A stretch of DNA of 40,634 nt. Source: Planctomycetaceae bacterium. GTDB lineage: Bacteria; Planctomycetota; Phycisphaerae; SM23-33. Under the pieces are notes generated by a model, which saw only the letters and a program-made list of their open reading frames with translations, searched no databases and was not told the origin of the DNA. The stretch spans positions 1 to 40,634 of the forward strand of contig JBDKTA010000012.1 in NCBI GenBank assembly GCA_039680605.1, given 5' to 3'. How positions within the stretch are numbered: position 1 is the stretch's first letter; each line of letters opens with the position of its first letter. The translations under genes and the position numbers were made by a program. This document shows, one piece after another, positions 1-40,634 of the stretch.

Positions 1-128
1 TTTGTTTTAATCCTCTTAATCCCCTGAATCCGCGTAATCCCGCACTCCCCGTTCCCGTCCCCATCTTTGTTTTAATCCTCTTAATCCCCTGAATCCGCGT
101 AATCCCGCACTCCCCGTTCCCGTCCCCG
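1..128. repeat. 65-bp tandem direct repeat, two copies
   Basis: A block of about 62 bases starting TTTGTTTTAATCCTCTTAAT at position 1 is repeated almost exactly from position 66, giving a 65-bp period. It is rich in repeated TTAATCC/GTAATCC words. It lies downstream of the trxB stop codon, in a gene-free stretch. I see no coding potential. The first copy may continue to the left of the window, so the array could be longer. Confidence 0.9.
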
Positions 129-154
129 CCGCGCCGCTGCCGGGAAGTTGTTTT

Positions 155-196
155 TCAATTGGAAATTGGAAATCGGAAATTGGAAATTGGAAATCC
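155..196. repeat. Simple AATTGGAAATTGG repeat
   Basis: Four to five iterations of a short GGAAATTGG/GGAAATCGG unit lie directly after the trxB stop codon. A similar degenerate AATTGGAGATTGG tract occurs at 11935-12012, after another gene end. Both sit just beyond stop codons and are much richer in A and T than their surroundings. Confidence 0.75.
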
Positions 197-201
197 CAAG
201 C

Positions 202-1218
202 TCACCAGCCTTCGACCAGCCCGCTTTCGGGGGCGGCTTTCTGGGCCCAGCCTTCGGGGTTGCGGAAGTAGTCTTTGACCATCATGGCGGCCACCACGCC
301 GTCGCCGCAGGCGGTGGCGAGTTGCATGGCGGCCTGCTGGCGGCAGTCGCCAGCCACGAACACGCCGGGCATGGACGTCTTGAGCGTCGTGCAGTCGCAG
401 ACGATATATCCGGCGGCGTTCATGGTGACGGCGCCTTTGAGGAAGTCGGTATTGGGCACCATGCCCACGAAGACGAACACGCCGTCGACCTTGAGATCCT
501 GCGCCTGATCGGTCTGGAGGTTGCGCAGCACGACGTGGTCGATCTGCTCGCCGGCCTCGTCGGGCACGATGGCCTCGAGCACGTACGGCAGGAGCACGTC
601 GATGTTCTTCTTCTTGGCCGTCTCGTAAAGCTCCTCGACGAGCACCTGCTGGGCGCGGAATTCCTTGCGGCGGTGGATCATCGTCGTCTTGCCCGCGAAT
701 CGCTGGGCGAGATAGATGGTGTCCTCGACAGCCGTGTTGCCTCCGCCGACGGTCAACACGTGCTTGTCGCGATAGAACGCCCCGTCGCAGGTGGCGCAGT
801 AGCTGACCTTGCCGGCCTGGCGCATCTGCTCTTCGCCGGGTACGCCGAGCTGGCGGTAGTCGCTGCCGGGTGCGAGGATGACAGCCCGGGCGGTATAGAC
901 GCTTTCGCCCTTGTTGACCTCGACGGTGAGCTTTCCGTCGTCGCGGCGGGCCAGAGTCGTGACCGATTCGTTGACGGCCACGTGAGCGCCGAAGGCCTCG
1001 ACCTGGTCGCGCTGGTGCTGGACGAGATCGGGCCCGGAGATCTTCTCGTATCCGGGGTAGTTCTCGATGCGGTCGGTGAGCATGATCTGCCCGCCGGGCA
1101 GACCGTTCTTTTCGAGCACCAGCGTGCTGTAGCGGTCGCGGGCGGAGTAGAGGGCCGCGGCCAGACCGGCCGGTCCGCCGCCGACGATGATCACGTCATA
1201 GTCCTGCTGCTTGGGCAT
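202..1218 (-). CDS. trxB: Thioredoxin reductase (NADPH)
   Basis: A cytoplasmic FAD/NADPH flavoenzyme that reduces thioredoxin. The 338-residue length suits the low-molecular-weight bacterial type. The FAD-binding Rossmann motif VGGGPAG is at residues 12-18. The redox-active CATCDG motif has its cysteines at 141 and 144. The NADPH-binding GGGNTA is at 158-163, followed by HRRKEFRAQ, whose arginines are the usual NADPH-phosphate contacts. The C-terminal FAD motif appears as GVFVAGDCR. The ATG start has a GGGAG about 11 bases upstream. It stands alone on the minus strand, next to a secreted protein gene, and no thioredoxin gene is adjacent. The family call is very secure. Physiological preference for thioredoxin rather than a related protein is inferred. 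Confidence 0.96.
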   Translation of the reverse strand: MPKQQDYDVIIVGGGPAGLAAALYSARDRYSTLVLEKNGLPGGQIMLTDRIENYPGYEKISGPDLVQHQRDQVEAFGAHVAVNESVTTLARRDDGKLTVEVNKGESVYTARAVILAPGSDYRQLGVPGEEQMRQAGKVSYCATCDGAFYRDKHVLTVGGGNTAVEDTIYLAQRFAGKTTMIHRRKEFRAQQVLVEELYETAKKKNIDVLLPYVLEAIVPDEAGEQIDHVVLRNLQTDQAQDLKVDGVFVFVGMVPNTDFLKGAVTMNAAGYIVCDCTTLKTSMPGVFVAGDCRQQAAMQLATACGDGVVAAMMVKDYFRNPEGWAQKAAPESGLVEGW

Positions 1219-1257
1219 GATAACACGAGCTCCCGTTTTACATAGACAGCGGCGGCA

Positions 1258-2649
1258 TCATCGCACCGGCGCCAATCGCACCGGTGGGGCGACCGGTACG
1301 GCCTGGCCCGCCAGCGTCTGGGCTGAGGGAAAATGCCGCAGCACCGCCTGGGCGCTGGACAGTTCCATCACCAGATCGTTGCCGCTGTTCATTCGAAGAA
1401 TATTACCCGCCGCGTCGACCCAGAGAGTGGCGGGTTCGGCATCGGCGGCCGCCTGGTCGCTGACGCGGACGGCCTGAACCTGCTTGCCGTCGATCATGCA
1501 CGCCTCGGGTCCGACGACGGTCAGGGTCCGCATGTCGAAGTTGTTCTCGGCGCTGGCGTAGCAGGCCAGGGAGTAGGCGGCGGGCTTGGTCAGGTCCGCC
1601 AGGCGGAAGAACATCCACGCCAGGGGCTTGGTGAGGTAGATGTTGTCGGGGACCTGTTGCTTTTCGGTCTTGCTCCGCCCGCCCAGGCTCCTCTGGCAGA
1701 CGATCACGTCGGCTTTCCTGAGCCCGGTCTCATAGAGGTGGCTGGCCTGGGCGCCGTCGCCGGTAGTTTCGGCCTGCGTCCATCGTTCGCTGTCGCCGGC
1801 GGCGGTGGAGAATTCCAGCCGCTGGCTGAGGCGTCGCCGGTCGCCGGGGATCTCCATCAGCAGGCAGGTCTTGACCTGCACGCCGTCGAGGCGGTCCTGG
1901 ACGGCCCACTCCTCGCTGACATTCATGAAGCCGACGACTTTGCCTTTGTAGCTCCACAGATACCAGCGTGGTTCTTTCGACAGCAGCTCGCCGACCTTCT
2001 TGCCGGCCAGGGCGGCCATCAACTCCGCGCCGCGGGCGAGGTTGGCCTTCATGGCCTTGCGCGCTTCGGTGGGGTCGGTGAACTGCAGCGTCTCCAGCAC
2101 CCGTGTGCAGGTGGCGTCGAGGGCGTCTTTCATCGAGGTCGGCCCGGCCATCAGGAAGACCAGGAACCGCTCCGGGTCGGCCAGCACCCAGACCTGTCGT
2201 TTCCAGAGAGTGATGGGGCCTTGCGTGACGCCGCGGATGTCGATGGCGCCTTTTCCGCCCAGGGGGATGACTTTCGCCGAATCGATTTTGTACTGCCCCG
2301 ACTGCTGCAACTGCGCCTCGAGCATCTGGCGGTACGTGTCCAGCGAAGGCTTCCCGGCGCCGCTGTCGGGCTTCTTGGGCAGCACCTGCAGCACCGAGAA
2401 CGTCCAGGCGATGACGTTGCTCTTGTCGTCGCGCATGGACCACGAGACCAGCCGCGCCGTCGAGAACCCCCTCTGGCGCACGGTGCCCAGCGGGGCCTTG
2501 AGCGAGAAGCCGTGCGCCGCGTCGATGTACCGCGGGCCCAGTTCCACCGCCGGCGCCGGCGCCGGTTCCGCAACGACGTCCTGGGCGTCCGCCCGCGCAA
2601 TGAGAACCACCAGCGCCGCAGCCAGGATCAACCCGTATATGTGCTTCAT
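1258..2649 (-). CDS. Secreted protein of unknown function
   Basis: A 463-residue protein that I do not recognise. The chosen ATG at 2649 follows GGAGCGCTCC (GGAG six bases away) and begins a typical signal peptide: MKHIYG, a hydrophobic stretch and a cut near ADAQ. An ATG 24 bases upstream would put extra polar residues in front. The mature protein seems soluble, mixed alpha/beta, and has no membrane segment. A region near residues 25-170 (GFSLKAPLGTVRQRG and following) resembles domains that handle calculated or experimental fit-type data only in general character, so no function is assigned. It ends 39 bases before trxB and may be cotranscribed with it. Confidence 0.8.
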   Translation of the reverse strand: MKHIYGLILAAALVVLIARADAQDVVAEPAPAPAVELGPRYIDAAHGFSLKAPLGTVRQRGFSTARLVSWSMRDDKSNVIAWTFSVLQVLPKKPDSGAGKPSLDTYRQMLEAQLQQSGQYKIDSAKVIPLGGKGAIDIRGVTQGPITLWKRQVWVLADPERFLVFLMAGPTSMKDALDATCTRVLETLQFTDPTEARKAMKANLARGAELMAALAGKKVGELLSKEPRWYLWSYKGKVVGFMNVSEEWAVQDRLDGVQVKTCLLMEIPGDRRRLSQRLEFSTAAGDSERWTQAETTGDGAQASHLYETGLRKADVIVCQRSLGGRSKTEKQQVPDNIYLTKPLAWMFFRLADLTKPAAYSLACYASAENNFDMRTLTVVGPEACMIDGKQVQAVRVSDQAAADAEPATLWVDAAGNILRMNSGNDLVMELSSAQAVLRHFPSAQTLAGQAVPVAPPVRLAPVR

Positions 2650-2703
2650 GGAGCGCTCCATCATGGGCGACATTATAAAAGCCTCCCGCGCACTTGATAA
2701 GTC

Positions 2704-2906
2704 TTAACCCGGATATTTCACCGCGGAGATCGCAGAGGCCGCAGAGGTTTTTGAGCGAAGAAACTTACAGAAACCTACGGAAGCGGGCCGCATGGCAGTC
2801 TGTTTTCCGGATTAACGCCGACGGCGACATTAGATGGTTTTGTTTTAAGCCATTTGCTTCTCTGCGTACTCTGCGATCTCTGCGGTTCATGCAGTTTTCG
2901 GGTTAA
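2704..2906. mobile_element. MITE-like element, family D (copy 1)
   Basis: A 203-bp gene-free element bounded by imperfect terminal inverted repeats. The left end reads TTAACCCG, then CCGCGGAGATCGCAGAG. The right end, in reverse complement, reads TTAACCCG, then CCGCAGAGATCGCAGAG. The right half (about 2790-2906) matches 40502-40634 in inverted orientation with only a handful of mismatches. No transposase is encoded, so it looks like a non-autonomous element mobilised in trans. Confidence 0.75.
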
Positions 2907-2930
2907 TTGCCCCGCCCGCAACGCAAAACA

Positions 2931-2958
2931 TTCCATCACGCCGCAGTCAGGGTATAAT
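2931..2958 (+). promoter_or_regulatory. Predicted promoter for the 3016 gene
   Basis: A perfect TATAAT at 2953-2958 is preceded, 16 bases upstream, by the weak -35 match TTCCAT at 2931-2936. It lies about 57 bases before the ATG at 3016 and just outside the family D element. The -10 is the strong part of the prediction. Planctomycete promoter consensus is not well established, so this is provisional. Confidence 0.45.
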
Positions 2959-3015
2959 CCTGATGTGGCCCGGCGGCACGGGGAGGCAAACCTTGGGCAC
3001 GAAAAGGATGCTCCG

Positions 3016-3786
3016 ATGAAACGCGTAATGGCAATCGCCCTGGCGGCTACGGTTTTGATTGTGATCCAGACGGCGTGGACGCAGCAGAAGGCTGAAGAGC
3101 GGCTCGCCGCCGCGCGCGAGCGCCTGCAGGTGCGCTCGCTCCGCAGCGCCGTCCAGAGCTTCTATCGCTCGCTGGACAACGATGACACCGAGGCCGCCAC
3201 CGGGCAGGTCGCCAAGGTCAAGAAGCTCTGGGACGCCCTCGACGCGGACCTGCAGGGCAAGATCGATAAATCGCGCCCCGGCACCGGCCAGCGCGTGGCG
3301 GATTTGGAATCGGAGTGTTCGATGACAGCCGCCCCCGCGACCAGTCAACCCGCCAGCGAGCCCGCGCCGGCGGCCGCGAGCGCCGACGTGAAGACGCTGC
3401 CGACCAGCCGCCCGGCGCCCAAGGGCGACGACAACGTTGCCCCGCCGTCGACGGAGCTGGTGCGGATGGGCGAGACCGCCCCGGTGGGCAAACTCGCCGC
3501 GCGGAGCCCCGTCGTCAAGGAAGTCGCCGCCGCTGAGCCTCACCCCGGCGGACCGTGGCGACCCAAGTATGCCAACGACTACGACATCTTCGGCGACCAT
3601 CCCAAGGGTCGCTGCGAGCAATATAAAGGCGGCGCCCAAGAGTCCGCCGCGCCTCTGCCGGTAGCGGCCCCCGCGCCGGCAGGGACGCCCCGGCCCAAGA
3701 CCGCCCAGCCCGGCAAGGAAGGCGGGTCGATCGACCAGATCATCAAGACCGCGCCTGTCCAGAAGACGCCCAGGAAGAAGAAGTAG
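3016..3786 (+). CDS. Signal-anchored protein with helical N-domain and Pro/Ala-rich tail
   Basis: A 256-residue protein of unknown function. The ATG at 3016 has AAGGA seven bases upstream and opens a signal peptide or anchor (MKRVMAIALAATVLIVIQTAW). A charged, probably helical segment of about 75 residues follows (ARERLQVRSLRSAVQSFYRS and on). Its spacing of LRSAV, DNDDTEAA and LDAD loosely recalls the helical ribosomal protein S20. Residues from about 110 are low-complexity, rich in Pro, Ala and Ser (TSQPASEPAPAAA), with a lysine-rich C-terminus (KTPRKKK). The gene ends 27 bases before tadA and is probably cotranscribed with it. The S20 likeness is weak, and a secreted S20 would be very unusual. 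Confidence 0.75.
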   Translation: MKRVMAIALAATVLIVIQTAWTQQKAEERLAAARERLQVRSLRSAVQSFYRSLDNDDTEAATGQVAKVKKLWDALDADLQGKIDKSRPGTGQRVADLESECSMTAAPATSQPASEPAPAAASADVKTLPTSRPAPKGDDNVAPPSTELVRMGETAPVGKLAARSPVVKEVAAAEPHPGGPWRPKYANDYDIFGDHPKGRCEQYKGGAQESAAPLPVAAPAPAGTPRPKTAQPGKEGGSIDQIIKTAPVQKTPRKKK

Positions 3787-3813
3787 AACGACAGGGCGGG
3801 CGAATCGCTCCCT

Positions 3814-4290
3814 ATGCCAGCCGACCTTTCACAGTACGACGCCTTCATGCAGTTGGCGATCGAACAGGCCCGCCTGTCTGCCGCTGCCGGCGACGTGCCC
3901 GTCGGGGCGGTGATCGTCCGCGACGGGGCGGCCATCGCGGCCGCGCACAACCGCCGCGCCCTCGACGGCGACCCGACCGCCCACGCCGAGATGCTGGCGA
4001 TCCGCCAGGCGGCCGCCCTCACCGGCGACTGGCGCCTGACCGGATGCACCATGGTCGTCACGCTCGAACCGTGCTGCATGTGCGCCGGGGCGATGGTGCT
4101 GGCCCGCATGGACCGCCTGGTGTACGGGGCGACCGACCCCAAGACCGGGGCCGTCGCCACGCTCTACCAACTCTGCAGCGACCCCCGCCTCAACCACCAG
4201 CTCGAGATTCTCCCCGGCCTGCGCAGCGCCGAATGCGGCGCCATCCTCACCCAATTCTTCGCCGCCCAACGAGCGCTGGGAAAGAAATGA
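3814..4290 (+). CDS. tadA: tRNA-specific adenosine deaminase
   Basis: Deaminates adenosine 34 to inosine in the anticodon of tRNA-Arg (ACG), which allows wobble decoding. At 158 residues it has the normal TadA length. Zinc-site motifs are clear: HAEM at residues 57-60 (His57 ligand, Glu59 proton shuttle) and PCCMC at 86-90 (Cys87 and Cys90 ligands). The family segment ARMDRLVYGATDPKTGA follows, and the usual helical end is present. It starts 27 bases after the preceding gene. A few other nucleobase deaminases share the fold, but the spacing and the post-motif segment fit TadA best. After the stop, 4293-4330 can form a GC-rich hairpin without a U-tract. Confidence 0.95.
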   Translation: MPADLSQYDAFMQLAIEQARLSAAAGDVPVGAVIVRDGAAIAAAHNRRALDGDPTAHAEMLAIRQAAALTGDWRLTGCTMVVTLEPCCMCAGAMVLARMDRLVYGATDPKTGAVATLYQLCSDPRLNHQLEILPGLRSAECGAILTQFFAAQRALGKK

Positions 4291-4600
4291 CAGCCGCCGC
4301 CGCAAGGCGACCCTGGACTGCGGCGGCAGCGACGCACCCAAACTTTAGACCGGAAACTGTATGAACCGAAGAGCACCTGGCGCGGCCTCGCTTCGCTCGG
4401 CCGCAACCAAAGGCGTTCCAGCACAGCAGCGTGGTGGGGGCTCCGCCCCCACGCCCCCGGAGTTTGTCGCTTTGTGGCTTCCGGCAGAAGTGGGCCTTTG
4501 CAGCCTCTGCCGGAAGCCCAATGCGATAACCTCCGGGGTCTGGGGCAGAGCCCCAAAATGCCGGCTGAAGAAAATCTTCGCGGTAACATCGCGGCTGGCA
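4291..4600. repeat. Gene-free stretch with several GC-rich palindromes
   Basis: The space between tadA and ptsP (convergent stops) holds no credible gene. It contains a hairpin at 4293-4330 (GCCGCCGCA/TGCGGCGGC), GCGGCC/GGCCGC at 4382-4403, GTGGGGG/CCCCCAC at 4434-4452, CTTCCGGCAGA/TCTGCCGGAAG at 4478-4516 and GGGGC/GCCCC near 4532-4552. The part from 4430 to 4556 looks like one composite palindromic element. Some of these hairpins could act as bidirectional terminators, although none has a U-tract. Confidence 0.65.
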
Positions 4601-6892
4601 TCAGTCTGAGTGTTGCTGGTCCAGGTCGGGCAGGCGGGCGATGACGGCGTCGATGGTGTCCTGGGCTAGCAGGTCCTGGGCCACGTGGCGGGCCTGGGCG
4701 AGGGTCATCTGCGTGATCTGCTGCTGGACGGGCGGGAGGAACTGGGGGTCCAGGCTCAGGGCGCGCACGCCGATGCCGATCAGGAACGGCAGGTACGCCC
4801 CCACGTGGGCCATCTCGCCGCAGATGGAGACTTCGCACCCGGCCGCGGCGCCCGCCTGGGCGACGCGCTGGAGCGAGCGCAGGACGGCGGGGTGGTGCGG
4901 CATGAAGTACGACGCGACCTTTTCGTTGCTGCGGTCGACGGCAAGGAGGAACTGGATCAGGTCGTTGGAGCCGATGCACAGGAAGTCCGCCCGGCGGGCG
5001 ATGGTGTCGATCATCTCGACGGCCGAGGGCACCTCGACCATCACGCCGACGGCGGGCGAGGCGTTATGCGCGAGCTTCTGCTGGGCCAGTTCCTGCATGC
5101 ACGAGTCGAGGGTGGTCTTGGCCCGCACGAAATCGTCCACCGACGAGATCATCGGGAACATGATGCGAATGGGCGAACCGGCGCCGGCCCGCAGGATCGC
5201 CCGGAGCTGCTGGCGGAAGATGTCGTCGTGGCGGAACGAGAAGCGGATGGACCGCAGCCCCATGGCCGGGTTGAGCTCGGCGGTCTCGTCGAAGTACAGC
5301 AGCAGCTTGTCGGCCCCGATGTCCAGCGTGCGGAAGGTGACCTCGCGTCCCTCGAAGCCCTCGATGAGGCGGCGGTAGATGGAGACCTGCTCCTCTTCCG
5401 AGGGCGGGGTGTTTCGCACCAGGAAAGGAAACTCACTGCGGTAGAGTCCGACGCCCTCGGCCCCGACGAACCGCGCCAGATCGATATCGGTCAGCAGATT
5501 GATGTTGGCCAGCAGGCGGATGCGCGTGCCGTCGGCGGTGGCGGTGGTTTCGGGCAGGGCTTGCGGCGGGGCCTGGGTGGCGACCTGGCGGCGGGCGTCC
5601 TGGCGCTGCGAGAACCGCTCGACGATATCGGGCGTGGGGTTGATATAGATGTTGCCGATGTCGGCGTCGAGCACGACGGGCGTGCCCTCGGGCAGATCCA
5701 GCAGCGTCGGGTCGTCCGCGATCACCATCGGCACGTGCAGGCTGCGGGCCAGTATCGACACGTGCGAGGTGACGCCCCCGCTGGTCTGCACGATCCCGCC
5801 GACCTCGGCGGTCGCGAGCTTGACGATGTCCGAGGGGTACATCTCCCGCGCGACGATGACGGCAGAGGCCTCATTGAGGCCGACCTCGACCCGCATGCCC
5901 ATCAGGTTGGCCAGGATGCGTCGGATGACGTCCTCGACGTCGTGCTCCTTCTCGCGCATGTAGGCGTGGGGGCTGGCGGCCATCAGGTCGGAATATTTTC
6001 GCCCGACGGCCAGAACGGCCTGGGGTGGGTTCTCGCCGTCCTCGATGCGTTTTCGCATCTCGCCGATGAAGGCGGTGTCCTTGAGCATCATCAGGTGCGC
6101 TTCGAAGATCAGCGAGGCCATCTCCGGGACGCGCTGCCCGAGGCGTTCCTGCAGCCCCTGGAGCTGTTCTGCCGTGGCGTCGAGGGCGCGCTGGAGGTCG
6201 TCCATGCTGTACGGTCGAGCGCCGGGGGCCTCGGTGAACAGGCGGTGGTACGCCCCGTGGTCGTGGATGATCGCCGGTCCGTGGGCAAAGCCCCTGGAGG
6301 CGGTCTGCCCCTTGACCATCCGCGTCGCGGCAGGGGGGCGCTGCCCGGTTGCGGCGCTTTCCTGGGCCTTGGGCACGCCCATGAGGATGCGGGCGTTTTC
6401 GATCGCCCCGGCCAGTTGCGACGTGGTGGCCTTGACGGCCAGCACGTCCTCGTCGTCGAAGGGTCTCTCGCGGCTACGCTGCACGACGAGCACGCCGATC
6501 TTCTCGATGCCGCGCTGGATCGGTACGGCCAGGAAGGCGTCGAAAGGTTCTTCGTTGATGCCCTGGAAGGGCTTGAAGTTGGGGTTGTCGCTGGCGACCT
6601 GCTCGCGAACGGGTCGCAGCTCGCGCAGGGCCATTCCCGTCAGCCCCTCGGAGATCTTCATGCGGACGTTGCCCACTGATTGCGGGGCCAGCCCGGACGT
6701 GGCCTGGAGGACCAGCTCCTGCGTTTTGTCGTCGTAGAGGTAGATCGAGCAGACGTCGCAGTGGAGGTGGTCAGCCACCAGGCCGACGATCTGCGAGAGA
6801 TAGGCGTGGATGTCGGCGCTGCCGGCCAGTCGGGCGGCGAACTCGCTGACGTCGCACAGCAGGCTCAGATGTTCTTTGTCAGAGGCGGCCAC
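4601..6892 (-). CDS. ptsP: Phosphoenolpyruvate-protein phosphotransferase with GAF domain (PtsP type)
   Basis: An enzyme I-like protein that takes phosphate from phosphoenolpyruvate and passes it to an HPr-type carrier. PtsP versions start the regulatory nitrogen-PTS chain. The layout is a GAF sensor domain (residues about 15-170), a phosphohistidine domain with GGVTSHVSILAR (His377) and a PEP-binding TIM barrel. Barrel motifs include GLYRSEFPFL, RTLDIGADK, NPAMGLRSIRFSF and GSNDLIQF, with the catalytic cysteine in SICGEM. I chose the GTG at 6892, which is preceded by GGAGG eight bases upstream and gives 763 residues. An open frame continues 49 codons further upstream, but those codons are only translated palindromic repeat. 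No HPr or EIIA gene is nearby. Confidence 0.94.
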   Translation of the reverse strand: MAASDKEHLSLLCDVSEFAARLAGSADIHAYLSQIVGLVADHLHCDVCSIYLYDDKTQELVLQATSGLAPQSVGNVRMKISEGLTGMALRELRPVREQVASDNPNFKPFQGINEEPFDAFLAVPIQRGIEKIGVLVVQRSRERPFDDEDVLAVKATTSQLAGAIENARILMGVPKAQESAATGQRPPAATRMVKGQTASRGFAHGPAIIHDHGAYHRLFTEAPGARPYSMDDLQRALDATAEQLQGLQERLGQRVPEMASLIFEAHLMMLKDTAFIGEMRKRIEDGENPPQAVLAVGRKYSDLMAASPHAYMREKEHDVEDVIRRILANLMGMRVEVGLNEASAVIVAREMYPSDIVKLATAEVGGIVQTSGGVTSHVSILARSLHVPMVIADDPTLLDLPEGTPVVLDADIGNIYINPTPDIVERFSQRQDARRQVATQAPPQALPETTATADGTRIRLLANINLLTDIDLARFVGAEGVGLYRSEFPFLVRNTPPSEEEQVSIYRRLIEGFEGREVTFRTLDIGADKLLLYFDETAELNPAMGLRSIRFSFRHDDIFRQQLRAILRAGAGSPIRIMFPMISSVDDFVRAKTTLDSCMQELAQQKLAHNASPAVGVMVEVPSAVEMIDTIARRADFLCIGSNDLIQFLLAVDRSNEKVASYFMPHHPAVLRSLQRVAQAGAAAGCEVSICGEMAHVGAYLPFLIGIGVRALSLDPQFLPPVQQQITQMTLAQARHVAQDLLAQDTIDAVIARLPDLDQQHSD

Positions 6893-6911
6893 CGAAGCAT
6901 CCTCCAGGGCC

Positions 6912-7041
6912 GTGTGGCATGGGCGTCTCGCCCATGCGTCGGGTCCTGTGGCATGGGCGTCTCGCCCATGCGCACACGCCCCAGGCCAAGAGCACGGGCG
7001 AGACGCCCGTGCCGCGCATGGCCGAGACGGCCATGCCACAC
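6912..7041. repeat. Palindromic repeat cluster, family A (MGVSPM type)
   Basis: A 130-bp block of four consecutive palindromes, two of form GCATGGGCG-TCT-CGCCCATGC and two of form GGGCGAGACGCCC / GGCCGAGACGGCC. The block is bounded by outer inverted repeats GTGTGGCATG and CATGCCACAC. It sits directly upstream of the ptsP ribosome-binding site. Translated in any frame it gives GRDAHAT/MGVSPM-like peptides, which create spurious open frames. Confidence 0.88.
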
Positions 7042-7178
7042 AACGGGACTATACGCCATGACCGCCGGCAAGTCCAGCAGCGCGCTTCCGCGGCGGTAGC
7101 TCCTTAACATCCTACCCCTCGGTTTGCGCTGACAAGGGCCTCTGCGCTTCTGTGCGGCAATTTCGGCCCAAGGCCGCA
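7042..7178. other. Intergenic region between ptsP and the FabZ-like gene
   Basis: With the preceding repeat cluster, this is the divergent spacer between ptsP (minus) and the dehydratase gene (plus). I see no gene and no RNA. It leads into the predicted promoter at 7179. Confidence 0.5.
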
Positions 7179-7207
7179 TTGACTCCGACGCGGCAGGGGG
7201 ATATCCT
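7179..7207 (+). promoter_or_regulatory. Predicted sigma-70-like promoter for the FabZ-like gene
   Basis: TTGACT (7179-7184) and TATCCT (7202-7207) are separated by exactly 17 bases, one of the best consensus matches in the window. The expected transcript start would leave a leader of about 14 bases before the ATG at 7228. Confidence 0.55.
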
Positions 7208-7227
7208 TTGCCCGAAAGCGAGACCTC

Positions 7228-7701
7228 ATGCCACCCAAAGAACTATTCGATATCTCGGGAATCGATACCAGCAAGATCATCATCGACCGCGACGAGATCG
7301 CCAAGGTCAACCCGCACCGCTTCGAGTTCCGCCAGCTTGACGGCGTCTGCTACATGAACGAGGACCACACGCAGATCGTGGGCATCCGCCAGCCGGCGGC
7401 CGACGAGTTCTGGGTTCGCGGGCATATTCCCGGCAGGCCGATCTTTCCCGGCGTGCTGATGATCGAGACGGCGGCGCAGCTTGTCAGCTACTGCATGGCC
7501 AGCGAGAAGAAGGAAGAAGGCTTCCTGGGCTTCGGCGGCGTGACGGATGTGAAATTCCGCGGTTCGGTGGCCCCCGGCGACCGGATCGTGGTGCTGGGGC
7601 TGATGATCGACAAGCGCCCGCGCCGCTGCGTCGGCGCCACGCAGGGATACGTCGACGGCCGCATGGTCTTCGAAGCCACCATCACGGGGATGTGGTTCTG
7701 A
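7228..7701 (+). CDS. FabZ-type 3-hydroxyacyl-ACP dehydratase
   Basis: A hot-dog-fold protein of 157 residues, the usual FabZ size. FabZ removes water from 3-hydroxyacyl-ACP in fatty-acid elongation. The catalytic histidine lies in GHIPGRPIFPGVL (His66) and the acidic partner in MIETAAQL (Glu80), at the spacing normal for FabZ. VKFRGSVAPGDRIVV matches the conserved beta-strand region. The commonest FabZ sequence is HFPGHP; here the second His is Arg. The N-terminal 30 residues (ISGIDTSKIIIDRDEIAKV) are longer than in E. coli FabZ. It stands alone rather than in an lpx or fab cluster, so it may be an accessory dehydratase acting on a special acyl chain. That is inference. Confidence 0.85.
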   Translation: MPPKELFDISGIDTSKIIIDRDEIAKVNPHRFEFRQLDGVCYMNEDHTQIVGIRQPAADEFWVRGHIPGRPIFPGVLMIETAAQLVSYCMASEKKEEGFLGFGGVTDVKFRGSVAPGDRIVVLGLMIDKRPRRCVGATQGYVDGRMVFEATITGMWF

Positions 7702-7756
7702 GGATTGCGGATTTTCGATTTCGGATTTCGGATCAAACATCGGGGTTCCGGTCTCA

Positions 7757-7851
7757 TTAGCGGTCGAGCCCGCCACGGCGGATCTTCGACTTGCTCGACG
7801 CGGTTTCCTCCATGAACCTTAAGAACCGCGCGGGGCAAGCCGCGCCGCTAA
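7757..7851. repeat. Palindromic repeat, family C
   Basis: Bounded by TTAGCGGTCGAGC and the inverted GCCGCGCCGCTAA, with inner complementary words such as GCTCGACGCGG and CCGCGCGGGGC. Other copies of this family lie at 12668, 15444, 16863, 23632 and 25265. It occupies the gap between the dehydratase and the beta-propeller gene. Confidence 0.8.
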
Positions 7852-7868
7852 CCCATGCGCGTGTTCGG

Positions 7869-7897
7869 TTGCATATTGCCGACGGTTGGGGCATACT
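7869..7897 (+). promoter_or_regulatory. Possible promoter for the large beta-propeller gene
   Basis: TTGCAT (7869-7874) and CATACT (7892-7897) are 17 bases apart, about 34 bases before the ATG at 7931. The -10 is only a partial match, so this is a moderate prediction. Confidence 0.35.
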
Positions 7898-7930
7898 TGT
7901 ACGCGACATTCACGGCCAGGAATTTCCCGC

Positions 7931-10900
7931 ATGAAATACGTTTACGCCGCGCTGCTGGGGGTCGTTTGCTTTGTTGGCAGTCCGGTCCGGGCCGATGCTC
8001 CGGCCGGTCCGCCCGAGGCGTACATTCCGGCAGAGTGGCTCAAGGCCAACGTCGACTGGAAGCCCACCTGGGATGAGACGCTCAAGGCCAACACGCTCCA
8101 GAAATTCCAGGCCGACCTGGCCAAGGACAACGCCCTGAAAGGCCTGGCCGACCGGATCGCGCCGCTGCATCGCGTCGAGATGATCAAGGCCGCCATGCTG
8201 CGCTGGCCCGACCGCGCCAACCGCATCGCCGGATACGCCGAGATCGCCCACGCCTTTCAACAGGCCGGCAGCAATTATTGGCGAAGCTACTGGGGCTGGA
8301 AGATGGTGCAGGATTTTCCCGATGACGCCGCGGCCGTCACGCAGGGTTACCAACACATGCTCGGCTGGAGCTTCGGGCAATACACACACTGGGGATGGTA
8401 CGGCTATTTCGTTGCCCCCGAGTGCCGGGACTTCGAGTTTGCCATCAGCGAGATCATCGCCCGCCACAAGGCCGGAAAGCTGGGCGAAGGCTCTCCAGCC
8501 GTCTCGATGGCCTACAGCTACCGGGCCTGGGAAGCGTTCGACTTCTGGAACTACGGCGCCTACTACGCGCTGCTGGGGCGTGAGGATAAGACGCGATCGG
8601 TCATCGCCGACGAGAGCCTGATCAGCTACCTGGGCCTTTCGCAGATACCCGGCGGCGACGGCGACGTCATGTTCGACCTTAACGACCGCGGGCAGAGCCA
8701 GCTCGACGCCGAACTCCGCACGCGATGGGAAGCCGCCCAGCACAGCGAGATGTTCGGCTCCGACGCCTCGTCGCTGCGCCCGGACGAAGTGCAGGTGCTG
8801 CTGGACCTGGCGGCCGCCTCGGGGGCGCACGTGCGTCAGGGCGGCAACTACGTGCCGTTCTGGGTGGTGATTGACCAGCACCTGCTGGGCCTGGGCCACG
8901 CTCGCCTGGCGCCGCTGGCGGCGGCGCACGAATTGGCGGCGCGTTCTCGCGCTTCGGCGGCGGCCGTCAGCGGCGACGTCAACGACCTGATCGCGGCCTT
9001 TCGCCGCTATCCTTTCGCGCCGTCGCTTCACCGGCTGATGGTGGAGCTGGCCGAGCGGGACGTCTGCGCGGGCAACTGGGTGCGCGCCGTCTCGCTGGTG
9101 CGAGACGTGATCAAGCACTCGGCCGACGCGGCGCTGACAAGGCAGGCCCACGCCGTGCTGTGGTTGGCGCTGGCCCAGCAGAGCGGCAATCGTGGCGAGC
9201 TCACGACGGCCATGAGCCAACTGCCCGACGACGCGACCATTCCCTGGCGCGGCGCCGATGCCGCGGCGGCGAAGGTCAAGGCCGCTTTGCTCTCGCAGAT
9301 GGCCGTGCTGGAGACGCAGCGCGCCGTTCGCCTGGCGGGGCTGAGCGTGCGGCGGGTGCAGTTGCCGGCCGACTGGCCCGCTCGCCAGTGGAACCTCGAC
9401 GGACCCATCGCCGATCGCGGCAGCCACGCCCCGTGGCCGGTGGCCCAGGTGGACGTCGCCGGCGAGAGCCTCTTCGTCAGCCATCCCGGCGCCATCGCGC
9501 GATTCGACGCCAACTCGCCCAAGGCCGCCTGGACGCAGATCCTGCCGCCCCAGCCCCTGCAGACGCCCTGGTGGGACGAAGCCACCTCGCGATACATGGC
9601 CACGGGGATGTGGATGCAGGCCATCATGATCCGCCGCCCGGTGCGGACGTCGGCGGGCAAAGAACTCCAGCCTCGCGCGGCGCTGTACTACCTGATGACG
9701 CCGTCGATCCCCGCGTACATCCAGGCCGTCGACGCCGCCAAGGGCGCCCAGCTCTGGACCACGCGCGGACGCGAGACCTGGGAAGACCTCACGCCCATGA
9801 GCCGCCCGACCTTCGCCGGCGGGCGCCTGTACGTGCTGGCCGGCCCGTCAAAGATGGACCGCCTCTTCGCCGTGCGCGAGAGCCCCAACACCCCGCTGCC
9901 GACGAGCCTGGTCTGCCTCGACGCCCAGGACGGCCGCGTGCTCTGGCGACGCTCCACCGGATGGATCGAGAACACGCACCTCGACCTGGCGCGTGGGTCG
10001 GCCGCGGTGCTCGTCCACCAGGGGCGGGTCTACTGCTGCAACAACATGGGCATCATGTCCTGCTTCGACGCCTACGACGGCCTGACCGTCTGGGTGCGCC
10101 CGTACCCGCCGGCCGTCCAGCGAATGGGCGGGTACGAGTCGCTCAACCTCGTCCGCGAAGGCACCTGCCCGATCATCACGCCCATGCCCGCAGCCCTGGG
10201 CGCGGGAGACATGTTGCTGGCGGCCCCGCGCGACCACACCGGCGTCGTGACGTTCGACAGCCGCAGCGGCAAGCTGCTCTGGCAGACGCCGCTGGTGCCC
10301 TCGGACCGCCTCGTCGGCGTCAGTGGCAGCGTGATAGTCGCCATCAGTCAGTACTGGCTGACGGCCTTGGACATCACCGGCGGGCGGCAGCTCTACTGCC
10401 GCGAGTTTCCCGCCGGCACGGGCGGCCAGGCGGCGCTGCTCGGCGGCGACGTCGTGCTGGCCTCGGGCGGCAAGCTCTACCGCATCCAGGCCTCCACCGG
10501 CAACACGCTCGAAGAGACCGGCCTGGAGGCCGGCGCCAATGAAGAGCCCGTGATCTGCCCCGACGGCACGATCGTGCTGGTGGGAGCTCCGCCGATGACG
10601 GCCGCCAAGGCCCCGCCCACCGCCGGGCGCGACATCAAGCTGCCGCTCAAGCAGGTCTGGTCGCTGGCGTGCGAGTCGCCGGCGGTGCTCTTTGGCGACG
10701 CGATCGGCGCATCCGAAGACTCGTTCGGTTTCGTCAGCGGGCGGCGGATCGGGATGATCCGCTCCAAACCGAATTGGGAACTGGCCTGGGACAAGCTGCT
10801 GCCTCTGCCGCCGCAGGGCGTCGCCAAGGCCGGCGGGCGGCTGCTGGCGTCGATGATGTGGACGCTTGACGCCCACGACGGCGCCGACGGCAAGACGCTG

Positions 10901-11830
10901 TGGTCGACGAAGCTGGGGCTGCTGCCCTTCGTCATCGGCGGCGACGACAAGACAGTCTACGCCGGCGGCCGCGGGTGGGGCGGCTACTTCGCCACCCTCG
11001 ATGGGGCCACGGGCAAGGTGATCTGGTCGGGCAATCCCGGGTGGGACCAGCGGGTTGGCATCGACCAGTTCCAGCGGAGCCGCCTGCAGCGCGAGGGCGA
11101 CGGTTCGGCCACGCTGCGGTGCCTGGGCAACGTCTCTGACGCCGCCGGAAGCGGCGCCGGCGAGATCGTGCTCAATGCGGCCACCGGGCGGGCCAAGAGT
11201 CTGCGTCCGCTGCTGGCGCCGGGGACGGGCAGTTGGAGCCCGCCGAACTGGGACACCAGCGGCCTGGCGTACATCGTCTCGAAGTGGCCCAAGGGCAAGG
11301 TGGCCGCGTTTGGCCACGACGGCGCGACGGACGTTGCGGCCAAGTGGCAGCGCGAGCTGAACCTCGAAGACCATCGCTGGCACTACAGGCTCTTCGGCGC
11401 GCACTACCGCGACGGCAAGATCTACGTGCGCCTGGCCGGGCAGATGTTGGTGTGGGACCCGGCCACGGGCAAGGAGCTTGCGCTGGACATGACGCGAGGC
11501 GGCGGCGTGATCGAGCCGTTCATCTTCGCCTTCAAGCAGATCGGCAACCGCATCATCGTCGTCAACGGCTTCACCAACCAGCGACCCGCCGCACCGGGCA
11601 AGCACTCGCCCGAGCCGACCAAGCCCGACCAGTGGAAGATGTTCGTCGACATCTTCGACGCGACGACTGGTCAACCGCAAGGCCGCCAGGAACTGCCCGG
11701 CGTGCTGTGCTGCATCTCGCTGATCGCCTACCAGGAGATCGCCGGCTACGACACCCAGGTCCAGATCCTCGACGGTTCCATCGTCGTCACCGACATCAAC
11801 GGCATCCACGTCTTCGCCGGCGAACCGTAA
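7931..11830 (+). CDS. Large exported PQQ-type beta-propeller protein
   Basis: 1299 residues. The ATG at 7931, with AGGA nine bases upstream, begins a clear signal peptide (MKYVYAALLGVVCFVGSPVRA). The N-terminal 450 or so residues are helical and rich in Trp and Ala. From about residue 480 onward there are repeated units with the PQQ/BamB-like pattern: AVDAAKGAQLWTTRG, CLDAQDGRVLWRRSTG, SCFDAYDGLTVWVR, TFDSRSGKLLWQT, TLDGATGKVIWSGNPG. Such propellers form outer-membrane or periplasmic scaffolds and, in some enzymes, bind PQQ. No catalytic dehydrogenase motif was noticed. It is related through most of its length to the 36720-39497 gene, which lacks its last third. Substrate or partner is unknown. 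Confidence 0.85.
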   Translation: MKYVYAALLGVVCFVGSPVRADAPAGPPEAYIPAEWLKANVDWKPTWDETLKANTLQKFQADLAKDNALKGLADRIAPLHRVEMIKAAMLRWPDRANRIAGYAEIAHAFQQAGSNYWRSYWGWKMVQDFPDDAAAVTQGYQHMLGWSFGQYTHWGWYGYFVAPECRDFEFAISEIIARHKAGKLGEGSPAVSMAYSYRAWEAFDFWNYGAYYALLGREDKTRSVIADESLISYLGLSQIPGGDGDVMFDLNDRGQSQLDAELRTRWEAAQHSEMFGSDASSLRPDEVQVLLDLAAASGAHVRQGGNYVPFWVVIDQHLLGLGHARLAPLAAAHELAARSRASAAAVSGDVNDLIAAFRRYPFAPSLHRLMVELAERDVCAGNWVRAVSLVRDVIKHSADAALTRQAHAVLWLALAQQSGNRGELTTAMSQLPDDATIPWRGADAAAAKVKAALLSQMAVLETQRAVRLAGLSVRRVQLPADWPARQWNLDGPIADRGSHAPWPVAQVDVAGESLFVSHPGAIARFDANSPKAAWTQILPPQPLQTPWWDEATSRYMATGMWMQAIMIRRPVRTSAGKELQPRAALYYLMTPSIPAYIQAVDAAKGAQLWTTRGRETWEDLTPMSRPTFAGGRLYVLAGPSKMDRLFAVRESPNTPLPTSLVCLDAQDGRVLWRRSTGWIENTHLDLARGSAAVLVHQGRVYCCNNMGIMSCFDAYDGLTVWVRPYPPAVQRMGGYESLNLVREGTCPIITPMPAALGAGDMLLAAPRDHTGVVTFDSRSGKLLWQTPLVPSDRLVGVSGSVIVAISQYWLTALDITGGRQLYCREFPAGTGGQAALLGGDVVLASGGKLYRIQASTGNTLEETGLEAGANEEPVICPDGTIVLVGAPPMTAAKAPPTAGRDIKLPLKQVWSLACESPAVLFGDAIGASEDSFGFVSGRRIGMIRSKPNWELAWDKLLPLPPQGVAKAGGRLLASMMWTLDAHDGADGKTLWSTKLGLLPFVIGGDDKTVYAGGRGWGGYFATLDGATGKVIWSGNPGWDQRVGIDQFQRSRLQREGDGSATLRCLGNVSDAAGSGAGEIVLNAATGRAKSLRPLLAPGTGSWSPPNWDTSGLAYIVSKWPKGKVAAFGHDGATDVAAKWQRELNLEDHRWHYRLFGAHYRDGKIYVRLAGQMLVWDPATGKELALDMTRGGGVIEPFIFAFKQIGNRIIVVNGFTNQRPAAPGKHSPEPTKPDQWKMFVDIFDATTGQPQGRQELPGVLCCISLIAYQEIAGYDTQVQILDGSIVVTDINGIHVFAGEP

Positions 11831-11934
11831 GTCTGCGTCTACTGCAACGGCATGGAATTGCCTACGAGGAACGATATCTCTGGGTGTGACGGCCGGAGTC
11901 CCGCCCCTGGCGGGGCGAAGAAACACCGGCATCG

Positions 11935-12012
11935 CAAATTGGAAATTGGAGATTGGAGATAGGAAAGGGAAATTGAAAATTGCAGACGGGAGATGGGAAA
12001 TTGGCAGTTGGC
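11935..12012. repeat. Degenerate AATTGGAGATTGG repeat
   Basis: An A/T/G-rich tract of variations on AAATTGGA / GATTGGAGAT / GGGAAATTG, lying between the convergent ends of the beta-propeller gene and the ABC ATPase gene. Similar to the tract at 155-196. Confidence 0.7.
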
Positions 12013-12018
12013 AACGGG

Positions 12019-12657
12019 TCACGCGGTCACGACGGCGCCGTCTTGAATGTCGAAGATGACGTCGGCCAGCGCCTGCGCCTCGGCGAGATTGTGGGTGACG
12101 TGCAGGACGGTGGCGCCGGCGACGCGCTGGACCTGCTTGAGCAGGTCGATCATGCCGCCGCGCGTATCGTCGTCGAGGGCGCTGAGCGGTTCGTCCAGAA
12201 GCAGCGTTCGCGGGCCGAACGACAGCGCCCTTCCGAGGGCGACGCGCTGGCGCTCGCCGCCGCTGAGCCCGCGCGGCGTGCGATCCAGCAGGTGAGAGAT
12301 CCCCAGCAGTTCGGCCAGTTCGCTCGTGCGATCCGCGATGCTCCTGGCGTTGGCTTTGCGGATCTCCAAAGCGAACGCCAGGTGCTGCCGCACCGTCATC
12401 GTCGAGAACAGTGCGCCGTCCTGGGGGACGTAACCGATGCCTCGCCCCGCCGGCGGCGAGTGCGTCACGTCGCGGCTGTCCAGACGGATGATCCCCGACT
12501 CGATCTCGCGCAGGCCGATGATGCTCTCCAGCAGCGTCGTCTTGCCGCTGCCGGTCTTGCCCATCAGGGCGGCGTAGGCGCCGGTGGGCACGTCCAGGCA
12601 GACGCCCTTCATGGCGAAGACTCCGGCTCGGATTGTTATGTTCTCAAGGGAAATCAT
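12019..12657 (-). CDS. ABC transporter ATPase (molybdate/tungstate type)
   Basis: A 212-residue nucleotide-binding subunit that would energise the permease encoded upstream. Walker A GKTGSGKT is at residues 33-40, the Q-loop is YVPQDG, the signature is LSGGERQR, Walker B is LLLDEPLSALD and the H-loop is HVTHN. Length and sequence style fit the short ATPases of tungstate or molybdate uptake (TupC/WtpC-like). The longer ModC carries an extra C-terminal ligand domain, absent here. The ATG at 12657 starts directly at the canonical MISLENITI strand. An upstream extension would run into a palindromic repeat. It is the last gene of a three-gene minus-strand operon. Exact ligand cannot be told from the ATPase. 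Confidence 0.9.
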   Translation of the reverse strand: MISLENITIRAGVFAMKGVCLDVPTGAYAALMGKTGSGKTTLLESIIGLREIESGIIRLDSRDVTHSPPAGRGIGYVPQDGALFSTMTVRQHLAFALEIRKANARSIADRTSELAELLGISHLLDRTPRGLSGGERQRVALGRALSFGPRTLLLDEPLSALDDDTRGGMIDLLKQVQRVAGATVLHVTHNLAEAQALADVIFDIQDGAVVTA

Positions 12658-12667
12658 TATTCGTTTG

Positions 12668-12737
12668 GTTAACGGCGGAGCTTGCTCCGCGGGGTCTCGC
12701 ATCCGAAAAACGCGTCGAGCAAGCTCGACCGCTAATG
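12668..12737. repeat. Palindromic repeat, family C, inside the transporter operon
   Basis: GTTAACGGCGGAGCTTGCTCCGC on one side and GCGTCGAGCAAGCTCGACCGCTAA on the other. It fills nearly the whole spacer between the permease stop and the ATPase start. It probably leaves a strong hairpin in the operon mRNA and may lower ATPase expression or protect the upstream message. Confidence 0.78.
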
Positions 12738-12738
12738 T

Positions 12739-13665
12739 TTACAGCGACAGTCTCCTCGCCCCCCACAACCGGGTGACCATCAGCACCGCCACCGCGGCGA
12801 CGAGCATGATGATCGATACGGCCACGGCCGCCTCGATGTTGCCGATGCTCATCTCGAGGAAGACGCTGGTCGAGAGCACTTCGGTTTTGTTCCGCGTGGC
12901 GCCGGCGAAGATCAGCAGCGGGCCGAACTCGCCCAGGGCGCGGGCCCAGGCCAGCGTCAGGGCTGTCAGGATGCCGCTGCGTGCTTCGGGCAGCACCACG
13001 CGCATGAACGCCTGCATGCGCGTGCAGCCCAGCGCCAAGGCCACCTGCTCGCAGCGCGGGTCGATCTGGTCGAAGGTGGCCTTCATCGTTCGCACGGCGA
13101 ACGCCGCGGCCACCGCCACCTGGGCGAGAATCACCGCCGGAATCTGGTAGACGACGAGGCTGTTGATCGATCGCCCGTCGACGCTTGCGGTGAAGGGCCA
13201 GAACTGGAAGAGGATCAGCAGGCTCAGACCCACCACCAGCGGCGGCAGGACGATGGGGATGTCGAGGATGGCATCGACGAGGCCTCGCCCGCGGAACTTC
13301 ACGCGCGACAGCAGATAGCCCATCGGCACGCCCACCCAGACCGACACGATGGCCGAAAGCGAACAGGCCAGCAGGCTCAGCATCACCGCGTAGCGGATTT
13401 CGCTCTTGCCCAGCGCCTGGACGATGGGGTTTTCCGCCAGCAGCGCCATCCACGGCTGGGGTGAAACCCAGGCCTTCTCGACGGTTTCCTTGAGCATATA
13501 GATCACGTCGCCCAGCAGCATCAGGACGATCAGCAGCACGTACGAGCCGCCAAGGATCCCCATCCCGGCCAGGAACCCGCGATCGCGCAGGCGGATCGCC
13601 TCGTCGCGCCGTGCCGCGGCGAGATGCGTGGGTTCGAGTTGTGCGGTGGCGATCTCTTGAGTCAT
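12739..13665 (-). CDS. ABC transporter permease (molybdate/tungstate type)
   Basis: Inner-membrane channel subunit, 308 residues from the ATG at 13665 (an alternative ATG at 13698 lies inside a palindromic repeat and is less likely). About six membrane segments are visible, starting with GILGGSYVLLIVLMLLGDVI and a second near MLSLLACSLSAIVSVWVGV. The EAA coupling loop is EQVALALGCTRMQAFMRVVLPEA, and ALGEFGPLLIFAGATR beyond it is typical of ModB/TupB/CysT-like permeases. It lies between the binding protein and ATPase genes. Family is secure; the ligand is inferred from the whole operon. Confidence 0.88.
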   Translation of the reverse strand: MTQEIATAQLEPTHLAAARRDEAIRLRDRGFLAGMGILGGSYVLLIVLMLLGDVIYMLKETVEKAWVSPQPWMALLAENPIVQALGKSEIRYAVMLSLLACSLSAIVSVWVGVPMGYLLSRVKFRGRGLVDAILDIPIVLPPLVVGLSLLILFQFWPFTASVDGRSINSLVVYQIPAVILAQVAVAAAFAVRTMKATFDQIDPRCEQVALALGCTRMQAFMRVVLPEARSGILTALTLAWARALGEFGPLLIFAGATRNKTEVLSTSVFLEMSIGNIEAAVAVSIIMLVAAVAVLMVTRLWGARRLSL

Positions 13666-13688
13666 GTCGTGATCACAATCCTGACAAC

Positions 13689-13768
13689 CTTGCCACAAAG
13701 ATCACAAAGGGCACGAAGAGAATCTTCATTTCCCATTCTTCTTCGTGTTCTTTGTGATCTTTGTGGCA
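13689..13768. repeat. Long palindromic repeat, family E, between binding protein and permease genes
   Basis: About 33-bp inverted arms: TTGCCACAAAGATCACAAAG on the left and CTTTGTGATCTTTGTGGCAA on the right, around a short AT-rich loop. In the operon mRNA it would form a very stable hairpin directly after the binding-protein gene. This could give more binding protein than permease, as is common in ABC operons. Confidence 0.85.
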
Positions 13769-13775
13769 AAGCTTC

Positions 13776-15311
13776 TTATTCCTTCGGGGCGGTTGCCGCT
13801 TGCGGCTTGGCGTCTTTTTCTTTGTACCGGAAGTTAAAGCCCGCCGCTTCGAAGTTCTCGCGCGCTGCGGTGATGGCGTTAAAAAACCGCCGCGCCAGGT
13901 GCTTGTTCGCGCTGCTGCGCGAGATGCTCAAGGGCTGCACCGCCTTGGCGTGCGGCGAGTCGATCCTGACCAGATCGATCCGCCCGCCCTCGGCGATCGT
14001 GTCGGTGCGATAGGCGATGGCCGCATCGACCGACTTGGTCGTCACGGCCGGCACGAGCATGGCCGACGAGGGCGCCTGCACCACGACGTTTTTCATTACC
14101 GCCTCTTCCATGCCTTCCTTCTGCAGCAGGGTCCGCGTCAAAGCGCCGATGGTGCACTGTTCGGGCTGGCCCACGGCCAGGCGCACGCCGGGGCGGGCCA
14201 GGTCGGCCAGCGACTTGATGGACGTATTGCCCTTGGGGACGGCGATGACGATGTCGGCGTCGGAGATGTCCACGTCTTCCTGGAACCAGTCGCGCACATT
14301 GTCGAGGTAGTACCGGTCGCAGGCCATGTACACGTCGGGGAAGTTTGCGCTGGCCGGACCCATTGTCTGCATCGTGCCGGTGAGCATTCCGCAGCCGTTG
14401 TAGAGCGTTTCGATCTTTACGCCCTCGCGGGTCTCGAAGGCCTTAACGACGCTGTCCACGGCGCGGAGGTTCACCGCGCCGCAGAAGAACTTGAGCACCG
14501 GCCGAACCGCCCAGGCGTCGCCGTCGACGGGGGAGAAGCCGGCGGCTTTGAAGTGTTTCAGGCCACGGTCGCGGGCGCCGAGATATCGCATGAACGTCAG
14601 GGCGGCGGTGGGCTGGCGGGAGCTCTTGAGCACGGCGATGGACATTTCCTGAACGGCCGCTTCAAGAATGGGCACGTGAACGGCCTTGAGCTGTTCGTAC
14701 TGTCCGACCGTCGAGTCCCAGACGATCCCGGCGTCGATGGCCCCGATGGCGACGTCGTTGGCGATATCCGAGACAGTGGGTTTGAACACGCCGTGGTCCT
14801 GCACGTGGCGTCGCAGGGGCTCCCACTGGCCGCTGGGCTCCAGGGCCTGCCGCACGGTGCGCCCGATGGAGGCGGCCTCGGGGTTGCCCATCGCCACGCG
14901 CAGGCCGGGCTTGAGCAGGTCTTCGAGGGTGGCGATGGATGTGTTGTCGCGCCGCACGACGATGACCGGCATCATTCGCGCCAGTGGCAGCACCTCGGCC
15001 AGTAGGCCCTGCGACTGGGCGAGCTGAATGTAAGTCTGGTCGGCCCCCAGGTACAGGTCGCCGGCCCCCGAGGCCTTGAGGCTGCTCAAAAGCGTGCCCG
15101 ACCCGCCGTACTGCACCTCGACCGCCACGCCGTATTCCTGGCGGTATTGCTTGATCGCCGGCTCGACGGCCTTTTGCGAACCGGCCGCACAATACAGCAT
15201 CAGCGACCGCTCGCTCGATATCGACGTGTGTCCGGATAGCCATGCCAGCCCGCCGACCAGAGCGGCCGCAGCCACCAGGCTGCCCAAGAGCATTTTCCAT
15301 TCAGTTGGCAT
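13776..15311 (-). CDS. Double-domain extracellular substrate-binding protein (ModA/WtpA/TupA-like), membrane-anchored
   Basis: 511 residues, roughly twice the length of a normal binding protein. After an N-terminal membrane anchor (WKMLLGSLVAAAALVGGLAW, no lipobox Cys) come two tandem copies of the periplasmic-binding fold. Domain 1 (about 37-265) has LMLYCAAGSQKAVEPAIKQY, YGGSGTLLSSL and GLRVAMGNPEAASIG. Domain 2 (about 270-500) has LKFFCGAVNLRAVDSVVKAF, YNGCGMLTGTM and GVRLAVGQPEQCTIG. The aligned segments differ clearly, so the duplication is old or the domains are specialised. Family members bind molybdate or tungstate. It is the first gene of the operon. The ligands of the two domains are unknown. 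Confidence 0.88.
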   Translation of the reverse strand: MPTEWKMLLGSLVAAAALVGGLAWLSGHTSISSERSLMLYCAAGSQKAVEPAIKQYRQEYGVAVEVQYGGSGTLLSSLKASGAGDLYLGADQTYIQLAQSQGLLAEVLPLARMMPVIVVRRDNTSIATLEDLLKPGLRVAMGNPEAASIGRTVRQALEPSGQWEPLRRHVQDHGVFKPTVSDIANDVAIGAIDAGIVWDSTVGQYEQLKAVHVPILEAAVQEMSIAVLKSSRQPTAALTFMRYLGARDRGLKHFKAAGFSPVDGDAWAVRPVLKFFCGAVNLRAVDSVVKAFETREGVKIETLYNGCGMLTGTMQTMGPASANFPDVYMACDRYYLDNVRDWFQEDVDISDADIVIAVPKGNTSIKSLADLARPGVRLAVGQPEQCTIGALTRTLLQKEGMEEAVMKNVVVQAPSSAMLVPAVTTKSVDAAIAYRTDTIAEGGRIDLVRIDSPHAKAVQPLSISRSSANKHLARRFFNAITAARENFEAAGFNFRYKEKDAKPQAATAPKE

Positions 15312-15338
15312 AGTCGTTCACAAATAGCATGCACAACA

Positions 15339-15432
15339 GGGTGGCATGGCGACGCAGGTTTCTGTTTCTCCTGGGTCGCCATGATTCGCCGCGCGCCCAT
15401 GGCGACCCGCTTCGCGTGTCGCCATGCCACCC
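15339..15432. repeat. Four-arm palindromic repeat, family B
   Basis: Outer arms GGGTGGCATGGCGAC (15339-15353) and GTCGCCATGCCACCC (15418-15432). Inner arms GGGTCGCCATG (15373-15383) and CATGGCGACCC (15398-15408). It lies upstream of the binding-protein gene. The same four-arm plan is seen in the element inside fmt. Confidence 0.85.
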
Positions 15433-15443
15433 GACGAAGAACA

Positions 15444-15530
15444 CGCGGAGCAAGCTCCGCCGCTAACGTTCGACGAAAGGACACCGTTTCGTTCTTCGTC
15501 CTCGTCCTCGTCCTCGTCGTCGGTTTTATC
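15444..15530. repeat. Family C half-element followed by GAC/GAG simple repeat
   Basis: CGCGGAGCAAGCTCCGCCGC TAACG (15444-15468) is a single family C arm. A TCCTCGTCCTCGTCC tract (15495-15525) follows. A comparable GACGAGGACGAGGAC tract lies at 22324-22368. Both are short, imperfect trinucleotide-like repeats in gene spacers. Confidence 0.65.
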
Positions 15531-15535
15531 CCTCT

Positions 15536-16843
15536 TCACTCGTCCAGACACGCCACCTCCGGCAGGGGCTTGATGAATTCCTGCCGGAGACTATACGTAT
15601 ACGCTCCCTGAGTGGGGACCAGAAGTATGTCCCCTTCGCGGATATCTTCGCCGAAGTACCCGTAGCCCCACAAGTCGTGTGGTGTGCACAGCGACCCCAT
15701 CACCATGCACGCCCGCTCCGTCAGGGCCGGACGCGTCAGGTTGATCAGCGGAAAGTAGTCCGTCTCGAACCGCTCCCACCCGACGGCGTTGGCGCCGGCG
15801 TCGGTAATCACCAGGTCGTCGGCCTTGCGGTCGATCACAGTCACCAGCAGGTGCATGGCGTTGTGGCACAGCCACCGTCCCGGCTCGGCGCAGAGGCGGG
15901 CATCGACGTGCGGGGCCAGGTGCTTCTGCTGCGCCGCGGCGATGGCGGCTGCGAAAACCTCCAGCGGCTGGGCCGCCAGGCGGTAGTGCGTCAGCGACGC
16001 CTGCCATCCTGCCGTGGTGGCCGCGCGGAGCATGCCCGCCGGCGTGCCGGCCTCCTGAAGCCACTCGCCCACGCCCGGCCAGAAGCCCCCGCCCATGTCG
16101 ATGAACTCGATCGCCTCGCGCTGGGCCGGCGACAGTGTCGCCAGCGTTTCGCCCAGCAGCGCAATGAACTGCACCTGACGCTGCGGGTTGAGGTTCCAGC
16201 TTGTGTGGAACTGCAGCCCGCAGAGCCGCACGCGGTCGCACCCTTCAGCCGCGCTCATGAACTCGCCCAGGCGCGAGAGATTAATCCCGAACTTGCGCCA
16301 CAGGCCGTGCTCGAGCGTCGTCAGGCGCACGCCTGCGCGGATGGTGACTGCCGCCGCGGCGGCCATCGCCTGCAGGCGGGCTAACTCGCCGAAGCTGTCG
16401 ATGAGCACCACGACGCGGGCGGCGTTGTCCAGGGCGAGCTGCATCTCGGCGGGGGTCTTTCCGGGTCCGCTGAAGACGATGTCCTCGCTGCCTGCCGCCA
16501 GGGCCATCTGCAACTCGATGCCGCTCGAGACGTCCAGGCCGATCCCCTGGGCGACCAGCGTCTGGGCGATCAGCGGGCAGTTGTTGCTCTTGACGGCGTA
16601 GTAGGGCCGGAACTGCGGCACGTGCTTGCGGAAGGTGGCGACAAACTCGCGTGCCGCCGCCCGCAGCGCCGCCTTATCGACCGCGTACAGCGGGCTGCCA
16701 TGCCGCGCCGCCATGTCGAGGAACTGCCCGCGCCAGTTGACGAACCCCTCGACAAACGCCCGCAACTCGCCGGCGTCCAGTTGCGGCGTCGGTTGAGCGA
16801 GCAGCTCGGCGGCGGATTTCAAGATGGCGTCTACGTCATGCAT
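15536..16843 (-). CDS. Fold-type III PLP-dependent decarboxylase
   Basis: 435 residues of the diaminopimelate/ornithine decarboxylase family (alanine-racemase fold). It would remove a carboxyl group from an amino acid or amino-acid conjugate. The PLP lysine is Lys85 in YYAVKSNN. Further motifs are HTSWN (where LysA has a FHIGS-type motif), FIDMGGGFWPG, the arginine of CAEPGRW, and the catalytic cysteine Cys386 in GSLCTPHD. The CTPxD form differs from the CESxD of LysA and is, from memory, common in secondary-metabolite decarboxylases. The start ATG at 16843 lacks a clear Shine-Dalgarno sequence. It is the last gene of a TetR/SpeD-like/GNAT/ATP-grasp cluster; a family C repeat fills the 95-base gap to the ATP-grasp gene. 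Substrate unknown; LysA itself cannot be excluded. Confidence 0.88.
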   Translation of the reverse strand: MHDVDAILKSAAELLAQPTPQLDAGELRAFVEGFVNWRGQFLDMAARHGSPLYAVDKAALRAAAREFVATFRKHVPQFRPYYAVKSNNCPLIAQTLVAQGIGLDVSSGIELQMALAAGSEDIVFSGPGKTPAEMQLALDNAARVVVLIDSFGELARLQAMAAAAAVTIRAGVRLTTLEHGLWRKFGINLSRLGEFMSAAEGCDRVRLCGLQFHTSWNLNPQRQVQFIALLGETLATLSPAQREAIEFIDMGGGFWPGVGEWLQEAGTPAGMLRAATTAGWQASLTHYRLAAQPLEVFAAAIAAAQQKHLAPHVDARLCAEPGRWLCHNAMHLLVTVIDRKADDLVITDAGANAVGWERFETDYFPLINLTRPALTERACMVMGSLCTPHDLWGYGYFGEDIREGDILLVPTQGAYTYSLRQEFIKPLPEVACLDE

Positions 16844-16862
16844 TTATAAGTCGTCCCGTTTC

Positions 16863-16938
16863 GTTAGCGGTCGAGCTTGCTCGACGCGGTTGTTTCCCCG
16901 ACTGAACAACCGCGCGGGGCAAGCCCCGCCGCTAACGT
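16863..16938. repeat. Palindromic repeat, family C, between ATP-grasp and decarboxylase genes
   Basis: GTTAGCGGTCGAGCTTGCTC with the partner GGGGCAAGCCCCGCCGCTAAC, plus central GCGGTTGTTT/GAACAACCGC. It makes up most of the 95-base spacer. Confidence 0.85.
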
Positions 16939-18270
16939 TTAGTCTTCCTCATATTCAACGACAAATCGCCCGGCCAGTTCGGTGCATTGTTGCTCGATAT
17001 TTACGGGGAGCATGGGCGAGACGCCCATGCTACTCACGGGCGAGACGCCCGTGCTACTGGGCTTAAAGATCGCGTGGCCCAGGAGGCGCGAGTCGTAGTC
17101 GGCGGGGGGGAGGCGCACCTCGTGGCCGGGGGCTCGCTTGAGATACACCTCGCGCACGCGCGGGTCGGCACTGACGGCCGAGGCGTCCAGGCGTAGGATC
17201 ACGCCGCTGCGCTTTGCGAACAGTCGCAGGCCCACCATCTGCTTCCACGCCGCCGGCGGAGGCACGCGGACCGGCTCGCCGGCGGCGAAGTTTACCGCGG
17301 CCGCGAGCATGTCCATGCCGCAGCAGGCCCGCAGCAGCGGGGGCAGGCAGTCGCCGCCGGGGCGCGGGGCGATCTCGATCATCACCGCCTGGCCGTCGCG
17401 CATGATGAAGTCGAGCATGCAGATCGACCGCTCGATGCCGACGGCGCGGCACGCGGCTGCGAGCTGCGCGGTGAACGCGTCCGGCGGCAACTCCGGCGGC
17501 GGGTCCGGCACGATGTACGCCGTACACGTGCCGAGGGTCTGTGAGTGGTCCATGATCTTGCGGGCGACGCGGATGATCCGCGCGCGGCCGCCTTCGATCA
17601 CGAAGTCGCAGCTATACTCGGGGCCTTGGACGAACTCCTCGATGACGGCCACGCTGCGCGAGTCGATCATGGCGCCGTTGGCCGCCCCGGCGCTGTACAT
17701 GCGGGCGTCGTGATGCTCGGCCAGGCGGGCGGTGATGGTCGCCAGGGCGTCGGCGGCCTCGACGGCGGTGCGGCAGAAGAAGATCAATTCGCTGCCGCTG
17801 CCGGTGAGGGGTTTGAGCACGGCCGGACCTGCGATCGAGGCCATGAAATCGGCGGCGTCGGCGGACGTTCGCACGAGGCGTGCCTTGGCGGTGGGCAATC
17901 CTGCGGCCGTCCAGGCCTGTTTGCACGCCAGCTTGCTCCGACACGCCGCCACGGCGGCGGCGGAGGGGTAGGGCAGGTGCATCGCCGCGGCCAGCGATGA
18001 GGCCAGGGCCATCGATTCGTCGTCGAAACATGCCACGCCGACGATGTTGTGGCCGAACCGCACGGCGTGCGCCTGCACCCGCGCCAGGAGTTGGTCGTGG
18101 GGTTCGGACAGATCGGCCAGCAGTTCCTGCTCGGGCGGCGGGGGCGGTTCGGCGGCGTCGTGGCGGTGGGCGCGGGAGGTCAGGAAGATCGCTCGATCCC
18201 CCAACTGCTGACGAATGAGATCGACGTAGTCCGCCGTGGTGCCGGCCACCAGGACGCAGTCATTTAGCAC
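16939..18270 (-). CDS. ATP-grasp ligase with in-frame palindromic repeat
   Basis: A carboxylate-amine/thiol ligase-type enzyme, activating a carboxylate as acyl phosphate with ATP. Visible parts: an N-terminal pre-ATP domain (CVLVAGTTADYVDLIRQQLG), CRSKLACKQAWTAAGLPTAKA, the lysine of GPAVLKPLTGSGS, EEFVQGPEYSCDFVIEGG, and the metal-binding MLDFIMRDGQAVMIEIAPRPGGD (Glu and following). I prefer the GTG at 18270, which has GGAG eight bases upstream and overlaps the transferase stop by 11 bases, giving 443 residues. The ATG at 18294 is the alternative. About 17 residues near the C-terminus (STGVSPVSSMGVSPMLP) are an in-frame family A palindromic repeat (17009-17053), after which VNIEQQ resumes normal sequence. 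Substrates unknown. Confidence 0.9.
   Translation of the reverse strand: MLNDCVLVAGTTADYVDLIRQQLGDRAIFLTSRAHRHDAAEPPPPPEQELLADLSEPHDQLLARVQAHAVRFGHNIVGVACFDDESMALASSLAAAMHLPYPSAAAVAACRSKLACKQAWTAAGLPTAKARLVRTSADAADFMASIAGPAVLKPLTGSGSELIFFCRTAVEAADALATITARLAEHHDARMYSAGAANGAMIDSRSVAVIEEFVQGPEYSCDFVIEGGRARIIRVARKIMDHSQTLGTCTAYIVPDPPPELPPDAFTAQLAAACRAVGIERSICMLDFIMRDGQAVMIEIAPRPGGDCLPPLLRACCGMDMLAAAVNFAAGEPVRVPPPAAWKQMVGLRLFAKRSGVILRLDASAVSADPRVREVYLKRAPGHEVRLPPADYDSRLLGHAIFKPSSTGVSPVSSMGVSPMLPVNIEQQCTELAGRFVVEYEED
17009..17053. repeat. In-frame family A palindromic repeat within the ATP-grasp gene
   Basis: AGCATGGGCG-AGA-CGCCCATGCT (17009-17031) followed by CACGGGCG-AGA-CGCCCGTG (17035-17053). 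It is the same family as 6912-7041. It is translated as MGVSPM/TGVSPV units and keeps the frame of the host gene. Confidence 0.9.
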
Positions 18271-19222
18271 ACGCTGCACTCCTGGACTCTTCATGGCATG
18301 CGTGCTCGGTGTGGTGGGGGATGTTGCTCAGCAGGTACAGCGGTCGCGGGGTCAGGTGGAAGAGCGTCTTCCACGAGAAGTCGCCGCAGAGGAAGTCGAG
18401 CTGGTCGAACCGCTCGCGGCACCCGCGGCGCATGTGGTACACGTTGATCAGCTTGGCCGCCCCCTGCACCGACCGGTCGGCCCCGCCGGCGACCAGCGTG
18501 TAGTGGTTGTTGTAGACGATGCCCATGTCGACGGCCGCCGCCTCGCCGTCGACCAGCAGCGCCGTCATGCGCAGCCACCCGTTCTCGCGAGCCAGCTCCA
18601 TAAGGCTGCGGAAGCCTTCGCGGAACCGTTCGTCGTAGAAATACGACCGCTCGCCGAAGGCGGCCATGTTCAACTCGACCATCCGGTCGAAGTCGGATGC
18701 ATCGTCCAGCCGCCACGTGACGCGCTGCTCGAAGGCGTCGAGTTCGCGGCGGATGCGCTTGGCCGACTTGTGCGAGAACTCGCCCCAGTAGTTCTCCATG
18801 TCGTACCCGTATCGCGGCGGCTCGAAGAGATACCCGATCTCGTCGATCTCGCAGCGGTCGGTCGCGCCGTCGGCTGCCGGCAGCAGGTACCGCAGGTGGC
18901 GCGGCCCGGGGCACAGGGCCAGCAGGCCCTCGAGCATCGCCTCATCACCGGCCAGCAGGCGGTTCTGCTCGAGCCAGGTCTTTCCGACCCAGGTCTCGCC
19001 GGGGAAGTATCCGTAGCAGCCTTGCTCGGCGATCCAGCTCAGCGGCAGCAGTCCGCGCACGAGGGGACCTTCCTCGGCCGCGATGAACAGGGGCGGTCGC
19101 TGGAAATGCCGCTGAAAGCACATCCGCACGTCCCAGCGGTCGGTGAACGATTCCTGCGCGACGGCGCGCTGCCAGAGGTCCCGGCACGCGTCCAGGTCCG
19201 TGATGACACGGTATCGATACAC
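18260..19222 (-). CDS. GNAT-fold acyl/aminoacyl transferase (FemAB/CelD-like)
   Basis: 320 residues, the size of the double-GNAT FemAB/CelD group, whose members transfer aminoacyl or acyl groups. The C-terminal domain reads ALLVDGEAAAVDMGIVYNNHYTLVAGG, then AAKLINVYHMRRGCRERFDQLDFLCGDFSWKTLF, which is the characteristic 'fixed body, then family signature FDFLxGDxxxK' pattern. An N-terminal GNAT half (YRVITDLDACRDLWQRAVAQESFTD) is present. The ATG at 19222 lies 3 bases after the SpeD-like stop, so the two are translationally close. Its stop overlaps the ATP-grasp start. In the cluster it could acylate an amine made by a decarboxylase. The acyl donor is unknown. Confidence 0.82.
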   Translation of the reverse strand: MYRYRVITDLDACRDLWQRAVAQESFTDRWDVRMCFQRHFQRPPLFIAAEEGPLVRGLLPLSWIAEQGCYGYFPGETWVGKTWLEQNRLLAGDEAMLEGLLALCPGPRHLRYLLPAADGATDRCEIDEIGYLFEPPRYGYDMENYWGEFSHKSAKRIRRELDAFEQRVTWRLDDASDFDRMVELNMAAFGERSYFYDERFREGFRSLMELARENGWLRMTALLVDGEAAAVDMGIVYNNHYTLVAGGADRSVQGAAKLINVYHMRRGCRERFDQLDFLCGDFSWKTLFHLTPRPLYLLSNIPHHTEHACHEESRSAACAK

Positions 19223-19225
19223 GCT

Positions 19226-19615
19226 CTAGAGCCTCTTGTTGCTGTGCGTGATGCAGTGCGAACCGGCGAAAAACCTCTGGGCGAACTCGGCGACGACTTC
19301 CGGGTCGTACCCCTTGCAACTGAACACGTCGAGGTAAACCGTGTTGGTCAGATTGGCAAAGTGGGCCGAGATCAGCGACGTCTCGATGAGTTGCACCATC
19401 GAGTATCCGGCTACGCGCTCGTCCTCACCGAAGTGGACGACCAGCGTCTCGCCGAAGCGCTTCATCTCGATCAGCTCGCAAAGCTCGACCACGAACTGCT
19501 TGATCCGCTCGGCGTCGCGAATGGCCGCCGGGTCGCAGTTGTAGATGTCGATGCTCGTGGCCAAGCCCCATGCCGATAGCTTGACCTCAGGTTCCACCGC
19601 CTCTTGGGTTTTCAT
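19226..19615 (-). CDS. Short SpeD-like pyruvoyl decarboxylase (AdoMet decarboxylase family)
   Basis: 129 residues, the size of class 1b proenzymes (SpeH/SpeD). The family makes a pyruvoyl cofactor by self-cleavage at an internal serine. Aligned to the T. maritima enzyme by eye, the cleavage serine is Ser80 (ETSLIS), the proton donor His85 and the catalytic cysteine Cys100 (DVFSCK), with spacings 5 and 15 preserved. The residue before Ser, normally Glu, is Thr79, and the neighbour after Ser is Leu rather than His. The ATG at 19615 has a strong GAGGAGA about six bases upstream. Some SpeD homologues decarboxylate arginine or ornithine instead of AdoMet, so the substrate here is open. No spermidine synthase gene is nearby. 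Confidence 0.85.
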   Translation of the reverse strand: MKTQEAVEPEVKLSAWGLATSIDIYNCDPAAIRDAERIKQFVVELCELIEMKRFGETLVVHFGEDERVAGYSMVQLIETSLISAHFANLTNTVYLDVFSCKGYDPEVVAEFAQRFFAGSHCITHSNKRL

Positions 19616-19685
19616 TGTCTCTCCTCTGGGCCCAGCCGCCGCCGGCACAATGCCCGCGGCGCCCGTGCCAAATATTGTTTTGGGA

Positions 19686-20366
19686 CTATCCTTTTGCCGC
19701 CTCGGGGGGCTGCTGATGTCCGGCTTCCTGGATAAACCGCGCCAGGCTCGATGCCATCGCCCCACGCAGCGACACGAACGTTTCGTCAATGTTCTCGTCC
19801 TGCGACGAGATCGCCGCGAACGAGTAGTATCCCGACACAAAGCCCGCCACCGCGCAGGCGATCCGACGCAGCACCGGCTGGGGCGGGCGGTACTTCAGCA
19901 CCGACGCCAGCAAGCCCTCCACGCATTCGAGGTACTTGATGAACGGCGTCTCGAGGCCCTGGTAACCCTCTTGCAGCGTCAAGTCGCTGCGGCCCTGGAA
20001 GTACAGCACGAAGTCTTCCCACCGGTTGGCGAAGAACTCGATGTGCGCCGCGATCAACTTGTCCAGCACGCCGATGACGTCGGTGGCGCCCTCGCAGCGC
20101 GACCTGATGGCCGCGATCAACCCGTCGAGCATTTCCTTGATCAGCTCGCGCACAAGTTGCGGTTTGCCGCTGAAGTGGTAGTAGAACGTTCCTTTGCCCA
20201 CGTCAGCGCGATCGGAGATTTCGTCGATCCGAGCAAGGTCGATGCCCCGCGTGGCGAAGACCATGCGGGCCGCATCAAGCAGCTTGCGGCGCGTAACCTT
20301 CAAGCGCCGTTGCTGGCGCGAAGGGCTTCGCTTCGGTTTGGCATCTTCAACTATCATCATACTCAA
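19686..20366 (-). CDS. TetR-family transcriptional regulator
   Basis: 226 residues. The N-terminal helix-turn-helix is clear: RRKLLDAARMVFATRGIDLARIDEISDRADVGKGTFYYHFSGKPQLVRELI (about residues 26-75). The rest is the helical ligand-binding and dimerisation domain. The frame opens with TTG at 20366, which has GGGAGG ten bases upstream. ATGs at 20360 and 20357 lie at 16-19 bases, too far for that site, so TTG is the likelier start. It lies 70 bases before the SpeD-like gene, in the same direction, and is probably the first gene of the cluster. The tandem dyads at 20389-20424 are its probable operators. The effector is unknown, and may be a substrate or product of the cluster. Confidence 0.9.
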   Translation of the reverse strand: MSMMIVEDAKPKRSPSRQQRRLKVTRRKLLDAARMVFATRGIDLARIDEISDRADVGKGTFYYHFSGKPQLVRELIKEMLDGLIAAIRSRCEGATDVIGVLDKLIAAHIEFFANRWEDFVLYFQGRSDLTLQEGYQGLETPFIKYLECVEGLLASVLKYRPPQPVLRRIACAVAGFVSGYYSFAAISSQDENIDETFVSLRGAMASSLARFIQEAGHQQPPEAAKG

Positions 20367-20388
20367 GACCGACTAACCTCCCGATTTC

Positions 20389-20424
20389 GACTTTTTAGTC
20401 AACAACGACCATAAGGTCAACAAC
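20389..20424 (-). promoter_or_regulatory. Tandem operator-like dyads upstream of the TetR regulator
   Basis: Two adjacent 18-bp units of form GACYNNNNRGTCAACAAC. The first has GACT-TTTT-AGTC (20389-20400), the second GACC-ATAA-GGTC (20407-20418); each is followed by AACAAC. They begin 23 bases upstream of the start codon. Such a direct repeat of dyads is what cooperative TetR dimers could bind, giving autoregulation of the whole cluster. No footprint data exist. Confidence 0.6.
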
Positions 20425-20432
20425 AATTTAGA

Positions 20433-20449
20433 AAAAACTTCAAGTTTTT
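20433..20449. promoter_or_regulatory. AAAAACTT-C-AAGTTTTT dyad
   Basis: A perfect 8-bp inverted repeat around one base. It lies further upstream of the TetR gene, in an AT-rich stretch. It may be a second regulatory site or part of a promoter region. Confidence 0.4.
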
Positions 20450-20726
20450 CATCTCATCGCACAAGCTATTGGGGGCGATGATCCATCTTAACCACGCTAT
20501 TGCTACCAAAGCTCCCCCGAGGCCTTGCCCATTCTGGTGCCGGACTATATACGATCACCCAATAGGTGGTGTTTGAACAATGTCCATAATGTTTGGGGGG
20601 CGATGACTGTTGACTCGTTACCTTGGTTGACTGGTCAGTTGGTGATCGCGTCAGAGGCGGGACCTCCCCGCCTTCTTACGCGCAAACGCACGGGCAAAAC
20701 CGTCCCATTGGCGATAGAATCAAATC
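20450..20726. other. Spacer between TetR and phosphatase genes
   Basis: About 277 bases between divergent genes. With the operator region it makes a 360-base spacer without a credible gene. The ACCATAAGG-like and ATTGGGGGCGATGA/TTTGGGGGGCGATGA words are repeated within it, suggesting a local duplication around 20468 and 20591. A TAGAAT at 20715-20720, only six bases before the next ATG, could be a -10 for a leaderless transcript, though no -35 is visible. Confidence 0.45.
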
Positions 20727-21428
20727 ATGTACGTGTCGATCTTCGCAGCACTGGCCGCGGCTTGCCTTATCTGGGCCTGGCACAATCATCCGATCGCGCC
20801 GGTTCTTGCCGACGTCGCCGGCGGCTTTGCGATGGTGGCCGTGCTCTACCTCTTCAATCGCCAAGGATGGTTCTTCAAGAACAGCCGCGGCGTCGTTCAC
20901 CCCGCCGCCTGGCTGCTGTACTGGCCGTACTTCATCACTAACGCGATGATGTTCTATCTCCAGCGGCTATTCTGGCCGGAACCGCCTGCGCACGAGATCG
21001 TCGCCGGTCTGTTCCTGGGGCAGAAGCTGACCGCCTTTGAAGCTGCGCACTTCACCCCCACGCCCGCCGGCGTCGTCGACCTCACTGCCGAGTTCAGCGA
21101 GAACCGGATCTTCCGCGCCAACGACGGCTACCTCCTGCTGCCCACGCTGGATGGCACGGCCCCGACAGCCGCACAGCTCGACCGAGGCGTCAAGCACATC
21201 CGCCGCTGCCTGGCCGCCGGAGCGGTCTACGTTCACTGCGCCTTAGGCCACGGCCGAGGGGCGACCATTGTCGCCGCCTACCTTCTGGCCGAAGGCAAAG
21301 CCGCCACCATACACGAGGCGCTGGACATCATCCGCCACCATCGCAAGACCATCCGTCTGCGGACGAACCAGATCCGAGCCCTGGATGCATATGCCGAAAC
21401 CTTGCGTCGAACTGCGGCAGGGCGATAA
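20727..21428 (+). CDS. Membrane-anchored dual-specificity protein phosphatase
   Basis: 233 residues. Two or three hydrophobic segments at the N-terminus (YVSIFAALAAACLIWAW, DVAGGFAMVAVLYLF, and AAWLLYWPYFITNAMMFYL) lead into a cytoplasmic phosphatase domain. The signature HCxxGxxR appears as HCALGHGRGA, with nucleophile Cys171 and Arg177. The acidic residue Asp142 in LLPTLDGTAP is the likely general acid. Dual-specificity phosphatases act on phosphoproteins, and some act on lipids or glucans. The ATG at 20727 has no ribosome-binding site. It is followed after 7 bases by a small membrane protein gene, probably cotranscribed. The target is unknown. Confidence 0.88.
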   Translation: MYVSIFAALAAACLIWAWHNHPIAPVLADVAGGFAMVAVLYLFNRQGWFFKNSRGVVHPAAWLLYWPYFITNAMMFYLQRLFWPEPPAHEIVAGLFLGQKLTAFEAAHFTPTPAGVVDLTAEFSENRIFRANDGYLLLPTLDGTAPTAAQLDRGVKHIRRCLAAGAVYVHCALGHGRGATIVAAYLLAEGKAATIHEALDIIRHHRKTIRLRTNQIRALDAYAETLRRTAAGR

Positions 21429-21435
21429 TACCGTC

Positions 21436-21912
21436 ATGGGTAAAGCAATCGTTCTGGTCGTGGCGGCGGTGCCCCTGTTCATCTGCATCCGCATCGAAGT
21501 CTACAATCATCGAGCGGGAGGATATCTGCCGCGACAGGACGATGAGGGGAAATGGCGCGTCACGTCCCCCGTGATATATCGAAAAAGTTTGGAAGACAGG
21601 TTTCGCTACGAGGGCAGGCAGGCAGGCAAACCGGCGGAACTGACAGAACAGCAGAAGGCCCAGATCGATCGGCTGATGGCCGAGGCAGAGCCTCGCATCC
21701 ATGAGAACGCCAGTTTTCGCGGTTTTGTCGAGACCTGGGGATTGGCCCAATACGCTATCGGGCCCTTGGCGCTGTGCCTGCTGATGATCCCGCTGCTTGG
21801 CAGGAAGTCCAGCGCGCGGCTCAGGATCATATCGGCTGCCCTGGTTGTATCTGTCGCTGCGTGCGTCGCGATGATGTTTTATCGCGGATACTACTCTTCC
21901 CTGGGGTGGTGA
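21436..21912 (+). CDS. Small membrane protein of unknown function
   Basis: 158 residues with three predicted membrane segments: an N-terminal one (KAIVLVVAAVPLFICIRI), one near residue 100 (YAIGPLALCLLMIPLL) and a C-terminal one (IISAALVVSVAACVAMMF). The soluble part between the first two is charged, with EQQKAQIDRLMAEAEPRI probably helical. The ATG is 7 bases after the phosphatase stop codon, so the two genes are likely coupled. No family was recognised. Confidence 0.7.
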   Translation: MGKAIVLVVAAVPLFICIRIEVYNHRAGGYLPRQDDEGKWRVTSPVIYRKSLEDRFRYEGRQAGKPAELTEQQKAQIDRLMAEAEPRIHENASFRGFVETWGLAQYAIGPLALCLLMIPLLGRKSSARLRIISAALVVSVAACVAMMFYRGYYSSLGW

Positions 21913-21943
21913 AGCGTCGTCGTTTGTTTCTTTGCCCCCGCGC

Positions 21944-22303
21944 TCACCCGCGATAGATGCAGCGGGAGGTGTCGCTTTCCCAGACCTCGATTGCCGACAG
22001 CAGGGGCAGGGCGGGCTTGATGCGGTCCCAGAGATATTTGCAGAGCACTTCGCTGGTGGAGTTCTCCAGGCCGGCGATCTCGTTGAGGCAGCGATGGTCC
22101 AGCGCCCCCAGCACGCCCTCGACGGCCTGCTTGATCTGTCCGAAGTCAATCACCCAACCCGTGCGCGGGTCCGGCTCGCCGCTGACGTGAACGTCGACGC
22201 GGTAGCCGTGCCCGTGCATGCGGCTGCACTTGTGCCCTGCCGGCACGTTGGGCAAAGAATGGGCGGCTTCGAAGCGGAATGTTTTTACCAGTTCGTAATC
22301 CAT
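21944..22303 (-). CDS. queD: 6-carboxy-5,6,7,8-tetrahydropterin synthase
   Basis: Second step of queuosine/7-deazapurine synthesis: turns 7,8-dihydroneopterin triphosphate into 6-carboxytetrahydropterin. 119 residues, the normal length. Zinc ligands are seen as His15 (FEAAHSL), His30 and His32 (MHGHGY), and the catalytic cysteine as Cys26 (HKCSRMH). WVIDFGQIK and LDHRCLNE are family motifs, and the Glu of IEVWES near the end completes the substrate site. The ATG at 22303 has GGAG six bases upstream; a longer frame upstream reads into a GAC/GAG repeat. It follows queE on the same strand. Confidence 0.95.
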   Translation of the reverse strand: MDYELVKTFRFEAAHSLPNVPAGHKCSRMHGHGYRVDVHVSGEPDPRTGWVIDFGQIKQAVEGVLGALDHRCLNEIAGLENSTSEVLCKYLWDRIKPALPLLSAIEVWESDTSRCIYRG

Positions 22304-22323
22304 TGTCTGCTCCACTGAGGAAG

Positions 22324-22368
22324 ACGAACAACCGACGACGAGGACGAGGACGACGACGAGAACGAAAC
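22324..22368. repeat. GAC/GAG simple repeat in the queE-queD spacer
   Basis: GACGACGAGGACGAGGACGAC and neighbours form an imperfect 6-bp unit tract. Just upstream, an ATCC/GTCC tetranucleotide-like tract (22380-22425) reaches the queE stop. The tract resembles that at 15495-15525 in reverse complement. Confidence 0.6.
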
Positions 22369-22423
22369 AACTCACAAGTCCGTCATCCAATCATCCAACC
22401 GTCCGATTATCCGTCCATCCGCA

Positions 22424-23071
22424 CTACACCCCGCGCTTGGCGGCGGGCCACAGGATCTTATGCAGTTGCAGGCCCAGCCGCACGTCGAGCTTGTCTTGCA
22501 GAATCCACTCCGCCAGATCGGCGCCGCTCAGGCAGCCGCTGACGGGACTGAAGATTACTTCGCACCGCCGAGGCAGGTCGTGCTCGGCGGCGGCTCCGCG
22601 GGCCATTTCGTAGTCGGCCCGGTCGGCGATGACGAACTTTACTTCATCGCCGCGGCGCAGGCACTTGACGTTGTCCCAGCGATTGGCGGCGCTTTGGCCG
22701 CTGGAGGGGCACTTGAAGTCGACGATCCGCACTACGCGCTCATCGAGGCCGGCGATGTCAAGCGAGCCGTTGGTCTCCAGCAGCGTCTCGTACCCGGCAT
22801 CGCAGAGCGCCGTGAGCAGGTTGGGCGTGGCCGGCTGCAGCAGCGGTTCGCCGCCGGTGACTTCCACCAGCGGTCCGCCCAGTGCGGCTACCGCCTCGAG
22901 GATAGCATCGACGCTCATCGGCGTGCCTTCGTTGCGGGCGTAGGCGGTGTCGCACCAGTCGCAGGCGAGATTGCATCCGCTCAGGCGCACCAGCACGCAC
23001 GGCCGCCCGGCCCGCGTGCCCTCGCCCTGGATGCTGCGGAAGATCTCGTTGACGATGAGCGTGTAATCCAT
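22424..23071 (-). CDS. queE: 7-carboxy-7-deazaguanine synthase
   Basis: Radical-SAM enzyme that rearranges 6-carboxytetrahydropterin to 7-carboxy-7-deazaguanine, directly downstream of QueD in the pathway. 215 residues. The iron-sulfur motif CNLACDWC gives Cys33, Cys37 and Cys40 (CxxxCxxC). The N-terminus VNEIFRSIQGEGTRAGRPCVLVRLSGCN is typical of QueE, and VTGGEPLLQP is the SAM-binding GGE motif. The frame is open upstream of the ATG at 23071, but the family starts here. It lies 16 bases after smpB. queC and queF are not in the window. Confidence 0.95.
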   Translation of the reverse strand: MDYTLIVNEIFRSIQGEGTRAGRPCVLVRLSGCNLACDWCDTAYARNEGTPMSVDAILEAVAALGGPLVEVTGGEPLLQPATPNLLTALCDAGYETLLETNGSLDIAGLDERVVRIVDFKCPSSGQSAANRWDNVKCLRRGDEVKFVIADRADYEMARGAAAEHDLPRRCEVIFSPVSGCLSGADLAEWILQDKLDVRLGLQLHKILWPAAKRGV

Positions 23072-23087
23072 TGCCGGACATCCATCG

Positions 23088-23567
23088 CTAGCGATGCCGC
23101 ATCGCCCGCTGCATTTCGCGGTTCTGCTCGCGCTTGCGGATGCTCTCGCGCTTGTCGAACTGGCGCTTGCCCTCGGCGACGCCCAGTTCGACCTTGGCCC
23201 AGCCGCGGGCAAAGTAGATCGCCAGCGGCACGAGCGTCTTGCCCTTCTGTCGCACGTGCGATTCGAGCTGCTCGATCTGGCGGCGGTGCAGCAGCAGCCG
23301 CCTCTCGCGGTCGACCTCGTGCTGCAGCGTGCCGGCCGCATGGGCGTAGTGGGCGAAGCTCGACCCGATCAGGAATACCTGCCCGCCCTGGATGCGGGCA
23401 TAGGCCTCGTCGATCTTGGCCTGCCCCGCGCGGAGGCTCTTGATCTCGGTGCCGGTCAATTCGATGCCGCACTCGACGCTTTCGATAATGAAAAAGTCGT
23501 GCCGGGCCTTTCGGTTGGCGATGCGCACTTCGCGCGGCTTCTGGTCTTGTTGTTTCTTTTTCGCCAT
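23088..23567 (-). CDS. smpB: SsrA-binding protein SmpB
   Basis: Binds tmRNA and delivers it to stalled ribosomes for trans-translation. 159 residues. Family motifs: ARHDFFIIESVECGIELTGTEIKSLRAGQAKIDEAYARI, then GSSFAHY, LLLHRRQIEQLE, QKGKTLVPLAIYFARGWAKVELGVAEGKRQFDKRESIRKREQNREMQRAMR, which is the characteristic basic C-terminal tail. The ATG at 23567 has no Shine-Dalgarno sequence: the family E element ends only three bases upstream, and the leader is element sequence. No ssrA gene was found in the window. Confidence 0.96.
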   Translation of the reverse strand: MAKKKQQDQKPREVRIANRKARHDFFIIESVECGIELTGTEIKSLRAGQAKIDEAYARIQGGQVFLIGSSFAHYAHAAGTLQHEVDRERRLLLHRRQIEQLESHVRQKGKTLVPLAIYFARGWAKVELGVAEGKRQFDKRESIRKREQNREMQRAMRHR

Positions 23568-23569
23568 CG

Positions 23570-23811
23570 GGAAACAACTTTACCACAGAGAACACAGAGG
23601 GCACGGAGAGAAAAACAAAACTCGATATCTTCGCGGCGGAGCGTGCTCCGCGTAATTATTCGGTCCGGCAAGAACGCGCGGGCCAAGCCCCGCCGCTAAC
23701 GTGCTGGTCTTACCATCAGGCCCTATCTTCCTGATCCAATTCTAATCTGCCAATCCCGCTTGCCGGTCTCCGTCTCTCTGAGCCCTCTGTGCCTCTGTGG
23801 TAAGTTGTTCA
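23570..23811. mobile_element. Inverted-repeat element filling the rsmB-smpB spacer (family E outside, C inside)
   Basis: Termini are GGAAACAACTTTACCACAGAG (smpB side) and, in reverse complement, TGAACAACTTACCACAGAGG (rsmB side). Inside lies a family C arm pair (23632-23702). It makes up the complete spacer. The TGA of rsmB is the first three bases of the terminal repeat, and the other end stops three bases from the smpB ATG. Confidence 0.82.
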
Positions 23812-25191
23812 GGTTGCTTGAAGGATAGCAACAAACCCGCCGTCGTGCCACTGGGCGGGGTTTTCGGCCCCGCCGGGACGGGTCACCTTCTGCGAGATCA
23901 CCCGCATGCGGGGGTATCGCTTGACGAACCGCTGTACCAGCGCTTCGCACTCCTCGGTCTCCATGCTGCACGTGCTGTACGCCAGCCGCCCGCCCGCGCG
24001 AACGAACGCCTGCGCCGCGGCGATCAGGAACTGCTGGTCGCGCACCACGTCGGAGAGAAACTCCTGCGTGAAGTGCCATTTGGCCTCGGGACGCCGCGCC
24101 AGCACGCCGGTGTTGGTGCAGGGCACGTCGGCCAGCACCAGGTCGAATGTCTCAGCCGGCAGCTCGCCCAGGCGGTCGGTCGGCCACGCCGTGACGATGT
24201 CCACGCCGAGGCGCTGGCAGCCCTGCTCGATCAGGGGCAGCTTCTCGGTCACGTCGACAGCGGTGATGCGCCCGCGGTTGCCCATCAGTTCGGCCAGGTG
24301 GCCGGTCTTGGTGCCCGGTGCGGCGCAGAGGTCCAGCACGTTCATGCCGCCCTGCGGCGCCGCGGCGAGCGAGACGGCTGTGGCGGTGGCGTCCTGCGGC
24401 TGAATCCAGCCCTCCTTGAACGCCGTCAGGTTGGTCAGCCCGCCGCCGATGAGGACGATGCTGTGTCCGTTGTCGTGGGGCAAAGCCTCGCCGCCCTCGG
24501 CCTTGATCGAATCGAGCGTCCGCCTGACTGAGCTCTTGAGCGTGTTGACGCGGGCGACCAGCGGCGGGCTCGAGCAGGCGTGCATCGCCGCCTGCAGCGC
24601 CGCTCGCAGCGTGTTGAGCCGCTTGAGCCATCGCTGGGCGAGCAACTCGGGCATGCTCCCTGCCGCGGCGAGGTAGCCCACCTCGTCACGCTCGGGATTG
24701 GGGAAGATCGCCTTGCTGCAGCGGCGCATGGCGCTGGGGCCGACGGGGATGACGTCCGCGGCCTGCACCACCTCGCCCCGCTCCAGCGGCGACAGGCTGC
24801 GGAGAACCGACCGCAGCACGCCGTTGACCAGCCCGCGCTGACGCGGGTAGCCCATGCGCGAGGTCTGCTCGACCGCTTCGTTGACGGCCGCAAAGTCCGG
24901 CACGCGGTCCAGGAACAGCACCTGGTACATCGCCACGGACATGATCTTCCAGATCGTCTCGGGTAGTCGCTGATCGGGCTTTTGCAGAAACGCCCGCAGG
25001 ACGGCCGTCAGCGTGGCCTTGCGGCGGATGCATCCCAGCGTGATCTCGCGCGCCAGCGCCGCGTCGGCGGATGATATTTCCGCCGCGGCGGCAATTGCCA
25101 TATCCAGTGCCGACGCCGCCCGGGCCGGGCCTTCCAGCAGCGCCCGGACAGCGATGTCACGAGCCGAATGTTGTATGTTTTTCTTGTCCAT
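23809..25191 (-). CDS. rsmB: 16S rRNA (cytosine-967-C5)-methyltransferase
   Basis: Methylates C967 of 16S rRNA. 460 residues. The N-terminal third is NusB-like (ARDIAVRALLEGPARAASALDMAIA, LREFLQKPDQRLP-type helices, VNEAVEQTSRMGYPRQRGLVNGVLR). The C-terminal part is a Rossmann methyltransferase: SAM motif VLDLCAAPGTKTGHLAELM, ADVPCTNTGVLARRPEAKW carrying one conserved Cys, and AYSTCSMETEECE with the nucleophile Cys. The start is the ATG at 25191; upstream frame belongs to the repeat element. Its own TGA stop lies in the neighbouring element. It is followed by smpB, queE and queD, and preceded by fmt, a common neighbour of rsmB in bacteria. Confidence 0.94.
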   Translation of the reverse strand: MDKKNIQHSARDIAVRALLEGPARAASALDMAIAAAAEISSADAALAREITLGCIRRKATLTAVLRAFLQKPDQRLPETIWKIMSVAMYQVLFLDRVPDFAAVNEAVEQTSRMGYPRQRGLVNGVLRSVLRSLSPLERGEVVQAADVIPVGPSAMRRCSKAIFPNPERDEVGYLAAAGSMPELLAQRWLKRLNTLRAALQAAMHACSSPPLVARVNTLKSSVRRTLDSIKAEGGEALPHDNGHSIVLIGGGLTNLTAFKEGWIQPQDATATAVSLAAAPQGGMNVLDLCAAPGTKTGHLAELMGNRGRITAVDVTEKLPLIEQGCQRLGVDIVTAWPTDRLGELPAETFDLVLADVPCTNTGVLARRPEAKWHFTQEFLSDVVRDQQFLIAAAQAFVRAGGRLAYSTCSMETEECEALVQRFVKRYPRMRVISQKVTRPGGAENPAQWHDGGFVAILQAT

Positions 25192-25193
25192 TG

Positions 25194-25332
25194 TCAGGGA
25201 AACAACTTTACCACAGAGCACACAGAGAACACTGAGGGAAAAGAATAACCTCACCTCTCCACTTTAGCGGCGGGGCTTGCCCCGCGCGGTTGTTTCCCCA
25301 ACGCCGCAAGAGAAGCACCGCTAAGTTGTTCA
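25194..25332. mobile_element. Inverted-repeat element filling the fmt-rsmB spacer (family E ends, C inside)
   Basis: One end, GGAAACAACTTTACCACAGAG, lies 3 bases from the rsmB ATG. The other end, in reverse complement, starts TGAACAACTTAGCGG and supplies the TGA of fmt. Inside is a family C palindrome (25265-25324). The structure parallels that of the rsmB-smpB spacer. Confidence 0.8.
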
Positions 25333-26343
25333 GACCATCCGCTCGCCAGGCTTGGGGTGAGCGCCGTTGACGAACGATTGCCAGTCCATCAGGCGCTTGC
25401 CGGCGGGTTTAAGCTCAATAATGCGCACTCGCCCGCTTCCAGCGGCGACGGTCAGGTCATCCAGCAGCACGCCGCACTGGCCGGGTGCCATGGCGGCCGT
25501 TTCCGCGCCGCCATGTCCCTGATCGTTCTGCGCGAGCATGGCGGCTGAGGAACGGCCGCCATGGCACCCGGGGTCTTCGATGGCCTCGGCGCGGGCGATG
25601 ATGACGGGTTGCTCTCGCCCGTCAGCTCGGCGCAGCGTGGTCTGGGCTCCGGGCCAGGGCCAGGTGCCGTGGATGCGGTTGCGGATGGTGACGGCGTCGG
25701 CGGACCAGTCGATCACGCCGTCGGCCTTGGTCAGCGGGGGGGCCAAGGTGGCCTTGGCTTCATCCTGCGGCGTGCGCGTCGCGTTGCCGGCCGCCAGCAG
25801 GTCCAGCGTCCGCACCGCCAGGTTTGCCCCCATCGTCGCCAGGCGCGCGGCGAGGTCCTCGGCCGTTTCGCCCGGGTCGATGTCGGTGGCCTCCTGCAGG
25901 TAGATGTCGCCGGCGTCCATCCTGGGCACCAGCGAGAACGTCGTCACGCCCGTGCGGGCAAAGCCGCGGATGATCGCCCAGTTGATCGGCGCCGCCCCGC
26001 GCAGCTCTGGCAACAGCGAGGCATGCACGTTGAAGGCCCCGTGCCTGGCCGTGGCGCAGGTCGGGTCCTTGATGAACTGCCCGTAGTCGGCCACCACGAT
26101 CACGTCGGGCGCCAAAGCCTTCAGGTGTTCGCAGGCTTGCGAGGCGTTGATGGCGCTGCATTCCTGCACAGGCAGGTTCAGGTCTGCGGCAGCGCGGGCC
26201 ACGGGCGTGGGCTGCAGATGTCGCCCGCGTCCGCTCTGTCGCGGCGGTTGCGTAAAGACTTCGAGGACCTGGTGTCCGGCGCCGGCCACAGCGGCCAGGA
26301 TCGGAACGGCCAGCGATCCGCTGCCGCAGAAGACGATTCGCAT
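25330..26343 (-). CDS. fmt: Methionyl-tRNA formyltransferase with in-frame repeat insertion
   Basis: Formylates Met-tRNAfMet for translation initiation. 337 residues from the ATG at 26343, preceded by AAAGGG. Catalytic residues are visible: Asn105, His107 in FNVHASLLP, and Asp143 in RMDAGDIYLQ, with GAAPINWAI and TGVT as family blocks. The C-terminal OB domain (GVLLDDLTVAAGSGRVRIIELKPAGKRLMDW) is present. Between ARAEAIED and GQCGVLL there is an extra stretch of about 31 residues (258-288), which E. coli Fmt lacks. It is encoded by a palindromic repeat at 25481-25571. The active site and the OB core are otherwise intact, so the enzyme is probably functional. The terminal TGA belongs to a repeat element. 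No def gene is next to it. Confidence 0.95.
   Translation of the reverse strand: MRIVFCGSGSLAVPILAAVAGAGHQVLEVFTQPPRQSGRGRHLQPTPVARAAADLNLPVQECSAINASQACEHLKALAPDVIVVADYGQFIKDPTCATARHGAFNVHASLLPELRGAAPINWAIIRGFARTGVTTFSLVPRMDAGDIYLQEATDIDPGETAEDLAARLATMGANLAVRTLDLLAAGNATRTPQDEAKATLAPPLTKADGVIDWSADAVTIRNRIHGTWPWPGAQTTLRRADGREQPVIIARAEAIEDPGCHGGRSSAAMLAQNDQGHGGAETAAMAPGQCGVLLDDLTVAAGSGRVRIIELKPAGKRLMDWQSFVNGAHPKPGERMV
25481..25571. repeat. In-frame palindromic repeat (family B variant) within fmt
   Basis: 91 bp with perfect 21-bp inverted ends (CCGGGTGCCATGGCGGCC and three further bases on each side; 25481-25501 and 25551-25571). Inside are inner arms GCCGCCATG (25508-25516) and CATGGCGGC (25537-25545). 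It has the same four-arm plan as 15339-15432. Translated with the host frame it gives a Gly/Ala/His-rich peptide without stop codons. Confidence 0.93.
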
Positions 26344-26451
26344 AGAATCCCTTTGCATAGAATAAACGCGGGCAAAGTTGCCGCCGTAATTCTACCGATA
26401 TAGGGACTGCTAATCACGAACGGACGCCTCAATTATCGAAAGGGTGCCGCC

Positions 26452-26667
26452 ATGATCCAGCGCAGCGTACGAAGGGAATCGACCATGGACCTCTGGAACG
26501 ATGATGACATCAAGGACGACGAGATCGAAGAACTCGATGACGATGACGACGACGATGAGGATGAAGACGATGAGATCGACGACGAAGACCTCGACGAAGA
26601 ACTCGACGAGGAAGAGGACGACGAAGACGACGACGAAGAAGAAGACCTCGACGACGCCGAAGAATAA
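26452..26667 (+). CDS. Extremely acidic small protein
   Basis: 71 residues, or 60 if translation starts at the second ATG (26485). Each ATG has an AAGGG-type site seven bases upstream, so the start is undecided. From residue 15 onward about five in six residues are Asp or Glu (DDDDDDDEDEDDEIDDEDLDEE and so on), with only a few Leu/Ile. The predicted protein would be disordered and strongly negative. Similar tails bind basic partners such as histone-like proteins, RNA polymerase or metal ions. It lies divergent from fmt. It cannot be excluded that it is a non-functional repeat expansion, since GAC/GAG tracts occur elsewhere in this window, but the ribosome sites favour a gene. Confidence 0.6.
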   Translation: MIQRSVRRESTMDLWNDDDIKDDEIEELDDDDDDDEDEDDEIDDEDLDEELDEEEDDEDDDEEEDLDDAEE

Positions 26668-26946
26668 CCCCCGCGCGGCCCAGAATGCCGGCACCATGAT
26701 CAGACGCCAGCCATCGTCCGTTTAGCGAGGACCTGTACTATATCTTTCTTACGCCGAATGGGGTTTCCGGCCCAGACACGATCCTTTGTGTCGATGGACT
26801 GTTCTTTGGGCACGACCTCAACGAGGCCTTCGAGTGCCTTCTGCTTGCCGAACGCTTGCCCCTCATGTACGACGATCCTGGGTTTTCCGGATGAAGCATG
26901 GGAGAAGATACCTGGATTTCGACGAAAGAACTGATGATAACAGTAA
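26668..26946. other. Spacer with no recognised gene, upstream of the AbiEi-like gene
   Basis: About 280 bases, 331 to the start codon. I see no secure gene. A plus-strand frame from about 26712 to 26893 (ending YDDPGFSG) and a minus-strand frame 26738-26899 (ending PFGVRKI) both read as plausible short peptides. Neither has a recognisable domain or ribosome site. The last 60 bases are markedly richer in A and T than the surroundings. Confidence 0.4.
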
Positions 26947-26979
26947 ATGCACGATATCTTGTATTAAGATAATGTGCAT
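26947..26979 (+). promoter_or_regulatory. 33-bp operator-like inverted repeat
   Basis: Left arm ATGCACGATATCTT (26947-26960), five-base loop GTATT, right arm AAGATAATGTGCAT (26966-26979); 12 of 14 positions pair. It ends 20 bases before the ATG at 26999 of the AbiEi-like regulator. AbiEi-type antitoxins repress their own operon by binding inverted repeats upstream, so this is a likely autoregulatory site. Confidence 0.65.
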
Positions 26980-26998
26980 AGTTAAGGATACTGTGCTG

Positions 26999-27997
26999 AT
27001 GCAGCCCGAACTTCGACAGCTTGCCGCGTACCTTGACGAGACGCTTGGAGCGACGTTGGTGGCTAAGCCGTGGGACGGCCGCAGGCGCTTGGTGGCGTTT
27101 CTGCGGGAGCAATACGGCTACTGGGACGCTCGCCTTTTGAACAAGCCCTGCCTGCTGATGCTTGATAAGGCCGATCAAGAGCGGGCGGCAGGGGTGGTTT
27201 GCAAGCACGTGGCCCAGGTGCAAGAGAAATGGCCGGAAGACGTCGTTTACGTCCGCGGGCGGCTGACGCCCTACAACCGCAAACGCTTGCTCGAACACAA
27301 AGTGCCGTTTATCGTCCCGGCCAGCCAGATGTACCTGCCGATGCTGGGCATGGACTTCCGAGAACGGTCCCGCCGAGCGGGGCGAAGCGAAAAACTGCCT
27401 CTGGCGTTCAGGCCCGCAACGCAGGCAGTGGTTCTCTATTGGCTTCTCAATCCAACCGGGGAATATCTGACCCCGCGCGAGATGGGCCGCAGACTGGGCT
27501 ATTCTCCCATGACGATGACGCGGGCGTTTGACCAACTCAAGAACGCCCAGCTCGGCGAGATCACGCGGCATGGCAAAGAGCGCCGCCTTCGTTTTGTTGA
27601 ACCCAAGTGCACCGTATGGGCCAAGGCCCAGCCGCTGCTGCAAAGCCCCGTAACGAAACGAGTGCTTGTGCCGCAACCCGCCCGGGCCTGCCAAGCCCCC
27701 CGATCCGGATTGGCGGCACTTGCGCACTACTCCATGTTGGCGCCGCCTGCGCAGCCGGTGGTAGCCGTGTATGGACAGGATTGGAAGAGCCTGCCTCTGT
27801 GGCACAACAAGATACCGCTTCCCAGGCAGGACCCTGATGCCCTGGAGGTTGAGGTGTGGAACTATCGACCCGACATGCTTCTCGACAAGGGAGTAGATGT
27901 CGTGGACCCGCTGTCGCTATACCTGTCGCTCAGAGACGACCAAGACGAACGCGTTCAAGCGGCCCTGGAAAAGATGATAGCGGAGTTGAAATGGTAA
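26999..27997 (+). CDS. AbiEi-like / MarR-type winged-helix regulator (probable antitoxin)
   Basis: 332 residues. The frame is open upstream, but the ATG at 26999 has AAGGA ten bases upstream and lies after the palindrome. A winged-helix region is visible at residues 157-200 (LTPREMGRRLGYSPMTMTRAFDQLKNAQLGEITRHGKERRLRF). An N-terminal part is LRQLAAYLDETLGA. The C-terminal half has LEVEVWNYRPDMLLDKGVDVVDPLSLYLSLRDDQDERVQAALEKMIAELKW, typical of regulators paired with AbiEii-type nucleotidyltransferases. The stop overlaps the ATG of the nucleotidyltransferase (ATGGTAA), as in a type IV toxin-antitoxin operon. The family call is by architecture and not certain. The GC content falls just before the gene, suggesting transfer. 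Confidence 0.72.
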   Translation: MQPELRQLAAYLDETLGATLVAKPWDGRRRLVAFLREQYGYWDARLLNKPCLLMLDKADQERAAGVVCKHVAQVQEKWPEDVVYVRGRLTPYNRKRLLEHKVPFIVPASQMYLPMLGMDFRERSRRAGRSEKLPLAFRPATQAVVLYWLLNPTGEYLTPREMGRRLGYSPMTMTRAFDQLKNAQLGEITRHGKERRLRFVEPKCTVWAKAQPLLQSPVTKRVLVPQPARACQAPRSGLAALAHYSMLAPPAQPVVAVYGQDWKSLPLWHNKIPLPRQDPDALEVEVWNYRPDMLLDKGVDVVDPLSLYLSLRDDQDERVQAALEKMIAELKW

Positions 27998-28368
27998 AGG
28001 GCCTGCACATTTTTCGTGACAAATTCCGAAAGTATGCCGATCAGTACGCGCTCATTGGCGGCACGGCGTGTGATCTGGCCATGACGGCTGCCGGCCTTGA
28101 GTTCCGGGCTACGAAAGACCTGGACATCGTCCTGTGCATCGAGGCGGTCGACGCGGCCTTCGTGGATGCCTTCTGGGCGTGCTCGCCTGTGGCAAACTTG
28201 CGATCAGATTGCTCCCGCGGCGCGGATGGTGAAGCCCGGGCGCTGGATGGCCTGGGTAAGCGGGTGTTGATTGGGTGCCACGAGGCTTGTTGCTCTTGTC
28301 GGTCAGGGCTTCTTAACTTCTTTCGGTGCGGGGGCGGGGGTGCTGAGGACGATCCGGGTAAACGATAG
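27991..28368 (+). pseudogene. Truncated nucleotidyltransferase (AbiEii-like) - probable toxin remnant
   Basis: The gene starts at an ATG (GGAG five bases upstream) that overlaps the regulator stop. The first 63 residues are well-formed: KYADQYALIGGTACDLAMTAAGLEFRATKDLDIVLCIEAVDAAFVDAFW. They carry GG and DLD (Asp43 and Asp45), the metal-binding motif of nucleotidyltransferases. After about nt 28180 the family sequence stops. The remaining 62 codons (SPVANLRSDCSRGADGEARALDG onward) do not fit the family, and the frame runs into the 3' end of the minus-strand glycosidase gene. Most relatives are markedly longer. A deletion junction at 28175-28190 is the simplest explanation. The product is very likely inactive. 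Confidence 0.75.
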
Positions 28369-29715
28369 CGGCGGCAGGGGGATCTTCAGGGCGGCTGGCG
28401 ATTCAACATCTTTGGGCGGGGCTTTGACGATCTTTCCCGGCTCGACGAACGATTCGGTCTCGACGTGCAGGCCGCGCGCGGGGGCGCCTGACAGGTCGAT
28501 CCGCGCATCGACGGCCTCGGATCGTTTGTTCAGCAGATAGATCTGCACGTCCTGTTCGCCGCAGCGTGCGGCGAATCCATAAACGTTCTGGGCGCTGCTG
28601 GTCATCGGCAGATGGCGCCCCCCCATGGCCTGGGCGAACATGGGGTACATTGCCGCCGCCGGACCAAAGCCCTTGAGCGTGCTGGTCTGGAAGTTGAAGA
28701 GGATCGGCGCGCCAACGTGGCGGCTGGTCGTCCAGTCGCAGGCCGAGAAGACCGGATGCTTGAACATGGAGATGAGGTAGTCGGCCTTGGTCAGGGCGGT
28801 GAGGTACGGCGTCTCGTTCGTGGCCGCCCACTCGTTGAATGCGAGCTTGACGGACCGACGGTGTTTTTCCATCTCGGCGTAGAACTTCTCGATATAGAAG
28901 TCCAGCCGCCCGTGATAGAGCCCGCCTTCGCTCTGCCAGCCTTTGACGGACGTGGAGTTATACCCGTCCTTGGTCAGGCCAAATCGCTTCTCGAGGACGT
29001 ACTTCTCGTGGATCTCCAGCACGTCAAGCTGCTTGGACCGCAGGGCGATCTGGATAGCCTGGTCGAACCGGTGCGCCGACTCGGGCCCGAACTTCCAGTC
29101 GCCGATGATCGTGATATTCGGGTCGACGCGCTTGAGCACGGCGGCGTACTCGTCGATGGCTTTGGCGTAGGATTCGGCGCTCCATCCTTTGTAACACTCG
29201 TTGCCGATGTACCACAGCTTGACGCCGTAGCCCTTGGCGACGCAGTGCTGGATGAGACGCCGGGCCGATTGCAGCGAATCGCGCTCGCGCTTGAACTTCT
29301 GACCCGACCGGATGTTGATGCCGACCATCGGCTCGGCGCCGATCTTCCTGCATAGCGCGATGTACTCGCCAAGGTCCATCCACAACTCAGGATCGCGCGG
29401 CGTGTCCTTGTAGTGCGGGTCCCAACTGTCGGACTGGAAACTGATCCCGTTGGGGTTGTCCCAGTGCCAGGTCTGCACGGCCGTCCCGCCGGGATAGCGG
29501 ATCGTCCCGACCTTGGCCTGCTTGAGCCACTGGATGACTTGGGGATTCTCCCATAGCGCGTCGGGCTCATGGCCGTACACCGTGTGCATGCCCGTCAGGA
29601 GTTTGGAGATGGTCCAGGCGGGCTTGTCGGCGGCCACAGTGATTCGCACCTCGGCGTCCTTGGCCGCTACCGCCGGCGCCATCATCAGGGCACACGATAT
29701 CAGCACCGCACGCAT
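28303..29715 (-). CDS. Exported GH51-like glycoside hydrolase
   Basis: 470 residues from the ATG at 29715, a TTG four codons upstream being the alternative. The signal peptide is MRAVLISCALMMAPAVAA. The TIM-barrel hydrolase has the clan A signatures: the acid/base Glu173 in WYIGNEC, and the nucleophile Glu295 in AFNEWAA. RYPGGTAV and a beta-sandwich end (IPLPPLSFTRIVL) are typical of alpha-L-arabinofuranosidase-like GH51 enzymes. The domains catalyse hydrolysis of alpha-L-arabinofuranosides in that family; the real substrate is not fixed by sequence. It starts 5 bases after the SGNH hydrolase stop. A sulfatase remnant lies upstream on the same strand, which suggests polysaccharide use in the periplasm or outside. 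Confidence 0.85.
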   Translation of the reverse strand: MRAVLISCALMMAPAVAAKDAEVRITVAADKPAWTISKLLTGMHTVYGHEPDALWENPQVIQWLKQAKVGTIRYPGGTAVQTWHWDNPNGISFQSDSWDPHYKDTPRDPELWMDLGEYIALCRKIGAEPMVGINIRSGQKFKRERDSLQSARRLIQHCVAKGYGVKLWYIGNECYKGWSAESYAKAIDEYAAVLKRVDPNITIIGDWKFGPESAHRFDQAIQIALRSKQLDVLEIHEKYVLEKRFGLTKDGYNSTSVKGWQSEGGLYHGRLDFYIEKFYAEMEKHRRSVKLAFNEWAATNETPYLTALTKADYLISMFKHPVFSACDWTTSRHVGAPILFNFQTSTLKGFGPAAAMYPMFAQAMGGRHLPMTSSAQNVYGFAARCGEQDVQIYLLNKRSEAVDARIDLSGAPARGLHVETESFVEPGKIVKAPPKDVESPAALKIPLPPLSFTRIVLSTPAPAPKEVKKP

Positions 29716-29720
29716 CGCAG

Positions 29721-30356
29721 TCACCAACCCAGGGCCTTGAGGACTCCGTGGGCGATGACCAGGTGGCCCGATGCCGTCGGGTGAACCGGCTCGGGGCAGA
29801 AGGCATCAGCGGGGCGGTGGCGGAGTTGCTGCTGGAACAGGTCGTGCGTTCGGACGGAGGCGGCCTTGAACTCGCGGGCCATCTTATGCACGACGGCGAT
29901 GTACTTGGGCAGGGCCTTGAGCACCGAGGTGCGGAAGCTCGCCGGCCAGCGGTCGGCGCTGATGTAGAACGGGTCGATCAGGACGATCCTGGGGTTGCAG
30001 TGCTTGCGGGCCTGGGTGAGGATGTCGCGGTAGGTCGTCTCAAAGACGGCCGGCGTGATCGGCCCGCCGCCGAGGTTCTGGTGCAGGTCGTTGATGCCGA
30101 TCTTGACGCTCAGCCAGTGCGGCCGGTGGCGCAGCACGTCGTCGCTCCAGCGGTTGCGCAGGTCGATGACGGTGTTGCCGCTGATGCCCTCGTTGATGAA
30201 GTCGATCTTCCGCTCGGGATACCGCGCGGTCGCCATGTCGACCACCTGCCGCACGTACCCGTCGCCCAGCGGCCGCGCATGCGCCCGCCGCCCGCAGTCG
30301 GTGATGCTATCGCCGATGAACACAAACGTCTGGCCGCCGTTGACCTTGAATGCCAT
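29721..30356 (-). CDS. SGNH/GDSL-family hydrolase
   Basis: 211 residues without a signal peptide, so probably cytoplasmic. Catalytic blocks are complete: GDSIT (Ser17), SGN, GIND and the Asp/His pair in HPTASGH near the C-terminus. These hydrolases act on acyl or acetyl esters, for example removing acetyl groups from sugar chains. The ATG at 30356 has CAGGAG seven bases upstream, which decides the start over the longer frame. It precedes the glycosidase by 5 bases, so the two are cotranscribed. A role in deacetylating a polysaccharide product is inferred from that neighbour. Confidence 0.88.
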   Translation of the reverse strand: MAFKVNGGQTFVFIGDSITDCGRRAHARPLGDGYVRQVVDMATARYPERKIDFINEGISGNTVIDLRNRWSDDVLRHRPHWLSVKIGINDLHQNLGGGPITPAVFETTYRDILTQARKHCNPRIVLIDPFYISADRWPASFRTSVLKALPKYIAVVHKMAREFKAASVRTHDLFQQQLRHRPADAFCPEPVHPTASGHLVIAHGVLKALGW

Positions 30357-30432
30357 GAGGTTGCTCCTGAAATCAGTCGGATGTCTGATGAAGCGGGATT
30401 GTACCGCAGACGCGGTTATGCACAACGCACAA

Positions 30433-33400
30433 CTACTTCGGTTCCGTCCAGAGGTCCTTCCAGAGACTGCGCAGGGCATCGGCGCCGTCGGCGACGCGGA
30501 TCAGTTTCGAGACCGTGGCAACGGCAGGGCCGGCGGCACTGCGGTGCAGCAGCATCTCGATTTCGACGACCTGCGAGGGATCGCCCGAGGCAGGAGGCTT
30601 GAGCCGCAGTTCCACCACGGCCTGTGCATGCGGCAAAAACCGCTCCTGCGTGTCCATGCACATGCCCATCCTCAGAAACAGGGCCTTCTCGTGCCGCGAC
30701 TTCGCGACAATCGGCAGGGTCATCGCCACATCGGGCGCCGCAACGGTCTTTCGCAGATCGTGCGCCCATTCTTCGCCCTTGCGGGCCAGTCCCGCCGGCA
30801 GGAGCGGCGAGACCACCGGCACAATTCGCACGGTCGTGCCGTTTTTCGCGGCCGCCCGCGAGAACTTCTGGCTGGCCTGCAGGCAGTGCTGCACCAGCGG
30901 CCTGACCGCCTCGTTCATGGGGGCTTTCAGCGAAACCTCCGGCACCGGCTCCACGCGTCCACTGGCCAGATCCAGAAGCTCTACCTGCAGCACCGGACCG
31001 GCATCGGCGTTGGCCACCTGCATTCGGATCGCCGCATCGTAGTGGATCGGTCGTGGATTGCGTCTGGCGCCGGTGGTCCTGGAGACGGGGGCGGCCGAGC
31101 TGAATCTCACGATGGAGACCTCGCCGCTGCTGCTCAGTTCGCCCGTCAGGAGAGTGCAGAATCGATCCACTTCGGCAGCGTCGGTCTGATCGCTCTTGCC
31201 TTCAGGCGGAACCAGAACGAACGTGAACTTGTTGTTCGCTGGCGCAGGGACTTCAGAGGGTCGCAGCGACGGTTCCACGGCAAGCCGACCGGACGGTTCA
31301 GGGACTGGCCGAGGCAGGGCCGCTTTCGGAGGCGTCCGGGCCGCGGGAGGCGTCTTGGGCACGATGCCCTGGATGTCGGGCGGGCGCGTCTTGACGGCCT
31401 GGATCGTCTCGGCGATCCGGGTTTGTTCGTCCGCATCGGCGGTGGAGCGTTTTAGCGCCTCCAACTGCGGCAGCGCCGAGCGAGCGGACTTGCCCAGGTA
31501 TGTCAGGATCGTCAGGGCGGCCGCACGCACTTCCGGATCGTCATCTTTCAACGCGGCGGCGGCCCCGCCGACGGAGGAGCGGCCCATGAAGAGGGTCAAC
31601 TGGTTGTGCAGCAGCGCGGCCGTCATGGGGCAACCCGACTGGGCCGGGATCAGGCGGACCATCCTTTCCGCGGTAGCGGCGTTGAGCTGGCCGCTTCTTT
31701 CCAGCCGGATGACGCTGTCAAATCGAGCGGTGTCTTCCTTCTTGCTATAGGGCACCTTCGTCTCGAGCCGCTTCCAGGCTTGATCGATAAGCCCAGGATC
31801 GGTGGTGGCGCGGTGTGCCTCAACCATCGCGATCAGGTCGGTTCCGTCGGCTGCGCGGCGTTTCACCGGCCTGTCCCGCAGGCGATTGAAATCATCGCGT
31901 TTTTCCGCCCACATGGCCTGCAGGGTGTCTTCGACGCGGTCGATGCTTCCGCTTCGCCGGATGGTGATGGCGTCGGGTCGCTTGTAGCGGCGCAGCGTCA
32001 GGTTGAGGGTCACCTCGCCGGGCCCGGCGGGCGAAGCTTGAATCTCTGACGAGACCTGCGCCACCGGATGGAACCTGCTGGTGCCGCTCGTGCGCGGCAT
32101 GCGCATCGCCGTGAAGATCATGTCCTCCAGCCCCGAGCGACTTTCCATCTCAGTGGTCAGATTCAGACGATCAGACAGTTCCGCCAGAGTGAGCATGCGG
32201 CGATGCAACTTGTCTTCGATGCCGGCCGGCAGCGACGGGTTGCGAGGGTGTAGGATCCGGATTTCCTCGGTTCCCGGTTCAGTATATCCGAGTTGTTTTT
32301 CCTTGGCCCTCTTGAAGTCAGCCACAAACGACTCTATCGCGGCGGAGTCGGCGGGCTGCGACGTCAGCTGCCGGCGGCAGAGGATTTGCCCCGTCCACAG
32401 GTTCAGCGCTTCCAGCATCCACTGGCGGCCTGAGGCGGCCTGGCGCACCGTCACGCGAACGAGGGCGTCATATTCAGCGGGGCAGTCTTCGGGCGGGCCG
32501 ACGAATCGCCGCTCGTGGAAGACCAGGCCGACCTGATCGGGGTTGTGCAGACGCACGGAATCAACTTTTGAAAGCGGCCCCTCCAAAGCCCGCCAGATCT
32601 CCTCGGCCGCGACTTGAGCCTCCCCGCTTGCGGCGGGCTCGACGTCGGGAACAATCGCCACAAACACGCCGGCATAATGTTGGGGCCTCTTGTCCAGCGA
32701 CGACGGATCCTCGATTGGAACGGCCAGGAACTTTTCCCGACCGGGACTCTTGGGCGCCAGGAAGCCCCGCACGTGCGGCTGTATCTTGAGCGACACGATT
32801 GCTTTCTTGATCCGTGCCAGTTCCTCTGGGGAACCGGTCAGTGCCGCCATCTTCTCCACGTCCGCCAGAGCCGGGCTGAGCCCTTTTCCCGCGTCAATCA
32901 ACACGTCCAATGCAGCGGCTCGCAGGTCTGGGTCCTTGTCGGCAAGTGCCCGTTGTAATGCCGGCAGCATCGCCGGGCGCGGCGTATAAAGCAGCTTGTT
33001 ATGCATGAAAGCCGCGGTATGGGGGCAGCCCTGCTGGGCGGGGATCAGGCGGATCAGATGCCAGGCGTTCGTCTCCTCAAACGGACCGGAAGCTGCCATC
33101 TTCTTGAGGACGCTCAGCCGCTTCATGTCCATTTCCGGCCCGCCGGCCGCTCTGTCTTCCAGAATGCTCCAGATCGGGTCGCAAGGTTCCTCAGCAGGGA
33201 CAACGGGCGCGGAAGGTTGCTGGACGGGCGCCGGCGCGGGAGAGGGGGAGCGACCTCCCGACCTCAGCAGCGTGTACAGCCCGATAACCAACCCAGCCGC
33301 GGCCGCGGCGCTGATCAGCCATCTGACGGTGCTTCCGGTTGACAGTCGCTTGGCTGCATGAGGGGCGGTCGCATCTGCGGGAATCGGCGGTGGACCATGC

Positions 33401-33474
33401 CCGGGGCGAAATTGCGGCGGCACCGGAGGCGGCGATGGCGAATCTTCAAAAGAATTGGGCCGGCGTGCTGTCAT
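30433..33474 (-). CDS. Large membrane-anchored protein with duplicated HEAT-type module
   Basis: 1013 residues of unknown function. The N-terminus is Pro-rich and cytoplasmic (PSPPPVPPQFRPGHGPPPIPAD), followed by one membrane segment at about 51-70 (VRWLISAAAAAGLVIGLYTLL), so most of the protein is periplasmic. A module occurs twice. The first copy, after the membrane segment, has HLIRLIPAQQGCPHTAAFMHNKLLYTP, then DKDPDLRAAALDVLIDAGKGL. The second, near residues 570-720, has RMVRLIPAQSGCPMTAALLHNQLTLF and DDDPEVRAAALTILTYLGKSA. Each pairs a helical HEAT-like unit with a downstream alpha/beta domain (VFVAIVPDVEP... and FTFVLVPPEGK...). ATG at 33474 with AAGGA close upstream. No neighbour reveals its role. 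Confidence 0.75.
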   Translation of the reverse strand: MTARRPNSFEDSPSPPPVPPQFRPGHGPPPIPADATAPHAAKRLSTGSTVRWLISAAAAAGLVIGLYTLLRSGGRSPSPAPAPVQQPSAPVVPAEEPCDPIWSILEDRAAGGPEMDMKRLSVLKKMAASGPFEETNAWHLIRLIPAQQGCPHTAAFMHNKLLYTPRPAMLPALQRALADKDPDLRAAALDVLIDAGKGLSPALADVEKMAALTGSPEELARIKKAIVSLKIQPHVRGFLAPKSPGREKFLAVPIEDPSSLDKRPQHYAGVFVAIVPDVEPAASGEAQVAAEEIWRALEGPLSKVDSVRLHNPDQVGLVFHERRFVGPPEDCPAEYDALVRVTVRQAASGRQWMLEALNLWTGQILCRRQLTSQPADSAAIESFVADFKRAKEKQLGYTEPGTEEIRILHPRNPSLPAGIEDKLHRRMLTLAELSDRLNLTTEMESRSGLEDMIFTAMRMPRTSGTSRFHPVAQVSSEIQASPAGPGEVTLNLTLRRYKRPDAITIRRSGSIDRVEDTLQAMWAEKRDDFNRLRDRPVKRRAADGTDLIAMVEAHRATTDPGLIDQAWKRLETKVPYSKKEDTARFDSVIRLERSGQLNAATAERMVRLIPAQSGCPMTAALLHNQLTLFMGRSSVGGAAAALKDDDPEVRAAALTILTYLGKSARSALPQLEALKRSTADADEQTRIAETIQAVKTRPPDIQGIVPKTPPAARTPPKAALPRPVPEPSGRLAVEPSLRPSEVPAPANNKFTFVLVPPEGKSDQTDAAEVDRFCTLLTGELSSSGEVSIVRFSSAAPVSRTTGARRNPRPIHYDAAIRMQVANADAGPVLQVELLDLASGRVEPVPEVSLKAPMNEAVRPLVQHCLQASQKFSRAAAKNGTTVRIVPVVSPLLPAGLARKGEEWAHDLRKTVAAPDVAMTLPIVAKSRHEKALFLRMGMCMDTQERFLPHAQAVVELRLKPPASGDPSQVVEIEMLLHRSAAGPAVATVSKLIRVADGADALRSLWKDLWTEPK

Positions 33475-33486
33475 ACCATCCTTATC

Positions 33487-33765
33487 TTAGTTGCGCTGCT
33501 TCTCTTTCTTCTTGGTCCGGAGTTCGTAGCTTGCAGCCGGACGCGCGTCTTTGTATTGATCCAGGGCCCCCTGGAGCATGGTGCGAACCCGTTGGGCTTC
33601 GGGCGACAGGGCCTTGAGAGGTTTCTTCTCCAGAACATCGTTGCTGAGGTCGTAGAACGTTCCATTGCGATACAACTTGTAGCGTTGGTTCCGGGCCCAC
33701 TCCTGGCCGGCCGGGCCGCCGTTCCGCGAGAACCAACAATAGATCCATTGTCTTGGAGTCGCCGG
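33487..33765 (-). pseudogene. Sulfatase C-terminal remnant
   Basis: 93 codons opening directly after an in-frame TGA (33766-33768). They read TPRQWIYCWFSRNGG, then GQEWARNQRYKLYRNG and FYDLSNDVLEKKPLKA, which is the end of formylglycine-dependent sulfatases. The catalytic N-terminal part (CxPSR) is absent from the window; the VWA gene starts 38 bases beyond. It is a remnant of a sulfatase gene and probably marks a deletion. No valid start exists except an internal ATG. Confidence 0.85.
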
Positions 33766-33803
33766 TCAATTGTTCTCATGAGCTCTCCTGGCTTACAGAT
33801 GCC

Positions 33804-36431
33804 TCACACCAGCCCTTTGTGTTTTCGCAGCACCCATTCGATGCATTGCAGCGACAGCAGCATCAGCAGCAGGACGACCAGCGGCCAGTCGAGGGGCTTG
33901 GGTTTGCCCAGGGATTTGTGGACGACGACTTCCTGGGGTTTGGGGCGGGTCTGGAGTTTGAGGCTTTCCAGCAGCGGGCCGACCTCGCGCAGGGGGGCGT
34001 ATTGCCCGCCGCTGGAGCGGGACATCTCGCTCAGCAGGTCCAGGTCCGGCGTGACGGTCTCAGACTCCAGGTCGCGCGAGACGACCTCGAACTTGTGCTC
34101 GGCGGCGAGCTTCTTGCCCGCCACCGTCGCCTCGATGTTCAGGCTGTAAACGCCCGGCGTCATCAGCCGGCGCAGCACGCCGGTGCGCATGACCGGCCCC
34201 TCGGCCGTGGTAATGAGCTGGCGGGAATTGTCCGGTCCCGTCAGGACAACCGTCGCCGGGGCCTTGGGCATGGGCAGCCCGCGCGGGTCTTCGACGCCGG
34301 CGGTGATGTTGATGATCTCGGCGCCGGACGTCAGCGCCTGCAGGTTGTAGCTGCCGCGATCGGTCGCCACCCACACGTTGCCCTTAGGCGCCGACAGGAA
34401 CAGCCCCACCTGCCGCCAGAACCGCCGCTGCAGCGCCGCGGTGTCTTTGGGATTGAGCACCCAGCGCCACGTGGTGTCGAAAGCCACCGCCAACGACCGC
34501 CCCTTGCCGTACTGCTGGGCCACGATCAGTGGATGGTTCTCGCTGCTGCGCGCCAGCACCACCGCGGCGGGCTTTAAGCCGCCCAGCTTGTTGGCGCCCG
34601 ACAGCGGCGCCAGCGACGCCCAGGCGGCCGCCGCGTCGCCGGCGTCGATCTGCATCATCTCGTCGCGCAGCCCCTCTTCGGTGGGCACGACGCGCACCTC
34701 TTTGTCGATCTGACCGTCCGAGGCGGCCATCTCCACCGGCAGGGCCTGCGCGACGGCGGTGGCGTCCCACTTGCCGTTGGCGAAGCTGTCGGTCCCGCCG
34801 ATCATGCACAGGCCCTTGCCGTATTTCTCGACCAGCTCGCGGATGATCTCGCACTGCTGGGGCGTAAAGCACGAGGCGGGCACGTCGCCGAGGATGATGG
34901 CGTGGTACCGCAGCCATTCCTTAATGTCGACCGGAAGGGTGTTGGGCGTGCCGGCGCCGGCGGGCGCCAGCAGCACGCGCCGGTCGACGCCGAACCGCTG
35001 CCCCGTCGACAGCGCCTGCGTGATGTACTTCGACTCGTACCGGAACCGCCCCTCGACGTACAGGATGCGGATCTCGCGGTCCACCACGTGAACCAGCGCC
35101 GCGGCGCTGGGGCGGCCCAGAAGGCCTTCGATCTTCTCCCCCGAAGCCTCGGCCGTCACCGTCAGGCGCTGGTAGCCGCTCTGCGTGGGCACGTGGACGA
35201 ACTGCACGTTTTCCGACAGCACGTCGGAGGCCACGGGCAGGTCCTTCTTGCCCACCACCGTCTCGCCGAAGCGGCAGACGACGCTGACCGATCGCCCCTT
35301 CAGACCGGTGGCCTTGACCTGGGCGTTGATGGGCAGGGAGTTGAAGGCCTCGACTTCCTTCTGCATGTCCTGCGGCAGCGTGACGCTCAGGATGCGCATG
35401 AACTTTTCGGGCGAGGGCGAGCCCACGCCGACGGTGTAGATCGGCAGCGTGCTGGCGCGGGCGAAGGTCTGCGGGCGCGTCGCGTCGGTGGCGGCGGTGT
35501 TGTTGCATCCGTCGCTGACGAGCACGATGGCCGTCACTGCCCGCGAGGTGGCCTGGTGGGGCTCGACAGCGGCGGCGAGCGAGTCGCCCAGGGCGGTAGA
35601 GGCGCCGGTGGCATCGGTCGGCAGCGGCATGGGGCCTGGGGCGTCGGGGGGCATCGGCACGGCGGGGCGGGCCTTGCTGTCGAAGGGGACCAGCTCGATG
35701 TCGCTGTGCTTGAAGATTTCGCCCAGGGCGCGGCGCTGGTCGTTCAGGGCCAAGTACACCGAGGTGATGCGGCTGACGGGGCTCTGCCCTTCGGGCAGGC
35801 TGGTGAGTTTGTAATCGGGGGGCATGTCGCGGCGCTGCATGGAACTGGAGACGTCGACGGCCAGCAGCACCAGCCCCCGCACATCGGTGGTGGTGCGGTA
35901 TTCCAGCGCCGGACCCAGCGCCCACAGCGCCAGCAGCAGCACCGCCAGCAGCCTCAGCCCCAGCAGCAGGGCCTTGGCCTTGGGTTTGAGCGGCGTGGTT
36001 GTGCTGGCGTATGCCCGGACGGACCAGGCCAGCGCCGCCGCGGCCAGGGTGACGACTTGTCCGGCCGGGGTCCAGAACAGGCACAGCAGCATCAGAGCCA
36101 TCAGAGCGCTGGAGACGGCGCCGGCCAGGGCGAAGGCCCGTGCGCGTCCGTCGCGGCCTCGAATGGCGGCGCCGATGGCGGCGATGATCGCCGGTGCCGC
36201 CAGGGCGGGCAGGGCCAGGGCGGGGAAACCCCACCACGCTCCGACGCCGGCCAGCGCCGCGCCGCCGGCCAGTGCAGCGGCCATCGTTGCCGCCGCGCCG
36301 CGTCCGCCGCGCCGCGCCAGGCGCAGCGTCATAAAGATCGCCTCGCCCACCAGCGCCGCCGCGGCGACGACCGACAGCAGCACCGGCCAATTCGGAGGCT
36401 CCAGCACCAGACTGACGCCCAAGAGGCTCAT
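33804..36431 (-). CDS. VWA-domain membrane protein (BatA-like, with glutamine amidotransferase-like fold)
   Basis: 875 residues. At least four or five hydrophobic segments lie in the first 180 (LLSVVAAAALVGEAIFMTL; AAALAGGAALAGVGAWWG; ALMALMLLCLFW; LLAVLLLALWALGPALEY). A von Willebrand A domain follows, whose MIDAS motif DVSSSM is at 193-198, with the second-motif region near TAIVLVSDGCNN. Residues from about 480 look like a class-I glutamine amidotransferase-like domain (YHAIILGDVPASCFTPQQ; GLCMIGGTDSFANG), without the usual catalytic Cys triad that I can be sure of. The end resembles a beta-sandwich. Many planctomycetes have such proteins. Function is unknown; a role in metal-dependent protein assembly is inferred. 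Confidence 0.82.
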   Translation of the reverse strand: MSLLGVSLVLEPPNWPVLLSVVAAAALVGEAIFMTLRLARRGGRGAAATMAAALAGGAALAGVGAWWGFPALALPALAAPAIIAAIGAAIRGRDGRARAFALAGAVSSALMALMLLCLFWTPAGQVVTLAAAALAWSVRAYASTTTPLKPKAKALLLGLRLLAVLLLALWALGPALEYRTTTDVRGLVLLAVDVSSSMQRRDMPPDYKLTSLPEGQSPVSRITSVYLALNDQRRALGEIFKHSDIELVPFDSKARPAVPMPPDAPGPMPLPTDATGASTALGDSLAAAVEPHQATSRAVTAIVLVSDGCNNTAATDATRPQTFARASTLPIYTVGVGSPSPEKFMRILSVTLPQDMQKEVEAFNSLPINAQVKATGLKGRSVSVVCRFGETVVGKKDLPVASDVLSENVQFVHVPTQSGYQRLTVTAEASGEKIEGLLGRPSAAALVHVVDREIRILYVEGRFRYESKYITQALSTGQRFGVDRRVLLAPAGAGTPNTLPVDIKEWLRYHAIILGDVPASCFTPQQCEIIRELVEKYGKGLCMIGGTDSFANGKWDATAVAQALPVEMAASDGQIDKEVRVVPTEEGLRDEMMQIDAGDAAAAWASLAPLSGANKLGGLKPAAVVLARSSENHPLIVAQQYGKGRSLAVAFDTTWRWVLNPKDTAALQRRFWRQVGLFLSAPKGNVWVATDRGSYNLQALTSGAEIINITAGVEDPRGLPMPKAPATVVLTGPDNSRQLITTAEGPVMRTGVLRRLMTPGVYSLNIEATVAGKKLAAEHKFEVVSRDLESETVTPDLDLLSEMSRSSGGQYAPLREVGPLLESLKLQTRPKPQEVVVHKSLGKPKPLDWPLVVLLLMLLSLQCIEWVLRKHKGLV

Positions 36432-36719
36432 GTCTGCAGAGTAACCGCCGCCGCGGCAAGAATAAAGGCGTTACTCGCAGCGCGGGCGGCGCCGGCAAAT
36501 CCATAACGGATGCGGATTCCGGAATGCGGATCAGCGGCTTGATCAATCGACGATGGGGCGGGAACGATTTTGCATTCCTCACGCTCAACGTGAGGGTTTA
36601 TCATGAGGCCGGGCGGCATGGCGACACGTGCCGTTCAGTGGGCCTCCATGAACGTGCCTGGCGGGAATCTCCGCCCCAGGCGGGGCAGTGACAAGGACAC
36701 CGACGTGCGTAGTATCTCC
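36432..36719. other. Spacer between VWA gene and second propeller gene
   Basis: About 290 bases of divergent spacer. It contains a hairpin CCTCACG-CTCAA-CGTGAGG (36576-36594), a GCATGGCGACA fragment reminiscent of family B (36617-36627) and GGCGGGAATCTCCGCC (36660-36675). No gene is supported. Both flanking genes start from here, so promoters should lie in it, though none is obvious. Confidence 0.45.
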
Positions 36720-39497
36720 ATGAGCCTGGAAGGTTGCAGTCCGCCGCGCGGGGGACGCATGCCCGCATCGGCCGTTCTGCTGACGGTTTTGCTCTGCGGC
36801 CCGCTGCAGGCGGGGGTGGTCGAATACACCGATCGGACGGAGTGGGAAAGGGCCGTCAAGCACTTCACGCCCGTTCGCTTCGCCAACGAAAAGCTGGAGA
36901 AGAATGTTCCGCTCAACGCCGGGCTGATCACGATTGTGGCTACCGGAACCGGTTCTGTGGGGATCGGAGCGGCCAAGGACGGCACGCTCTCTCTGAGCGG
37001 AAGCGGCACGACGGCGCCGTGGTTTCGCCATACGATCACGATCAACGGCGGCAAGGTCTGCGCCGTCGGCTGGGACTTCTCGCATCCCGGTTACAAGGGG
37101 ATGTACAAGTCCGTGCTCACGCATGACGGCGGCACGATCGAGAAGATCTGGCCGGAGAACAAGGGCAAGGGGTTTCTGGGGTACATCGACACCAAGGGCA
37201 AGACCATCAGCGGGTTCTGGTTCGGCTCGACCGGACGATGCAACTTCACCGGCGCCGGCGTCGAGAACATCTGCCTGAGCAATCTTCAGCCGCCGCCGGG
37301 TCTGGACTCGGTGCCGCCGGAATGGGCGGCGTTCGACATCCAGTACAAGGCGACCTGGGACCAGACGCTGGCGGCCAACACCGAGCAGCAGTGGCAGAAG
37401 GAGTTTGCCACCGGGACGCCGGCGCTCAAGAGCTATCTGGCCAAGGGTGAGGACGCCGTGCGGTTCGTCATCGCCCTGCGAAAGATCCGATTGCTCAAGG
37501 CCATGATCGAGCGGTTCCCCGACGAAAAGGCCAAACACGCCCAGGCCCACAAGACCATCGCCCAGACCAGCCGCGAAATGATCCTGCCGTGGTGGCCCGA
37601 CCCCGAGAGCAGCCCGCTGGGCGCGCTGGACCCGCCGGAGATCGACCGTGAAATCACCACGCGATGGGAGGCCCTGGCCGGGGCGGCCAAGTCGCTCCAG
37701 GCGTCCGAATCGCTTCATCCCGACGACGTGCAGGGGCTGCTGAATCTGCTCGCCCAGCGCGACGCGCGTCTGCAGATCAGCCCTTGGCACTTCGTCTCGT
37801 ACCGCCTGGCGATGGAAGACCTGTTGGAGCACCTGTCCGCCTCGCAGCTCGCGCGGGTCCGCGCAGCCCAGGAAGAATACGCCGTCCGCTTCGCCGGCGA
37901 ACTGGCTCGCACGGGAGACTTCGACGAAGCCGCCAGGCTCTCCCGACGTGCCCCCTGGGCCCGAAGCGTTCATGAACTCCTGCTCGATCTGAGCGAGCGG
38001 GCCCTGCAGCAAGGGCGCTGCCAATGGGCGATGGCGTCGCTGAACGATCTGCTCGATCATGCCGACGATCCGGAAATCCGCCACGCGGCCCAGGCCGCCA
38101 GGTGGGTTGCGATGGCGCGGCAAGGCACCGCCCCAGCCCTGCACGCTGCCGCCATGGCGGAGGTTCCCGATGAAACGCCCATGCCCTGGCGGGGCGGGAC
38201 CCTTACCGCCTCGGCGATCAAGAAAGCACTGCTGGGCCCCAGCCGCGGCGGCGAGGTGGCGCTCGCCGATCTGGCCCGCAAGAGCGTCCAGTTGCCCGCG
38301 GGCTGGCCCGGCGACCAGCGATGCACCGACGGTCCGCAACTGGACTTCGGTCTGCATACGCCCTGGCCGATCAGCCAGGTCCAGGCCACCGACCGGGCGA
38401 TCTACGTGATGGGCGCCGCGCGCGTCGCTCGCTTCAATGCCGACGGCAGCGGACCGCTCTGGACCGGCTCGCTGCTTGAACCCGCCGCCGCGGCGCCGTG
38501 GGACCCCGCCGCACTGGATCGCTACATCAAGAGCGTCAAGCCGGATACCCGATTCGAGCGGCGGGGGGTCTGTGTGCGCGGCGAAACGTCCTCGGCCTTA
38601 TCCGATGACGGCCGGTTCATCTACCGCCTCGTGGCCGCGGCCAAACAGAGCGTGGTCGCGCTGAGTGCTGCCGATGGCCAGGCTCTCTGGTCTACCGCCG
38701 CTCGCGACGACTGGCGAAGCTTCATGCCGATGAGCCGTCCGGCCGCTGCCGACGGGCGCGTGTATGTGCTGGCCGTTCCTGCCGCCCTGGGCGCCGACGC
38801 CGGTCTGGGCGGGGGCAAAGACGCCGGACCGGCGGTTCTGTGGCGGCTGGTCTGCGCGGACGGTCGCGACGGCCGCGTGCTGTGGACCCAGCCGCTAAGC
38901 TGGCAGCCGTTCACGCTGCTGGACAGCGCCCGCGGGGCCGGCGGAGTGGCAATTTACGACGGCTGGGTCTACTGCTCGACGAGCATGGGAATCGTGGCGC
39001 GCTGCGATGTTCGCGACGGCGCCCTCGACTGGGTTCGCGGCTACGCCAGCACCGCCGACGTCGACCCGCAGGCAGAGAACTTCAGTCGCGAGGGCTCCGC
39101 GCCGCTGCTGTCCGGCCAGACGCTCCTGCTGGCCCCGCGCGACCATACCGGCGTGATGGCCATGCGATGCGACAGCGGACAGTTCCTCTGGGAAACCATG
39201 GCCGTTCCGTCCGACAGGCTCATCGCCGTCAGCGGCAATGTAGTGCTAGCCGTCGGTCCGCGAAGGCTCTGCGCGCTGGACCTGGCCGGCGGGCGTGTGC
39301 TCTGGTCGCGCGAGTTCCCCCAGGGGACGCTCTCGCAAGGCGCCCTCGCCGGCGGCTGTGCGATCGTGACGTCGGCGGGCAAGTTGCACCGCATCGCCAT
39401 TTCAACGGGGCAGGATGTCGAGAGCGTGGATCTTCAACCGCCTCCTGCGCATCCGGTGGTGCTGGAGGGCGCGCTGCTGGATGTGAAGGCCCCTTAG
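36720..39497 (+). CDS. Exported PQQ-type beta-propeller protein (shortened paralogue)
   Basis: 925 residues from the ATG at 36720. I chose it because it includes basic residues (PPRGGRMPASAVLLTVLLCG) needed for a signal peptide; an ATG at 36759 lacks them. Residues 30-190 form a domain resembling those of PEP-CTERM-type surface proteins (VVEYTDRTEWERAVKHFTP, GKTISGFWFGST). The rest is clearly related to the 1299-residue protein at 7931, e.g. MSRPAAADGRVYVLAVP, PLLSGQTLLLAPRDHTGVMAM, AVSGNVVLAVGPRRLCALDL. It ends at VVLEGALLDVKAP, where the longer protein continues for about 400 residues. The N-terminal extra domain and C-terminal shortening make it a reshaped paralogue. Function unknown. Confidence 0.82.
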   Translation: MSLEGCSPPRGGRMPASAVLLTVLLCGPLQAGVVEYTDRTEWERAVKHFTPVRFANEKLEKNVPLNAGLITIVATGTGSVGIGAAKDGTLSLSGSGTTAPWFRHTITINGGKVCAVGWDFSHPGYKGMYKSVLTHDGGTIEKIWPENKGKGFLGYIDTKGKTISGFWFGSTGRCNFTGAGVENICLSNLQPPPGLDSVPPEWAAFDIQYKATWDQTLAANTEQQWQKEFATGTPALKSYLAKGEDAVRFVIALRKIRLLKAMIERFPDEKAKHAQAHKTIAQTSREMILPWWPDPESSPLGALDPPEIDREITTRWEALAGAAKSLQASESLHPDDVQGLLNLLAQRDARLQISPWHFVSYRLAMEDLLEHLSASQLARVRAAQEEYAVRFAGELARTGDFDEAARLSRRAPWARSVHELLLDLSERALQQGRCQWAMASLNDLLDHADDPEIRHAAQAARWVAMARQGTAPALHAAAMAEVPDETPMPWRGGTLTASAIKKALLGPSRGGEVALADLARKSVQLPAGWPGDQRCTDGPQLDFGLHTPWPISQVQATDRAIYVMGAARVARFNADGSGPLWTGSLLEPAAAAPWDPAALDRYIKSVKPDTRFERRGVCVRGETSSALSDDGRFIYRLVAAAKQSVVALSAADGQALWSTAARDDWRSFMPMSRPAAADGRVYVLAVPAALGADAGLGGGKDAGPAVLWRLVCADGRDGRVLWTQPLSWQPFTLLDSARGAGGVAIYDGWVYCSTSMGIVARCDVRDGALDWVRGYASTADVDPQAENFSREGSAPLLSGQTLLLAPRDHTGVMAMRCDSGQFLWETMAVPSDRLIAVSGNVVLAVGPRRLCALDLAGGRVLWSREFPQGTLSQGALAGGCAIVTSAGKLHRIAISTGQDVESVDLQPPPAHPVVLEGALLDVKAP

Positions 39498-39705
39498 CCC
39501 GGAAACACCTTTGCACCGCAGAGATCGCAGAGACCGCAGAGGCATATGTTTTTAGCATGATGCCTCTGCGCCGGGTGGCATGGCGACCCACGAGAAACTC
39601 AAAGTGTGTCGCCATGCCACCCCGCGCCTGACCTGTGGACGCTGAGGATGTCAGAAATAAACAACCTCCTTCCTCTGCGACCTCTGCGACCTCTGCGGCT
39701 TGTTC
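39494..39705. repeat. Family D element (copy 2) with nested family B repeat
   Basis: Left: TTAGCCCG then CACCGCAGAGATCGCAGAG. Right, reverse complement: GCCGCAGAGGTCGCAGAGG. Inside at 39573-39623 is a two-arm family B palindrome (GGGTGGCATGGCGAC / GTCGCCATGCCACCC). It fills the larger part of the 357-base gap between the propeller gene and the rhodanese gene; the remaining part (39706-39854) shows no gene. Confidence 0.72.
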
Positions 39706-39854
39706 CATCCCTGTAGGTCAAAGGCGGATACTCTTTTCAGGCAGATCTCGCGGAAGTTATGGAGTGGACTTGCGCAGCGGGGCATAGAATTTGAGTGCTG
39801 TGACGGAACGGATGATCGGGACGGATCCCGTTGACAAATGAATAGAGGTGTTTC

Positions 39855-40229
39855 ATGCGTACTATCTCACGCCAAGAATTAGTGGACTGGCTGGATAGTG
39901 ACGAATGGGACGGCGTCCTGATCGACGTGCTTCCGGAAGAATCGTTCCGTGATGTGCATGCCGCCGGGGCCATCAACGTGCCGCTGGGCGACGAATTTGA
40001 ACGTCGCGTGCGGCAGGCGGCTCCGGACAAGGTCAGAAACGTTGTCCTTTATTGTGGAAGCAGTCAGTGCCCGGCCTCGCAGGAGGCGGCGCTGAAGATG
40101 GAGGAGATGGGATACTCCAGAGTATTTGTGTTCAAGGGTGGTCTGGATGAATGGCAGCGGGCAGGACTGCCTCTTGAGGGGGAAAAGGTGGAGGCGCCTG
40201 CTTTCTCGCCGCCTGGATTCGATATCTGA
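39855..40229 (+). CDS. Rhodanese-like sulfurtransferase
   Basis: 124 residues, a single rhodanese domain without signal peptide, so probably cytoplasmic. The active-site loop is YCGSSQCPAS with the catalytic Cys67. Other family blocks: LIDVLPEESFRDVHAAGAINVPLG and SRVFVFKGGLDEWQRAGLPLEG. Rhodaneses move sulfane sulfur from persulfide carriers to acceptors such as tRNA-modifying enzymes or cyanide. The ATG at 39855 has AGAGG six bases upstream. It is followed by a spacer holding a long hairpin with U-tract. Sulfur acceptor unknown. Confidence 0.9.
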   Translation: MRTISRQELVDWLDSDEWDGVLIDVLPEESFRDVHAAGAINVPLGDEFERRVRQAAPDKVRNVVLYCGSSQCPASQEAALKMEEMGYSRVFVFKGGLDEWQRAGLPLEGEKVEAPAFSPPGFDI

Positions 40230-40376
40230 CGAGGGCTGTGCGCGCCGGATTTCTGACCGGCGAACTCGAAGGCCGAGCGTCGGCCTGAAGGATACCTATA
40301 CGGGGCCGGATTCAGACGGCGCGCACCGCCTCGTCAGTGAACTTGACAGCAGACCACGGAGGGAGACCTGGAAATG
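40230..40376 (+). other. Gene-free spacer downstream of rhodanese gene
   Basis: About 147 bases without a credible reading frame, leading into the long hairpin at 40377-40454. With the following element it makes a 405-base tract with no recognised gene to the end of the window. Possible short RNA region; see findings. Confidence 0.4.
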
Positions 40377-40454
40377 CGGCACGGTTGGAGCGCTGTCAGA
40401 CCCGCCATCCGGCAAGCGGGCCTGATAAGTGCTACTGACCGTGCCGTTTTTTTT
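40377..40454 (+). terminator. Long, bulged hairpin with eight-U tract: terminator or small-RNA end
   Basis: Outer stem CGGCACGGT / ACCGTGCCG (40377-40385 with 40438-40446). Inner stem AGCGCTGTCAG paired with CTGATAAGTGCT (one bulged A, two wobble pairs). Apex CCCGC / GCGGG with a loop CATCCGGCAA. Eight T follow at 40447-40454. The long stem with a U-tract is an intrinsic terminator, but much larger than usual, so it may be the 3' end of a structured RNA. Confidence 0.7.
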
Positions 40455-40501
40455 ATGCGCTTGTCCGCTCAGTTACCGGAGAAAAGTCGCGGCGGAGGAA
40501 C

Positions 40502-40634
40502 TAACCCGAAAACTGCATGAACCGCAGAGATCGCAGAGTACGCAGAGAAGCAAATGGCTCAAAACAAGACCATCTAACGTCGCCGTCGGCGTTAATCTGA
40601 AAAACAGACTGTCCATGCGCCCCGCTTCGCTAGT
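40502..40634. mobile_element. Family D MITE-like element (copy 3, cut by window edge)
   Basis: Starts TAACCCGAAAACTGCATGAA and continues through CCGCAGAGATCGCAGAG. It is the reverse complement of about 2790-2906 with a handful of mismatches. It runs off the right end of the window. Two near-identical copies at distant sites show recent movement of the family. Confidence 0.85.

Follow-up and report, generated by a model that had tools for sequence, protein, structure and literature searches.

Which ligand, or which pair of ligands, is carried by an ABC transporter whose binding protein contains two ModA-like domains in a single chain? The question is raised by an operon on the reverse strand of the window, by which we mean the whole stretch of 40,634 nucleotides analyzed here, from a Planctomycetaceae bacterium of the Phycisphaerae lineage. 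A first-pass annotation had described the binding protein as a membrane-anchored pair of tandem ModA/WtpA-like domains with differing pockets, which could supply a single permease with two substrates or hold one substrate twice.

Architecture of the binding protein and its operon

The motifs cited in that annotation (YCAAG and FFCGA, YGGSGTL and YNGCGML, GLRVAMGNPE and GVRLAVGQPE) were all found in the protein, and its halves are homologous: residues 1-272 and 269-511 share 29% identity over 231 columns (BLASTP, E 7e-26), and SBP_bac_11 was placed twice with a whole-protein E value of 8.9e-77 in Pfam. Both halves also model as binding-protein folds. The proposed duplication is real, and the protein consists of two ModA-type domains in one chain that arose by duplication. 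An AlphaFold2 model computed with 36 relatives as input (mean pLDDT 91.9, pTM 0.83) contains a helix at residues 3-26 followed by two well-folded domains, both of which have the ModA fold in comparison with solved structures (domain 1, residues 34-263, Z 20.8 to 4kd5; domain 2, residues 269-496, Z 21.8 to 3gzg and 7tav). Of the earlier double name, the WtpA part seems less apt, as the best named-family match was the modA model TIGR01256 (119.5 bits summed over the two domains, cut-off 62.5). Structures of WtpA can be aligned as well, with Z values of about 20, and no WtpA binding-protein model was among the named-family matches. The modeled helix together with the positively charged N-termini of the relatives suggests that the chain is indeed tethered to the membrane, with a cleaved signal peptide as a possible alternative. 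The positions of all features are compiled in Table 1.

Table 1. Positions of the binding-protein operon and its key residues in the window
Feature	Position	Strand	Evidence or conservation
Two-domain substrate-binding protein, 511 aa	13776..15311	(-)	ORF open from ATG; SBP_bac_11 twice; halves homologous; AlphaFold model
Residues 3-26, hydrophobic N-terminal helix that probably anchors the chain in the membrane	15234..15305	(-)	Inferred from model helix and charged N-termini of relatives
Domain 1, residues 34-263, ModA-like pocket, Ser71 kept, Trp198 at ModA ligand-Tyr position	14523..15212	(-)	
Domain 2, residues 269-496, ModA-like fold, cysteines in the pocket	13824..14507	(-)	
Codon of Cys307 (GCG motif)	14391..14393	(-)	36/36 first set; 47/47 profile-found rows
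Codon of Cys331 (ACD motif)	14319..14321	(-)	36/36 first set, biased by search pattern; 47/47 profile-found rows
Codon of Cys386 (QCTIG), main clade only	14154..14156	(-)	36/36 first set; 12/47 profile-found rows
ABC permease, ModB/CysT/NifC-like, 77 bp downstream of binding-protein gene	12739..13698	(-)	BPD_transp_1
Codon of permease Cys112	13363..13365	(-)	
ABC ATPase, 227 aa, 36 bp after permease gene	12019..12702	(-)	ABC_tran

The expectation that one permease serves the tandem domains agrees with the single ModB-like permease gene that follows in the operon. A binding protein, a BPD_transp_1 permease and an ABC ATPase encoded in one operon make up the set of a type I ABC importer, and transport is presumably directed inward. 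A permease is present in 36 of 37 related loci, and the exceptional locus (L011) ends soon after the binding-protein gene. Both partner subunits scored below the cut-offs of named families. The permease reached 185.1 bits against TIGR01581 (NifC-like, cut-off 210.3) and 153.9 bits against TIGR02141 (ModB, cut-off 182.6), and is about equally close to the sulfate family and to others. For the ATPase, the best named match was WtpC with 210 bits (cut-off 440) over positions 1-210 of 347 only, and TIGR02142 (ModC) gave 161.2 bits (cut-off 285.05).

With ModA and ModABC (SBP_bac_11, TIGR01256), the system shares the fold of both domains (Z 20-22) and an adjoining ModB-like permease and ATPase; domain 1 has the serine loop and domain 2 the tyrosine, Tyr434. 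It differs in the combination of two domains in one anchored chain, the cysteines of the second pocket, the Trp in place of the ligand Tyr in domain 1 and the scores of permease and ATPase below the ModB and ModC cut-offs. A plain ModABC system was not adopted as description, given these equivalog cut-offs and several hosts in which no Moco or nitrogenase genes were detected. Tandem binding domains with different pockets and one translocator are also known from GlnPQ (6h30); according to the accessible part of its description, these bind amino acids and form one polypeptide with the permease, whereas the ModA-type chain in the window is separate from it (PMC8025302). Publications describing a binding protein of planctomycetes with two ModA-like domains or with a cysteine pocket were not among the results of our literature searches.

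Conserved cysteines in the second pocket and in the permease

A scan of genome contigs located this two-domain protein at 37 loci, most of them from planctomycetes, besides some Lentisphaerae, Pontiellaceae and Puniceicoccaceae and one Chitinivibrionales MAG. In a profile search, an essentially complete protein (covering at least some 380 of the 512 profile positions, a limit chosen by eye) was detected in 48 of 392 Planctomycetota genomes spanning 16 families, with 17 of the 48 from one family; a fragment at a contig end (G281) was dropped from this number, and two proteins incomplete at one end (G274 and G158) were kept. The fusion, for which occurrence in other planctomycetes had been named as a check, is thus no sequencing artefact seen only here, as it is present in 36 aligned complete relatives (alignment A1, from which the partial L039 and L043 were dropped) as well as in the 48 genomes. 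It represents a real, conserved family of two-pocket proteins, by which ABC importers of the ModA type gain a further variant.

The peptide patterns used to collect the first set of relatives include YMACDRYY, which contains Cys331, so that the invariance of this residue among L009-L045 is partly due to construction. Conservation was therefore recounted on rows found by the profile search, which used no cysteine-bearing pattern; this second set of 47 binding-protein and 43 permease rows overlaps with the first in lineages and differs in search method, with a profile built from alignment A1. Cys307 and Cys331 were retained in all 47 rows, while Cys386 (Ser in 30 rows) and Cys277 (present in 9 of 47) were not conserved. 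Tyr434 of domain 2, at the position of the ligand tyrosine of ModA, was likewise invariant (47/47). In domain 1, Ser71 was kept in 45 of 47 rows, the other two being gaps, and Trp occupied the ligand-tyrosine position in 43 of 47.

The alignments place Cys307 at the serine of the second contact loop of E. coli ModA and Cys331 in the next loop. In the residue numbering of E. coli ModA, domain 1 has Gly for S12, keeps S39 and has Trp for Tyr, and domain 2 has Val for S12, Cys for S39 and keeps Tyr. In these alignments, neither domain has the oxyanion contact set of ModA, composed of two Ser, a Tyr and backbone NH groups. The two pockets are thus not equivalent by alignment: the serine is replaced by Cys307 in domain 2 and kept in domain 1, and the difference between GGSGT and NGCGM pointed out in the first-pass annotation includes this invariant cysteine. 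Oxyanion binding is still conceivable despite the residue changes, because several contacts in ModA are made by backbone NH groups. For ModA of A. baumannii, the available text lists backbone NH groups of S39, S66, V150 and V177 and the hydroxyl group of Y195 (PMC11734730).

A cysteine is also found in the permease. Cys112 was present in 37 of 37 permeases of the first set and in 40 of 43 of the second (otherwise Ser in two and Ala in one), whereas Ser (10) or Ala (2) occupies this position in 12 permeases whose neighboring binding proteins lack the cysteine pair; L073_7428, an additional ModB-like permease that is gapped in this column, was left out of the count. As both traits may be inherited together by one clade, this match is support and not proof.

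The pattern of residues leads us to favor, with a probability of roughly 40%, a dual-pocket ABC importer in which domain 2 binds a thiophilic ligand, the best guess being a soft, monovalent metal ion, for example Cu(I). The binding protein, tethered to the membrane, would work with permease and ATPase as a type I importer. Domain 1, which has kept the ModA-like serine loop, may hold an oxyanion-sized ligand. The pocket of domain 2 would have been turned into a thiol site by the pair of Cys307 and Cys331, joined by a third cysteine in the main clade, and would most likely bind the thiophilic ligand and hand it on to the permease, whose Cys112 appears to change together with this pocket. Direct contact of the domain 2 cysteines with the ligand is expected from their aligned positions, and the choice of a soft metal, Cu(I) above all, would follow from its fit to thiols.

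Two other explanations have to be weighed against these residue patterns. Very improbable in our view is that domain 2 serves in sensing or docking and passes nothing to the permease, with all transport carried out by domain 1. In the alignment of 36 proteins, 48 of 224 columns are invariant in domain 2 and 14 of 226 in domain 1, a far denser conservation such as a docking surface could have, but the permease cysteine tracks the cysteines of domain 2 and not domain 1. A serious rival, possible albeit doubtful, is that both pockets bind oxyanions such as molybdate, tungstate or a relative, and that the cysteines of domain 2 form a disulfide or redox switch that tunes the affinity. The fold and the best named matches are those of ModA, the ligand tyrosine is kept as Tyr434, and the two cysteines may simply be disulfide-bonded to each other. 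Joint inheritance in one clade could account for Cys112 and the pocket cysteines, and three of 43 Cys-type operons are without Cys112; however, a disulfide or switch leaves the membrane cysteine of the permease unexplained. A redox disulfide that lowers the affinity for molybdate was reported for A. baumannii ModA (8zj6 and 8zj8; PMC11734730), which shares the fold and has two possibly redox-responsive cysteines. In the accessible sections of that report, its C141 and C189 are located in lobe B, away from the ligand contacts, and are called unique to the species, whereas the cysteines described here are invariant in the family and one of them, Cys307, lies at a contact position. If the cysteines nevertheless act as a redox switch, the proteins would provide a family-wide case of redox-gated oxyanion uptake.

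Gene content of the hosts and the nature of the ligand

Molybdate as ligand would be in line with the presence of MoaE in 47 of 48 carriers compared to 209 of 344 other genomes. COX1 was found in 47 of 48 carriers as well, with a weaker enrichment over the other genomes (254 of 344). Since both genes reach 47 of 48 and both fit an aerobic lifestyle, co-occurrence does not separate molybdate from copper, and the p-values ignore kinship among the carriers, 17 of which are from one family. Four carriers are at odds with oxyanion binding by both pockets. The genome containing the window (G000, at 95.4% the one among the four with a known completeness) had no match to MoaE, MoeA (MoeA_N) or nitrogenase; PF00384 matched it only twice and weakly, both times in a single 1153-aa frame. 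Neither MoaE nor nitrogenase was detected in G392, G393 and G396. COX1 is present in G393 and G396; no COX1 match was obtained in G392 and G394, two carriers outside the sample, or in G117. G394 is without MoaE and COX1 but contains nitrogenase-like genes. A transporter for molybdate alone is difficult to argue in view of the carriers without detected MoaE or nitrogenase, of which that of the window is also without detected MoeA. Together with the invariant cysteine pair of domain 2, these genomes leave the view that both pockets hold oxyanions like molybdate, sulfate or phosphate unsupported. All sequenced Planctomycetes examined in a previous study use Mo, as far as its available text goes (PMC6147048), which speaks against a soft metal in general, though not for G000, G392, G393 and G396. 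No copper gene was seen adjoining the operon.

Improbable, though less so than a mere sensor or docking function of domain 2, is a thio-compound as ligand, i.e. a thiometalate, thiosulfate or a metal-thiol complex, on which the cysteines would act by sulfur chemistry. In seven of 37 loci, sulfur-carrier genes for ThiS-like/ThiF and MoeB-like proteins are located downstream of the operon, and the similarity of the permease to the sulfate family, about as close as to others, would be compatible with such a ligand. However, these sulfur-carrier genes are absent from the window and from most of the 37 loci, and no sulfur-oxidation or thio-ligand genes were recognized near the operon. A ThiS-like+ThiF protein and a MoeB-like protein are encoded downstream, for instance, at L038:9311-11167 and in L012, L026, L041, L042 and L044.

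Import of copper across the inner membrane of bacteria is poorly known, and a review from 2020 states, in the part accessible to us, that additional bacterial copper importers likely exist and are uncharacterized (PMC7558416). If a protein annotated as molybdate-binding carries a soft metal, the annotation of this operon would have to be corrected in many genomes.

Companion proteins and related tandem systems

More than the tandem arrangement, it is the cysteine pocket with its permease partner and its CxC companions that makes the family interesting. In about 14 of 37 loci, two further proteins are encoded upstream along with a LolD-like ATPase, namely f7, which bears a signal sequence, and f6, a permease of the FtsX-like type. 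C22 and the CxC motif of f7 are invariant in 14 rows, as is the ECxC motif of f6 (15/15). The signal-bearing protein was detected in 38 of 48 carriers versus 13 of 344 other genomes, and ten of these 13 hold other ModA-like matches of this kind. Its model (pLDDT 73) consists of two thioredoxin-like units and a C-terminal helix, with the bb' fragment of ERp57 as best Foldseek match (E 1.8e-5, TM 0.20), a weak to moderate similarity to PDI-type tandem domains; no Pfam family exceeded the limit in 14 members apart from two weak single matches. In the window genome, both genes reside on another contig than the operon (G000:C5:72584-73819, L080), where a frame with a ferredoxin-like CxxCxxC stretch, recognized by eye, lies nearby (L080:16411-17187).

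For a dual-pocket importer with a thiophilic ligand, the thioredoxin-like membrane protein (f7) may work with the transporter in most planctomycete carriers, and the FtsX-like permease (f6) may take part at many loci. Taken in full, such a system would be a new ABC-type importer for Cu(I) or another soft metal that combines a thiolate site of ModA fold and an oxyanion-type domain with a membrane cysteine of the permease and a periplasmic relay of CxC thioredoxin-like and FtsX-like proteins. The conjunction of all these parts is unlikely, albeit less so than a thio-compound as ligand.

In other planctomycete operons, related pairs of ModA-like domains without the cysteine pair are encoded by adjacent genes (L059, L063, L065, L067 and L068) or by fused genes (L060-L062), while L066 has an ambiguous arrangement. 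L059 lies on contig C28 of the window genome, which thus has a second system with adjacent genes (G000:C28:13093-14672; L002, L003 and L059), one of them encoding His at the position of Cys331. In a tree of the domains, four groups are each set apart from the rest by a single branch, namely domain 1, domain 2 and the a- and b-type domains of these pairs. The a-type domain joins domain 2 with a support of 96/85, the bootstrap being not fully settled. As the order a-b in the fused proteins is opposite to that of domains 1 and 2, fusion happened at least twice. These systems share the paralogous two-domain arrangement, the ModB-like permease and the ATPase, but differ in having His for Cys331 and Ser for Cys307 in the a-type domain and Ser or Ala at the Cys112 position of the permease. 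Among 13 genomes with such pairs, judged by adjacency and confirmed by sequence in nine, 12 are without MoaE and 10 without COX1. If domain 2 indeed binds a soft metal, the family would illustrate how an oxyanion pocket is converted to bind metal through thiols, and the His-type relative would provide an independent case to compare it with. One of the non-Cys systems adjoins a gene for an ethylbenzene-dehydrogenase heme-domain protein (PF09459, L063:5521-6501).

Upstream of the binding-protein gene and on the same strand, the window contains genes for a LysA-like PLP decarboxylase (15536-16843), an ATP-grasp ligase (16939-18294) and a GNAT/FemAB-like protein (18260-19222) that overlaps the ligase gene. 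They look like an operon for small-molecule or peptide ligation and, according to ORF clustering, are not common to the other loci. On the forward strand, a 1314-aa reading frame (7886-11830) has by eye the look of a PQQ-type beta-propeller, and at some related loci, L028 among them, proteins with such repeats are likewise encoded close to the operon.

Follow-up and report, generated by a model that had tools for sequence, protein, structure and literature searches.

The analysed window, the whole 40,634-nucleotide stretch of contig presented above, carries on its minus strand the gene fmt, coding for methionyl-tRNA formyltransferase and adjoined by rsmB, whose reading frame includes a 91-bp palindrome (Table 1). 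The frame scored 219 bits against the NCBIfam profile TIGR00460 (cut-off 201.5), contained both Pfam domains of the enzyme, the C-terminal one (PF02911) at residues 209-333, and was the sole clear fmt of the genome. Residues Asn110, His112 and Asp148, which we take to be the counterparts of the residues responsible for catalysis in E. coli Fmt, were invariant. As the original prediction had claimed, the frame runs through the palindrome without a stop; Fmt sequence resumes after it and the frame stays open as far as the normal C-terminus. With the insert removed the protein would read EDP-GQCGVLLDDL, in keeping with the family, and the inserted residues were absent from the relatives in the alignment.

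The arms of the palindrome (25481-25515 and 25537-25571) are 89% complementary and their outer 21 nt pair perfectly, in agreement with the position and the inverted ends that had been predicted. Folded as RNA, the palindrome reached -73.4 kcal/mol (z = -9.6), a stability equalled by 0 of 200 shuffles. The outermost two bases on each side are not common to all copies, and comparison of the copies revealed a common core of 87 nt, corresponding to 29 codons and to residues 264-292, which replaces the earlier estimate of about 31 added residues. This core is composed of two inverted 33-nt REP units flanking a short spacer. The spacer starts with TCCCTGA, a motif that recurs at the same-side unit in most copies and in a sister family linked to a RAYT. 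With regard to the target-site duplication of a classical MITE with a DDE transposase, the bases adjacent to the core were not direct repeats in the copies compared; the exact boundaries of the element, and any target duplication or loss, are inferred.

Table 1. Features of the fmt locus, in window positions
Feature	Position	Strand	Basis
fmt, methionyl-tRNA formyltransferase, 342 aa with insert	25330..26358	-	TIGR00460, PF00551 + PF02911, E. coli Fmt structure alignment
Palindrome, 91 bp	25481..25571	.	inverted arms, RNA folding, copy comparison
Core of 87 nt, a REPIN-like REP pair; codes for residues 264-292 of Fmt, GCHGGRSSAAMLAQNDQGHGGAETAAMAP	25483..25569	. (coding minus)	copy comparison
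REP unit 1: foot GGGTGC, stem CATGGCGGC/GCCGCCATG	25483..25515	+	pattern match, 0 mismatches
Spacer, starts TCCCTGA	25516..25536	.	copy comparison
REP unit 2, inverted: foot GGGTGC, stem as unit 1	25537..25569	-	pattern match, 0 mismatches

The repeated 33-nt unit, hereafter family A, reads GGGTGC-CATGGCGGC-CGTTnnnnn-GCCGCCATG, and its spacer starts with TCCCTGA on one side and often with a CTTGCG-like sequence on the other. A census of the 5.23-Mb genome (a draft of 72 contigs) with this pattern, at up to 3 mismatches, revealed 88 units over dozens of contigs, compared with 0 for the reversed control pattern; two copies with a loop one base longer (L072 and L075) escape the pattern. In the stretches examined these units made up 68 places, namely 20 inverted +- pairs, the fmt copy included, and 48 singlets. 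Hence, the expectation that the element has other copies was borne out at the scale of the genome, whereas the window itself held no further copy and its other palindromes belong to different families. The same pattern census returned 0 units in 99 relatives, and 0 across about 490 other Planctomycetota genomes, made up of these relatives and a wider draw from the phylum. Family A is thus a dispersed high-copy palindrome of 20-40 nt with units in inverted pairs about a short spacer, as REPs and REPINs are, but the canonical GT[AG]G tetranucleotide at the 5' foot of the hairpin is represented by GGGTGC, i.e. GTGC; some loci of homologous RAYTs have a GTGG foot, so that the strict consensus fails while a close variant is conserved. 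Since REPs without GT[AG]G have already been described for other RAYT classes (PMC6006769), we refer to family A as REP-like or as a REP variant.

The distribution of family A relative to genes was assessed with genes called by codon usage, the caller being trained on 260 kb of the genome (coding fraction 0.81). Places within genes were strongly depleted, as 14 of the 68 lay inside 13 genes (P about 1e-26 against the coding fraction) and the remaining 54 lay outside called genes, the mostly extragenic placement typical of REPs. All 14 genic copies were in the frame of the host and free of stops (chance 1/3 each, P 2e-7) and in frame with the sequence downstream of the copy, a count that covers recognisable copies, so that out-of-frame insertions decayed in dispensable genes would escape it. 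Besides fmt, the hosts were hypF, a family-9 glycosyltransferase, thrC, a GH38 mannosidase, a radical SAM protein like pyruvate-formate-lyase activase, a GH106-like protein, a GH95 protein, a polyprenyl synthetase, mnmE, a GH88-BNR protein, a hemW-like gene and, with two copies, a PQQ/methyltransferase protein. They matched known families, mostly on both sides of the insert: matches to the solved MnmE and threonine synthase run through it, and those to HypF stop before it and restart after it. Among the extragenic places no gene entered an element and broke there, except for one overlap at the start of fliO, and the in-frame result is therefore not a mere matter of what the gene caller can see. 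In that overlap the family A unit (L069, 1565-1597) may supply the start codon of fliO (ATGTCCCTG, MSL). In the hemW-like gene (L178, near 1542) the REP insert is closely preceded by a tandem repeat, AALENSNRPDFP, in which the reading frame shifts; an out-of-frame insertion was considered for this gene and rejected, as the shift comes before the REP, which itself shares the frame of the C-terminus. The depletion in genes, taken together with the conserved frame of the genic copies, points to purifying selection acting on the hosts. As all genic copies are in frame in spite of the strong depletion, these inserts, that of fmt among them, are most likely translated, and the surviving copies would be those selected for frame.

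The consequences for the protein were approached with an AlphaFold2 model of Fmt built with 26 relatives. The model had a mean pLDDT of 92.8, with residues 266-288 as the sole run below 50 and high confidence elsewhere, and superimposed on 2fmt, E. coli Fmt in complex with tRNA, with Z 37.2 and rmsd 1.9 over 308 aligned residues (VIA-align). The insert follows the strand at residues 249-260 and falls within PF02911, and not between the catalytic and C-terminal domains where it had been placed at first. As suggested by the model, it probably forms a floppy, disordered loop of 29 residues in the C-terminal domain.

A candidate mobiliser was sought among the 15 matches to Y1 transposases in the genome. 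Only one of those tested, at C39:119328-119903, exceeded the cut-off of the RAYT model (111 bits against 80); it displays the motifs EHVH, WQ and YIHNNP and has REP pairs of the sister family, with the foot GGGTGC, on either side. This family reads GGGTGC-CACGCACAACTCCGTTGTGCGTG, one of the two units being followed by TCCC[TC]GA; it comprises 116 units in the genome, and a small number occur in two genomes from a different genus. Its members (GGGTGCCACGCACAACTCCGTTGTGCGTG; L193-L232, L124) are mostly singlets, and 53 of the 63 units read had no mismatch; they frequently occur joined to CATGGGCG arrays, and 9 of 49 places lie inside called genes, for instance as GATHNSVVRVPD. Family A itself flanks no RAYT in the genome, and its link to the C39 RAYT is the shared foot GGGTGCCA; a search with the feet only (GGGTGCCA...TGTCCC) returned almost exclusively family A and the sister family. 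Furthermore, homologues of this RAYT in other genera were flanked by hairpins, mostly with other stems, of which 25 of 26 had a GGGTG[CG] foot, as compared with 3 of 14 in control loci (P 2e-6). One of them (L238), a RAYT from another taxonomic family, is flanked by hairpins with the family A stem CATGGCGGC/GCCGCCATG on a GGGTGG foot. Because of the shared foot and of this occurrence of the family A stem beside a RAYT, it is likely that family A was spread by the C39 RAYT or by a lost relative of it. Another Y1 transposase, at C41:4091, was rejected as mobiliser: the family A unit 211 nt upstream of its frame is the one inserted in frame in threonine synthase, its other side is free of units, and the protein matches IS200 and not the RAYT model.

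A larger insertion of a related kind was encountered in etfB (L123, G000:C4:17900-21200, minus strand), which is interrupted by about 276 codons (about 828 nt) inserted in frame. The insert holds a RAYT-like gene with inverted arrays of the GTAG/GTGG-CATGGGCG REP family at its two ends. After it the EtfB profile picks up where it had been interrupted, and the RAYT-like part scored 73 bits, slightly below the model cut-off of 80. REPtrons have been stated not to transpose as a unit (PMC6006769), and the etfB insert argues against this view. Within the window, the ATP-grasp gene (16939-18294, minus strand) has an in-frame STGVSPVSSMGVSPMLP stretch near its C-terminus, near 17008-17057, in which the CATGGGCG REP family is present in two copies. 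Further palindromic families of the window are located at 6907-7039, 15338-15440, 39565-39605, 12668, 16864-16936 and 25264-25302, and the numbers of places in the genome, extrapolated from 260 kb, were estimated as 420 for CATGGGCGTCTCGCCCATG, 260 for GGGTGGCATGGCGAC and 340 for TTAGCGGCGGGGCTTGCCCCGC.

We consider it highly probable that the fmt insert is a REPIN-like mobile element, private to this lineage, placed by a RAYT and tolerated in frame with no visible benefit to the gene; in its claim of a tolerated in-frame mobile element the original prediction is supported, and both of the refuting conditions set for it failed, since the repeat is dispersed and the relatives lack the insert. 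A RAYT (TnpA-REP), acting on single-stranded hairpins beside the conserved foot, most likely placed the element in fmt, with a C-terminal-domain loop as the probable landing site. Since the insert amounts to whole codons (87 nt) and has no stop in frame, the gene should still make full-length Fmt, with a disordered surface loop of 29 residues. Selection would have removed out-of-frame insertions, leaving those in frame in tolerant loops, and the insert in fmt is presumably neutral.

Co-option of the insert, either as an mRNA hairpin that tunes fmt expression or as a loop that binds tRNA or another protein, has some basis in the part that the C-terminal domain plays in the binding of tRNA by Fmt. 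REPs, for their part, have been reported to influence mRNA stability and translation (PMC6006769). We regard co-option as improbable, given that the genic copies are read in several different frames as unrelated peptides in unrelated proteins, that the loop is predicted to be disordered and that extragenic copies are far commoner. A normal-length Fmt obtained by intron-like excision or ribosomal bypass of the insert appears very unlikely. In its favour, the stability of the hairpin is high (-73 kcal/mol) and known ribosomal bypass sites include hairpins, yet skipping would render frame and stops irrelevant, contrary to the 14 in-frame, stop-free genic copies, and no intron was found in Rfam, where only sub-threshold models matched the long hairpin; these were mostly microRNAs, which we dismiss as chance matches far below their gathering scores. 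It is just as hard to believe that fmt is a pseudogene or the join a draft-assembly artefact, for despite the 72 contigs and the frameshift near the REP of hemW, the putative catalytic residues are intact, the only clear fmt keeps an unbroken frame as far as its normal C-terminus, the 91-bp insert lies deep in a 40.6-kb contig between unique flanks, and the element recurs on dozens of contigs.

Several known systems come close to the fmt element. Intragenic REPs and REP dimers with GTAG/CGTC tags are already known (Di Nocera et al. 2013, PMC3733652) from Opitutus terrae of the PVC group, Rickettsia conorii, Thauera and others, tRNA-related genes included, where singles and dimers within coding genes likewise add 20-30 residues and are apparently tolerated; unlike these, the present elements have the tag GGGTGC, which is neither GTAG nor CGTC, and reside in other hosts (fmt, mnmE, thrC, hemW) of a phycisphaera-like planctomycete. 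REPINs (Bertels and Rainey 2011, PMC3116915) similarly consist of two inverted hairpin-forming REP units with a spacer, dispersed and linked to a RAYT lineage, but here singlets outnumber pairs (48 of 68 places), and the sister family, for the most part singlets without mismatch, is a poor fit to the notion of singlets as decayed remnants. In motif comparison the transposase resembles TnpA-REP of subclass 2.4 (Quentin et al. 2018, PMC6006769), with similar HuH, WQ and YIxNNP motifs, a subclass in which REP insertions that keep the frame occur within the transposase gene itself; in contrast, the foot here is GTGC or GTGG after GG, not GT[AG]G, and many unrelated genes are hosts. The proposed resemblance to Rickettsia palindromic elements, made by description and not by sequence, holds in so far as both are in-frame palindromic repeats in conserved genes; identity does not follow, the fmt insert being a REP pair with the foot of a RAYT-linked REP family.

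Accordingly, intragenic REPs and REP pairs are known, and what is new is the GTGC/GTGG tag of this RAYT clade, the host genes, a private family and a complete REP-RAYT unit sharing the frame of etfB. It is conceivable, if rather doubtful, that the RAYTs of this lineage are not settled, domesticated genes, that whole REP-RAYT units are autonomous transposons able to insert in frame in conserved genes such as etfB, that single REPs are mobile, and that GGGTG[CG] is the stable recognition code of one RAYT clade, its stems being replaced over time. With Fmt, further tRNA-related enzymes join the proteins decorated by mobile palindromes, the natural set of more than 12 in-frame insertions marks tolerant loops, and the constant foot with its changing stems makes the recognition of REPs by RAYTs directly testable.
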